Shown here: piece after piece, positions 1 through 49,099 of the stretch
Position numbering within the stretch: position 1 is the first letter of the stretch
Layout of the letters: each line of letters starts with the position of its first letter
Assembly (NCBI GenBank): GCA_902521155.1
Contig: CABYQR010000007.1
Location: forward strand, 1 to 49,099
DNA from: an uncultured Alphaproteobacteria bacterium
Lineage (GTDB): Bacteria; Pseudomonadota; Alphaproteobacteria; HIMB59
DNA length: 49,099 nucleotides
Direction: 5' to 3'
Notes under the pieces: model-generated
Database searches by the model: none
Seen by the model: the letters and a program-made list of their open reading frames with translations, nothing else
Told to the model about the DNA's origin: nothing
Translations under genes and position numbers: made by a program

Positions 1-3000
1 AAGTCATCAGCTGCTGATTGATTTGCAACATATGTATAAGAGCCATTGGCATTGAGGGTGAGTTGACCGTATGTACCTGTTAGAGCAGAGCCGACAGTTC
101 CTGCAGTGCCTGATCCCTCAGAGCTACCTAGTCTCACAGCTGTTACAGTTAAAGTCTCCACATCAACATCTGTGTCGTAAGAACTAGTATTGCTTGTATC
201 AATGACATCGCCTGAATGTTCAGCGTCTACGTTAATCAAACTAAAAGGTGAAGTTAATGTATATTCAAAAACAGATTTATTTGTTGAGCCCAAAACAAAT
301 AACTTAGTACCATCATGATTAAAGCTAATTGCTTTAGGGGAACTATCTTGAGAGCTAACATCTAAAGCTCCTACAAAAGAAGCCGTGGAAACATCAAATC
401 CTAAACTTAAATCATACTCATTAACGTCATTTCCTTGGTTTCCAACAACAAACATTTTCGTTCCATCACTATTAAAAGTTAGGCCATTTGGTTGAGCATC
501 TTGTGAGGATACAGAAAAACTATCAACGAAAGAGGCCGTAGAGACATCAAACCCCGTTGATAAGGTATATTCATTGATGTCATCACCAGCGTTTCCAGCT
601 ACAAACATCTTAGTGCCGTCTTGATTAAAGGCTAATCCTGTAGGGTTACTATCTTGGGAGCTAATGTCTTTACTATCAACAAAAGAGGCTGTTGAAACAT
701 CAAAAGCGGTAGAAAGGGTATATTCATTGACATCATCACCTTGCACCCCAACAACAAACATCTTGGTTCCATCACTATTGAAGGCAAGATCACGGGGGCC
801 TGTCTCTTGGGAGCTAATGTCTTTACTATCAACAAAAGAGGCGGTTGAAACATCAAACCCAGTGGAGAGAGTGTATTCATTGATATCATCTCCCGCTGAT
901 CCGATGACAAACATTTTTGTGCCATCATTATTGAATCTAAATCCTTGAGGATTATTTTCTTGTGAGCTGACAGAAAAACCATCAACAAATGAAGTAGCGC
1001 TTACAGCACTAGCATTATCTCCATCACTCACTGTCAAAGTGGCATCCTCTTCAACCGTTCCTGTGTCATTTCTGGCAACAGGGGCATCATTAGAACCATT
1101 AACCGTAATGGTTATCGTTGCTGTGTCGGTTGACGTACCATCAGAAACTGTATAAGTGAAAACATCTGTCGCTGACTCTGAGTCATCGAGAGCATCCGCT
1201 GCATCTTGATTAGCAGTGTAGGTATAGGAACCATCGGCACCAATGGTGAGAGTACCGTAGGTTCCTGTGACTGTAGTACCATTGCTTTCGTAGGTACTAC
1301 TTGAAGTGACTGAGGAGGAGGACCCGCCACTTGGTTGTATTGCTGTAACTGTTAAACTGGAACTGTCATCTGCATCAGTATCGTCATTGAGAACATCATC
1401 TTGAGAACCTGTCTTGGTAACGGTGGCTCCTTCACTGACTGTATCAGTGTCATCCACTGCTGCAGGATCATCATTTATACCTAAAACAGAAATTGTGATA
1501 TTGGCTGTAGTCGTAGCCGTTCCGTCAGAAAGTGTATAAACAAAAACATCATTGGCACTGTCACCAGCGTCTAAAGCATCCGCTGCAGTTTGATCCGCTA
1601 CATAAGTATAAGAACCATCAGCACCTATAGTCAGCGTACCATAAGTTCCGGTCACTGAAGTTCCGCTACTATTATAAGAACTGCCAGAAGAAACTGATGA
1701 ATTAGACCCACCATCTTTTTTGATTTGAGTAATTGTCAAAGATGCTGAGTCGTCAGCATCGCTGTCTGTATGAGAGCTAGAGCTAGTATCTATCACATCT
1801 CCTGAGTGTTCGCCCGTGGCATCATAAGAGCCAGAAAGATTTGCATTTGCGCCATTTATAACAGTTAAAGTACTGTCCTCTGCGATCACACCCACGTCGT
1901 TTTGGGCAACAGGAGTATCGTTAATACCATTAACCGTGATGGTTATGGTTGCCGTTGTAGTTGTTGTGCCATCAGAGACAGTATAGGTAAAGACATCGTT
2001 TGCTGAATCGCCAGCATCAAGGTCATCGGCGGCTGACTGGTCAGCGGTGTAGGTATAAGAACCATCCGCACCTATAATAAGAGTACCGTAGGTACCTGTG
2101 ACTGAAGTTCCGCTACTATCATAGGTGCTTCCTGAGGAAACATTAGAGGAAGAACCGCCACTAGGTTGAATTGCAGTAACTGTTAAAGCTGCTGAGTCAT
2201 CAGCATCTGTATCATCGTTGAGAACATCATCTTGGGAACCTGTTTTAGTTACAGTTGCATCTTCACTAACGCTATCGGTATCGTCTACTGCTGCGGGATC
2301 ATCATTAATACCTAAAACAGAAATTGTGATATTGGCAGTTGTAGTGGCAGTGCCATCAGAAAGAGTGTAAACAAAAACATCATCAGCGCTGTCACCGGCG
2401 TCTAGTGCATCGGCTGCTGTTTGATCTGCTACGTAAGTATAGGAGCCATCAGCCCCTATAGTCAGCGTACCATAAGTTCCGGTCACTGAAGTACCGCTAC
2501 TATTGTAGGAACTACCAGAAGAGATAGAAGAATTAGAACCTCCATCTTTTTTAATTTGAGTAATTGTCAAAGATGCTGAGTCGTCAGCATCACTGTCTGT
2601 ATGAGAGCTAGAGCTAGTGTCCATAACATCACCAGAATGTTCGCCAGTGGCATCATAAGAGCCTGAAACATTCGCATTGGCACCATTTGTAACCGTAAGC
2701 GTGCTGTCTTCAGCAATCACACCTACATCATTTTGAGCTACCGGTGTATCATTGACACCCGTAACTGTAATAGTAATTGTTGCTGTTGTGGTTGTTGTGC
2801 CATCAGAGACAGTATAAGTAAAGACATCGTCAACAGTATCGCCAGCGTCTAAATCATCAGCTGCGGATTGATCCGCGGTGTATGTATAAGAACCATCAGC
2901 ACCTATAATAAGAGTACCATAAGTTCCAGTAACACTGGTTCCGCTGCTATCATAGGTACTTCCAGAAGAAACATTAGAAGAGGATCCACCACTAGGTTGT

Positions 3001-6000
3001 ATTGCAGTGACTGTTAAAGTTGCTGAGTCATCAGGGTCGCTATCATCTGTAAGTACGTCGTCCTGGGCCCCTGTTTTGGTAACTGTGCCATCTTCATTAA
3101 CACTATCTGTATCGTTGACTGCTGTTGGGGCATCGTTAATACCCAAAACTGTAATTGTAAGAGTAGCAGTATCTGTAGCTGTTCCATCGGAGATGGTATA
3201 AATAAAGCTGTCAGTCACTGAGTCGCCAGCATCAAGATCATCAGCTGCAGATTGATCCGCCGCATAAGTATATGAACCGTCCGCACCAATAACAAGAGTA
3301 CCGTAAGTTCCTGTCACTGAAGTTCCGCTGCTGTTATAGGAACTACTAGAAGAAACCGTAGAATCTGAACCGCCACTTTTTCTGATTTGAGTAACAGTAA
3401 TGGAGTCCCCATCAGCGTCACTATCAGTATGACTACTAGAGCTCGTGTCCATGACATCACCAGAGTTTTCGCCGGTGGCATCATAAGAGCCGCTCAGTGT
3501 TGCATTGGCACTGTTTGCAACTGTTAAGGTGCTATCTTCAGCAATTACACCCACATCATTTTGCGCTACAGGTGCATTGTTAGAAGAGCCGTCATCTCCC
3601 AAAAGAGTAATTACAATATTAGCTGTCGTAGTTGCTGTGCCATCTGAAACTGTATAAGTAAATGTATCGGTGAGAGTCTCTCCTGCATCAAAACCTGAGA
3701 TATCAGATTGGGCTACATATTTATAAGAACCGTCCGCACCAATAGTTAAAGTACCGTAGGCACCAGTAACCGCGGTTCCACTACTGTTGTAAGAGCTGCT
3801 CGAAGAAACTGTTGAATTTGATCCACCATCTTTTTTAATATGAGTGATTGATAAGGTATTGCTAGTATCAGGATCAGTATCTGTGTGGGAACTTGAGCTT
3901 GTGTCGATCACATCACCAGAGTGTTCCCCTGTAGCATCATAACTCCCAGAAACATTAGCATTAGAGCTATTAGCAACTGTTAAAGTGCTACCTTCCATAA
4001 TCACACCAACATCATTTTGTGCGGTAGGACTATCGTTAGCACCCAAGATGGTAATTGTAATATTGGCTGTCGTTGTTTCCGTTCCGTCACTTAAGGTATA
4101 AACAAAGACATCGGTCGCTGTCTCTCCCGATGCAATTCCATCAGCCGCATCTGCAGTAGCAGCATAAGTATAGGAACCATCAGCACCAATAGTTAGGGTA
4201 CCATAAGTACCTGTGACTGAAGTTCCACTACTGTTATAAGAGCTACCCGAAGAAACTGATGAGTTAGAGCCACCATTCTTTTTAATTTGAGTTACGGTCA
4301 AAGAAGCCGACGCGTCAGCATCACTATCTTGATGTGAGCTACTACTAGTATTAATCACGTCACCAGAATTTTCACCCGTCGCATCGTAAGAGTCTCCTGT
4401 TAAAGTTGCATTTGCTCCATTTGTAACTGTAAGAGTGCTGTCTTCAGCAATCACACCTACATCATTTTGTGCAACAGGTGTGTCATTCACTCCAAAAACT
4501 TTTATTTCTAAAAGCGCTGTGTCTGTAAGGGCGCCATCTGAGACAGTATAATTAAAAGATTCTGTAACTTGATCACCTACGTCTAAAGCATCAGCAGCTG
4601 TTTGATTAGCTACATAAGTATAAGAACCGTTAGCATTGAGTGTCAATTGTCCGTAAGTTCCAGTCAACGCTTGTCCTACCGTACCCGCTGTACCTGAGCC
4701 CTCGGTTGATCCTAATCGAACAGCGCTAACAGTTAAGGTGTCTCCATCAACGTCTGTATCCGTGCCTGTATATGATGTATTGATAACATCACCAGAGTGT
4801 TCACCTGATGAATCATATCTTCCACTGACAGTTTGGTTATCCCCATCAGAAACAGTTAAGGTAGCATCTTCATTAATAGCACCATAATCATTAGCGGCCA
4901 CAGGGGCATCATTAGCACCCAAAATAGTGATCGTTAAATTTGCAGTTGTGGTCGCTGTGCCATCAGAAAGAGTATAAACAAAAACATCCGTAGCAGTTTC
5001 CCCTACATCTAATACATCAGCTGCATCTTGAGTAGCAGCGTAGGTATAAGATCCATCGGCACCAATAGTGAGTGTTCCGTAAGTTCCTGTAACTTGAGTA
5101 CCACTGCTATTGTAAGAACTTCCAATACCTACAGCAGAATTAGAACCACCACTTTTTTTGATTTGGGTAATCGATAAAGAAGCAGAGGCATCTGAGTCAG
5201 AGTCAGTATGAGAGGAAGAACTTGTATCAATTAAGTCACCAGAATTTTCTCCCGTGGCATCATAAGAACCACTCAACGTTGCGTTGGCACTATTTGCTAC
5301 TGTTAAGGTACCATCCTCAACTATGACTCCCACATCGTTTTGGGCGGTTGGAGTATCATTGATACCAATAACCGTAATAGTAATTACTGCTGTATCTGTA
5401 GCTGTGCCATCACTAACGGTGTAATTAAACGAGTCCGTAACTATATCTCCTGCATCTAAAGCATCTGCTGCTGCTTGATTGGCCACATAAGAATAGGATC
5501 CATTTGCGGCAATTGTTAATTGACCGTAAGTACCAGTCAAAGCTGAACCAATGGAACCAGATGTGCCTGAGCCTTCACTTGAACCTGTTCTAATTGCTGA
5601 AACTGTTAAAGAGGCACTATCGTCAGCATCACTATCTGAATTCGATGATGAACTAGTATGAAGAACATCTCCTGTATTTTCCCCGGTTATATCAACTAAA
5701 CTAAATGGACTTGAAAGGGAATATGAAAAAATTTTATTTGTACCTGTTTGACCTATAAAAGCTTTTGTTCCATCATTATTAAATACTATGTCATTTGCCT
5801 TTGTAACTGTGCCAGTCATATCAAATGCACCGTTATAAGATGCTGTAGATAAGTTAAAACCCGTACTAAGATCGTATTCGTGTATTTCATCACTATTTTG
5901 GCCTGTGATAAATAATTTTGTACCAGTTGAATTAAATGAAAGACCTCTTGGGGTAACTTCTTTGGAACTAACGTCTAAACTTCTACTTGTGTATGATATT

Positions 6001-9000
6001 GTCGTAGTGTCAAAAGCTGATGAAAGAGAATATTCATAAACAGTATTATTAGAGTCTCCAATTAAAAACATTTTGCTTCCATCAGCATTAAAAGCTATGC
6101 CTTTAGGACTTCCATCTTGACCACTAACAACAGTTGAGGAGGGTGATGATAGGGAAGATATATCGTAAGCAGTAGATAAAGAAAATTCATAAATCTTTTT
6201 GTTAGAGTTTTGATCAGAGTTTATATAAAGCTTGGTACCGTCACTGTTAAATAATAAACCACGTGGACTGGTTGTATGAGAACTAATGTCGTATGTGGTG
6301 CTTTGAGAGGCAGTTGTTATATCAAAAGCAGTACTTAAAGCATGTTTGGAGATAACAGCTGGTGTACTAGCATGGACAACAAACATTGTTGTACCATCAT
6401 TGTTAAATGTTAAAGAACGTATTGAGCCTTCATTAATTGCATAAGGTGAGCCATCATGCGAAGCACCTGCAACAATTGCAGCATTACCACCGTTTGAAAC
6501 AGTAAGCGTTGCATCTTCATTGACGGTGCCTGTATCGTTTTGAGCAACAGGGGCATCATTCGCACCAAGGATGGTAATGGTTAAAGTGGCAGTAGTGGTC
6601 GCTGTACCGTCAGAGAGAGTATAAACAAAAACATCAGTAGCGGTGTCTCCCGCGTCTAAAGGATCAGCTGCATCTTGAGTAGCAGCATAAGTATAAGATC
6701 CATCAGCACCAATAGTGAGAGTACCGTAGGTTCCCGTAACCTGCGTACCACTGCTATTATAAGAACTTCCCGATGCTACGGAAGAGTTAGAACCACCATT
6801 TTTTTTGATTTGGGTAATCGACAAAGAAGCAGAGGCATCTGAGTCAGAGTCACTGTGAGAGCTAGAACTGGTATCCATCAGGTCACCAGAATTTTCTCCC
6901 GTGGCATCATAAGAGCCATCAAGAGTTGCATTAGCACCGTTAGTCACTGTTAACGTGCCGTCTTCCACGATCACACCCACATCATTTTGAGCGGTTGGAG
7001 TGTCATTGATACCTAAAACTGTAATAGTAATCACCGCTGTATCTGTAGCCGTGCCATCACTAACGGTGTAATTAAAAGAATCCGTAACCGAGTCGCCTGC
7101 ATCTAAAGCATCAGCGGCTGTTTGATTAGCAACATACGTATAAGAACCATTTGAGTTAAGGGTTAACTGACCGTATGTACCTGTGAGAGCCGATCCCACA
7201 GAACCAGCCGTACCTGATCCCTCAGAAGAACCAAGACGAACAGCAGTCACTGTTAAAGTTTCAACGTCAACATCAGTATCACGAGTAGAGGTGTTACTTG
7301 AGTCAATAACATCACCCGTATGTTCACCGCTAACATCAACTAAACTAAAAGGAGTAGTAAGCGTGTATTCATCCACACTGTGTGAGCCAAGACTTCCAGA
7401 CGAGTCCGTAATAAACATTTTTGTTCCATCATTATTAAAGGTAATACCTGTAGGCTGAGTACCTTGAGAACTCACATCAAAATTACCCACAAAAGAAGCA
7501 GTGGAAACATCAAAGCCCGTAGAGAGCGTATATTCGTTAATATCATTTCCCGTATCGCCGGCAACAAACATTTTTTTTCCGTCTTTGCTAAATGCTAGGC
7601 CTTGAGATGAAGTATCTTGAGACAGGGTACTAAATTTACTATCATAGGAAGCGGTGGAAACATCAAAACCGGTAGATAGTGTGTATTCATTAACAGCATC
7701 ACCAGTACCATCACCAGAAACAAACATTTTTGTACCATCTGAATTGAATGCTAAACCATTTGGGTCATTTTCTTGGCTGGAAACACTAAACCTACTATCA
7801 TAGGATGCAGTAGAAACATCGAAGCCTGTAGTAAGATGGTATTCATTAATGTCTTGACCCGTCACCCCTACCACAAACATTTTTGTTCCATCATTGTTAA
7901 ATGCTAAGGCCCTTGGGTTGCGATCTTGAGTCCAAATACCAAAGCTACTATCATAGGAGGCGGTCGAAATATCATAGCCAGTAGATAGTGTGTACTCTAC
8001 AATTGCATCACCACCATCAGCGGCAACAAACATTTTTGTACCATCATTGTTAAATTTTACGTCTTGTGGCGATGTCATGCTTGCATTGCCTAAGCTATGA
8101 GTGCTAATACTATCAACATAAGAGGCGCCAGCTACAGTACTTGTGCCATCACCATCACTGACGGTGAGGGTGGCATCTTCATTGACTGTTCCTGTATCGT
8201 TTTGAGCAACAGGGCCATCATTAGCGCCCAGAACTGTAATCGTTATATTGGCTGTGGTGATGGCTGTACCATCGGAGAGCGTATAAACAAAAGTATCAGT
8301 CGCTGACTCTCCTGCATCCAGAGCATCAGTAGCATCAGTGGTTGCCGCATAAGTATAAGAACCATCCGCTCCAATAGTTATCGTACCATAAGTGCCCGTA
8401 ATAGAAGTTCCATTACTATTATAAGAGCTGCTCGAAGCAACCGTGGAATTAGAACCACCGCTTAATTTAATATGTGTAATGCTAAGAGATGAGGAAGCAT
8501 CCGCATCGGAATCTGTATGGGAACTAGAACTAGTATCAATGACATCACCGGAGTGTTCTCCTGTAGCATCGTAAGAGCCAGACACATTTGCGTTCGCACT
8601 ATTGGCAACTGTTAAAGTACTGCCTTCCGCAATCACACCTACATCATTTTGAGCGACGGGTGCATCGTTAATACCTAAGACTGTAATGGTGATAGTGCCT
8701 ACATCTGTAGCTGTACCATCACTGATTGTATAATTAAATGAATCGGTAACCGAGTCACCTGCATCCAGCGCATCGGCTGCTGTTTGATTAGCAACGTAAG
8801 AATAAGAACCATTCGCATTTAATGTGAGCTGACCATAGGTACCTGTTAAGGCTTGACCGACTGTACCCGCTGTGCCCGATCCTTCAGAAGAACCTAATCG
8901 AATGGCAGTGACGGTGAGTGTATCTCCATCTGCATCCGTATCATAATGTGTTGTCGAACTTGTATTGATCACATCACCGGAGTGTTCGCCCGTGGCATTG

Positions 9001-11687
9001 TAAGAGCCGCCAGTTTCATTTGCATTGGCACCATCACTAACAGACAGGGTGCTATCTTCTTCAATCACACCTACATCATTTCGTGCAACTGGCGCAGTAT
9101 TACCAACACCAATCACTGTAATTTTTAATTGTGCTGTATCTGTTGCTGACCCGTCAGAGACAGTGTAAGTAAAATAATCTATAACTTCATCTCCTGATCC
9201 CAATCCAGAGATACTACTGTTCGCTGCATAAGAATAAGAACCATTAGCATTAATTGTCAGAGCACCGTAAGTTCCAGTTAAAGAGGAACCCACACTACCT
9301 GAAGTGCCACTGCCACTTTCTTGTCCAGTTCTAATTCCTGTGATTGATAAGCTGGCGCTGGAATCTGCATCTGAGTCACTGTGAGAACTAGAGCTCGTAT
9401 CCATCACATCACCAGTGTGTTCACCAGTAGCATCATACGATCCCGAAACGTTAGCATTAGCGCCGTTTGAAACAGATAAAGTGCTACCTTCAGCAATTAA
9501 TCCTTCATCATTTTGAGCAACTGGGGTGTCATTAGCTCCTTTAACATAAATTCTTATCACCGCGGTATCGGTGTCTGTTCCATCGCTGACTGTGTAATTA
9601 AAATAATCAGAAACGGTGTCTCCCACATCCAACGCATCCGCTGCATCTTGATTTGCCACATAAGTATAAGAGCCATTAGCGTTGAGAGTGAGCTGACCAT
9701 AGGTACCTGTTAAAGCAGACCCAATTGATCCTGATGTACCTGATCCTTCAGTGGAACCTGTTCGAATAGCAGTGATCGTATGCGTAGGAGAGGCATCAGG
9801 ATCTGTATCGTTTGCAGAAATATCTCCTGAGTGTTCATCATGTGTATCGTAGGAACCAGAGAGGTTTTGACTTTCTCCGTTTGTGACAGTGAGCGTAGCA
9901 TCTTCAGTTACAACACCGTAGTCGTTCACTGCAGTGACATCATCGTTAATTCCTAATACAGCTATTCTGATAACAGCTGTATCTGTTAAAGTTCCATCGC
10001 TAACGGTGTAATTAAAATAATCATAAACAGTATCTCCTGCATCCAAAGCATCTGCAGCTGATTGGTTAGCTGCATAAGAATAAGAACCATTTGAGTTCAG
10101 GGTTAACTGACCATAGGTACCTGTGAGAGCGGATCCCACAGAACCAACAGTGCCTGATCCTTCGGTGCTTCCTTTTCTAACTGCTGTTATAGTAAGTGTG
10201 TCGCCATCGGCATCAGTGTCAGCATAACTAGAACTACTGGTATCAATAACATCACCTGTATGCTCACCACTTGCATCATAAGATCCGGATACATTAGCAT
10301 TTGCTCCATTTGAAACTGTGAGTGTACTGTCTTCATTAATCCAACCATAGTCGTTACGAGCAACTGGCGCATTAGTGCTAGCTTCGGTAAATACCCTGAT
10401 GATGTCACCATGCTGGTTTCCATTGTTAAAACCCACATATAAAGTGTTAGAGTCTGTGTCTACTCCGAACCAATCACTTTTATGACCACTAGGTTTGCTG
10501 TTAACTGTTATGTTGGTTCCCCAATTCCATTTTAATTTTTCTGTACTATAAGCATTTTGGCTACCGCTACCGTGCTGACTGTCGTTGTGGTATGTGGCTC
10601 CACTTTTACTGACACCTGAATAGGAAACGATATTGTTCATATTGAACCAAACACCTTTAATTTCGCCATCAAAAGTGACGGATCTAACATCATTTCTTCC
10701 AGAATTTTCTGTCGCGTAAACGTAGTAAACGTTCATCGGGGTAGAAGAGGCGTTTACTGTGGTTGTGTTAGACGAAATATTAGGACCTGCGGTTTGCACA
10801 CCACTATCATTTTCTTCAAAGCCTGTGGTGGTACTAGTATTATTGTAAAAGGTAAAAGATCCTGAAGTAACAGTTCTCTCATACGTAATTACAAAAGGCT
10901 TATTACCATCAGTATGATTGGAAGCTGAGGCAGCTGTTCCTGCATCGTTAGTACCTGCTCTTAAGTTAGTTCCCGTATTTTCAACAAAACCACTTAAAGA
11001 GGAAATACCTTCTTGAAGAAGAAAAGAATTATAATCGATAACCTCAATACCCTTAGTCTCCACAATTCCGTAATTGTGTTCGAGTTCCCAATCACCTCCT
11101 TGACCAGTGATGTCATCAGATGCTGCGATATCTGCTTGAGTGATGTTTCCAATTTGTTGAAGTAATAATTTTCCTTGCTCGCCTTGTGCTAAGTTACAAC
11201 CATAAAATAAAAGATCGCCATCTTGGGTTAAAGAATTTCCAATGGATTGTAAGGTGTTACTAAAAGAATTAATTGTGTCGGCATTCAAAATCGAATTACC
11301 CAATACTACTTGTCCCGCGCTAGCGTGGCCTATTATATGTACTGCATCAATACTACTTTGGTCTTGGAGAATATTTTGCATTTTCAAAAATCCATTATCG
11401 TTAGCATCAATAAGATAAATGGACTTTGATGAGTCGATAGCATTAACAATAGTTTGGTAATCATCAACGCCGCTATCGATAAAAACAATTTCTTTTCGTG
11501 AATTAGGATTTTCAATTACAGTATTTAAATCAGAAGAAAGAGCGCTACTATCACGAGAGGCAGATTGCTGATCGTCTAAAAGATCAATAGCTTCACTTGC
11601 AGCATAAACAGCGGCACCATCAAACATAATTCGTGGTTCCAACAATTGAATATGCAATTGTGAATATGTTTTATTATCTTTGCTCAA
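1..11687 (-). CDS. Giant LEPR-XLL / DUF4347 / VCBS-repeat surface or secreted protein (partial, C-terminus outside window)
   Basis: One frame stays open from a TTG at 11687-11685 to the left edge, at least 3895 codons. The start is chosen because AGGAGA lies seven bases upstream at 11695-11700, an in-frame stop sits at 11718-11720 and no ATG precedes the first motif. Residues 15-26 read LLEPRIMFDGAA, the LEPR-XLL signature found at the N-terminus of very large repetitive exoproteins. Residues about 65-205 match DUF4347 (HIIGHASAGQVVLGN, then FYGCNLA, then GGDWELE). From about residue 430 there is a long series of VCBS/cadherin-like units with recurring GTYGTLTIGADGSYTY, SDGTATTTANITI and EDSTLTVTNGANA motifs, rich in Asp, Ser and Thr. 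Three blocks of 51-residue propeller-like repeats interrupt them. The family is exported and usually linked to adhesion; type I secretion is my inference. There is no Sec signal peptide. Base composition is visibly less AT-rich than the rest of the window. The C-terminal secretion signal is not in view. Confidence 0.9.
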   Translation of the reverse strand, partial: MSKDNKTYSQLHIQLLEPRIMFDGAAVYAASEAIDLLDDQQSASRDSSALSSDLNTVIENPNSRKEIVFIDSGVDDYQTIVNAIDSSKSIYLIDANDNGFLKMQNILQDQSSIDAVHIIGHASAGQVVLGNSILNADTINSFSNTLQSIGNSLTQDGDLLFYGCNLAQGEQGKLLLQQIGNITQADIAASDDITGQGGDWELEHNYGIVETKGIEVIDYNSFLLQEGISSLSGFVENTGTNLRAGTNDAGTAASASNHTDGNKPFVITYERTVTSGSFTFYNNTSTTTGFEENDSGVQTAGPNISSNTTTVNASSTPMNVYYVYATENSGRNDVRSVTFDGEIKGVWFNMNNIVSYSGVSKSGATYHNDSQHGSGSQNAYSTEKLKWNWGTNITVNSKPSGHKSDWFGVDTDSNTLYVGFNNGNQHGDIIRVFTEASTNAPVARNDYGWINEDSTLTVSNGANANVSGSYDASGEHTGDVIDTSSSSYADTDADGDTLTITAVRKGSTEGSGTVGSVGSALTGTYGQLTLNSNGSYSYAANQSAADALDAGDTVYDYFNYTVSDGTLTDTAVIRIAVLGINDDVTAVNDYGVVTEDATLTVTNGESQNLSGSYDTHDEHSGDISANDTDPDASPTHTITAIRTGSTEGSGTSGSIGSALTGTYGQLTLNANGSYTYVANQDAADALDVGDTVSDYFNYTVSDGTDTDTAVIRIYVKGANDTPVAQNDEGLIAEGSTLSVSNGANANVSGSYDATGEHTGDVMDTSSSSHSDSDADSSASLSITGIRTGQESGSGTSGSVGSSLTGTYGALTINANGSYSYAANSSISGLGSGDEVIDYFTYTVSDGSATDTAQLKITVIGVGNTAPVARNDVGVIEEDSTLSVSDGANANETGGSYNATGEHSGDVINTSSTTHYDTDADGDTLTVTAIRLGSSEGSGTAGTVGQALTGTYGQLTLNANGSYSYVANQTAADALDAGDSVTDSFNYTISDGTATDVGTITITVLGINDAPVAQNDVGVIAEGSTLTVANSANANVSGSYDATGEHSGDVIDTSSSSHTDSDADASSSLSITHIKLSGGSNSTVASSSSYNSNGTSITGTYGTITIGADGSYTYAATTDATDALDAGESATDTFVYTLSDGTAITTANITITVLGANDGPVAQNDTGTVNEDATLTVSDGDGTSTVAGASYVDSISTHSLGNASMTSPQDVKFNNDGTKMFVAADGGDAIVEYTLSTGYDISTASYDSSFGIWTQDRNPRALAFNNDGTKMFVVGVTGQDINEYHLTTGFDVSTASYDSRFSVSSQENDPNGLAFNSDGTKMFVSGDGTGDAVNEYTLSTGFDVSTASYDSKFSTLSQDTSSQGLAFSKDGKKMFVAGDTGNDINEYTLSTGFDVSTASFVGNFDVSSQGTQPTGITFNNDGTKMFITDSSGSLGSHSVDEYTLTTPFSLVDVSGEHTGDVIDSSNTSTRDTDVDVETLTVTAVRLGSSEGSGTAGSVGSALTGTYGQLTLNSNGSYTYVANQTAADALDAGDSVTDSFNYTVSDGTATDTAVITITVLGINDTPTAQNDVGVIVEDGTLTVTNGANATLDGSYDATGENSGDLMDTSSSSHSDSDSDASASLSITQIKKNGGSNSSVASGSSYNSSGTQVTGTYGTLTIGADGSYTYAATQDAADPLDAGDTATDVFVYTLSDGTATTTATLTITILGANDAPVAQNDTGTVNEDATLTVSNGGNAAIVAGASHDGSPYAINEGSIRSLTFNNDGTTMFVVHASTPAVISKHALSTAFDITTASQSTTYDISSHTTSPRGLLFNSDGTKLYINSDQNSNKKIYEFSLSTAYDISSLSSPSSTVVSGQDGSPKGIAFNADGSKMFLIGDSNNTVYEYSLSSAFDTTTISYTSRSLDVSSKEVTPRGLSFNSTGTKLFITGQNSDEIHEYDLSTGFNLSTASYNGAFDMTGTVTKANDIVFNNDGTKAFIGQTGTNKIFSYSLSSPFSLVDITGENTGDVLHTSSSSNSDSDADDSASLTVSAIRTGSSEGSGTSGSIGSALTGTYGQLTIAANGSYSYVANQAAADALDAGDIVTDSFNYTVSDGTATDTAVITITVIGINDTPTAQNDVGVIVEDGTLTVANSANATLSGSYDATGENSGDLIDTSSSSHTDSDSDASASLSITQIKKSGGSNSAVGIGSSYNSSGTQVTGTYGTLTIGADGSYTYAATQDAADVLDVGETATDVFVYTLSDGTATTTANLTITILGANDAPVAANDYGAINEDATLTVSDGDNQTVSGRYDSSGEHSGDVINTSYTGTDTDVDGDTLTVSAVRLGSTEGSGTAGTVGQALTGTYGQLTLNANGSYTYVANQTAADALDVGDQVTESFNYTVSDGALTDTALLEIKVFGVNDTPVAQNDVGVIAEDSTLTVTNGANATLTGDSYDATGENSGDVINTSSSSHQDSDADASASLTVTQIKKNGGSNSSVSSGSSYNSSGTSVTGTYGTLTIGADGSYTYAATADAADGIASGETATDVFVYTLSDGTETTTANITITILGANDSPTAQNDVGVIMEGSTLTVANSSNANVSGSYDATGEHSGDVIDTSSSSHTDTDPDTSNTLSITHIKKDGGSNSTVSSSSSYNSSGTAVTGAYGTLTIGADGSYKYVAQSDISGFDAGETLTDTFTYTVSDGTATTTANIVITLLGDDGSSNNAPVAQNDVGVIAEDSTLTVANSANATLSGSYDATGENSGDVMDTSSSSHTDSDADGDSITVTQIRKSGGSDSTVSSSSSYNSSGTSVTGTYGTLVIGADGSYTYAADQSAADDLDAGDSVTDSFIYTISDGTATDTATLTITVLGINDAPTAVNDTDSVNEDGTVTKTGAQDDVLTDDSDPDDSATLTVTAIQPSGGSSSNVSSGSTYDSSGTSVTGTYGTLIIGADGSYTYTADQSAADDLDAGDTVDDVFTYTVSDGTTTTTATITITVTGVNDTPVAQNDVGVIAEDSTLTVTNGANANVSGSYDATGEHSGDVMDTSSSSHTDSDADDSASLTITQIKKDGGSNSSISSGSSYNSSGTSVTGTYGTLTIGADGSYTYVADQTAADALDAGDSADDVFVYTLSDGTATTTANITISVLGINDDPAAVDDTDSVSEDATVTKTGSQDDVLNDDTDADDSAALTVTAIQPSGGSSSNVSSGSTYDSSGTSVTGTYGTLIIGADGSYTYTADQSAADDLDAGDSANDVFTYTVSDGTTTTTATITITVNGINDTPVAQNDVGVIAEDSTLTVINGANANLSGSYDATGEHSGDVIDTSSSSHTDSDADDSASLTITQIKKDGGSNSSVSSGSSYNSSGTSVTGTYGTLTIGADGSYTYVADQTAADALDAGDSANDVFVYTLSDGTATTTANITISVLGINDDPAAVDDTDTVSEGATVTKTGSQDDVLNDDTDADDSSSLTVTAIQPSGGSSSSVTSSSTYESNGTTVTGTYGTLTIGADGSYTYTANQDAADALDDSESATDVFTYTVSDGTSTDTATITITVNGSNDAPVARNDTGTVEEDATLTVSDGDNASAVSATSFVDGFSVSSQENNPQGFRFNNDGTKMFVIGSAGDDINEYTLSTGFDVSTASFVDSKDISSQETGPRDLAFNSDGTKMFVVGVQGDDVNEYTLSTAFDVSTASFVDSKDISSQDSNPTGLAFNQDGTKMFVAGNAGDDINEYTLSTGFDVSTASFVDSFSVSSQDAQPNGLTFNSDGTKMFVVGNQGNDVNEYDLSLGFDVSTASFVGALDVSSQDSSPKAISFNHDGTKLFVLGSTNKSVFEYTLTSPFSLINVDAEHSGDVIDTSNTSSYDTDVDVETLTVTAVRLGSSEGSGTAGTVGSALTGTYGQLTLNANGSYTYVANQSAADD
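241..1000 (-). repeat. Propeller-like repeat block A, about five 153-bp units
   Basis: Inside the giant gene, units recur every 153 bases: the anchor encoding EYTLST is found near 568, 721 and 874, with a more diverged copy near 415 and an end copy near 262. Each unit encodes 51 residues of the form GLAFNSDGTKMFVVG, then DDINEYTLSTGFDVSTASFV, then a DSKDISSQ-like linker. The pattern resembles beta-propeller blades of the YVTN/lactonase-like type. Five units are fewer than a usual six- to eight-blade propeller. Confidence 0.8.
1101..3590 (-). repeat. 831-bp tandem super-repeat made of two alternating VCBS types
   Basis: Two VCBS unit types alternate. Type B (linker QPSGGSS) has the same anchor at 1101, 1932 and about 2763. 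Type A (linker KKDGG or RKSGG) has its anchor near 1481, 2312 and 3143. Both series step by exactly 831 bases, which is 277 codons. The copies at 1481 and 2312 are nearly identical over long runs, whereas other units of the protein are more diverged. This indicates recent tandem duplication of a two-domain module with the frame kept. Confidence 0.8.
5700..6480 (-). repeat. Propeller-like repeat block B, about five diverged units
   Basis: Inside the giant gene, about five repeats of roughly 50 residues follow the pattern FNNDGTKAF or FNADGSKMF, then a YSLSS/YDLST strand, then an FNLSTASYNG-like linker. They are more diverged than the units near 241-1000 and 7321-8110, so this looks like the older block. 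The block is flanked on both sides by VCBS units. Confidence 0.65.
7321..8110 (-). repeat. Propeller-like repeat block C, about five units
   Basis: Inside the giant gene, anchors encoding the EYTLST-type strand occur near 7364, 7530, 7683, 7842 and 7992, mostly spaced 150-166 bases apart. The encoded units again read FNNDGTKMFVVG and GFDVSTASYDS. The block lies between two VCBS arrays, in the same setting as the blocks at 241-1000 and 5700-6480. Confidence 0.75.
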
Positions 11688-11694
11688 AGATATA

Positions 11695-11700
11695 TCTCCT
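11695..11700 (-). promoter_or_regulatory. Ribosome binding site of the giant gene
   Basis: AGGAGA on the minus strand ends seven bases before the TTG at 11687-11685. It fixes a TTG start, because no ATG or GTG lies between it and the LEPR motif. Confidence 0.75.
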
Positions 11701-11764
11701 ACTTCTCCAATAATTTTTTACAGGCGCTATAATACAATGGAATCAGCCCTAATTTCATTTTTAT

Positions 11765-11779
11765 GGCCCATTTTGGGCC
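11765..11779. promoter_or_regulatory. GC-rich inverted repeat in the divergent intergenic region
   Basis: GGCCCA and TGGGCC form a perfect 6-bp inverted repeat around a TTT spacer, within the 154-bp region between the giant gene and the TolC-type gene. It is conspicuous in an AT-rich background. No T-run follows on either strand, so it is more likely an operator or a 5' UTR hairpin than a terminator. A TATAAT sequence lies at 11728-11733 on the plus strand, without a convincing -35 box. Function is inferred only. Confidence 0.35.
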
Positions 11780-11841
11780 CTAATCTAGTTGTGCCCCTTT
11801 TGAACATATGAAATTTTACCCTCTGTTTAGCGGGAGACGAT

Positions 11842-14283
11842 ATGAGACTAAAAAAGATATTTATATTTTTAGGATTGGCAGCAACTTTGGCCGCTTGCTC
11901 TAGTAGAGCACCAGATCCCTTATTAAAAGAAGATGTGCAAGCATCTTCTCAAGAAGACTATGAATATTTAAAAGAGACATCTGCAAACGCCCCTTTAGAA
12001 ATTGATTTGTATCAAGCCATGGCAATTGCCATTAAAAATAATCGAGACCTAAGAATTAATATTATGGACTCTGCTCTTAAACAGGGACAAATGGATGTGG
12101 TTAAGTTTGATATGCTACCTAAACTCTCTGCTAATGCTGGTTATAAAGTTTTAGAAAAACATCCTGCCTCTACTAGTGTCAGTATGGTTACAGAAAAAGA
12201 CAGTTCGGGAAATGATATCACTGGTGCAGAGAATAAAGCTGCAAATGCTTTAGGGGATAGTCCTTCTTATACTATCTCTCAGGAGACACCTTCTCGAACA
12301 ACAGACATAGGTTTCACTTGGAATGCTCTTGATTTTGGCTTGTCTTATATTAGAGCAGGGCAGCAAGCTAATCGTTATTTAATTTCAAAAGAACTAGAGC
12401 GCAAAGCTATTCATAATCTAACCAAAGAAGTTATTTATGCTTATTGGAAAACACTCTCTGCTGATGAGCTCTTAGCAGAAATTAATCCTTTAATGGATCG
12501 TGTGGACAAGGCCTTAGAAGATTATGAATACATTGAAGAGCTTTTAATTACCTCACCGATGGATGCTCTATTGTATCAAAAAGAATTACTCGACGTGTCA
12601 CAAATTTTAAATACTCAAAGAAGAGCGCTCATGGATTCTAGAACTCAACTTGCAACACTCATGGGTTTAATGCCCGGTCAAGAGTATGTTTTAGTTAAAA
12701 CAGAAAAGCCATTGAGTGAATTAGTAATGGACTTAGAGGAACAAGAAGAGGCAGCATTATTTTCTAGACCAGAATTACTAGAGATACGTTACCAAGAAAA
12801 AGTAACAGCAAAAGAAGCACGTGCTTCCATGCTCTCTCTTTTGCCATCACTTCAGTTTAATGCTACATGGACTTATGATTCCAACAAATACCTCTTAAAC
12901 AAAAATAATGCTGAATATGGTGCTGTTTTTGGTGCTAATTTACTCAATATCTTTCAAGCAGGAAACATCAATGACGTTAACAAAATCAATGAAAAGATTG
13001 TAGAAGAGCAAAGACTGGCTCTTTCTATGGCAGTTTTATCTCAGGTTCATATTGCGAATATCAACTACTCACAAAGTTTAAGGGAATACAGCAATGCGAA
13101 GCATTACTTAAGCGTAGCACAAAGAATTAATGAGCTAATAGCTAATGCCCAAAAAATTTCAAGGTTTGGAGAATTAGAGGTTATTAGAGAGGAGGCTAGC
13201 TTATTGGTCTCTCGTTTAAGAAATGATATTGCCTTTGCGGAGTTACAGTACAGCTTGGGTACTCTATATTCCTCCGTGGGAATGAATTTTGTGCCAGATG
13301 ATCTAGCACAAATTTCTGATGAAGACCTTGCGGTGGCCTTAAAAGACAACCTTAATAGATGGACAAAAACATATAATGTTTTTGTCAACAGACCTATTAA
13401 CGAACAAAATCCTATTTTAGAGGTAACTGATAAAATTACAGTTGGAAATGTTGGTAGTTATTTTGACTTTGTAGAATTTAAATTTGAATTTGATGAAAAT
13501 ACTTTTTACTTAGAGGGAAGTGGAAAAACACGTCTAAGTGCAAAGCTAGCAAGTGGTGATGCTCTGCCACCTTGGCTTGTATTTCTTCCCTCCCAACATA
13601 CTTTTGCGGGTAGTCCTCTTGAAGAAACAGGTACGTTAGATATTACTGTTGAAGCATCCAACGATGTGACATTTGTTTCTGATACATTTACTTTGTCTTG
13701 GGGCAATCCTCAGCTCTTAACTCAGTTGGAACCTGAAGATGAAAATACAAACACGATAGATAAAAAAATAATTATTAATCAAGATCAACTTAATGCCTTA
13801 AATGAAGCACTTGATAAAAGATTTTCAGAAATTGTTGAACTAGAAGAGACTGTCAATGAAGAACAATTAGATGCCTTGATAGCAGCTCTAAATTCCAAAG
13901 AGGTTAATGATAGTATTGAAATTATTGAAGAAATATCTGATTCATCATTTGAAATTAAAACTAAGCCGAAGCCCAATAAAACAGTTTTAGTGGGAGCACT
14001 CCAAGATAGCTTAAATGAAAAAATTAAATCCTTAACATCCTATAGTCCCACTCAGTCAGCCTATATTCAAATAGGAGCCTTTAGAAAAGAGCATGTCTCA
14101 CAGTCTGTTGCTGACGACGTTGCCACTAAATTGGGAACCTCTGTTGAAGTCATTCCGACATTAGTCTCTGATCCTGTAATGTATCGCATATTAGTAGGTC
14201 CGGAACATAAAGATGAAATCATTGATGTTATTGCAGATTTGATGGAGTTGGGTATCTCTGATTACTTCTTAACTCACGGTTAA
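11842..14283 (+). CDS. TolC-type outer-membrane factor lipoprotein fused to CADG/He_PIG and SPOR domains
   Basis: The 813-residue protein begins with a lipoprotein signal peptide (lipobox LAAC, Cys 19). Residues about 50-515 have the helical layout of TolC/NodT outer-membrane efflux proteins: the two-fold repeated alternation of long helices and strand-like stretches, with PKLSANAGY and LPSLQFNATW at the strand positions. Residues about 522-620 match a cadherin-like CADG/He_PIG domain (ALPPWLVF, then HTFAGSP, then GTLDITVEAS, then SDTFTLSW). An acidic, low-complexity linker follows to about 735. Residues about 738-813 match SPOR (AYIQIGAFRKEH, then MYRILVGP), which binds denuded glycan strands of peptidoglycan. 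Usual TolC-type proteins are 420-500 residues and lack both extra domains. It is transcribed divergently from the giant VCBS gene, so I infer it is that protein's outer-membrane exit. The ATG is preceded by GGGAGA. The domain calls are made by eye. Confidence 0.85.
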   Translation: MRLKKIFIFLGLAATLAACSSRAPDPLLKEDVQASSQEDYEYLKETSANAPLEIDLYQAMAIAIKNNRDLRINIMDSALKQGQMDVVKFDMLPKLSANAGYKVLEKHPASTSVSMVTEKDSSGNDITGAENKAANALGDSPSYTISQETPSRTTDIGFTWNALDFGLSYIRAGQQANRYLISKELERKAIHNLTKEVIYAYWKTLSADELLAEINPLMDRVDKALEDYEYIEELLITSPMDALLYQKELLDVSQILNTQRRALMDSRTQLATLMGLMPGQEYVLVKTEKPLSELVMDLEEQEEAALFSRPELLEIRYQEKVTAKEARASMLSLLPSLQFNATWTYDSNKYLLNKNNAEYGAVFGANLLNIFQAGNINDVNKINEKIVEEQRLALSMAVLSQVHIANINYSQSLREYSNAKHYLSVAQRINELIANAQKISRFGELEVIREEASLLVSRLRNDIAFAELQYSLGTLYSSVGMNFVPDDLAQISDEDLAVALKDNLNRWTKTYNVFVNRPINEQNPILEVTDKITVGNVGSYFDFVEFKFEFDENTFYLEGSGKTRLSAKLASGDALPPWLVFLPSQHTFAGSPLEETGTLDITVEASNDVTFVSDTFTLSWGNPQLLTQLEPEDENTNTIDKKIIINQDQLNALNEALDKRFSEIVELEETVNEEQLDALIAALNSKEVNDSIEIIEEISDSSFEIKTKPKPNKTVLVGALQDSLNEKIKSLTSYSPTQSAYIQIGAFRKEHVSQSVADDVATKLGTSVEVIPTLVSDPVMYRILVGPEHKDEIIDVIADLMELGISDYFLTHG

Positions 14284-14321
14284 ATTTAAAAATATAGTTA
14301 TTTGTTGGATTTTGACAGACC

Positions 14322-14350
14322 TTGACTAAACAAAATCACTGAAATAGGAT
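14322..14350 (+). promoter_or_regulatory. Candidate promoter for the small membrane protein
   Basis: TTGACT at 14322-14327 and TAGGAT at 14345-14350 are separated by 17 bases. This is a fair sigma-70-type arrangement, about 110 bases before the downstream start. A TTGACA at 14312-14317 overlaps the same region. Prediction by eye only. Confidence 0.3.
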
Positions 14351-14461
14351 TAATTTGTCTATTTAATTTAATTGATAGATATAGGTCGGTCACTAGCCCA
14401 ACTAAAAAAAAGGCCATAAAGAAAGGAACGTTTAATCTCAGATTTTTGGGTGATAGTTTTT

Positions 14462-14866
14462 ATGTCTGAAAATAAATACAAATTTATTGCTAAAATTATT
14501 ATTGGATTTCTAGCTTTATGGGCTTTGATAATTCCCATACTTCAAGTATTTGGAACAACAATTGTTTTTCCTCTTAGAATTTCAGAGTCAGGAGAAATAC
14601 CCTATTATCGACTACTAGGGGTAAGAACTGCTGTTTGTTTAACATTTGTTTATTTTGCATTTAGGTTTCTATTCCTTGAATACTCTAAATTTTACCCTAT
14701 ACAGTTTTTAGATATTTTTTTAAAAATACTATTTATTAGTAATTTATTAGTTTGGTCTGCTCATGGTGCGGAAATTGGCGAGTATGTTTTACTTATTGTC
14801 TTTCTTCCTTTCTTAATAATAACACACATTATTTCGGGAAAAAAATTTAGAAAATATTTTAATTAG
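14462..14866 (+). CDS. Small four-helix membrane protein, function unknown
   Basis: The 134-residue protein has four hydrophobic segments (about residues 10-30, 50-70, 80-100 and 105-125) and a basic C-terminus (GKKFRKYFN). I chose the ATG at 14462; a GTG at 14450 in the same frame would add four residues, and neither has a clear ribosome binding site. The motif SAHGAEIGEY precedes the last helix. I do not recognise the family. It stands alone between the TolC-type gene and the convergent argG, so context gives no strong hint of function. Confidence 0.6.
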   Translation: MSENKYKFIAKIIIGFLALWALIIPILQVFGTTIVFPLRISESGEIPYYRLLGVRTAVCLTFVYFAFRFLFLEYSKFYPIQFLDIFLKILFISNLLVWSAHGAEIGEYVLLIVFLPFLIITHIISGKKFRKYFN

Positions 14867-14884
14867 ATTTTTAAAATACGGAAC

Positions 14885-16078
14885 TTAAAATTTAAGTTTA
14901 TTTTTTTTGAGTCTGAGTGCGTTAAGTTTAATAAAACCCTCGGCGTCTCTTTGATCATAGTTAGAAGATTCAAAGGTTGCTAGGTCTTCATCATAGAGAC
15001 TGTTAGGTGATTGTCTTCCAATCACAATTACATTTCCTTTGTATAAAACGAGTTTGACTTGGCCGTTCACTCTTTTTTGAGTTTGATCGATAGCTTTTTG
15101 CATCATCACTCTTTCAGGAGCAAACCAGTACCCATTATAAATTAATTTTGCATATTTGGGCATGAGCTCATCTTTGGTAAAGACTTCTTCTCTATCCAAA
15201 GTAATACTTTCCATAGCGCGGTGTGCCTTTAATAAGATTGTACCGCCTGGAGTTTCATAAACACCTCTCGACTTTATTCCCACATACCTATTTTCTACAA
15301 TATCTACTCTGCCAATACCGTTAGATGCCGCTAGTTTATTTAATTTTTCCAGTAAATTAAAAGGGGAGAGCTTTTTTCCATTGATAGCTATAGGATCCCC
15401 CTTTTCAAATTGGATGGTAATGACTGTCTCTTTATTAGGCGCTGCTTGAGGGCTTTTTGAAATACCAAATACATTTTCGGGAGGTCTCTTCCAAGGATTT
15501 TCAAGAATTTTTCCTTCCGCTGATCGGTGGAGCACATTCGCATCGACGCTATAGGGCGACTCAGTTCGGTTATGTTTCATAATCGGAATTTTATTTTTAG
15601 CAGCAAAGTCTAACAACTTAGTTCTCGACGAAAGATCCCACTCTCTCCAAGGTGCAATCACTTTAATTTTAGGATTCAGGGCGTAATAAGAAAATTCAAA
15701 CCTAACCTGATCATTGCCTTTACCCGTAGCACCGTGTGAGACAGAATTTGATTTTTCACTTTTAGCAATTTCAATTTGTCTTTTTGCAATTAAAGGTCTG
15801 GCAATAGAAGTACCCAAAAGATACTCGCCTTCATAAATTGTATTACAGCGAAACATTGGGAAAACATAATCACTGACAAATTCTTCTTTGAGATTTTCAA
15901 TAAAGATTTTTTTAGCACCCAGTTTTTTTGCTTTAGCTTTGGCCTCTGTGAGCTCTGCGCCTTGCCCCAGGTCTGCGGCGTAGGCAATGACATCGGAGTC
16001 ATATTCTGTTTGGAGCCATTTTAAAATAACACTGGTATCAAGACCGCCTGAGTAGGCTAGGATAATTTTTGATCTCAT
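14885..16078 (-). CDS. argG: Argininosuccinate synthase
   Basis: The 397-residue protein condenses citrulline and aspartate with ATP in arginine biosynthesis in the cytoplasm. The N-terminus carries the ATP pyrophosphatase loop AYSGGLDTS (residues 8-16). Further family motifs are [13 protein letters not shown], the APWREWDL stretch and the [17 protein letters not shown] region. Length is normal for the family. The gene begins four bases after the IalB-like gene upstream on the same strand, so the two are probably co-transcribed. The end faces the small membrane protein gene convergently. Confidence 0.97.
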
Positions 16079-16082
16079 TTTA

Positions 16083-16559
16083 TTAGCAATCTTGCTGCAA
16101 GGAGTTATAGGCTTTAGTAAAACCTATAAGTGTGTATGTGTCTGTTGTCTCAGTTCCTCTTTGAGAATAACCTACCACTGTCATGCTTTTTCCAGCTTTC
16201 ATGGCATCGACTATAATACTGTCATCCTTCATAGACCAAGCAGAGTCGTTTTCTCCAAAAAACTGAAAATTATTATTATCAATACTGACTTTGACATATT
16301 TATCAGGATCATAAGGATAACCACCATCAATACGAACGTATTCAGCATTTCCCTCTTTAAAGACATAAAATAATACTGTTCCTCTAGATGTGTATTCACC
16401 AGACTCTTTGAGAGGAATTTGAAAAATAGAACATCCACTGTTACCCACTTTCTTTAAACTCCATTTACCATGATCGTGTTTAAAAGATAACTCATGAGCT
16501 ACAAGAGATCCTTTCACTAAAAGGATTGCAAAAAAGAATAGAAATATTTTTTTAATCAT
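16083..16559 (-). CDS. IalB-family (invasion-associated locus B) exported protein
   Basis: I start at the ATG at 16559, giving 158 residues with a signal peptide ([21 protein letters not shown]); an upstream ATG at 16586 would put nine residues before it. The mature part has the IalB pattern: [17 protein letters not shown], then [16 protein letters not shown], then [19 protein letters not shown] and [13 protein letters not shown] at the C-terminus. IalB-like proteins are periplasmic and widespread in alphaproteobacteria, and their molecular role in free-living species is not settled. The gene is immediately upstream of argG and divergent from the ECF sigma gene, with about 75 bases between the two starts. 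Confidence 0.85.
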
Positions 16560-16634
16560 GTGAAATTTGATGAACGAATATACCAATTAAGATAGATTTT
16601 TAAAATAATAAATAGATAATATTATCCTTAGATC

Positions 16635-17231
16635 ATGGCCAAAGTAAAAAATCCATTTATAGAAGCTCTCGCTAAAGTTGCCGAAAGCCAAGATATTAGC
16701 AGTTTCAAAAAAATATTTGATTATTTCAGCCCAAGACTGAAATCTTTTTTGATGAGATCTGGTGCCGATGAGGCTATTGCAGAAGAGATTATTCAAGAAA
16801 CCATGACCATTATTTGGACAAAAGCTGATTATTATGACCCAAAAGTGGCCTCACCTAGCACGTGGATATACACAATTGCTAGAAATAAGAAAATAGATAT
16901 TTTAAGAAAGTCTCGAAAAGCCATTTTAGAGGACATAGACACTGCAATCCTACCTCCCGTTGAGTCTAAAGCTGATGAAAACATCGAGCATGGTCAAAAG
17001 TTTGAGATGATAGCACAATATCTAGATGATCTTCCTGAAGACCAACTCAATTTATTGAAAATGAACTTCTTTGAAGAAAAATCGCACGGTGAAATTTCTG
17101 AAATTACCAAAATCCCCCTAGGAACCGTTAAGTCGAGAATTCGATTAGCTTTGGAGAAAATCCGCGGCAAATTGGAACAAGATGGCACAATGGCTAATCT
17201 AAATGAAGGCAATAACAGTAATATTAATTAA
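16635..17231 (+). CDS. ECF sigma factor, RpoE/ChrR-type
   Basis: The 198-residue protein has sigma region 2 (about residues 22-95, with FDYFSPRLKSFLMRSG, EEIIQETM and TWIYTIARNKKID) and sigma region 4 (about 125-185, with LPEDQLNLL, HGEISEITKIPLGTVKSRI). It is followed after five bases by a ChrR-like cupin anti-sigma gene, the arrangement of the group that controls the singlet-oxygen and photo-oxidative stress response in alphaproteobacteria. That response is established for Rhodobacter and inferred here. The ATG lies close to an AT-rich region shared with the divergent ialB-like gene, where autoregulation is possible but no clear ECF promoter is visible. Confidence 0.92.
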   Translation: MAKVKNPFIEALAKVAESQDISSFKKIFDYFSPRLKSFLMRSGADEAIAEEIIQETMTIIWTKADYYDPKVASPSTWIYTIARNKKIDILRKSRKAILEDIDTAILPPVESKADENIEHGQKFEMIAQYLDDLPEDQLNLLKMNFFEEKSHGEISEITKIPLGTVKSRIRLALEKIRGKLEQDGTMANLNEGNNSNIN

Positions 17232-17236
17232 ATAAA

Positions 17237-17848
17237 ATGACCTTTGAAATTTTAACAAACCCAACCAATTCGCAGGCTAGCCTGCTATTTCAGCAATGTT
17301 TATCGGAAGTCGTTCCTGAAAATAAGCTTATTCAAAGAGCAAAAGATGAGGTCTCTGGATATTTTTTAGAAAGAATTGAAACAACCGATGTGTCTGATGA
17401 TCTTTGGATGAAGGTAATCAATAGTAATGAGTCAAAGAAAAAATCTCCTTTTGTCTTAGATGTCGATCCTTTTCTAAGTCAACTACCAAGATCTCTTCAA
17501 GCTCATTTGGTAGATAAAAAGATTAATTGGAAATCTTTTAAAGATGTCAAAATCGCTTCTATTCTTCCTAAAGAAAAAAATGAAAAGCTAGAATTAATTC
17601 ACGTGATGCCAGGAGCTAAAATTCCTCAACACACCCATGAAGGAAACGAAAGCTTTTTAGTTTTGCATGGTTCTTATAGTGACGAATATGGAAGCTACAA
17701 ACAAGGAACCGTTCAAGTAAGAAGTGACGACCATGACCATACTCCCATCGGAAATGCTCAAACTGGTTGTATCGGCCTAGCTTACACACACGGAAAAATA
17801 AAATTTTCTGGAAAATTTGGTAAACTTTTAAATCTAATCGCTAATTAA
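17237..17848 (+). CDS. ChrR-like cupin anti-sigma factor lacking the N-terminal zinc motif
   Basis: The 203-residue protein has a C-terminal cupin with its metal ligands in place: H132, H134 and E138 in IPQHTHEGNES, plus H166 or H168 in DDHDH. The position and fold match ChrR, the anti-sigma factor of the upstream ECF sigma. Canonical ChrR has an N-terminal zinc-binding anti-sigma domain with a HxxxCxxC motif and an upstream His. Here the first 89 residues contain no His and only one Cys (C21), so that site cannot form. The segment at 14-70 is still predicted helical, consistent with a zinc-free anti-sigma domain. Alternatively the protein no longer holds the sigma factor. The end faces the DUF3429 gene seven bases away. 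Confidence 0.85.
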   Translation: MTFEILTNPTNSQASLLFQQCLSEVVPENKLIQRAKDEVSGYFLERIETTDVSDDLWMKVINSNESKKKSPFVLDVDPFLSQLPRSLQAHLVDKKINWKSFKDVKIASILPKEKNEKLELIHVMPGAKIPQHTHEGNESFLVLHGSYSDEYGSYKQGTVQVRSDDHDHTPIGNAQTGCIGLAYTHGKIKFSGKFGKLLNLIAN

Positions 17849-17855
17849 TCTTAAT

Positions 17856-18254
17856 TTAGAAAATATAAAGTATATGCGCCGGAGCAATTCCTGCAGTTAA
17901 AATTAGTCGCAAAATAAAATAATCCGTTCCAATAATTTTTTCTTTGAAGTAGAAAAAAAAGTCAAAGCATAGAACTATGAAGTATCCAATAGTAAAAAGA
18001 CCAATGGTTTCATGAAACTGAAAATCTAATGCTAAAATACAAAATGCATATATTGCAGGGCAAACACTAAATATAATTGCAATATTATTTTTAGATTGCA
18101 GATAAACCCCCCAGTATACTGCACCTAGAAAAGATAAAATGACAGTTGAGTAGTAAACAAACATTTGCTTGTCAAAATCCAAAAAAATCATATCGATATT
18201 ATAAAAACAAAGATAGAAAGGGATTAAACCTGGAATGCCTACTAGATAAATCAT
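17856..18254 (-). CDS. DUF3429 membrane protein
   Basis: The 132-residue protein has about four to five membrane segments and the DUF3429 hallmark YYSTVILSFLGAVYWG, followed by PAIYAF and the C-terminal RLILTAGIAPAH. DUF3429 proteins are inner-membrane proteins of unknown role, related to mitochondrial TMEM69. The start codon overlaps the stop codon of the upstream TPR-glycosyltransferase gene as ATGA, so translation is probably coupled. Confidence 0.85.
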   Translation of the reverse strand: MIYLVGIPGLIPFYLCFYNIDMIFLDFDKQMFVYYSTVILSFLGAVYWGVYLQSKNNIAIIFSVCPAIYAFCILALDFQFHETIGLFTIGYFIVLCFDFFFYFKEKIIGTDYFILRLILTAGIAPAHILYIF

Positions 18255-19702
18255 AATTTATAGTTGGATTTTAATTTAATATAACGCTTAATTATATCAA
18301 TTTCTCTTTGCCAGTTATTTAATACTTTCTGTTTTAAAATTCTAATTGATGGATACCAAATTGTTTTCTTATGATCATTAAACCATCTCCATTCAGAGTT
18401 TTTATTGAGAAGCATAATACAATTAATATTCAATGTTCCACACAAATGAGCAAAAACTGTATCTGTTGAGATTACTATATCCATTCTTTTTAGAAAATTT
18501 GCCATTTCTAAGAAGTTTAATTGACTTGCGTCTTTTATTTGATCATATGATTTAAATTCCTTTATATAAGGTTTTGCTAAATTATGAAAAATAACATTTG
18601 TCTGATTGAAGATACTTTTATAATTTTCATATGATATTGATCTGAACTGGTCACATATATATTCCGAGTTACCTTGAAAAGCAAAAGCTATATTTGTTTT
18701 TAAACTGTCTAATAGAATTGTAGGTTCTACATTTTTAATGAGTAATTTATCATAGAATATATTATTATAATTTTGACCATAAATTTTTAATAAACTAACT
18801 AAAGGAATTTTATAATCATAATGTTGATTTTTAATATCATCAAATTTAATTAGATTGACTTTATTATCGAATTGATCGAATAAGTTAAATAATTTATCCT
18901 GTATTTGAAAAGAGATATCTCCACCATAGCCAATTAGTTTTTTTATATATCTTGAAAAATGGATTGTGTCTCCTAGACCCTGTTCATGAACAACTAGTAT
19001 TTTTTTATTTTTTAAATCACTAATTGATTTTATAGAATTCACTGAGTCTATTACATCTCTGGATATTGTTTTCTTATTTAAAAGTCTTTGTTCCCAATAA
19101 TATAAACCTTTATCAAAGTTCTTTATTTTTAGATAGCTTTGAGCCAGACAAGAATGATATGTATAATTATTTTTGATATTTAATGATTTGTTAATAAAGT
19201 AAATAGCTGCTCTTGGTTTTGACAAGTATTGGAGTATACTTCCAACATTATATAAGTTTTGTTCATGATTTATTTTTAGTTTTAAGGCTAATCTTAGATA
19301 GAAAAACAAATTTTTTAAATCGCATGTTTTAAAATAATTTTTAATCAGTAAGTCATAACAATGTCCTTTGATTTCAATGTGATTTAGATTTAAAAGTTTT
19401 TTAGATATATGTATTGAATTTAAATAATCTTTTTCGATAAAGTATCTATATCCCTCGGCTAAATTAGTTAAATATGAAAGCTTATCATCTAGTTTTTGAG
19501 TATGCTGTATTATTTTATTTAGACCAATTGTGTCTTTAAGAGTAAAATAAATAACTAATAAATTATTAATAATGCTTTTTCTAGAAGGTGCAAAATGTAG
19601 CGCTTTTTCTAAAGAATTTTTTGCTGCATCAAGGTTACCATTAAATTGGAGATCAAGACTTTCAAAAAAAAATTTTTTTGCCTTATTCAAATCCTCTGAC
19701 AT
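18251..19702 (-). CDS. TPR-containing glycosyltransferase (GT9/OGT-like C-terminal domain)
   Basis: In this 483-residue protein, residues about 1-210 are helical repeats of TPR type (NGNLDAAKNSLEKALHFAP, then KPRAAIYFINKSLNI, then KNFDKGLYYWEQRLL). Residues about 233-483 form a GT-B-like domain: ILVVHEQGLGDTIHFSRY near 235-252, ISTDTVFAHLCG, then the WRWFNDHKKTIWYPS stretch typical of TPR-linked family-9-like glycosyltransferases. These proteins are thought to glycosylate surface structures or proteins; the substrate here is unknown. The gene belongs to the minus-strand run that begins with an aldo/keto reductase and is translationally coupled to DUF3429. It is clearly AT-richer than argG nearby. 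Confidence 0.85.
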   Translation of the reverse strand: MSEDLNKAKKFFFESLDLQFNGNLDAAKNSLEKALHFAPSRKSIINNLLVIYFTLKDTIGLNKIIQHTQKLDDKLSYLTNLAEGYRYFIEKDYLNSIHISKKLLNLNHIEIKGHCYDLLIKNYFKTCDLKNLFFYLRLALKLKINHEQNLYNVGSILQYLSKPRAAIYFINKSLNIKNNYTYHSCLAQSYLKIKNFDKGLYYWEQRLLNKKTISRDVIDSVNSIKSISDLKNKKILVVHEQGLGDTIHFSRYIKKLIGYGGDISFQIQDKLFNLFDQFDNKVNLIKFDDIKNQHYDYKIPLVSLLKIYGQNYNNIFYDKLLIKNVEPTILLDSLKTNIAFAFQGNSEYICDQFRSISYENYKSIFNQTNVIFHNLAKPYIKEFKSYDQIKDASQLNFLEMANFLKRMDIVISTDTVFAHLCGTLNINCIMLLNKNSEWRWFNDHKKTIWYPSIRILKQKVLNNWQREIDIIKRYIKLKSNYKL

Positions 19703-19722
19703 AGATTAAATTTATTATACTT

Positions 19723-19965
19723 CTAAATGTTAACAATTTTATCTATTAATCCAGCTAATTTGGTATCCCTCTCGGTTACAGCATTAACATCGTGAGAAAT
19801 AAGCAATATTTCAACTTTGTCATAATTAAGAATTATGGAAGGGTGATGATTGCTTTTTTCTGCTAACATTACCACCTGACTTGTAAAAGCAAAGCTTTCT
19901 CGATAATTTTTAAACTCAAATACTTTGTGAAGTTTGCCATCAGAATTTTTTGACCAATCAGACAT
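19723..19965 (-). CDS. Pterin-4a-carbinolamine dehydratase
   Basis: The 80-residue protein has the family core EKSNHHPSIILNYDKV (H40, H41, P42) followed by LISHDVNAVTERD (H58, D59), the active-site residues for dehydration of 4a-hydroxytetrahydropterin. It is slightly short, since many homologues carry 15-30 more N-terminal residues. It begins three bases after the aldo/keto reductase gene. No aromatic amino-acid hydroxylase gene is in view, so the pterin substrate is not evident. Confidence 0.92.
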   Translation of the reverse strand: MSDWSKNSDGKLHKVFEFKNYRESFAFTSQVVMLAEKSNHHPSIILNYDKVEILLISHDVNAVTERDTKLAGLIDKIVNI

Positions 19966-19968
19966 TAT

Positions 19969-21009
19969 CTAGGGAGCAGGTGAAGGATTGCTTTCATGTA
20001 CAGCGTTAATATCACTTATTACCTCTTCACTTAAATTTAAGTTAATAGAGTTGATATTTTCTTCTAACTGTTGCATGTTTGTTGCGCCAATAATATTACT
20101 ATTTACAAATGGTTGCATGTTCACAAATGCTAGAGACATTTGAGTAAGGCTCATTTCATATTTTTTTGCAATTTTATAATATTCTTCCACCGCTAATTGA
20201 GAACGTGTTCCTTGGTATCGCGGAAAATTTTTACCATATAGTTTTAATCGAGAACCTTCTGGCATTTGCCCGTTTAAGTATTTTCCTGATAACATTCCAA
20301 ATGCTAAAGGAGAGTATGCGAGCAAGCCCACTTTTTCCCGAATAGAGATTTCTGCTAATCCCACCTCATACGTTCTGTTGATTAAGCTATAAGGATTTTG
20401 AACTGAAACTACTCTTGGAAATTTATTAGTGGAAGAAAGATGTAAGTATTTGGAAAGCCCATAAGGTGTCTCGTTAGAAAGTCCAAGATAGCGAATTTTA
20501 CCTTGATCAACAAATTTTTGAGCTGTGGCTAGAATGTCTTCAAAGGCAGTCCAACTTCCTTCGTTTTTATTATGCTTGTAACCTAATTTACTGAAAAAAT
20601 TTGTTGAGCGCTCTGGCCAATGTAATTGATATAAGTCAATATAATCCGTTTTTAATCTTTTGAGACTATCATCAAGGGCTTTTGTGATATTTTTTGTGTT
20701 AAATTGATTGCCCCCTTCTCTGATCCAAGAAAATCCGGGGCCTGCAACCTTAGTAGCTAAAATTACTTTAGCTCGATTTCTTCTTTTCTCGAACCAATTA
20801 CCAATCATAGTTTCAGTTGTAGTATAGGTATTTTCTTTAGGGGGGACTGCGTACAACTCAGCTGTATCAAAAAAATTAATGTCTTTATCTAGAGAATAGT
20901 CCATTTGTTCAAAGGCCTCTTTTTGAGTGTTTTGCTCTCCCCAAGTCATTGTTCCGAGGCAAATTAAGCTCACTTTAAGATCTGTATTTCCCAGTGTTTT
21001 AAATTTCAT
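19969..21009 (-). CDS. Aldo/keto reductase (Tas/YghZ-like)
   Basis: The 346-residue protein is a soluble NADPH-dependent oxidoreductase of the aldo/keto reductase superfamily. The catalytic tetrad is visible: D48 and Y53 in FFDTAELY, K87 in LATKVAG and H130 in LYQLHWPE. The C-terminal NADP-binding part is intact (GATNMQQLEENINSI). It resembles the Tas protein by its length and its YQLHWPERSTNFF stretch. It is the first gene of a minus-strand operon with the pterin dehydratase. Substrate unknown. Confidence 0.92.
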   Translation of the reverse strand: MKFKTLGNTDLKVSLICLGTMTWGEQNTQKEAFEQMDYSLDKDINFFDTAELYAVPPKENTYTTTETMIGNWFEKRRNRAKVILATKVAGPGFSWIREGGNQFNTKNITKALDDSLKRLKTDYIDLYQLHWPERSTNFFSKLGYKHNKNEGSWTAFEDILATAQKFVDQGKIRYLGLSNETPYGLSKYLHLSSTNKFPRVVSVQNPYSLINRTYEVGLAEISIREKVGLLAYSPLAFGMLSGKYLNGQMPEGSRLKLYGKNFPRYQGTRSQLAVEEYYKIAKKYEMSLTQMSLAFVNMQPFVNSNIIGATNMQQLEENINSINLNLSEEVISDINAVHESNPSPAP

Positions 21010-21070
21010 AAAAGATTAATACGGTTTTACTTGAAAATTATCAAGTTAATAGCCATATTATGTATATATA

Positions 21071-21076
21071 AGGAGA
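21071..21076 (+). promoter_or_regulatory. Strong ribosome binding site of the BAX-inhibitor-1 gene
   Basis: AGGAGA ends four bases before the ATG at 21081. It is one of the few clear Shine-Dalgarno sequences among the genes of this window. Confidence 0.6.
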
Positions 21077-21080
21077 ACAA

Positions 21081-21788
21081 ATGGTTGAATTAAAACAAAA
21101 TACATATGCTCAGTCCCAATCGACAGCCATCGATCAGGGTTTAAGAGAGTATATGCTGAAAGTTTATAACTACATGACTTCTGGTCTTGCTATAAGCGGT
21201 TTAGTGGCATGGAGTTTTTCTAAGTCTCCTGCAATAATGAATGCGATTTATGGTACAGGACTTCAATGGGTTATAATGCTTGCTCCCCTTGGATTTATTT
21301 TCTTCTTGGGTGCAAGATTACAAAAGATGTCTCTTTCTGCAGCACAAATGACTTTTTGGGCATTTGCAGCAGTTATGGGAATGTCGATGTCTTATATATT
21401 CATTGTCTACACTGGTGTCAGTATCGTAAGAGTCTTTTTGATTACTTGCAGTACCTTTGCAGCGATGAGCATCTATGGATATACCACAAAAAGAGATCTT
21501 ACTAAGCTTGGCTCATTCTTAATCATGGGTTTGATTGGTATTATTCTTGCGAGCATAGTTAACATCTTTATGAAGAGCTCTGCTATGCATTTCATAATTT
21601 CATGTATTGGTGTTTTAGTTTTTGTTGGCTTAACTGCTTATGACACTCAAAAAATTAAATCAACATACTACCAAGTAGCAGGTACAAACTTTGCAGGTAA
21701 GGCAGCAATTATGGGTGCTTTGACTCTGTATCTTGACTTCATTAATCTTTTTGTCTTGTTGATGCAGTTATTTGGTCAAAGAAGATAA
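21081..21788 (+). CDS. BAX inhibitor-1 / YccA family membrane protein
   Basis: The 235-residue protein has seven hydrophobic segments and the Bax1-I family features: an N-terminal soluble stretch with IDQGLREYMLKVYNYM, then TSGLAISGLVAW, and near the end GLTAYDTQKIKS and the final LYLDFINLFVLLMQLFG. Length matches bacterial members. These are inner-membrane proteins implicated in calcium leak or membrane-protease regulation; the role here is not visible. The gene is monocistronic, with a strong ribosome binding site and a terminator. Confidence 0.95.
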   Translation: MVELKQNTYAQSQSTAIDQGLREYMLKVYNYMTSGLAISGLVAWSFSKSPAIMNAIYGTGLQWVIMLAPLGFIFFLGARLQKMSLSAAQMTFWAFAAVMGMSMSYIFIVYTGVSIVRVFLITCSTFAAMSIYGYTTKRDLTKLGSFLIMGLIGIILASIVNIFMKSSAMHFIISCIGVLVFVGLTAYDTQKIKSTYYQVAGTNFAGKAAIMGALTLYLDFINLFVLLMQLFGQRR

Positions 21789-21810
21789 ACTTTAATTAAA
21801 ATATTTCCTA

Positions 21811-21838
21811 AAGGAGGGTTTTTCCCTCCTTTTTTTTT
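21811..21838 (+). terminator. Rho-independent terminator after the BAX-inhibitor-1 gene
   Basis: AAAGGAGGG and CCCTCCTTT form a 9-bp stem around a TTTTT loop, followed by a run of T up to 21838. It lies 22 bases after the stop codon and separates this gene from the DMT exporter. Confidence 0.92.
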
Positions 21839-21875
21839 GCATATCTTTTTTATTCTAAAATAATAATATCCCTAA

Positions 21876-22760
21876 GTGAATAGTTACATTCTTGCTATAG
21901 GTGCTGCTGCTATTTGGTCCATGGTTGCTCTATCAGCAACGCGCATTGTTAGATACTTTGGTAGTTATAATTATAATTTACTTCGCCTCTTAGGTATTAT
22001 CGTTTTTTTATTTCCATATGTTTACATAAATTGGGAGTCAATTTATTTTAATCAGTCAATATTTAGTGCGATTGTTCTCTCTTCCATAATTGGAATTATC
22101 ATAGGCGATACGTTTTTATTTATTTGTTTAAAAAGGTTAGGGCCCCGAAGACAAGCATTACTATTTTCAATGCAAATTCCTTTTACAATTATTTTAGCGG
22201 AGGTTTTTCTTCAAACTCTGCCTTCATTCATAGAATTGATAGGTTGTTCTTTAATTTTTTTAGGAATACTGATAGCGATTCAATTTAACAAAACTATACC
22301 TGATGATGATCTCGAAAACATTCAAGGTAATAAGTATGCTGGTTTATTTGCAGGTATAGGCTTAGCGCTCTGCCAATCTATTGGAATAATATTAATGAAG
22401 CCTGCTTTAGAGTCTACGGATCCTATTATTGTTTCTTATCTTCGAGTGATAGTGGCTGCAGTTATAATGTTTGGAAGTTTATTTTTTATTAAAAATAATC
22501 AATTGTGGGAGAGGATGAAGGATATTAAAAAAACAATTTTTAGTATTTTCCTTGGTTTTATGGGAATGGGCGTTGGAATGACCATGTTAATTATTGCTTT
22601 AAAAGATGGAAATCCAGGAGTAATTTCAACCCTTTCAAGCACTATGCCGATTATGATTATTCCTATTTTATGGGTCGTTACTAAAAATTATGCAGGTCAT
22701 CTTGCGGTTGTGGGGGCTACCTTAACTTGTGTGGGCACAGGGATTATTTTTTTAAGTTAG
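21876..22760 (+). CDS. EamA/DMT-family transporter
   Basis: The 294-residue protein has about ten membrane segments arranged as two EamA halves. The first half ends near FLGILIAIQF, and the second begins near KYAGLFAGIGLALCQSIG and ends LTCVGTGIIFLS. The family exports small metabolites such as amino acids or nucleosides; the substrate cannot be told. The start is a GTG at 21876, and no ATG is available before the first helix. The last four bases overlap the convergent HemY-like gene. Confidence 0.85.
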   Translation: MNSYILAIGAAAIWSMVALSATRIVRYFGSYNYNLLRLLGIIVFLFPYVYINWESIYFNQSIFSAIVLSSIIGIIIGDTFLFICLKRLGPRRQALLFSMQIPFTIILAEVFLQTLPSFIELIGCSLIFLGILIAIQFNKTIPDDDLENIQGNKYAGLFAGIGLALCQSIGIILMKPALESTDPIIVSYLRVIVAAVIMFGSLFFIKNNQLWERMKDIKKTIFSIFLGFMGMGVGMTMLIIALKDGNPGVISTLSSTMPIMIIPILWVVTKNYAGHLAVVGATLTCVGTGIIFLS

Positions 22761-23188
22761 TCTGCACCTTTTTCAACGTTCACAATTTTTAATTCTTTTG
22801 ATTGTTTAATTTGTGTTTGCAAAATTTTATTAAGAGGGTCTTTTCCTAAATGTTTTTTAAATTGTTTTTGGCTTTTAATTGCCTGATCCGTATTTCCTTC
22901 TGTAATAGCAACTAAGGCATCTCTTAGGTGGGAGAGGCCCTTTTGTTCATTGGAGAGTTTGTATCTCATATAGGCTGCTCTAGGGTAGATGAATAATTTA
23001 GTAAAAGCGTAAGAGAATAAAATAAGTAAAACAATAAAAGTAATAAAAACAAACAAAAATTGAACAATAGGAATACTTAATTGCCAAATTCCTAATACTA
23101 AAGAAAGATTACCAGCATTATTAAAAAAATAGAAAAGTGAACCATAGCCAACCACAAAAATTATTAATATTAGTAATAGTCTAATCAT
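22757..23188 (-). CDS. Shortened HemY-like membrane protein (HemY N-terminal domain only)
   Basis: The 143-residue protein has two membrane segments (about residues 2-24 and 38-62), followed by YPRAAYMRYKLSNEQKGLSHLRDALVAI, the usual junction of the HemY_N domain with the first TPR. Alphaproteobacterial HemY is normally about 400-500 residues with several TPRs; here nearly all TPRs are missing and the ORF ends cleanly. It directly follows the Mic60-like gene, as in the hemC-hemD-mic60-hemY operons of the group. The name is historical: this HemY is not protoporphyrinogen oxidase. Confidence 0.75.
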   Translation of the reverse strand: MIRLLLILIIFVVGYGSLFYFFNNAGNLSLVLGIWQLSIPIVQFLFVFITFIVLLILFSYAFTKLFIYPRAAYMRYKLSNEQKGLSHLRDALVAITEGNTDQAIKSQKQFKKHLGKDPLNKILQTQIKQSKELKIVNVEKGAD

Positions 23189-23982
23189 TAAATCATATTC
23201 TCTAAAAATAATTGATTAGTATTATAAAGCTGGGCTAAGTCATATGTGGATTGAAAGTATATTTTTTGATCAGAGCTTAATTTTTCAAACTCCACTATGG
23301 CATTTGCATATTGTCTATTTAGAATGGCGTTAATATAGGAAGCGAGAGAGCTAGATTTACTTTTTGCTATATTAATCTCAAAAATATTAGAAATAATATT
23401 TTTCATCCATTTTATATTGTTATTTTTCATAAACTCATTTTGAACAAAGCTTTGCTCACTTTGGGAGAGTTGTTGTAAGACATAGGTATAATCAGGAAGG
23501 GTTAATAACTCTTCAAATTTTTGGTCTCTAAAAAAGAGATATTGATTTTGAAGTTTTTGAACTTGTTTATTTCTTAATTGCTGTTGATCGATGTGAGTAA
23601 TAATTTGATTGATTGATAATATAAGATCGTATGCCTCATCATTTGTTAGGACAACTTGTTGAGGTTCTTGCTGGGATTCAACATTTGAGGTTTGAGGAAT
23701 ATTTTGAACGTTTTCTGCTAATTCTAAAATCAGATTTTCTAATCGATCCACCTTATCCTGTAGTTCTTTGTTGCCTGAAGCTATAGTAGTTGAGGTTTCG
23801 GCGATAATTTCTCTTTCAACAGGGTTTGGTGTGGGTGATTGTGAGAAAAAGGTAAACTTTAAAATATTATTTTTATATAAATAGCCACCACCAGCCACTA
23901 TGATGATGAGAATAATGATGATGAGAAAAAGATTTCGCTGCCAAAAGCTCTTTTTCACTAAATCTTTTTGATTTTCAGCCAT
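23188..23982 (-). CDS. Mic60/mitofilin-like inner-membrane protein
   Basis: The 264-residue protein has a short cytoplasmic N-terminus, one membrane anchor (about residues 17-37), a low-complexity and coiled-coil region (about 60-165, with KVDRLENLILELAENV) and a helical C-terminal domain ending NAIVEFEKLSSDQKIYFQST. This is the layout of alphaproteobacterial Mic60 (COG4223), the ancestor of mitochondrial mitofilin, which shapes membranes. It is short for the family. It shares one base with the downstream HemY-like gene. It lies 29 bases from the divergent tsaD, the position it holds in many alphaproteobacteria, but hemC and hemD that normally precede it are absent here. Confidence 0.7.
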   Translation of the reverse strand: MAENQKDLVKKSFWQRNLFLIIIILIIIVAGGGYLYKNNILKFTFFSQSPTPNPVEREIIAETSTTIASGNKELQDKVDRLENLILELAENVQNIPQTSNVESQQEPQQVVLTNDEAYDLILSINQIITHIDQQQLRNKQVQKLQNQYLFFRDQKFEELLTLPDYTYVLQQLSQSEQSFVQNEFMKNNNIKWMKNIISNIFEINIAKSKSSSLASYINAILNRQYANAIVEFEKLSSDQKIYFQSTYDLAQLYNTNQLFLENMI

Positions 23983-24011
23983 GAATTAAGAATCTATATT
24001 TTTTTATATTA

Positions 24012-25028
24012 ATGAAAGTTTTAGCAATAGAAAGTTCTTGTGATGATACATCTTTCTCCATAGTGAGTGACGAGAAAAGTATTGATTTTATTAAGACAAT
24101 TAATCACCGAAAATTCCATAAAAAGCATGGTGGAGTCATACCAGAAATAGCTGCAAGGCAGCATTTAGATATTATGGACTATTTGCAAAAATCTATCAAA
24201 AAACTTGATTTCAAAAAGATAGATGCAATCGCAGCTACTTACGGACCAGGACTAATTGGGGGACTTATCGTTGGATCTTCATTTGCAAAGGGGCTCTCAA
24301 TCGGTAAACAAAAAAAATTGATACCCATAAATCACCTTCAGGCTCATTTATTGTCACCTCGACTAACTTCAAGTTTATCTTTTCCTTATCTCTGTCTTTT
24401 AGTCTCTGGGGGGAACACAGCATTAGTTTTGGTTAAGAACCCTAAAAAATTTATAACATTAGGTTCAACAATTGATGACTCTGCCGGAGAATGTTTTGAT
24501 AAAGTATCAAAAGCCTTAGGGCTCGGATATCCGGGTGGCCCTATTATAGAAAAGCTTGCTCTCAAAGGAGACCGCTATAAGTACAAACTTCCTTTACCTC
24601 TTACTAAGGTGAAAAATTGCAACTTTTCTTTTTCTGGTCTGAAGACGGCTGCTATCGATAGTATTAATAAAAATAAAGGTAATAAAAAATTTATAGAAAA
24701 TTTTTGTGCATCATTTCAATACACAGTAGGAGAGATATTTAAAAAGAAGATAGGTAATTCACTAGATGTTATGCATAATGATGGTATTAAGTTTAAAGAT
24801 TTTTCTATTTGTGGTGGTGTTGCAGCTAATCAGTATTTAAATCAGTTAATCAGAGATTTTATAATTGAAAAAAAAATTAATTTTCATCAGGTTCCCTTAT
24901 CATTGTGTACTGATAACGCAGCTATGATTGGATGGAATGCAATAGAGTTAATGCAATATAGAAAAATAAAATTAAATAATTATAATACCAGGCCAACGCC
25001 TAATGTTTTAATTCATGAAAACTTCTAA
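24012..25028 (+). CDS. tsaD: tRNA N6-adenosine threonylcarbamoyltransferase TsaD
   Basis: The 338-residue protein transfers the threonylcarbamoyl group to A37 of ANN-decoding tRNAs, in complex with TsaB and TsaE. The motif IESSCDDTS opens the protein. The metal-binding pair H108 and H112 lies in NHLQAHLLSP, followed by LVSGGNTALV and IDDSAGECFDK. The C-terminus carries CGGVAANQYLN and LCTDNAAMIGW. Length is typical. The last 14 bases overlap the EVE-domain gene, so the run starting here is probably one transcript. Confidence 0.97.
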   Translation: MKVLAIESSCDDTSFSIVSDEKSIDFIKTINHRKFHKKHGGVIPEIAARQHLDIMDYLQKSIKKLDFKKIDAIAATYGPGLIGGLIVGSSFAKGLSIGKQKKLIPINHLQAHLLSPRLTSSLSFPYLCLLVSGGNTALVLVKNPKKFITLGSTIDDSAGECFDKVSKALGLGYPGGPIIEKLALKGDRYKYKLPLPLTKVKNCNFSFSGLKTAAIDSINKNKGNKKFIENFCASFQYTVGEIFKKKIGNSLDVMHNDGIKFKDFSICGGVAANQYLNQLIRDFIIEKKINFHQVPLSLCTDNAAMIGWNAIELMQYRKIKLNNYNTRPTPNVLIHENF

Positions 25029-25449
25029 TACAAAAAATTATTGGCTAATGAAATCAGAGCCTGAAAGTTGGTCTTGGGATCAACAAAAAAAGAAAAAAAC
25101 AGAACATTGGGACGGTGTTAGGAACTATCAAGCAGCCAATTATATGAAACAAATGAAAATAGGAGATGAGTGTTTATTCTACCATTCAGTATCTGAGAAG
25201 GCCATCAAAGGTATAGTAAAGGTCTCTAAAGAATATTACCCCGACCCTTCTGATAAAAAAGGCATCTTTGGAATGGTAGATGTAACTTATGTTAAAAGTT
25301 TAAAGGAAGTATACCTATCTGAAATAAAGGCTGATCCTTTTTTTGATGATTTTCCTTTAGTGAAACAATCCCGGTTAAGTGTGATGCCTGTTTTATTGAG
25401 AGAATGGAAGAAATTGATTAAGATGAGTGAAAAAAATGAGAGAATTTAA
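25015..25449 (+). CDS. EVE-domain protein
   Basis: The 144-residue protein matches the EVE domain: [14 protein letters not shown] at the start, [27 protein letters not shown] in the middle and [10 protein letters not shown] near the end. EVE proteins are PUA-like and bind modified bases in RNA or DNA; the bacterial housekeeping form is often near tRNA or redox genes, here directly after tsaD. It overlaps the acs start by up to 23 bases. Confidence 0.93.
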
Positions 25450-27352
25450 TCTAAGAAACCCACTACTTTCAAAAGAACAATATGACCAGATGTATGAAGA
25501 GTCTTTTGCTGACAAGGAAGCTTTTTGGTCCAAGATAGCTCATCAACAGCTCACCTGGTTTAAAAATTTTTCAAAAATCAAAAATACTAGTTTTGATGGA
25601 GATGTTTCTATTAAGTGGTTTGAAGATGGTGAGCTAAATGTTTGTTATAACTGTGTTGACAGGCATGCAGAAAAAACACCTGATAAAATTGCCGTTATAT
25701 GGGAAGGGGATGATCCCAGTCAGTCTAAGACTTTTACCTATAAAGATTTAAAATTAGAAGTAAGCAAGTTTGCGAACACACTTAAAAAGATGGGTGTTCA
25801 AAAAGGTGACCGCGTTACTATTTATCTTACCATGATACCAGAAGTAGCTTTTGCTATGTTAGCATGTGCTAGAATAGGTGCAGTTCACTCAGTAATTTTT
25901 GGTGGCTTTGCACCAGACTCCATTGCAGGGCGAATTCAAGACTGCAAATCCAAATTTGTTATTACAGCTGATGAAGGTGTTCGTGGCGGAAAAACTATTC
26001 CTTTAAAAAAATATATTAACACTGCTCTAGAGAGTTGCGATGATGATATTAAAACACTTGTGGTACAAAATACAAATACACAAGAAGACATATATAAAGA
26101 AAAAGATTTTTATTATGACGAACTAGTTAAAGAAGTTGGGGATCAATGTGATTGTATATCAATGAATGCAGAGGATCCTCTTTTTATTTTATACACATCG
26201 GGTTCAACTGGGAAACCCAAAGGTGTCCTGCATACAACGGGGGGTTATTTAGTTTATGCATCCTTCACTCATAAATATTCTTTTGATTATCACGATGGTG
26301 ATGTTTATTGGTGTACTGCTGATGCTGGATGGGTAACAGGTCACTCATATTCTATTTATGGTCCTTTGGCTAATGGAGCTGCAACTTTATTATTTGAAGG
26401 GATACCTAATTACCCTGACTTCTCTAGGTTCTGGCAAGTATGTGATAAACACCAGGTAAATATTTTCTATACAGCTCCTACGGCTATCAGGGCACTCATG
26501 AAAGAGGGAGAGACATTTGTGAATAAGTGCGATCTATCCTCATTAAGAATTTTAGGGACAGTGGGAGAGCCTATTAATCCAGAAGCATGGAATTGGTACG
26601 CTTCTGTTGTAGGGAAAAATCAATGCCCTATCATAGATACTTGGTGGCAAACTGAAACTGGAGGTCATCTTATTTCTCCAATCCCTGGGATTACAAAACT
26701 CAAACCTGGAAGCGCTGCTCATCCCTATTTTGGAATTGAGGCAGCTATTGTTGATGATAATGGAAAAGTTTTAGAGGGAGAATGTGAAGGAAAACTATGC
26801 ATGCTCGATAGCTGGCCGGGTCAAATGAGAAGTGTTTATGGTGACCATAAGCGTTTTAAAGAGACGTATTTTAGCCAATTTAGAGGAAAATATTTTACTG
26901 GCGATGGATGTAAACGCGATAAAGATGGGTACTTCTGGATTACAGGGAGAGTTGATGATTGCATCAATGTCTCTGGTCATCTTTTAGGAACAGCAGAAAT
27001 AGAGAGTGCTTTTGTGGAACACGAGCTTGTATCTGAGGCAGCGGTGGTTGGATATCCTCATGATATTAAAGGACAGGGCATATATGCCTACGTTACTACT
27101 AATACGGGTGTTGAAGTCAGTAACGAACTTAAAAAAGAGTTAACTCTTTTAATTAGAAAAAAGATTGGCCCTATAGCAACACCAGATAAAATCCAGTTTT
27201 CACCAGGCCTTCCTAAGACAAGGTCTGGAAAAATTATGAGAAGAATCTTAAGAAAAATTGCATCTCAAGAAGAAGACCAATTAGGAGATACATCAACTCT
27301 AGCCGACCCTGGTGTTGTTCAATCTTTAATAGACGGGTCAAAAAATATCTAA
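25427..27352 (+). CDS. acs: Acetyl-coenzyme A synthetase
   Basis: The 641-residue protein makes acetyl-CoA from acetate, ATP and CoA. Motifs seen are the AMP-loop [45 protein letters not shown] and the C-terminal [12 protein letters not shown] with the regulatory, acetylatable lysine. Length is typical of Acs. The first start is a GTG at 25427; an ATG three codons later at 25436 is the likelier start. It is co-directional with tsaD and the EVE gene with overlapping ends. Confidence 0.97.
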
Positions 27353-27467
27353 TAATACAGATATCTTTAATTTATATAAATCGATTGAAAAAATCGATAG
27401 GGGAGCAAGTATTGACCATGCAATCAATATTTTTCCAAAAATAAAACGTGGTTTTTTATTTTTAAGT

Positions 27468-28520
27468 TTGCAAGAGTATTATCGTCAAATTGAAAATTAT
27501 GAATTAATTATTAAAAAATTTATCAACGATAAAACGCCACAAAGTATAAAAATAATTTTAAAAATCTGTATAACATTAGTATTTCATTCAAAAAAACCTC
27601 ACTATGCCATTGTAAACGAAGCTGTAGAATTTAGTAAAAGATTTCAAAAAGAATCATTGGTTAATGCTGTGCTGAGAGAGTTTTTAAGGAAGCATGACTC
27701 TTTTTCAATTACTGAAAAAAATATTCCTGAAATGTTTAAGACTAGTTGTGATAAAGTTTTTACTAGTAAAAAAATAAGATCCTATATATGCGACTCAGTT
27801 TTTAATAAACCAAATAGCTATCAAATATCACTTAAAAATGATGAAAATAACTTTTATAAAAAAAGAGTTGCTTTTTTAGAAGACAATCTTCACATAGATT
27901 ATTTTGTACAGGATATTGGTAATTTTGAAATAATTAATGCGATTAAAGAATTTTTTAATGATAAAGAAATACTTGATGTTTGCGCCGCACCAGGGGGTAA
28001 AAGTATTTTATTATCGACATATGGATTTAAAGTGGAAGCTATTGACAAGTCACAAAGTCAGATAGATAAGTTTAAGCAAAATATTAAAAGATTAAGTGTT
28101 GATATCAAAATTGTTAAAAAAAATTTCTTAAGTGCAAAAATTAACCGCAAGTATAATTCAATTTTGTTAGATGCCCCTTGCAGTGCCTTAGGAACATTTA
28201 GGAGAAATCCTGATGTAATCAGTAAAATTGATAAAAAGAAGCTAAAAGTAAATCAGGATATTCAAGTCAAAATGATTGATAGATCACTGATTTTATTGAA
28301 TAAAGGTGGAATTTTAGTATATATCGTTTGTTCCTTTCATTACTTTGAGACAATGGGTGTTATTGATAAAATTTTACAAAAACATAAAAATATAACTGTA
28401 GAAAATATTCAATCAGATAAAATGATTAAAAAAGAAAATGGTTATTTTATAAATCCTTACTCATTTAAAGAATATGGTGGATCGGACATTTTTTTTGTAA
28501 CGGTTTTAAGAAAACAATAA
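27468..28520 (+). CDS. rsmB: 16S rRNA m5C967 methyltransferase RsmB-like (start probably further upstream)
   Basis: From the TTG at 27468 the protein has 350 residues: an N-terminal NusB-like helical domain (HYAIVNEAVEFSKRF, then SLVNAVLREFL) and a SAM methyltransferase domain with LDVCAAPGGKS, the catalytic motif LLDAPCSALGTFRRNPDV and VCSFHYFE. The frame is open upstream back to 27333. The sequence there still reads like the first helices of the NusB-like domain (LYKSIEKIDRGASIDHAI), but it holds no ATG, GTG or TTG. The true start may be a rare ATA, ATC or ATT codon near 27345-27384, coupled to the acs stop. Ends at the rpe start. Confidence 0.88.
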   Translation: MQEYYRQIENYELIIKKFINDKTPQSIKIILKICITLVFHSKKPHYAIVNEAVEFSKRFQKESLVNAVLREFLRKHDSFSITEKNIPEMFKTSCDKVFTSKKIRSYICDSVFNKPNSYQISLKNDENNFYKKRVAFLEDNLHIDYFVQDIGNFEIINAIKEFFNDKEILDVCAAPGGKSILLSTYGFKVEAIDKSQSQIDKFKQNIKRLSVDIKIVKKNFLSAKINRKYNSILLDAPCSALGTFRRNPDVISKIDKKKLKVNQDIQVKMIDRSLILLNKGGILVYIVCSFHYFETMGVIDKILQKHKNITVENIQSDKMIKKENGYFINPYSFKEYGGSDIFFVTVLRKQ

Positions 28521-29176
28521 TGAAAACAATTATATCTCCATCAATTTTAGGCGGATCATTTTCTAATATGGAAAAAATCATAAAAAGTTTGGACCAATCA
28601 GAAGCTGAATATATACACTTCGATGTAATGGATGGTGACTTTGTACCTAATTTAACTTTTGGACCCCAGTTTATTTCAAACTTACGTGATCACACAAAAA
28701 AGGTCTTTGATGTTCATCTAATGATTAACAGGGTTGGTAAATTTTTAGATGACTACATAAATGCTGGCTCTGATATAATTACATTTCATCTAGAAATTGA
28801 AGAAAATCTAGATGAATTAATTAGTAAGATTAAAGGTAAAAATATTAAAGTAGGTATTGCAATAAAACCAAACACTCCTTGGGAGGAAATTAAAAGTCTT
28901 CTTCATTCAATAGATCAGGTTATTGTAATGACGGTTGAGCCTGGATTTGGTGGACAATCTTTTATGGTCAGTCAGATAGATAAAATAAAAAATATTTTTA
29001 ATTATGTAAGAGACCAAAAATTAAACGTAGATATTGAAATTGATGGTGGTGTGAATTATGAAACTGGAAAAACTTGTATAGATGCAGGTGCTAATATATT
29101 AGTGGCAGGATCTTTTCTGTTTAAACAAGAGAATCTATTAACAGCTACAAATAAATTAAATAATTTTTTTAATTAA
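28520..29176 (+). CDS. rpe: Ribulose-phosphate 3-epimerase
   Basis: The 218-residue TIM-barrel enzyme of the pentose phosphate pathway interconverts ribulose-5-phosphate and xylulose-5-phosphate. Key motifs are SPSILGGSF, FDVMDGDFVPNLTFG, DVHLMI, MTVEPGFGGQSF and the phosphate-binding DGGVN. Length is normal. The ATG shares its A with the rsmB stop codon, and the last base is shared with the purH start. Confidence 0.96.
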   Translation: MKTIISPSILGGSFSNMEKIIKSLDQSEAEYIHFDVMDGDFVPNLTFGPQFISNLRDHTKKVFDVHLMINRVGKFLDDYINAGSDIITFHLEIEENLDELISKIKGKNIKVGIAIKPNTPWEEIKSLLHSIDQVIVMTVEPGFGGQSFMVSQIDKIKNIFNYVRDQKLNVDIEIDGGVNYETGKTCIDAGANILVAGSFLFKQENLLTATNKLNNFFN

Positions 29177-30645
29177 TGCCTAGAAAAAAAAATGCCATCA
29201 TATCAGTCTTTGATAAAACAAATCTTAGTAATATTGCAAATTTTTTAATAAAGAAAAATTTTACTATTTATTCAACTGGTGGTTCATCTCTATATTTAAA
29301 GAAATTAAAAATACCTCACGTAGAAATATCTAATTACACTAAACAAAAGGAAATACTGGGTGGGAGAGTAAAGACACTTCACCCAAAAATTTTTGGTGGT
29401 CTTTTAGGCACTAATTCAAACAGCCATCAAAAAGAGCTAGAAAAAGAAAAAATTATTAATTTTGATGTTTTAATAATTAATCTTTATCCGTTTGAGGATA
29501 CAGTCAGAAATACTAAGAATAGTGATAAAATCATTGAAATGATTGATATTGGTGGGCATAGTTTAATTAGAGCAGCTGTTAAAAACTATAAAAAGACTGT
29601 TCCAATAGTGGATCCAACAGATTATCAAAATTTTATTAAGAATTTTCCCCCATCAGAAATATCTAAAAAAAATTATGCTATTAAAGCAATTCAACAAATA
29701 ACAGAATATGATGTTTCAATCTCTAATTGGTTCCAGGGAATTCAAACAGAAGAGTATTCATTGAGATATGGTGAGAACCCCCAACAAAAAGCAATTGCTT
29801 TAATTAACAATAAAAGTTTTACACAAGTTAGCGGACAGAAAAAACTTAGCTACAATAACTTACTAGATTTAGATGCAGCAATTAACATTGCCTATGGTTC
29901 TAAAACGAATGATCATATCTGTACTATTATAAAACACAATATTCCCTGTGGGGGAGCAATAAAAAAAAACCAGAAAGAAAGCTATAAGAAAGCTCTGATG
30001 GGGGACCCACTAAGTGCATTTGGTGGAATTGTAGCATTCAATAAAAAATTAACTGCAAGTACAGCAAGGCTTTTAGTAAATAATTTTTATGAAGTCATAG
30101 CGGCTCCTGATTTCGAAAAAGAAGCTTTGAATATTTTGAAAACTAAAATTAATTTACGTGTTTTGAAAGTTAAAAACTTAAATAGTAAAGTTGAGCAAAG
30201 ATCAATATTTGCTGGCGCTCTCATACAAGATAAAAATAATAAAGTATCTTCTGTAAGAGAAATTAATGGTGTAAATAAATTAAAAAAGAACAGAGTTGAT
30301 TTCTTTATTAATATTTTAAAATGTATTAAATCAAATTCTATAGCTTTGTTTGATCAAGATAGTTTAATTTCTCAATCAGGAGGACAGACTTCAAGAGTTG
30401 ATGCTCTACATAATTGTTTTCATAAATTTGGTTTAAGACACGCTAAGAAAAAAATTAAAAAATTATTTTTATTCTCTGATGCCTTTTTTCCTTTTACTGA
30501 CTCTTTAGAATTTATAAAAAAACAGAAATTGAAAATTGATATCTATGCACCAATGGGGTCTCAAAATGACTCTAAAATTCATGATTTTGTTAAAAAAAAT
30601 AATTTAAATTATTTTAAAATAAGCGACCGTCATTTTAAACATTGA
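29176..30645 (+). CDS. purH: Bifunctional AICAR transformylase / IMP cyclohydrolase
   Basis: The 489-residue protein catalyses the last two steps of IMP synthesis. The N-terminal cyclohydrolase domain has STGGSS, GGRVKTLHPKIFGGLLG and DIGGHSLIRAA. The C-terminal transformylase domain has LRYGENPQQKA, IKHNIPCGGA (catalytic Lys-His) and GDPLSAFGGIVAFN. It is somewhat shorter than the usual 510-530 residues, without loss of a recognised motif. It overlaps rpe by one base and the next small gene by four. Confidence 0.95.
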   Translation: MPRKKNAIISVFDKTNLSNIANFLIKKNFTIYSTGGSSLYLKKLKIPHVEISNYTKQKEILGGRVKTLHPKIFGGLLGTNSNSHQKELEKEKIINFDVLIINLYPFEDTVRNTKNSDKIIEMIDIGGHSLIRAAVKNYKKTVPIVDPTDYQNFIKNFPPSEISKKNYAIKAIQQITEYDVSISNWFQGIQTEEYSLRYGENPQQKAIALINNKSFTQVSGQKKLSYNNLLDLDAAINIAYGSKTNDHICTIIKHNIPCGGAIKKNQKESYKKALMGDPLSAFGGIVAFNKKLTASTARLLVNNFYEVIAAPDFEKEALNILKTKINLRVLKVKNLNSKVEQRSIFAGALIQDKNNKVSSVREINGVNKLKKNRVDFFINILKCIKSNSIALFDQDSLISQSGGQTSRVDALHNCFHKFGLRHAKKKIKKLFLFSDAFFPFTDSLEFIKKQKLKIDIYAPMGSQNDSKIHDFVKKNNLNYFKISDRHFKH

Positions 30646-30950
30646 TAGATATTTTTAAAAATAGACCTCCAAAGAAAATATATTTACCCATTAAAAAATA
30701 TGAGAAGAAAGAGTTCAAAGCGAAATATTCCATTGATCTAATTGAGAAATTTTTTAAAAGATTTCCTGAAGAAAAGAGGGGAAGAAGAAAATTTAGAGAA
30801 AAAGAAATACAAAATACAAAAATTCTTATTTATGAAAAAATATTTCAAAAAGGTTATAAAATAAAAGCTGACTGTGTTGGGTTAATAAAAGAAAAAGTGG
30901 ATAAAGAATTAATAATAATTACAGTAACATACTTTAAAAAACATGGATGA
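30642..30950 (+). CDS. Small basic protein of unknown function
   Basis: The 102-residue protein starts at a TTG that overlaps the purH stop; an in-frame stop lies just upstream, so no earlier start exists. It is strongly basic (GRRKFREKEIQ region) and ends with a strand-like segment, KELIIITVTYF. I do not recognise the family. Tight overlaps on both sides, four bases with purH and eight with the HAD gene, argue it is a real gene of this operon. Confidence 0.6.
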   Translation: MIDIFKNRPPKKIYLPIKKYEKKEFKAKYSIDLIEKFFKRFPEEKRGRRKFREKEIQNTKILIYEKIFQKGYKIKADCVGLIKEKVDKELIIITVTYFKKHG

Positions 30951-31497
30951 TAATAAAATATTATTTGTTGATCTAGACGGTACCTTGATAAAAGAAGATC
31001 TATCTAATCTTGCGTTTTTGGATTATTTGAAAAAAAAACCCTTAAAGATCATCTACCATTTAATCGCTTTCCTATTCAAAGGCAAACCCTACTTAAAGGA
31101 AATAATATCAAAAGATTTTAAAGTTCCCTTCCAAAATTTGACATTTAATAAAAGCGCCTTGGATTATGTGAGAGATGTTAAAAATAGACATAGAGTGGTT
31201 TATCTCATATCTGGAAGTCATCAAATTTTAGTTGACCAGTTTCAAGAGCAATTAAAAATATTTTTTGAAAGTTTTGGAACAAACAGAAACTTTAATATGG
31301 TTGGTCAAAACAAAGTACATTTCATAAATGAGTCATTAAAAATCGATAATTTTGATTATTTTGGAAATAGTAAAAAAGATTTACCAATCTGGTATCATTG
31401 TAAAAGGATTATTTATACGAATATTTCAGATCAATTAAGAACAATTATAAACTCATCAGAATTAGAAAAATTTGAAATTAAAGAAAACTTTGATTAA
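30943..31497 (+). CDS. Stand-alone HAD-family phosphatase
   Basis: The 184-residue protein has HAD motif I in FVDLDGTLI (D10, D12) and a motif-II-like stretch VVYLISGSHQ. The region between, KKKPLKIIYHLIAFLFKGKPYLKE, resembles the cap of the HAD domain that in many alphaproteobacteria is fused to a UbiA-type prenyltransferase. The prenyltransferase half is absent here and the next gene is a LysE exporter. The late Asp pair of HAD motif IV is hard to place (YFGNSKKDLPIW is a candidate). Substrate unknown. Confidence 0.75.
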   Translation: MDDNKILFVDLDGTLIKEDLSNLAFLDYLKKKPLKIIYHLIAFLFKGKPYLKEIISKDFKVPFQNLTFNKSALDYVRDVKNRHRVVYLISGSHQILVDQFQEQLKIFFESFGTNRNFNMVGQNKVHFINESLKIDNFDYFGNSKKDLPIWYHCKRIIYTNISDQLRTIINSSELEKFEIKENFD

Positions 31498-31502
31498 TTT
31501 AT

Positions 31503-32117
31503 ATGTCTCTTTTTAATTTTCTCCAAATTTTTTTTGTATGTTTGCTTGGAGCGATGTCTCCTGGCCCAAGTATGGTTGTAGTTATTAATAATGCTATCTT
31601 TAAAAATAGATATAATGGAATTTTAACTTCCATTGGGCATGGTATTGGAATTGGAATGTATGCTTTCTTTGCTGTTGCTGGAGTAGGGCTTATAATTAAA
31701 ACAAATATGATTTTATTTAATGGAATAAAAATTATTTCTATATTTTTTTTAATTTATATGGGAATTAAATCTATTCTGAGTAAAAATAATTTAGATTTTA
31801 GCCAAGGTAACAATAAAGAGGGTTTATCCTCATTTATTCAAGGTTTTATAATTTCAATACTAAACCCAAAAATTTTTATATGGTTTGTTGCTATCTATTC
31901 TCAATTTATGTCATCAGAGAATGATCTTGTTTTTAATAGCTATTTAGTTTTTACAGCAAGTATTGTAGATGCTACTTGGTATATATTTCTGACGTTTATT
32001 GTAACTTCAGATATAGTTTTAAGATTTTTAAAAAATAAAAGCATAATAATTCATAGAGTAATTGGGATCTTATTTATAATAATTTCTGCAATATTATTAA
32101 TTGATATTATGAAATGA
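31503..32117 (+). CDS. LysE/RhtB-family amino-acid exporter
   Basis: The 204-residue protein has six hydrophobic segments and the family opening FVCLLGAMSPGPSMVVVINNA, followed by GHGIGIGMYAF and, in the middle, FIISILNPKIFIWFVA. Length is typical. Substrate cannot be told. The start lies five bases after the HAD gene, and the end overlaps the methyltransferase gene by four bases (ATGA). Confidence 0.9.
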   Translation: MSLFNFLQIFFVCLLGAMSPGPSMVVVINNAIFKNRYNGILTSIGHGIGIGMYAFFAVAGVGLIIKTNMILFNGIKIISIFFLIYMGIKSILSKNNLDFSQGNNKEGLSSFIQGFIISILNPKIFIWFVAIYSQFMSSENDLVFNSYLVFTASIVDATWYIFLTFIVTSDIVLRFLKNKSIIIHRVIGILFIIISAILLIDIMK

Positions 32118-32743
32118 ACTTTTTCGACTTATTTAAAAATAAGAACAATAATTTTTTTTCTCAATCAGGGCAGGATCAATTTGCCTATAATCTAAGTGGT
32201 TTGGGGGGGTTTTATCTTGAGATTGGAGCTCATCATCCGATAATTAATAGTAATACTTTTAAACTTGAAAAAGAATGTAATTGGAAGGGCATATCAATTG
32301 AATTTGATAAATCATTTATACCCGACTGGGAAAAGCTTCCAGAAAGAAAAAATAAAGTTATTTGGGATGACGCATTCAGTGTTGACTATTATTCACTCAA
32401 AAAACAGATAGGGGCACCAAAAAGAATTAATTATCTTTCATGTGATATAGAACCACCTGAAAATACTTTTAATATACTAAAAAAAATAATAGATGCTGGC
32501 CTAGTTTTTGATTTTATTAGTTTTGAACATGATAAATATAATGAGGGTAATAAATATGATGACCTATCTTATGATTTTCTATCAACAAATGATTATAAAG
32601 TTGCAATCAAAGATGTTTATTCAAGAAATAAAAAAAATAAAGTCTATGAGACTTGGTATGTTCATAAAGAAATAAGTTTTGAAGAAATAAGCTACAAGAC
32701 ATGGAAAGAAAAATTTTACAGAAGTAATAATTTTGTACTTTAA
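32114..32743 (+). CDS. FkbM-type methyltransferase
   Basis: In this 209-residue protein, SQSGQDQFAYNLS and GFYLEIGAHHPIINSNTF (about residues 33-50) match the SAM-binding start of FkbM-type methyltransferases. WKGISIEFDK fits the following strand with its acidic ribose-binding residue, and INYLSCDIEPPE fits motif III. Such enzymes often methylate sugars of surface polysaccharides. It is very AT-rich and sits just before a remnant gene and a tRNA, which fits a mobile or variable locus. Substrate unknown. Confidence 0.75.
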   Translation: MNFFDLFKNKNNNFFSQSGQDQFAYNLSGLGGFYLEIGAHHPIINSNTFKLEKECNWKGISIEFDKSFIPDWEKLPERKNKVIWDDAFSVDYYSLKKQIGAPKRINYLSCDIEPPENTFNILKKIIDAGLVFDFISFEHDKYNEGNKYDDLSYDFLSTNDYKVAIKDVYSRNKKNKVYETWYVHKEISFEEISYKTWKEKFYRSNNFVL

Positions 32744-32749
32744 TAATTT

Positions 32750-32890
32750 ATGGATATTTTAAAAATACCTATTTTAAGAAGAATCTATCCTAGTATTGTT
32801 AGAGGATTTTTTATTTTGATTGAAAATATTAAATTTGTTTACGATATTAGAAATTTTAAGTTTGAAATCGACGTCAGAGAAAGCATATAA
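32750..32890 (+). pseudogene. 46-residue remnant resembling the N-terminus of an FkbM-type methyltransferase
   Basis: An ATG at 32750 opens a 46-codon frame ending at TAA 32888-32890. It encodes a basic, helical start (MDILKIPILRRIYPSIVRG) and ends FKFEIDVRESI. In full-length FkbM proteins of AT-rich marine bacteria a similar stretch is followed by DR.IFF and the SAM-binding domain, which is absent here. It could also be a genuine small protein. It lies six bases after the complete methyltransferase gene and 28 bases from the 3' end of tRNA-Gly. Confidence 0.45.
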
Positions 32891-32918
32891 AGGAAAATTT
32901 AGGAACTACGGAACATTT

Positions 32919-32993
32919 TGGAGCGGGCGAAGGGATTCGAACCCTCGACTTCAACCTTGGCAAGGTTGCGCTCTACCCCTGAGCTACGCCCGC
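32919..32993 (-). tRNA. tRNA-Gly (anticodon GCC)
   Basis: The minus strand folds as a complete cloverleaf: acceptor GCGGGCG paired with CGCCCGC, D-arm with GCTCAGGGGTAGAGC, anticodon arm CAACC-TTGCCAA-GGTTG with anticodon GCC, T-arm with GGGTTCGAATCCC, discriminator T and encoded CCA at 32919-32921. The 75 bases include CCA. Confidence 0.97.
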
Positions 32994-33012
32994 AATTGAG
33001 AAAACTGAAATA

Positions 33013-33041
33013 TTTATAGACTTCCTTTACATCCCTATCAA
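33013..33041 (-). promoter_or_regulatory. Promoter of tRNA-Gly
   Basis: On the minus strand TTGATA (33036-33041) and TATAAA (33013-33018) are separated by exactly 17 bases, and the -10 box ends about 19 bases before the mature tRNA 5' end. This is a good sigma-70 match. Confidence 0.65.
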
Positions 33042-33108
33042 GTCAAAAGAGGGTTGGTTAAATCATCTCATCGGTTGAAATAATGTTATTTATTACTATT
33101 TTTAATAT

Positions 33109-33975
33109 ATGCTTAATGTACTAGATATTAATCAAGATCAATTTCTAGAAGAAGTAGTTGAAAAGTCTAAGACTATTCCAGTTTTAGTAGACTTTTGGGC
33201 CCCGTGGTGCGGACCCTGCAAACAATTAACTCCAATCTTAGAGAAATTAGTTAATAAAAAGAATGGGAAAGTTATCTTGGCAAAAGTTAATGTTGATGAA
33301 AATCAAGGCATTGCGGGTCAATTAAATATTCAATCAATACCCACTGTCTATGGTTTTGTCGATGGAAAGCCTATAGATGCCTTCCAAGGCGCTCAGCCTG
33401 AAAGTAAAATTGAGATAATGATTGATAAACTAATTGATGCGACGCCTGGAAACAAAGTACCTAAATTAATTGAAGAAGCTGAGAATTTATTCAAAGATCA
33501 AAAGTTCGAAGAAGCGCAAAAAGCATATGAATCACTTGTGGGGGTAGACCCTGGAAATTCAAAAATTATTGTAGGGTTATTAAGGTGTCTCACACAACTT
33601 AAAAAGAATGACGTCGCAAGAGAAGTGATGGAATCTCTCGATGATGAAACCTTAAAAAATGAAGAAATATTAAAGATAAAAAAACTACTTGATGGTCTTA
33701 AAGATGATGGTGGCATAGATTTGGGAGAGCTAAAATCGCAAATCATTAATGACCCGGAAAATACTGATTTAAAATTTAAGTTAGCAGAGAAATATCTTTC
33801 ATCTAACGAGACTGAAATGGGATTTAATGAGCTTCTAAAAATATTCGAAAAAAAACCAAAATGGAACGATGAGGCTGCAAAAAAAAAGCTTCTTGAATAT
33901 TTTGATTTACTCGGATTTAATGATCCAAATGTCATGGAAGCACGAAAGAAATTATCATCTATGATGTTTAAATAA
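33109..33975 (+). CDS. CnoX-type thioredoxin-TPR protein
   Basis: In this 288-residue protein, residues 1-110 form a thioredoxin domain with active site WCGPC (33-37) and the cis-proline stretch IQSIPTVYGF. The rest is TPR-like helices (KFEEAQKAYESLVGVDPGN, then ENTDLKFKLAEKYLSSN). This is the layout of the CnoX/YbbN chaperedoxins, which protect proteins against oxidation and hand clients to GroEL. Its place before a LON-domain gene and ubiH-ftsK-lolA is a common alphaproteobacterial block. No clear ribosome binding site precedes the ATG. Confidence 0.9.
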   Translation: MLNVLDINQDQFLEEVVEKSKTIPVLVDFWAPWCGPCKQLTPILEKLVNKKNGKVILAKVNVDENQGIAGQLNIQSIPTVYGFVDGKPIDAFQGAQPESKIEIMIDKLIDATPGNKVPKLIEEAENLFKDQKFEEAQKAYESLVGVDPGNSKIIVGLLRCLTQLKKNDVAREVMESLDDETLKNEEILKIKKLLDGLKDDGGIDLGELKSQIINDPENTDLKFKLAEKYLSSNETEMGFNELLKIFEKKPKWNDEAAKKKLLEYFDLLGFNDPNVMEARKKLSSMMFK

Positions 33976-34631
33976 TGGAAAATATAAAAAAACTATTTGA
34001 AGTTACTCCAAATGAACTTCCTAACTCAATACCTTTATTCCCACTGGATAACGTCTTGCTTTTGCCTTTTGGCAAGTTGCCTTTAAATATTTTTGAAGAA
34101 AGATACATTAATATGATCCTTGATAGCCTTAAGACAGACAGAATGATTGGTATTATTCAACCTAAAAATAATAATAATGAACTTTTCATGATGGGGTGTG
34201 TTGGCAGAATAACATCATACATTGAAACTCCTGATTATAGGTTGGTTTTAAACCTTGAAGGGATATGCCGTTTTGTTTTAAAAGAAAGAAACCTTTCACC
34301 TAAAGGTTATTACCAAGGATCTGTAAATTGTGCGGATTATTTTGATGATCTTAATGATATGGAGCCGAATTTAGACCGAAACAGTCTAATTCGAAAGTAC
34401 TCTAATTTTTTTAAGATTAAGAAACTTGATATAGATAAAGAAGTATTAGCTGAAACATCAAACCTTCAGCTACTTTCAACATTAGCAATGCTAGCGCCTT
34501 TTAACAAAATTGACAAACAAGCAATTTTAGAATCTGCAAATGTAATGGAGAGAATTAATACTCTTAATTCAATACTTGATCTTAATACATTCCAAGTTGT
34601 AAATAATAATAAGCCAAGTCAACTAAATTAA
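33975..34631 (+). CDS. LON-substrate-binding-domain protein
   Basis: The 218-residue protein has the Lon N-terminal (PUA-like) domain, with SIPLFPLDNVLLLPFGKLPLNIFEERY near the start, IGIIQP and MGCVGRITSYIETPDYRLVLNLEG, but no AAA or protease domain. Stand-alone forms are common in alphaproteobacteria next to this thioredoxin gene; their function is not established. It overlaps the thioredoxin stop by one base (TAATG) and the convergent ubiH-like gene by nine bases. Confidence 0.92.
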   Translation: MENIKKLFEVTPNELPNSIPLFPLDNVLLLPFGKLPLNIFEERYINMILDSLKTDRMIGIIQPKNNNNELFMMGCVGRITSYIETPDYRLVLNLEGICRFVLKERNLSPKGYYQGSVNCADYFDDLNDMEPNLDRNSLIRKYSNFFKIKKLDIDKEVLAETSNLQLLSTLAMLAPFNKIDKQAILESANVMERINTLNSILDLNTFQVVNNNKPSQLN

Positions 34632-35744
34632 ATTCAATCTTCCCATTGCCTGTTTAATAAAGGTCTTTTTCAAAAAGCTAGACTTTCTTAAGATACAAAA
34701 CCCACTTTTAATAATTGCATTATTTAGGGGGTTCTGATTTTCATAAATTTTGTTAATCAAAGATGTAAAGGTCAAATAAGTAAAACTCTCTATTGACCTA
34801 TGTTTATAATAATCAGCTAATAAATTTGGATCATCTATTTCGTATTGGTTTAGTAATGAGATAAATGTTTGAATATCCTTGATACCTAGATTCCAACCTT
34901 GGCCTGCTACAGGGTGGATAGATCTTAGAATATCACCTATTAAAATAAATTGATTAAATTTTTCTTTACTTAAGTGAGGGAGTATTTTGTATTCATAGAT
35001 TTTTTTTTTTAAGTTGATTAGGCCATGAGTTTTTGAAAAATAATTTTTAATTAGTTTTTGGATATTAGTGCGTGATATCTTATTTTGTGTTGAAAAAATA
35101 AAAGTAGATGTTTTTTTTGATTTACTTGGTGCTGGCAAAACTGCAAGTGGTCCTTCTGGTGTAAAAATCTCATATGCAATTTGGTTGTGAACAACGCTAT
35201 GGTCAAAAAAACCAACATATGATTTATGGAGACTAGGAAAAGAAAATTTTTTAATAGTATCTTCATTTTCGTAGTTTTTTCCAAGACACAAGATAATTTT
35301 TTTAAAAAGGTAGTTTTTATTTTCTATTTTTATTTTTTCATTTGATTTAATTTTTGATATTTCAATATTTATTCCTTCAATTAAAAGATTTTTTTTCAAA
35401 AGAAGTTGTTTTGCCTCTACTAACAAATCACTATTAAAAATAACATTTCCCATTTCTTCATTTGTATTTTCAAAAATTAAAGGAAATTTATTTATAGTGT
35501 CGTAAATTTCAATTTTGTTTATAGGCTCAGGGTTAGCTTTTAATTTATTCCAAATTCCTAATTTTGTAAGAAAGTCTTTTGAGTTGGCGTTTACTGCTAA
35601 TGTTCTTTTATCGTTGAGAAATTGCTCATTTTTATCTATGACTAAAACTTTATATTTATTTTTTAATAAACATACTGCTGTAAGGGAGCCAATAAGACCC
35701 GCACCTATAACTAAGAAATCGTAATTATGTATTTTATTTTTCAT
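34623..35744 (-). CDS. UbiH/UbiF/Coq6-family FAD monooxygenase
   Basis: The 373-residue flavoprotein is of the ubiquinone hydroxylase family. The N-terminal FAD loop is VIGAGLIGS (residues 12-20). The second FAD motif is LIGDILRSIHPVAGQGWNLGIKD near residue 270-290. Between them are DKRTLAVNANS and the substrate-domain strands (GPLAVLPAPS). Which ring position it hydroxylates cannot be told. It is transcribed opposite to its neighbours, with its start 27 bases from the divergent ftsK. Confidence 0.9.
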   Translation of the reverse strand: MKNKIHNYDFLVIGAGLIGSLTAVCLLKNKYKVLVIDKNEQFLNDKRTLAVNANSKDFLTKLGIWNKLKANPEPINKIEIYDTINKFPLIFENTNEEMGNVIFNSDLLVEAKQLLLKKNLLIEGINIEISKIKSNEKIKIENKNYLFKKIILCLGKNYENEDTIKKFSFPSLHKSYVGFFDHSVVHNQIAYEIFTPEGPLAVLPAPSKSKKTSTFIFSTQNKISRTNIQKLIKNYFSKTHGLINLKKKIYEYKILPHLSKEKFNQFILIGDILRSIHPVAGQGWNLGIKDIQTFISLLNQYEIDDPNLLADYYKHRSIESFTYLTFTSLINKIYENQNPLNNAIIKSGFCILRKSSFLKKTFIKQAMGRLNLI

Positions 35745-35771
35745 TAAGGTGCATATATTAAATTTTGAATT

Positions 35772-37847
35772 ATGAACAATAAATATATTCCTTCGGTCTT
35801 TAAAGATAAAATTTCAATGATTATTAGGTATATTTACGCAACTTTATTGCTTCTAGTTTCAATATTATTATGCTTATCAGTTCTTTCTTTTAGTTTTTCT
35901 GATAATTCATTCCTGATAAACACAAATAATCCCTCTCAGAATCTATTAGGTTCTTTAGGTTCTTATTCGTCTAGTATTCTTTTTTATGCTTTTGGGATAA
36001 TGACATACTTCCTTATATTATTTTTTTTGATTTATTCCACGATGATTTTCTTAAACAAGAATCCAAAATATATTTTTTTGAGATTAATATTATTTTTTTT
36101 CAGTATAGTGCTTATTCCTCAATCGCTAATACTTTGGAATATCAAAATTCCTTTTTTTGAAGAAATAGAACTTTGGGGAATTTTTTCAGTAAATTTATTT
36201 AATTTCTACAATATCAATTATATAAGTTATTTTTTAAGCTTTATTGGCATTATTCTATACTTTTTTTCCCAAAATCTTTTTAGAATTATAAGCTTTTCTT
36301 CCATAAATTTTAAAAATATTTTTAAAGACCAAATAAAAATAGACCGTAAGAATGCTATCAAAAAAGATCCAGTAATTTTCAATAAAAAAGAAAAGGGACT
36401 TATTGGTGAAAATAAGTCCCATAATGATCATCCAAATAAAATGACTAATGACTTTACAAAAAAGTATTTTTCACCATCTTTAGATATACTTGACTCTGAG
36501 TCAGGAATTTCCAATAAGAATTTAAATAAAAAAAATATTATAGAAAATTCTACAATGTTGGAAAAAGTTTTTGCTGACTTTAATATTGAAATAAAAGTAA
36601 TTAATGTAAAGCTTGGGCCTGTAATAACCTTATTTGAAATATTGCCCTCTGCAGGAACCAAAATAAATACCATAATAAATTTAGCAGGTGATATATCTCG
36701 AAGTATGGGGGTGGGAGCAGTTAGAATTGCACAAATTTATGGCACACAATTTTTAGGAGTAGAAGTACCTAATGATCATAGAGAAGCTGTAACAATTAAA
36801 GAATTGCTTAGTAACGAAAACTATAAAAAAAACGTGCATAGAATACCTATTTGTATCGGCAAAGATATCTCTGGAAACATTGAGGTTATTGATCTAAGCA
36901 AGACTCCTCACCTTTTAGTTGCTGGGACTACTGGTTCAGGAAAATCAGTTTTTATTAATACCTTACTTGCAAGTATCTTATACAGGTTCTCTCCGGAAGA
37001 GCTAAGGCTTATTTTAATAGATCCAAAGATGCTTGAATTAAGTGTCTATAACGACATAGCCCATCTTTTAACCCCCGTGGTAACAGAGCCGAAAAAAGCA
37101 ATTATTGCACTTAAATGGGTTTGCAAAGAGATGGAAAGAAGATATTCCCTAATGAATGAGGAAAACACAAGAAGTCTTGAGGGTTATAACCAAAAATCTG
37201 TTGAGAAATTACCTTTTATAGTTGTATTCATTGATGAGATGGCTGATTTAATGATGACAGCTGGTAAAGAAGTTGAACATTATGTCCAAAGACTTGCTCA
37301 GATGGCAAGAGCTTGTGGGATACATCTAGTTATGGCAACCCAAAGACCTAGTGTTGATATAATCACCGGAAGCATTAAAGCCAATTTCCCATCTAGAATT
37401 AGTTTTCAAGTTGCAAGTAAGTACGATAGCAGAACAGTTTTAGGAGAGATTGGAGCTGAACAGTTATTAGGTAATGGGGATATGTTAATGTCTAAAAATG
37501 GGTCTAGTCTAATACGTTATCAATCAGCATTTATCTCAGATAATGAAGTTAACAAATTGATTAAAGAAATAAAGGGAACTCAAAAAGTTGAGTATTTATC
37601 AGAGTTGGAAGAAATAATTAAGAATAATGATGAAAACTTTGACTCGCTAAATGAGGAAGATGAAGAGCTTATTTCTAAATCTATTGACCTTATTAAAAAT
37701 ACAAATAAAGCCTCAACAAGCTTTCTTCAGAGAAATTTTCAAATAGGATATAACAAAGCTGCAAGAGTTATGGAGGCCCTGGAACAAAGAGGTATTGTCT
37801 CTCAACCAAATCATTCAGGCAAAAGAGAAATTTTAATTAATAATTAA
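35772..37847 (+). CDS. ftsK: DNA translocase FtsK
   Basis: The 691-residue protein has an N-terminal membrane region of about four helices (residues 14-160), a short linker, and a RecA-like motor with Walker A GTTGSGKS (about 385-392), LILIDPKMLELSVYNDI, Walker B VVFIDEMADLMM and ATQRPSVDIITG. The C-terminal winged-helix gamma domain is present (STSFLQRNFQIGYNKAARVMEALEQRGIV). FtsK couples septation to chromosome dimer resolution. The linker is short compared with enterobacterial FtsK. The last 15 bases overlap the convergent gene. Confidence 0.97.
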   Translation: MNNKYIPSVFKDKISMIIRYIYATLLLLVSILLCLSVLSFSFSDNSFLINTNNPSQNLLGSLGSYSSSILFYAFGIMTYFLILFFLIYSTMIFLNKNPKYIFLRLILFFFSIVLIPQSLILWNIKIPFFEEIELWGIFSVNLFNFYNINYISYFLSFIGIILYFFSQNLFRIISFSSINFKNIFKDQIKIDRKNAIKKDPVIFNKKEKGLIGENKSHNDHPNKMTNDFTKKYFSPSLDILDSESGISNKNLNKKNIIENSTMLEKVFADFNIEIKVINVKLGPVITLFEILPSAGTKINTIINLAGDISRSMGVGAVRIAQIYGTQFLGVEVPNDHREAVTIKELLSNENYKKNVHRIPICIGKDISGNIEVIDLSKTPHLLVAGTTGSGKSVFINTLLASILYRFSPEELRLILIDPKMLELSVYNDIAHLLTPVVTEPKKAIIALKWVCKEMERRYSLMNEENTRSLEGYNQKSVEKLPFIVVFIDEMADLMMTAGKEVEHYVQRLAQMARACGIHLVMATQRPSVDIITGSIKANFPSRISFQVASKYDSRTVLGEIGAEQLLGNGDMLMSKNGSSLIRYQSAFISDNEVNKLIKEIKGTQKVEYLSELEEIIKNNDENFDSLNEEDEELISKSIDLIKNTNKASTSFLQRNFQIGYNKAARVMEALEQRGIVSQPNHSGKREILINN

Positions 37848-38363
37848 TTTAATTTGTCCTGAGTTTGATGAGAAGTTTAATTTAAAATTTATTTTTTCAT
37901 CAAGATAGTTTTTTAAATTTGTTAAATGCGTATCGAGTTTATTCATCTGAAAATCCTTATCTTTAGGCCAAATATTTTTATAAAGATCTATTTTCTCAAT
38001 TGTATCAGGGTAATTTAAAGTCAATTGGCTAAAAATTATAAAGTGAATGTTTCCCAAATTTATTTGTTTGTCTTTGTAATAAAGAGCTTGTCTAAAAGGG
38101 TAAAATTTAGCACTAGCTACGTCTACCGAATAATCATGAAATGACTTTGACAAAGCCATAGCTAAAATATTAAAAGATAATGGTAGCTTTAAATAAAGAG
38201 CTTTTTGAAGACCTTTAATTTGAAGTTCTTTTTCAAATCTTTTAATTTTAATGGTAAAAAAATATTTTGTACTTTCATCTAAGGTATATAAAAATTTACT
38301 CTGTCCGAACAGGTGAGAAATCGTATTTAATATGAATTCGTCGTCTGACTTTAGTAAAAACAT
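37833..38363 (-). CDS. Winged-helix-like protein, perhaps a degenerate OmpR-type regulator
   Basis: The 176-residue protein is of uncertain family. Residues about 95-176 look like the C-terminal DNA-binding domain of OmpR-type response regulators: FIIFSQLTLNYPDTIEK, then LYKNIWPKDKDF, then KLDTHLTNLKNYLDEK, ending GQIKLI in place of the usual GGYRL hairpin. The first 90 residues show no recognisable receiver domain with its phosphorylated Asp. It is the last gene of an overlapping minus-strand operon after the lolA-like gene, sharing one base with it. Confidence 0.5.
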   Translation of the reverse strand: MFLLKSDDEFILNTISHLFGQSKFLYTLDESTKYFFTIKIKRFEKELQIKGLQKALYLKLPLSFNILAMALSKSFHDYSVDVASAKFYPFRQALYYKDKQINLGNIHFIIFSQLTLNYPDTIEKIDLYKNIWPKDKDFQMNKLDTHLTNLKNYLDEKINFKLNFSSNSGQIKLIIN

Positions 38364-38845
38364 TATTGATCTTTGAACTCAAAATATGGTTTGTGATTGA
38401 AATATCTCTTATTTATTTGTATCTGTGAGCATTCATTAAAATATATACTCATATTTAATTTTTTTGAATTAATTGATATTCGTTTATAAAAATTATTTGA
38501 TATTTGCCTCTCTAATTTTATTATCATTTCATTATTTACATATTCAGGTTCAATATTTGGATACTCACTTGATATTTTTATCAGCTCTTTTGCTACATCT
38601 AGATTATCTGTTAATTTTTGTATCTGATCTAAGTTATTATTTTTGACCAGATAAAATTGATCTTTTTTGTGGAAAAGTGTAAACAAATCCATATTGCTAT
38701 ATTGGTATCGTAACATCTTATTTTTTAATAAGAAAAAACCATTTTGGACTGAGCCATCAGAATATACTTCTTCAAAATCACATTTTATTTCCAAAGCATT
38801 AGAACTAGAAAATATGAGAAATAACGCAAGAAAATATTTAATCAT
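38363..38845 (-). CDS. LolA-like outer-membrane lipoprotein carrier
   Basis: The 160-residue protein has a signal peptide (MIKYFLALFLIFSSSNA). The mature part starts IKCDFEEVYSDGSVQNGFFLLKNKMLRYQYS, matching the first strands of LolA, followed by QFYLVKNNNLDQIQKL. LolA ferries lipoproteins across the periplasm to LolB. It is divergent and somewhat short, but the place next to ftsK is the usual one for lolA in alphaproteobacteria. The start overlaps the yggS stop by eight bases. Confidence 0.7.
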   Translation of the reverse strand: MIKYFLALFLIFSSSNALEIKCDFEEVYSDGSVQNGFFLLKNKMLRYQYSNMDLFTLFHKKDQFYLVKNNNLDQIQKLTDNLDVAKELIKISSEYPNIEPEYVNNEMIIKLERQISNNFYKRISINSKKLNMSIYFNECSQIQINKRYFNHKPYFEFKDQ

Positions 38846-39476
38846 TAAAAATAAGTGATCCTATTCTTATAATGTTTGAATTATTTTTAAGTGCCAATAA
38901 ATAATCATTGCTCATACCCATGCTTAACTTCAGCCTTTTATCTATGCGATCTCTGATTTCATTCATTTCTTGAAAATATTTCTCCGATAAGCTTGTATTG
39001 GGTGGTATGCACATAAAACCCTCTATACTTAAATTTTTTGATAACGCATAGTCATATAACTCTAAAACCTCTGATTTATCTACTCCAAACTTTTGATCTT
39101 CCGAACCAATGTTAATTTGAATGTAATAATTATGAGTTCTTATTTCGAGTCCCTTGTTTGAAAATTTAAAAATTTCATCAATTAACTTTTTTCTATCGAT
39201 TGACTCAATAGTATCAAATAACATTAATGCTTCCTTTGTTTTATTCGTTTGCAAAGGTCCAATTAAATGAAGATTGATGTCTCCAAAGTTATTTAAAGAG
39301 CTAAATTTCAATTTAGCTTCTTGAACTCTATTTTCTCCAAAAATTCTATAGCCAGAATTAACTAGTTCTTTAATATCATCTAAAGATTGATTTTTAGTAA
39401 CAATTAATAATTTAGATTTTTCAAATTTTTTTATATTTGATTTTAAATTATTAAGTTTTTCATGATTAATGGTCAA
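38838..39476 (-). CDS. YggS/PROSC-family PLP homeostasis protein
   Basis: The 212-residue protein is a PLP-binding, alanine-racemase-like barrel. The PLP lysine K28 lies in LLIVTKNQSLDDI. Other motifs are IFGENRVQEAKLK, LHLIGPLQTNKTKEAL, QINIGSEDQKFGV, GFMCIPP and SMGMSNDYLLAL. Proteins of this family buffer free PLP in the cytoplasm. The start overlaps the upstream sulfotransferase-like stop by four bases. Confidence 0.95.
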   Translation of the reverse strand: MTINHEKLNNLKSNIKKFEKSKLLIVTKNQSLDDIKELVNSGYRIFGENRVQEAKLKFSSLNNFGDINLHLIGPLQTNKTKEALMLFDTIESIDRKKLIDEIFKFSNKGLEIRTHNYYIQINIGSEDQKFGVDKSEVLELYDYALSKNLSIEGFMCIPPNTSLSEKYFQEMNEIRDRIDKRLKLSMGMSNDYLLALKNNSNIIRIGSLIFND

Positions 39477-40450
39477 ATTTCGTATTCTAGTTCTTGTAAC
39501 ACTTTTTTATTAATATTATTGATAAGTAGTTTTTTCTCTTTTTTAGATATATCTGAAGCAAATTCTTTAGGTATGAATTTATTATCATTAACAAATTCCC
39601 CTATAGATTCATAATCTACTTCTATTTTTAGACCTGCTTGAATGAGATGAAATATGACTTTGGTTAGAACCTCCTCTGGTCTTTGAGAAAATTCTTTATT
39701 ACCAATAGCCAAACCCCTATAAGCACTTAAAACATTTGGATCTAACCAAGATTGTGCATATATATCCCATGATTGTCGGTTTTCTAGAACATGATGATTT
39801 ATAATATTTTTTTGACTTGATGTTAATGATTTCTCCATATTACATAATTCGTTTAGAGCCATCTGTGTATTAGAATATTTTTCTTTTAAGTGAGAAAAAA
39901 TATTTAACGGGTTGTCATGAATAAAAAAATATGCGATTGCCGTATTTGGATAAATAAAATATTTTGTTTTATTATCACTTTCAAAAAAAGCACTATTTGA
40001 TGTCATGAAGCAGTTTTTTTTATTTTGATCTAGGAGTATAGAGTTTATAAAAAAATCAGAAAATTCTACCATGTGATTAAAGTCGATCTGCTTTGGAAAA
40101 TGTTTCACTTTCATCCTATCTAGATCAGCTGCTATGCTGTCAGAAAGGTTATCTAAATAAAATTGGTAATTTACTTTTTTAAAATAGAATTTTAAAAATT
40201 TTGTTAGATAATCACAATCCCTTAACTGAAAGCTATTTATTAATATTAACTTATTCTTGAATAAATTTTCTGCTTTAGGCTTATGAGAGTATTTTTGATT
40301 TAAATATTTTAATAAATGGAAGAAAGTATCTTTATTTTTTTGTTTTGTCTCACGAAGCAATGATATGATATCTTCATCTTGTTGTTTATTTATTAATTCA
40401 TCTAATAACTTTAAATTATAGTTGAGTTTGATCTTGTTAATAATAGACAT
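39473..40450 (-). CDS. Divergent sulfotransferase-like protein with a degraded PAPS loop
   Basis: The 325-residue protein is not firmly identified. Its second half looks like sulfotransferases of AT-rich marine bacteria: YFFIHDNPLNIFSHLKEKY, then ENRQSWDIYAQSWLDPNVLSAYRGLAI, then EEVLTKVIFHLIQAGLKI. The place where the PAPS 5'-phosphosulfate loop (PKSGT or PRSGT) should be reads LINSFQLRDCDYLTKF (near residue 68-83), without the Ser-Gly-Thr core. It may be a non-catalytic homologue. It starts 20 bases from a divergent TPR-sulfotransferase gene and heads the operon with yggS. Confidence 0.5.
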   Translation of the reverse strand: MSIINKIKLNYNLKLLDELINKQQDEDIISLLRETKQKNKDTFFHLLKYLNQKYSHKPKAENLFKNKLILINSFQLRDCDYLTKFLKFYFKKVNYQFYLDNLSDSIAADLDRMKVKHFPKQIDFNHMVEFSDFFINSILLDQNKKNCFMTSNSAFFESDNKTKYFIYPNTAIAYFFIHDNPLNIFSHLKEKYSNTQMALNELCNMEKSLTSSQKNIINHHVLENRQSWDIYAQSWLDPNVLSAYRGLAIGNKEFSQRPEEVLTKVIFHLIQAGLKIEVDYESIGEFVNDNKFIPKEFASDISKKEKKLLINNINKKVLQELEYEI

Positions 40451-40470
40451 TAATACTATATAGTTAGATT

Positions 40471-42066
40471 ATGACTGCTAATTTGTCAAAATTAAATGAA
40501 TTAATCAAAACCGGCAACTATGCCAAAGCTGAACATTACCTGTACGAGTTCTTAAAAGATAAACCTAACGATTACTCTTTAAATAAAAACTTAGGAATGA
40601 CTTTGTTAGCACAAAAGAAATATGATGGTGCGCTAAAGTCTTTTGAAAAATGTTATTTTATTAATAAGGAAGATTTTGATATAAATTTAAATCTTTCCTT
40701 TCTTTTCCTTAGAGTGCAAGACCATGAGCAATCTATTAAGTTTGCTGAGGAAGCTTTAATTGTTGACTCTAAGGCCAGTGGTGCATTCCAAAATTTAGCA
40801 ACATGCTATCTTGAAATGAAAGATTTTGATAAAGCAAATAAATTCGCAGAAAGAGTCATTGAACTAAGAGGTGGGATTACATCAAACGAATTTCTGAAAT
40901 ATACTGATTTCATAAACGTTTATAGCGATATACTTTTAGCTAAACAAGAAAATAAAAATTTTTGTAAATTTGCAGAGCAAATACTTGAAAAAAAAATCTT
41001 TATTGGTGATCTTTTTTTAAAACTTTTAAAACATGATAAAGATAAAATAAAGAAAGAATATGTTGAAGTAATTTCATCAATAATAAATAATCCTGAAAAT
41101 TTTGAAAATAGTTTAGAAAGAAATGCACAGTTAGCTGCCGCAAATATCTGTTTGGCAGAATATAATTCTAAAATAAATAAAGATCTATCTGAAAGGCAAT
41201 TTTTAGATGCTAATAAACACATTGTCTTAATGCAAAGATCACCTATTTATGCTAGACAAAAGATGTACGTGAATCTTACAGAATATTTCACATCATTTAA
41301 CGAAGACTCAATTATAAATCATATCAACCCTGAAAAAGGGGAAGGGTTAATCTTTGTTTTAGGTATGCCACGATCTGGTACAACATTAACTGAGTCAATT
41401 TTATCAACTGCTGAAAATATTTTTGCAGGTGGGGAAAAAGTATTTTTTACTAATAACCTATGGTCTATTTTCTCAGACCTAAAACCAGGGTTGGAAATTG
41501 ATCCAAAATTTATTGAAGAATTGGGAGATCGATATCTAAGTACAATCGAGCTTCAAAGGAGTGGTAAAAAATATTTTATTGATAAGATGCCTGCAAATTT
41601 TTTATATTATAAGTTTATACAATTAGCCTTACCAAAAGCTAAATTTATCCATACATTTAGAAATTCATGGGACAACGCAATTTCTTTATTTAAAGCTAAT
41701 TTTCAAGATACAATAATTTATGCATCTAGCTTTTTTGGAATTGCAAACGAATATTCTAACTACTGTGCTTTGATGAGATTTTGGAAAAAAAATTCAGATC
41801 ATGACTCTTTTTTTGACGTAGAGTATGAGAAAATTGTAACAAATACAGAGGAGAGTATTCAAAAACTATGGAGTTTTTGTAATTTGTCAGGAGAATTTTC
41901 TGATATAAAAAGAAAAGCCCATTATGCCAACACCGCGAGTCAACAGCAAGTTTCAAAGGATATTTACAAATCATCATTAAAAAAAGAGGAGTTTTTAGAC
42001 TTTAAGGATAAATTTTATGATGATTTGGCCCAACAAGACTCTTTTTGGGGAAAAAGAGGAATTTAA
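40471..42066 (+). CDS. TPR-sulfotransferase
   Basis: In this 531-residue protein, residues about 1-150 are TPRs (NYAKAEHYLYEFLKDKPND, then KKYDGALKSFEKCYFIN). After a helical middle part, residues about 290-531 form a sulfotransferase domain with the PAPS loop FVLGMPRSGTTLTES (about 295-309) and the 3'-phosphate motif AKFIHTFRNSWDNAISLFK. Such TPR-sulfotransferases are Sec-independent, probably cytoplasmic enzymes for sulfating sugars, lipids or peptides; the acceptor is unknown. The start is 20 bases from the divergent sulfotransferase-like gene. Confidence 0.9.
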   Translation: MTANLSKLNELIKTGNYAKAEHYLYEFLKDKPNDYSLNKNLGMTLLAQKKYDGALKSFEKCYFINKEDFDINLNLSFLFLRVQDHEQSIKFAEEALIVDSKASGAFQNLATCYLEMKDFDKANKFAERVIELRGGITSNEFLKYTDFINVYSDILLAKQENKNFCKFAEQILEKKIFIGDLFLKLLKHDKDKIKKEYVEVISSIINNPENFENSLERNAQLAAANICLAEYNSKINKDLSERQFLDANKHIVLMQRSPIYARQKMYVNLTEYFTSFNEDSIINHINPEKGEGLIFVLGMPRSGTTLTESILSTAENIFAGGEKVFFTNNLWSIFSDLKPGLEIDPKFIEELGDRYLSTIELQRSGKKYFIDKMPANFLYYKFIQLALPKAKFIHTFRNSWDNAISLFKANFQDTIIYASSFFGIANEYSNYCALMRFWKKNSDHDSFFDVEYEKIVTNTEESIQKLWSFCNLSGEFSDIKRKAHYANTASQQQVSKDIYKSSLKKEEFLDFKDKFYDDLAQQDSFWGKRGI

Positions 42067-42090
42067 TATTGAAATCTTTGATCTTTTTCT

Positions 42091-42108
42091 TGTTGCAAAA
42101 ATGCAACA
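42091..42108 (+). promoter_or_regulatory. Inverted repeat upstream of the porin gene
   Basis: TGTTGCA and TGCAACA form a perfect 7-bp inverted repeat around AAAA, in the 165-bp region between the TPR-sulfotransferase and the porin. A TATACT lies at 42123-42128. No T-run follows the hairpin, so an operator or mRNA structure is more likely than a terminator. Unproven. Confidence 0.35.
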
Positions 42109-42214
42109 TAAATCATTAAAAATATACTTTTCAGCAAAGATTTAGCTATTATTTTTCAAATTGTTGTAAGTTTATTCCAGTTTTAATTAAAACTAAAAAC
42201 TAAATTAATAATTA

Positions 42215-42222
42215 AGAAAGGA
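42215..42222 (+). promoter_or_regulatory. Strong ribosome binding site of the porin
   Basis: AGAAAGGA ends nine bases before the ATG at 42232. It fits high expression of the outer-membrane protein and contrasts with the weak sites of most neighbours. Confidence 0.6.
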
Positions 42223-42231
42223 ATAATTATT

Positions 42232-43197
42232 ATGAAAAAACTAACTCTAGCAATCTCTGCTATTGCTGCAGCATTTGGTGCTGCATCAGCTCAAGCAGAC
42301 GTAAGCGTATCTGGTTCAGGTAGCGCTGCATATATTAATGATGCTTCAAGCAACGCAAAATTGAACGTTGGTCAGTTTGTATCATTCTCAATGTCTACTA
42401 CTACTGCAAGCGGTATGACCATTTCTGGTGGTATGGGACTTTCAAACACTATTACAACTAACGCTGGTCAAGCAGTAACTGGTGGTCAGACTCTTTCATT
42501 CGCAACTGGTGGTGCAACTATCGTTGTTGGTGACGTAGAAGCAGGTGATACTCCTGGTTCTGTCGGTGGAGTTGTAGGCGGTCAAGTTGGTGATAACGGT
42601 GGTTTCAATTCTAAAGTTGAAGACGGTTTTGCTGATGACGACGGTATGGGTTTATCCCTTGCAACTGCTATCGGTGGATCTTCATTAAAAATCGTATACG
42701 TTGCAAATGATAGTGCTGATACTTTAGGTACAATTAACTCATCCACATCTGGTCATGACGCAGTTACTTCTGCATCAATCACAGTTCCTATGGGTATGTA
42801 CACAGTTACTGCTGGTGTTGCTGATAGTGATTCTGGTGAGTCATCATCAGGCGCAAGTGTTGCTGCAGCTTTAGCCGGTGGTACATTAACTGTTGGTTAC
42901 TCAACTCAGACTCTTGTTGATGGTACATCTGATGCTAGTTCATCTGACCTTTCTACAAGTGGTGATACAACTGTAACAGGTGCTACATATGCAATGTCTT
43001 TAGATGCTGATACTTCAGTTTCAGTCGGTATTCAAAATAAGAAAGACGCTGATAATGACTCAACTTCACAGTTTGATGCTTCTGTTTCTAGAGCATTAGG
43101 CGGTGGTGCATCAGTATTCTTAGATATTAGAAGTCTAAGTGGTGATACTACTACAGACGGTTCAGCTATTGCTGTAGGTACATCTGTATCATTCTAA
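42232..43197 (+). CDS. Outer-membrane porin (alphaproteobacterial Gram-negative porin type)
   Basis: The 321-residue protein has a signal peptide cleaved after ASAQA (residue 22). The mature protein begins DVSVSGSGSAAYIND, a typical first porin strand. It continues as alternating amphipathic strands with many Gly, Ser, Thr and Asp, ending with a Phe (IAVGTSVSF) as outer-membrane beta-barrels do for BamA recognition. It has acidic loops and few basic residues. Codons are more GC-rich than in the neighbours, as in highly expressed genes. It is probably a major porin; the size suggests about 16 strands, an estimate by eye. Confidence 0.88.
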   Translation: MKKLTLAISAIAAAFGAASAQADVSVSGSGSAAYINDASSNAKLNVGQFVSFSMSTTTASGMTISGGMGLSNTITTNAGQAVTGGQTLSFATGGATIVVGDVEAGDTPGSVGGVVGGQVGDNGGFNSKVEDGFADDDGMGLSLATAIGGSSLKIVYVANDSADTLGTINSSTSGHDAVTSASITVPMGMYTVTAGVADSDSGESSSGASVAAALAGGTLTVGYSTQTLVDGTSDASSSDLSTSGDTTVTGATYAMSLDADTSVSVGIQNKKDADNDSTSQFDASVSRALGGGASVFLDIRSLSGDTTTDGSAIAVGTSVSF

Positions 43198-43218
43198 TCT
43201 AAGATAAATAGAATAGTC

Positions 43219-43255
43219 AAACCAGGAGGGCACTTAACCCTCCTGGTTTTTTTTT
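43219..43255 (+). terminator. Rho-independent terminator after the porin
   Basis: AACCAGGAGGG and CCCTCCTGGTT form an 11-bp perfect stem with loop CACTTAA, followed by nine T. It starts about 22 bases after the porin stop. It is the strongest terminator in the window, in line with a highly transcribed gene. Confidence 0.95.
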
Positions 43256-43298
43256 GCCTTGTATAAAATTTGCAAATTCAATAATATTCCCAACATAT

Positions 43299-43889
43299 AT
43301 GAAAACTCTCTTAGTATTTTTTGCCTTTATATTACTTCAATCCTGTAGCACTGGTCCACTGGGTGGTGATCTTCAGAAAAATTTAGCAGAATCTGACAAA
43401 ATATATGGTAAGTGCAATAACCCTAATCGCTCATTTACCTATGTCCAAAAAAAAATATGTGAAGACAAAGTTAGGGCAGCTGGGCCTGATGGAGTTGTGG
43501 GCGACCCCATAGATTTAACTGAGATCTTTGATCGAAGTGATGATAAAAAAATTATTTATACTGGAGCGAATTCAAACCAGTTTTTATGGAATGGTGCACT
43601 AGAAACTTTAAGTAAATATTCTCTAAAAACAGTAGACTCTCAAGGTGGCTTTATTTCAACAGATTGGATTTTAGAAGAACCTAATCCTAACCAAAGATGC
43701 TTAATCAAGATTAATGTTACATCAAGAGAGTTAATAAGTAATGGTGTAATTACAAAAATAATTTGTCAAAAAAAAGAAGCTGACGTGTGGTACTCAAGCA
43801 ATGAACTTTTTCTTGAAGAAGAAAAGAGCCTTACACTTAAAATATTAGAGAAAGCTAGCCAGCTTTCTAAAGTAGATTCATTATCTTAA
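43299..43889 (+). CDS. DUF3576 lipoprotein
   Basis: From the ATG at 43299 the protein has 196 residues and a lipoprotein signal peptide (lipobox LLQSC). An earlier ATG at 43254 lies inside the porin terminator and puts 15 odd residues before the signal peptide, so I reject it. The mature part, with YTGANSNQFLWNGALETLSKYSLKTVDSQGGFISTDW, matches DUF3576, a family of alphaproteobacterial lipoproteins found just before leuS and lptE. Its function is not established, and an outer-membrane role is likely from context. Confidence 0.85.
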   Translation: MKTLLVFFAFILLQSCSTGPLGGDLQKNLAESDKIYGKCNNPNRSFTYVQKKICEDKVRAAGPDGVVGDPIDLTEIFDRSDDKKIIYTGANSNQFLWNGALETLSKYSLKTVDSQGGFISTDWILEEPNPNQRCLIKINVTSRELISNGVITKIICQKKEADVWYSSNELFLEEEKSLTLKILEKASQLSKVDSLS

Positions 43890-43897
43890 ACTTTTAA

Positions 43898-46264
43898 ATG
43901 AAATCGAAGACTTATATTCTAGAAATGTTTCCCTATCCATCAGGTAATATTCATATGGGCCATGTAAGAAATTATGTTATAGGAGATATTTCTGCACGCT
44001 ATCACAAATTAAAAGGAGATGAGGTTATCCATCCAATGGGGTGGGATGCGTTTGGACTTCCTGCAGAAAATGCAGCAATACAATTTGATACACACCCCCA
44101 AGATTGGACTTTAAAAAATATTGAAAGTATGAAAAGCCAACTACAACAACTAGATTTGGATTTAGATTGGGATAGGGAAGTAGCAACCTGTAATAAAGAT
44201 TACTATCGCCACCAGCAAGAACTTTTTGTTGATTTATACAAAGCGGGCCTGGCTTATAAGAAGGATGCTCTTGTAAATTGGGATCCTGTAGATCAAACAG
44301 TATTAGCAAATGAGCAGGTCATAGATGGTAAAGGATGGAGAACTGGAGCACTAGTTGAAAAGAAGGTTTTGTCACAATGGTTCTTTAAGATTACGGATTA
44401 TGCAGAGGAATTACTCAATGACTTAGATGACTTAACACTTTGGCCAGAAAAGGTGAAGACCATGCAACGAAACTGGATTGGTAAATCAATAGGTGCTGAG
44501 ATAGTTTTTTCAATTGCTGGAAGTGATAGCAGTCTAAATATATTCACCACAAGACCGGATACTATTTACGGAGCAACGTTTATAGCACTTTCAGTAAATC
44601 ATAAAATAGTTGAGCAATTGCTTTCACAAGATGAGATTAAAAAAATTAAAAATAATTTCGATAAGATAATAGATGGTAAAGATAAGAGTGGTGTTCTTCT
44701 TGATGTTAAGTGTAAGCATCCTTTATTAAATAAAGAATTACCTGTTTATATAGCAAATTTTGTATTAGACAATTACGGCGAGGGTGCAATTTTTGGTTGT
44801 CCTGCGCATGATGAGCGAGATTATGAGTTTGCTCAAAAGTATTCCATACCTGTAATCAAAGTTATTGAATGTGATGATAAAGAGCTACCTTTTTCTGGAG
44901 ATGGTGTTGTCATAAACTCTCCGATGCTTGATGGCCTCTCCAAAAATGATGCAATTAGTAAAATAATTAATTATTTTGAAGAAAATAAAATTGGTAAGAG
45001 GTCAATCAATTATAAAATAAGAGATTGGGGAGTTTCTCGTCAAAGGTATTGGGGATGTCCAATACCAGTGATTTATTATGATGATGGGTCTTATAGGGTA
45101 TTAGATAAATCAGAGCTACCAGTCGTCTTACCCTATGATGTAAATTTAAATGGTAAGGGGAATGCATTGTTAGATCATGAAAGGTGGCGTAAATTAATAT
45201 GTCCCAAAACTAATCAGACTGCATATAGAGAGACAGATACGTTGGATACATTTGTAGACTCTTCCTGGTACTACATTAGATTTTTAAATAATAAAATTAA
45301 TAGGCCTTTTAATGACAAAGATATTGACAACTTTTTACCAGTAGACAAATATATAGGTGGGATAGAACATGCAATACTTCACCTTTTGTATTCTAGATTT
45401 TTTATGAAAGCACTTAGAGACATTTATAAATTGAATGTAGGTGAGCCATTTAAACAACTTTTTACGCAAGGAATGATTACTCATAAAACATATAGAAATG
45501 GCACTGAATGGGTTATGCCAAAAGATGTTGCACTAAAGGAAGGAAAGTTGATTGATATTAAAACGCAAGCTTTAGTGGTTGAGGGACCCTCAGAAAAAAT
45601 GTCTAAGTCAAAAAAAAATGTCGTTGAGCCCAATGAAATTCTCGATAACTATGGTATTGATGCAACTCGCATTTTTATGATTTCTGACTCACCTCCCGAT
45701 CGTGAATTAGAATGGACTGACGAAGGAATCCAAAGTTCAAAAAATATTATAAATAGAATAGAAAGGTATTTTGGAAATAAACAAACCGCTGTTAGCGATG
45801 AATCAATAAAAACTGTTGAAAAATATGTATTTGAGATGGAAAAAAATATTTTGAAGTTCTCTCTTAATAAGTGTGTTGCTAATATTTATACTTTGTTTAA
45901 TTCACTTGAAAAATCTAGGGTTCATTTAGGTGATAATAAAATTAGTGGAAAAATATTGATCTGTTTATACCCAATTTTACCTCGATTATCAGCAAAGATT
46001 TATGAAAATCTATTCCATGAAAAAATTTTAGGAGCTATGTGGCCAGATGTTGATAAAAATCTACTCATAGAAAGCCGATTGGAACTCCCAATTCAAATCA
46101 ATGGTAAATTCGCTTCCACTATTTCTACAGAAAAAGGGTATAAGGAAGACTATTTACTTAAGTATGTATATGATCTAGATAAAATAAAAAGTAAGCTTTT
46201 TAATAAGAAAATTAGAAAAATAATAAATGTACAAGATAAAATTATTAATATTATTACTGATTAG
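43898..46264 (+). CDS. leuS: Leucyl-tRNA synthetase with a shortened N-terminus
   Basis: The 788-residue protein charges tRNA-Leu. Class I motifs are [11 protein letters not shown] (HMGH at 19-22) and KMSKSKKNV (about 567). The CP1 editing domain is present ([26 protein letters not shown]). The tRNA-binding and C-terminal domains follow. Usual LeuRS is about 850-870 residues. Here the protein begins at [10 protein letters not shown], lacking about 30 residues that normally precede this motif, and a stop codon lies directly before the ATG in the same frame. The start is eight bases after DUF3576. The last 38 bases overlap the lptE-like gene. Confidence 0.96.
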
Positions 46265-46715
46265 TCTTATAGTTTTATCTTGTACAAACATAGAGACCCA
46301 AAAAAAAAATAATAAATTTTCACTCAGTTATGTGGGGGGAGAATATGATGGCTTAGTATTATATAATAACTTAAATGTACATTTAAGGAGTTATAATATG
46401 CTTGATAATAATTCAAGGTATGAAATTAAAAGTAGCATCGGACACTTAGAAAGAGTTTATGTAACAAATATAGACAATACTTCAGATAGAGAGGCTATAA
46501 CTAGTGAACTAGAGCTTATAATTTATGATAAGGATTTGAAATGCAATGCTTATAGATACAAGGACAAAATCTATCAATTTTATATCTATGCTTCCAATGA
46601 AAAATTTATTAGTAATAAAACAGCTCTAAAAAAAATAAAAAGTGAAAATACAGAAGAACTAGTTAAAAAATTTATAAATACATTGATGTATGAAAATATT
46701 GCGTGCACGCTTTAA
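46227..46715 (+). CDS. LptE-like lipoprotein
   Basis: The 162-residue protein has a lipoprotein signal peptide (lipobox IVLSC, Cys about 19). The body has alternating strands and helices, with [33 protein letters not shown] in the middle, similar to the LptE fold, and [12 protein letters not shown] near the end. LptE plugs the LptD barrel that inserts lipopolysaccharide. The call rests mainly on the position between leuS and the holA slot and on the lipobox. It overlaps leuS by 38 bases. Confidence 0.65.
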
Positions 46716-46771
46716 TGAGAGTAGTTTAAAATGGATCAAGAGATAAATTATTATTTTATGAAAAAGTAAGT

Positions 46772-47407
46772 TTGGAAAATAATAGAAACAACATCGAAAA
46801 AATAAATTTTTTTCTTAAACAAAAGAATACTAAAACATTAATAGTAAACCAAGTTAACGATGAAATTGGATCATTTTATTTACTAGTTATAAGATATTTT
46901 GCTAAATTAAATAATACTAAGCTAGACTTTAACCAAAAAATTGATGAGGGCAATGAATCTATAAGTCTATTTGGAGATGAAAAATTAGATATTTTTGCCT
47001 CAACGAGCAAAACTAGTTTGGATAAAATCATATTAAATAAGAGTAAAAAAATTATTTTTTCTGACTATAAAACATTTAAGAAATACCAAAAACTTATGGA
47101 ATGTATCAACGGATATAATTATATATCTGATATAAAATATTATTTGGAAAAGATTTTGAAAATAACAGAGAGTGAATTAATAAATTTTTGTCTATCGACA
47201 CCAAGCCTGACTTATTCAGAGACTTCAAAATTTCTAATCAATGAAGAAAATTACTCAAAGGAAACAGGTATATTTGAAACAACTAATTTTATTGTGAAAA
47301 TTAGAAGAGCTATATTTGATAGCAAAAGCTCTGGGGATATTAGAAAATCTTTTTTGAATTTAAAAGAAGAAGTGAAATATAAAAAATTTAATTTTTTAAC
47401 TTATTAA
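46772..47407 (+). CDS. Unrecognised protein in the position of holA (DNA polymerase III delta)
   Basis: The 211-residue protein starts at a TTG (46772). The frame is open for some 14 codons upstream without a standard start. The position between lptE and parB is where alphaproteobacteria of this type carry holA, and the N-terminus (NIEKINFFLKQKNTKTLIVNQVNDEIGSFY) could be a worn form of the delta opening. Delta is usually about 330-350 residues, and no AAA+ motif stands out. It may be a much reduced delta or something unrelated. The end overlaps the convergent parB by 20 bases. Confidence 0.5.
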   Translation: MENNRNNIEKINFFLKQKNTKTLIVNQVNDEIGSFYLLVIRYFAKLNNTKLDFNQKIDEGNESISLFGDEKLDIFASTSKTSLDKIILNKSKKIIFSDYKTFKKYQKLMECINGYNYISDIKYYLEKILKITESELINFCLSTPSLTYSETSKFLINEENYSKETGIFETTNFIVKIRRAIFDSKSSGDIRKSFLNLKEEVKYKKFNFLTY

Positions 47408-48218
47408 TTAAGAAGTTATATTGCTCTAAGTTTTCATAAAATATCTTAATATTGCCCTGTCCCTTTTTGTTATAGGTAATTTTAGTTTTAAAACCTATTG
47501 TATTACTTAAGTTTTTTTCTTCTTGAACTAGATTGGGCTCATTTGATGTTTTTTTTCTCTTATTTGTTTCTAGTTCTCTAACTGAGATCTTTCCTTTAGC
47601 AATTAAGGCTAATGTTTTTTCATCAAAATCCTCTGGTTTCTTTCCTACTAGAGCTCTTGCATGACCCATTGTTATAATTCCGAGATTTAAAAGATTAAAG
47701 AAGAAATCATCTAATGTTAAGATCCTTAATAGATTAGTTATATGAGATCTGCTCTTTCCAACTATCTGTGAGAGACTTTCATGTGTATAATTATTCTTGT
47801 CTATTAGTCTTTGGTAGGCGAGAGCTTCTTCAGATATTTTAAGATCTTCTCTTTGAATGTTTTCAATTAATGATATTTCATCTTTATCCAGATCTTCAGG
47901 CAATAAAAGAGAAGGGAGTATTTTAAGCTCGGCCTTTTGAGCCGCTCTCCACCTTCTTTCACCAGCAACTAATATAAATGTATCATTGTCTCTTTTGCTT
48001 AAAATTAAAGGTTGAATTAGGCCATTTTTCTTAATCGACTGAGCTAATTCATTAATTTTTTCTTGATCAAATTCTTTTCTAGGCTGTTCTTCATCTCTAA
48101 ATATTTTTTCAAGAGGTATAAGTAGAAGACCCTTGTCCTCTTTGAGGTTTTTTTTTAGATCTTCTTTGCTGCCAAGAAGAGAGGAAAGTCCCTTTCCTAA
48201 TTTTTTATTAATTGCCAT
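47388..48218 (-). CDS. parB: Chromosome-partitioning protein ParB
   Basis: The 276-residue protein opens with GKGLSSLLG. It has the CTPase/ParB core QPRKEFDQEKINELAQSI, LILVAGERRWRAAQ-type motif (VAGERRWRAAQKAE) and ENIQREDLKISEEA, followed by the helix-turn-helix ESLSQIVGKSRSHITNLLRIL. The C-terminal dimerisation domain is present. ParB binds parS and loads SMC. No parS-like palindrome (TGTTTCACGTGAAACA type) is visible in this window. GGAG at 48227-48230 is the ribosome binding site, within the end of parA; the genes overlap by 11 bases. Confidence 0.96.
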   Translation of the reverse strand: MAINKKLGKGLSSLLGSKEDLKKNLKEDKGLLLIPLEKIFRDEEQPRKEFDQEKINELAQSIKKNGLIQPLILSKRDNDTFILVAGERRWRAAQKAELKILPSLLLPEDLDKDEISLIENIQREDLKISEEALAYQRLIDKNNYTHESLSQIVGKSRSHITNLLRILTLDDFFFNLLNLGIITMGHARALVGKKPEDFDEKTLALIAKGKISVRELETNKRKKTSNEPNLVQEEKNLSNTIGFKTKITYNKKGQGNIKIFYENLEQYNFLINKLKN

Positions 48219-48972
48219 TTTTTACACTCCTTTCTAAGAATTCTTTTGCTAAGGCAATGTAGGCTTGGGAGCCCGCACACTTTAGATCATATATGATAGC
48301 TGGTAGTCCATGACTTGGGGCTTCAGACAGAGTAACATTTCTTGGAACATTAAATTTATAAACGTTCATATCAAAATATTCTCTTGCTTCTTTTTCTATT
48401 AAAGATGAAAGTGAATTTCTTTTATCATACATTGTTAAAATAATTCCATTAAGTTTTAAGTTTGAGTTTAAGTTAGATTTTACTATCTCAATGGTCTTAA
48501 TTAACTTTGATAGCCCTTCAAGAGCAAAAAATTCACATTGGACGGGTATTAATACCTCATCGCTGGCTGTCAGTGAGCTGATAGTTAAAAGACCTAGTGT
48601 TGGGGGTGTATCAATAAATATATAATCATAATTATTTTTAATCTCTTCTATATACTGTTTTAATAAATAATTTCTATTATCATCATCGGCTAATTCATAT
48701 TCTGCTGCTGCAAGGTCTTCACAAGCAGAAATAACATCTAACTTTGGTATTTGGGAACCTTGTATTGCATTATTAATTACAATTTCATTGCTAAAAACTT
48801 TGTAAATAGATTTATCTACATCATAAGTATTAAACGACATTGAGGAGTTATACTGAGGATCCATATCTATCACTAAAACTTTCTTATCTATAGAGGCTAA
48901 GGCAGTTGCAAGGTTAACAACTGTTGTAGTCTTGCCAACACCCCCTTTTTGATTAGCTATTGTAATAATCAT
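48208..48972 (-). CDS. parA: Chromosome-partitioning ATPase ParA
   Basis: The 254-residue protein has the deviant Walker A KGGVGKTTT (residues 9-17), A' motif VIDMDPQYN and Walker B IFIDTPPTLGLL, then PVQCEFFALEGLSKL. It drives ParB-parS movement on the nucleoid. Length and order match chromosomal parAB next to rsmG. The start codon overlaps the rsmG stop as ATGA. Confidence 0.97.
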   Translation of the reverse strand: MIITIANQKGGVGKTTTVVNLATALASIDKKVLVIDMDPQYNSSMSFNTYDVDKSIYKVFSNEIVINNAIQGSQIPKLDVISACEDLAAAEYELADDDNRNYLLKQYIEEIKNNYDYIFIDTPPTLGLLTISSLTASDEVLIPVQCEFFALEGLSKLIKTIEIVKSNLNSNLKLNGIILTMYDKRNSLSSLIEKEAREYFDMNVYKFNVPRNVTLSEAPSHGLPAIIYDLKCAGSQAYIALAKEFLERSVKNGN

Positions 48973-49099
48973 TTAATTCCCATGACTATAATTTTTGAAT
49001 GATCAGAGGTAATACTTGAATATGTCTCCCAAATATATTTTTGAGTATTGATAGTTTCTAGTTCAGTAAAATAGGTCTTACCTTTGAGTAATATAAATT
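48969..49099 (-). CDS. rsmG: 16S rRNA m7G527 methyltransferase RsmG, C-terminal 42 residues (partial)
   Basis: The frame enters at the right edge and ends at TGA 48969-48971. The encoded tail reads LLKGKTYFTELET, then YIWETYSSITSDHSKIIVMGIK, which fits the RsmG/GidB C-terminus (LLKG...EL...). Together with the position directly upstream of parA, the classical rsmG-parA-parB order, the call is fairly safe although only the end is seen. The start is outside the window. Confidence 0.75.
   Translation of the reverse strand, partial: FILLKGKTYFTELETINTQKYIWETYSSITSDHSKIIVMGIK

What the first reader, a model, noticed from the sequence alone, without database searches (positions are those of the whole stretch)
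11842..14283. TolC-type channel fused to a cadherin-like and a SPOR domain
The reading frame shows a lipoprotein TolC/NodT body followed by a CADG/He_PIG domain (about residues 522-620), an acidic linker and a SPOR domain (about 738-813). TolC-type proteins normally carry neither. SPOR domains bind denuded glycan at division sites; CADG domains occur in calcium-dependent adhesins. I infer a channel tethered to peptidoglycan, possibly placed at the septum, that holds or guides the giant repeat protein encoded next to it.
Basis: partly seen in the sequence, partly recalled or inferred. Interest (0 to 1): 0.8.

Follow-up and report, generated by a model that had tools for sequence, protein, structure and literature searches.

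The report
Wall-anchored export channel for giant proteins
A marine bacterium makes an outer-membrane export tube whose tail carries a module that should grip the cell wall; relatives across many bacteria repeatedly bolted different wall-gripping modules onto the same tube, which sits next to genes for giant surface proteins and a little-known export machine.

Summary
ORF 11842-14283 (813 aa) is a TolC/OEP lipoprotein with a He_PIG/CADG domain and a SPOR domain, each above Pfam's cut-off. It is conserved in this marine alphaproteobacterial genus, divergent from a giant LEPR-XLL/DUF4347/cadherin-repeat gene. The full locus, read in sister genomes, adds three adaptor genes: a HlyD protein, a soluble-domain-plus-HlyD protein and an M50-peptidase-HlyD fusion, and no type I ABC transporter. 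The same set, with the same OEP subfamily, is widespread in Pseudomonadota, including Azospirillum and Escherichia coli plasmids. Only this order has the He_PIG-SPOR tail. But of 120 OEPs of the subfamily sampled across the phylum, 68 have long tails, and Pfam finds SPOR (17), SH3_3 (6), OmpA (5), AMIN (1) or NTF2-like Cds6_C (11) in them; 30 control OEPs have none. So wall-binding tails were gained repeatedly on this channel. Best reading: the channel is the exit pore for the giant protein and is fixed to peptidoglycan, probably to bear load or hold the export complex in place. The septum and the role of the CADG domain remain untested. Novelty lies in the recurrent anchoring and the ABC-less locus; no paper describing either was found in the open-access library.

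The parts
11842..14283 (+). TolC-family (OEP) lipoprotein fused to He_PIG and SPOR, 813 aa
   Evidence: conserved full length in the genus
11887..11898 (+). lipobox LAAC, acylated Cys19 (inferred lipid anchor in the outer membrane)
   Evidence: sequence; Cys19 invariant in 24 homologues; LPAM_1 18.1 bits, under cut-off
12010..13371 (+). OEP channel body, residues about 57-510 (two OEP repeats)
   Evidence: Pfam PF02321; profile nearest SilC, OprJ and OprM in PDB
13477..13698 (+). He_PIG/CADG-type domain, residues 546-619
   Evidence: Pfam PF05345, 27.9 bits; kept in the whole order including the SPOR-less sister family
13705..14055 (+). acidic, largely helical linker, residues 622-738
   Evidence: sequence; alignment
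14056..14268 (+). SPOR domain, residues 739-809; Q743, F747 and R782 match RlpA Q270, F274 and R309
   Evidence: Pfam PF05036 25.1 bits; model; residue mapping by eye from the text of PMC6895207
3..11687 (-). giant LEPR-motif/DUF4347/cadherin-VCBS repeat protein, probable cargo; runs off the contig start
   Evidence: full length 2274-4804 aa in sister genomes
11052..11489 (-). DUF4347 domain of the giant protein
   Evidence: Pfam PF14252, 155.7 bits
11592..11657 (-). LEPR motif (LLEPRIMFDGAA) at the giant's N-terminus
   Evidence: sequence; NF012209 14.0 bits, under cut-off 17

Best explanation
The protein is the outer-membrane exit channel of a dedicated export locus for the neighbouring giant surface protein, and its C-terminal SPOR domain ties the trimeric channel to the peptidoglycan. 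Shown: domain composition, conservation, linkage to the giant gene, co-occurrence with the M50-HlyD gene, and recurrent wall-binding tails on the same channel subfamily. Inferred: the OEP trimer is lipid-anchored by Cys19; its C-terminus emerges in the periplasm; three He_PIG-linker-SPOR arms per trimer reach the wall; the three HlyD-type adaptors, one carrying an intramembrane M50 peptidase, link it to the inner membrane; the giant protein leaves through the channel and stays on the surface. The anchor would keep the pore from being pulled out when a very long adhesin is under load, or keep the complex at one place in the wall. The He_PIG domain is probably a folded spacer, or a dock for the giant's own C-terminal CADG-like domains.
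For: Domains above Pfam cut-offs. Full architecture at 74-83% identity across the genus, 52% in G024. Divergent pairing with the giant gene in every locus read. Complete locus giant - HlyD - soluble-HlyD - M50-HlyD in G017, G020, G008 and G018. OEP and M50 co-occur in 32 of 162 genomes of the order (5 OEP only, 3 M50 only; Fisher p 4e-25); the 99%-complete genome G030 has neither. The genome has a second, ordinary TolC of about 428 aa, so this copy is specialised. Same gene set in alphaproteobacterial genomes (M50 protein in 24 of 385; loci) and on named plasmids of Azospirillum argentinense, Kosakonia cowanii and E. coli. Tails of 120 subfamily OEPs: SPOR 17, SH3_3 6, OmpA 5, AMIN 1, Cds6_C 11 (single cases); controls 0 of 30. 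Tree: OmpA, SH3, AMIN and several SPOR groups lie in separate places; SPOR needs at least 14 changes by Fitch parsimony. SPOR residues that bind denuded glycan (Q270, F274, R309 of RlpA, PMC6895207) correspond to invariant Q743, F747 and R782. Working precedent: the wall-binding TpgA reinforces the giant adhesin AtaA (PMC13082670).
Against: No experiment. About half of the subfamily OEPs sampled have short or unidentifiable tails, so anchoring is not essential to the machine. The sister family f2 kept He_PIG but lost (or never had) SPOR. Export of the giant by this channel is inferred from linkage only. The full-length model was useless (mean pLDDT 34.6), so trimer geometry and reach are untested.
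Confidence: 0.7

Rival explanations
1. The SPOR domain is a septal address: it places the export channel at the division site so that giant protein is laid down at new poles.
For: SPOR domains bind denuded glycan enriched at septa (PMC6895207); glycan-contact residues are kept.
Against: OmpA, SH3 and AMIN tails take the same position in relatives; these are general wall-binding modules (established knowledge; AMIN can itself be septal). No localisation data.
Confidence: 0.15
2. The He_PIG domain is the working part: it docks the giant's C-terminal CADG-like domains and retains the finished adhesin in the channel, as the N-terminal plug of LapA-type adhesins does in LapE. SPOR is secondary.
For: The giants carry He_PIG/CADG-like domains near the C-terminus; in L113, L115 and L116 these match the OEP's He_PIG weakly; He_PIG outlives SPOR in family f2.
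Against: No match between the OEP domain and the giants of its own order at E 10; the similarity is the generic CADG pattern; He_PIG is absent from all other OEPs of the subfamily examined.
Confidence: 0.1
3. The channel serves another substrate (small molecules or peptides) and the giant gene is only a neighbour; the tail is a chance fusion without function.
For: OEP proteins serve many pumps; an adaptor of this locus matches the RND_mfp model (TIGR01730, 112 bits).
Against: Linkage to giant DUF4347 genes holds across classes and on plasmids; no RND or MFS pump seen at the complete loci of the order; the tail is conserved at 74-83% identity; tails recur independently.
Confidence: 0.05

Closest known systems
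LapE/LapBC-LapA type I secretion of large adhesins (also BapA, SiiE)
   Same: TolC-family exit channel beside a giant repeat adhesin, with a HlyD-type adaptor
   Different: No ABC transporter at this locus; three HlyD-type proteins, one fused to an M50 peptidase; wall-binding tail on the channel; DUF4347/LEPR N-terminus on the cargo
AtaA-TpgA (trimeric autotransporter with wall-binding periplasmic partner)
   Same: A giant surface protein whose outer-membrane pore is reinforced by a peptidoglycan-binding module (PMC13082670)
   Different: There the module is a separate protein on a type V barrel; here it is fused to a TolC-type channel
FtsN, DedD, DamX and RlpA SPOR proteins
   Same: SPOR fold and glycan-contact residues; DedD is the only PDB hit of the profile (E 0.31)
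   Different: Those are division proteins or a lytic transglycosylase, not channels
CusC/SilC/OprM lipoprotein channels
   Same: N-terminal lipobox and OEP body (profile hits to SilC and OprM)
   Different: Those end shortly after the second repeat; this one adds about 300 residues

Membership tests
TolC/outer-membrane factor (Pfam OEP) | two OEP repeats | tested here: met
   67.1 bits, two stretches
TolC/outer-membrane factor (Pfam OEP) | trimeric beta-barrel plus alpha-barrel structure | not testable with these tools
   monomer model failed, pLDDT 34.6
NodT-type lipoprotein channel | lipobox with acylated Cys | tested here: inconclusive
   LAAC19 present and Cys invariant, LPAM_1 score just under cut-off; TIGR01845 matched far below its cut-off
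SPOR domain | Pfam SPOR above curated cut-off | tested here: met
   25.1 against 21 bits; 21.8 bits in two homologues
SPOR domain | Gln and Arg glycan-contact residues | tested here: met
   Q743 and R782 invariant, mapped by eye to RlpA Q270/R309 described in PMC6895207
SPOR domain | binding of denuded glycan | not testable with these tools
   needs a binding assay
He_PIG/CADG domain | Pfam He_PIG above curated cut-off | tested here: met
   27.9 against 24 bits; close homologues 22.7 and 19.5, under cut-off
He_PIG/CADG domain | calcium-dependent adhesion | not tested
Type I secretion system | ABC exporter encoded with the channel and adaptor | tested here: not met
   no ABC exporter in the complete loci; in 57 M50 loci only three short ABC-ATPase-like ORFs of 254-379 aa by motif. 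One encoded elsewhere is not excluded
Type I secretion system | HlyD-type I adaptor (TIGR01843) above cut-off | tested here: not met
   41.7 and 23.0 bits against 208.65
LapA-type retained adhesin | N-terminal retention plug cleaved by LapG-type protease | not tested
   the giant N-terminus is DUF4347 with a LEPR motif; LapG/LapD were not searched

The most novel reading that the evidence does not exclude
The locus is an undescribed class of exporter for giant proteins without its own ABC transporter: an M50 intramembrane peptidase fused to HlyD, two further HlyD-type adaptors and a TolC-type channel that is repeatedly anchored to the cell wall, with the LEPR/DUF4347 N-terminus of the cargo as its recognition signal.
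Probability: 0.35. Interest if true: 0.85.

Novelty: new variant of a known kind. Interest (0 to 1): 0.63.

Why it matters
How cells hold very long surface proteins in a fluid outer membrane is poorly understood. Repeated fusion of SPOR, OmpA, SH3, AMIN and NTF2-like tails to one channel subfamily is strong comparative evidence that the export pore itself is anchored to the wall, and it makes that idea directly testable. The conserved locus without an ABC transporter, found from open-ocean Alphaproteobacteria to Escherichia coli plasmids, may be a separate route for secreting some of the largest bacterial proteins.

Tried and rejected
Full-length AlphaFold model from 6 sequences: mean pLDDT 34.6, not used. 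PDB sequence search with the full protein: no hit. Origin of the OEP's He_PIG from the giant of the same order: no match at E 10. PqqD/RRE-like N-terminus of the M50 protein: looks so by eye, but only 2 of 28 members hit PF05402, at best E 0.02, and there was no credible PDB hit, so not claimed. Genome-wide search for a type I ABC exporter (TIGR03375): hits in all genomes with or without the locus, none over the cut-off, uninformative. HMM of the subfamily body against control OEPs: too specific to place tail boundaries, replaced by a Pfam scan. VIA-align of the SPOR model: many ferredoxin-like and ACT folds at Z 6-8, not discriminating, and SPOR chains are not among the 50 rows shown. Literature: LEPR-XLL appears in 2 papers and DUF4347 in 4; the one opened for each term mentions it only in passing. 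Nothing was found on SPOR together with outer-membrane efflux proteins or on an M50-HlyD exporter; the held first 300,000 characters of a large review of tripartite pumps and T1SS (PMC8277102) do not mention SPOR-domain, OmpA or wall-binding tails on channels. IncHI RSP Ig-like protein considered and set aside: exported by a type IV system. genome.fa was not available.

Full report
OBSERVATION. The ORF at 11842-14283 on the plus strand encodes 813 aa. Pfam reports two OEP repeats (67.1 bits), He_PIG at 546-619 (27.9 bits, cut-off 24) and SPOR at 739-809 (25.1 bits, cut-off 21). The N-terminus ends in a lipobox LAAC19; the cysteine is invariant in 24 aligned homologues. The architecture is not an accident of one assembly: over 20 genomes of the same genus carry it over its full length at 74-83% identity, and G024 at 52%. 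Named records of close relatives are marine single-cell genomes labelled uncultured Alphaproteobacteria (that they are marine is my reading of the AG- isolate names).

SECOND CHECK OF THE SPOR DOMAIN. The last 84 residues fold as beta-alpha-beta-beta-alpha (mean pLDDT 73.5). FtsN (1uta) and RlpA (6i09) SPOR structures are ranks 3 and 7 in Foldseek, but at E 0.017-0.03 and among other ferredoxin-like folds, so this is only consistent. The profile's only PDB sequence hit at E <= 1 is the DedD SPOR domain (E 0.31). The text of PMC6895207 names Q270, F274 and R309 of RlpA (Q251 and R285 of FtsN) as glycan contacts; by motif alignment they correspond to Q743, F747 and R782 here, invariant in the seven sequences. 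R311 of RlpA corresponds to Leu784, so one arginine of the basic cluster is missing.

NEIGHBOURHOOD. The gene is divergent from a giant gene (3-11687, minus) with a LEPR motif, DUF4347 and more than 20 Cadherin_4/VCBS repeats. The contig starts inside that gene. In four sister genomes the locus is complete: giant protein of 2274, 4514, 4515 or 4804 aa, then a 248-aa HlyD protein, a 444-aa protein with a soluble N-terminal part and a HlyD part, and a 700-aa protein with M50 peptidase and HlyD domains. In the window's own genome the end of contig C16 holds the last 494 codons of the M50 gene, which is the far side of the same locus by inference. A second TolC of about 428 aa exists elsewhere in the genome.

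CO-OCCURRENCE. In 162 genomes of the order, 37 have the OEP (leaving out one remnant, G029) and 35 the M50 protein; 32 have both (Fisher p 4e-25). The genomes are incomplete, which can explain most of the mismatches. The 99%-complete genome G030 lacks both. G029 keeps only a broken SPOR end, and G529 has six stops in the OEP, so the locus is lost now and then.

THE TAIL IN THE ORDER. Residues 510-813 match essentially only genomes of this order. Family f2 has OEP plus He_PIG and stops there, 660 aa. In the body tree f2's protein lies inside the SPOR-bearing group, with L025 outside, so loss of SPOR in f2 fits better than late gain, though transfer is possible.

THE SUBFAMILY BEYOND THE ORDER. 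The OEP body is found in 82 of 398 sampled Pseudomonadota genomes, and the M50-HlyD protein in 24 of 385 alphaproteobacterial genomes. I fetched all 120 OEP places; 91 have at least one further gene of the locus within the stretch held. Of 120 OEPs, 68 have tails of 75 aa or more. Pfam finds SPOR in 17, Cds6_C (NTF2-like) in 11, SH3_3 in 6, OmpA in 5 and AMIN in 1 of these 68, with single examples; outside this set, L116 also has SPOR. As a control, 30 ordinary OEP proteins, one from each of 30 genomes nearly all of which carry the subfamily, showed no such domain; 29 of 120 against 0 of 30 gives Fisher p 7e-4 if the wall-binding classes do not overlap. That p value ignores relatedness. On a tree of the bodies the SPOR, OmpA, SH3 and AMIN tails lie in separate parts; Fitch counts are 14 (SPOR), 2 (OmpA), 4 (SH3) and 1 (AMIN) changes, gains and losses together. 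Hence repeated gain of wall-binding tails, not one old fusion. Caveat: the label set was made with my own profiles seeded from Pfam hits, plus a few by eye, and the sample leans to some families.

NAMED EXAMPLES. Azospirillum argentinense plasmid p2, Kosakonia cowanii plasmid unnamed1 and E. coli pABWA45_1 hold giant - TolC - adaptor - HlyD - M50-HlyD in a row (M50 confirmed by Pfam in the E. coli protein). Their giant proteins begin with LEPRFMFDAAGA, LEPRMLFDGAIA and LESRQLFDGAAL near the N-terminus. The E. coli channel gene is in 23 of 5426 complete genomes, 20 times on plasmids. Their TolC proteins have no Pfam hit beyond OEP.

NO ABC TRANSPORTER AT THE LOCUS. In 57 loci with the M50 protein, a motif scan found only three short ABC-ATPase-like ORFs of 254-379 aa and no exporter-sized one. 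One encoded elsewhere is not excluded. The first adaptor matches the RND_mfp model above its cut-off (112 against 94.9 bits), and the type I HlyD model only far below its own (41.7 against 208.65). I therefore do not file the locus as a type I secretion system.

MECHANISM. From established knowledge of TolC/OprM topology, N- and C-termini of the channel lie in the periplasm, so the tail can reach the wall. Three SPOR domains per trimer would give a multivalent anchor. A precedent is AtaA, whose pore is bound by the wall-binding protein TpgA; simulation there gives about twofold extraction resistance, and the authors note that periplasmic binding alone, without wall coupling, already strengthens the anchor (PMC13082670). 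The same caution applies here: load bearing is an inference. A septal address is possible but does not explain the other tail types. The He_PIG domain is unexplained; the giants bear CADG-like domains at their C-termini, but no specific match was found.

VERDICT. Real, conserved, and part of a wider pattern. The fusion itself is a new variant of a TolC-family channel. The wider locus may be a new kind of exporter, which needs experiments.

Noticed in passing
L032, L034, L036, L040; L314, L315, L316: Five-gene locus giant - OEP - HlyD - soluble-HlyD - M50-HlyD without an ABC transporter, from marine Alphaproteobacteria to E. coli plasmids (23 of 5426 complete E. coli genomes).
   Followed up: partly
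L034:16915-17214 and 27 relatives (A6): The M50 protein has a conserved N-terminal domain (LPPLRxDLxLxPGPxxxDGxPTWTLHDPxRNRFFRIG...) that resembles PqqD/RRE by eye; Pfam support is marginal.
   Followed up: partly
L128; L029; L118: Decayed copies: G529 OEP with six stops, G029 with a SPOR remnant only, G356 with OEP and M50 broken into several frames.
   Followed up: no
window 16635-17848: ECF sigma factor followed by a ChrR-type cupin anti-sigma factor, a few genes on from the channel gene.
   Followed up: no
window 14450-14866: 138-aa membrane-like ORF without Pfam hit between the channel gene and argG.
   Followed up: no
L160, L161, L167 and others: Cds6_C NTF2-like domains, sometimes together with SPOR, on OEP tails of the same subfamily.
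   Followed up: partly
L032, L034, L036, L040: The giant protein varies from 2274 to 4804 aa between close relatives, apparently by repeat number, with a nearly constant C-terminus (HENYGDKxxKVSG).
   Followed up: no
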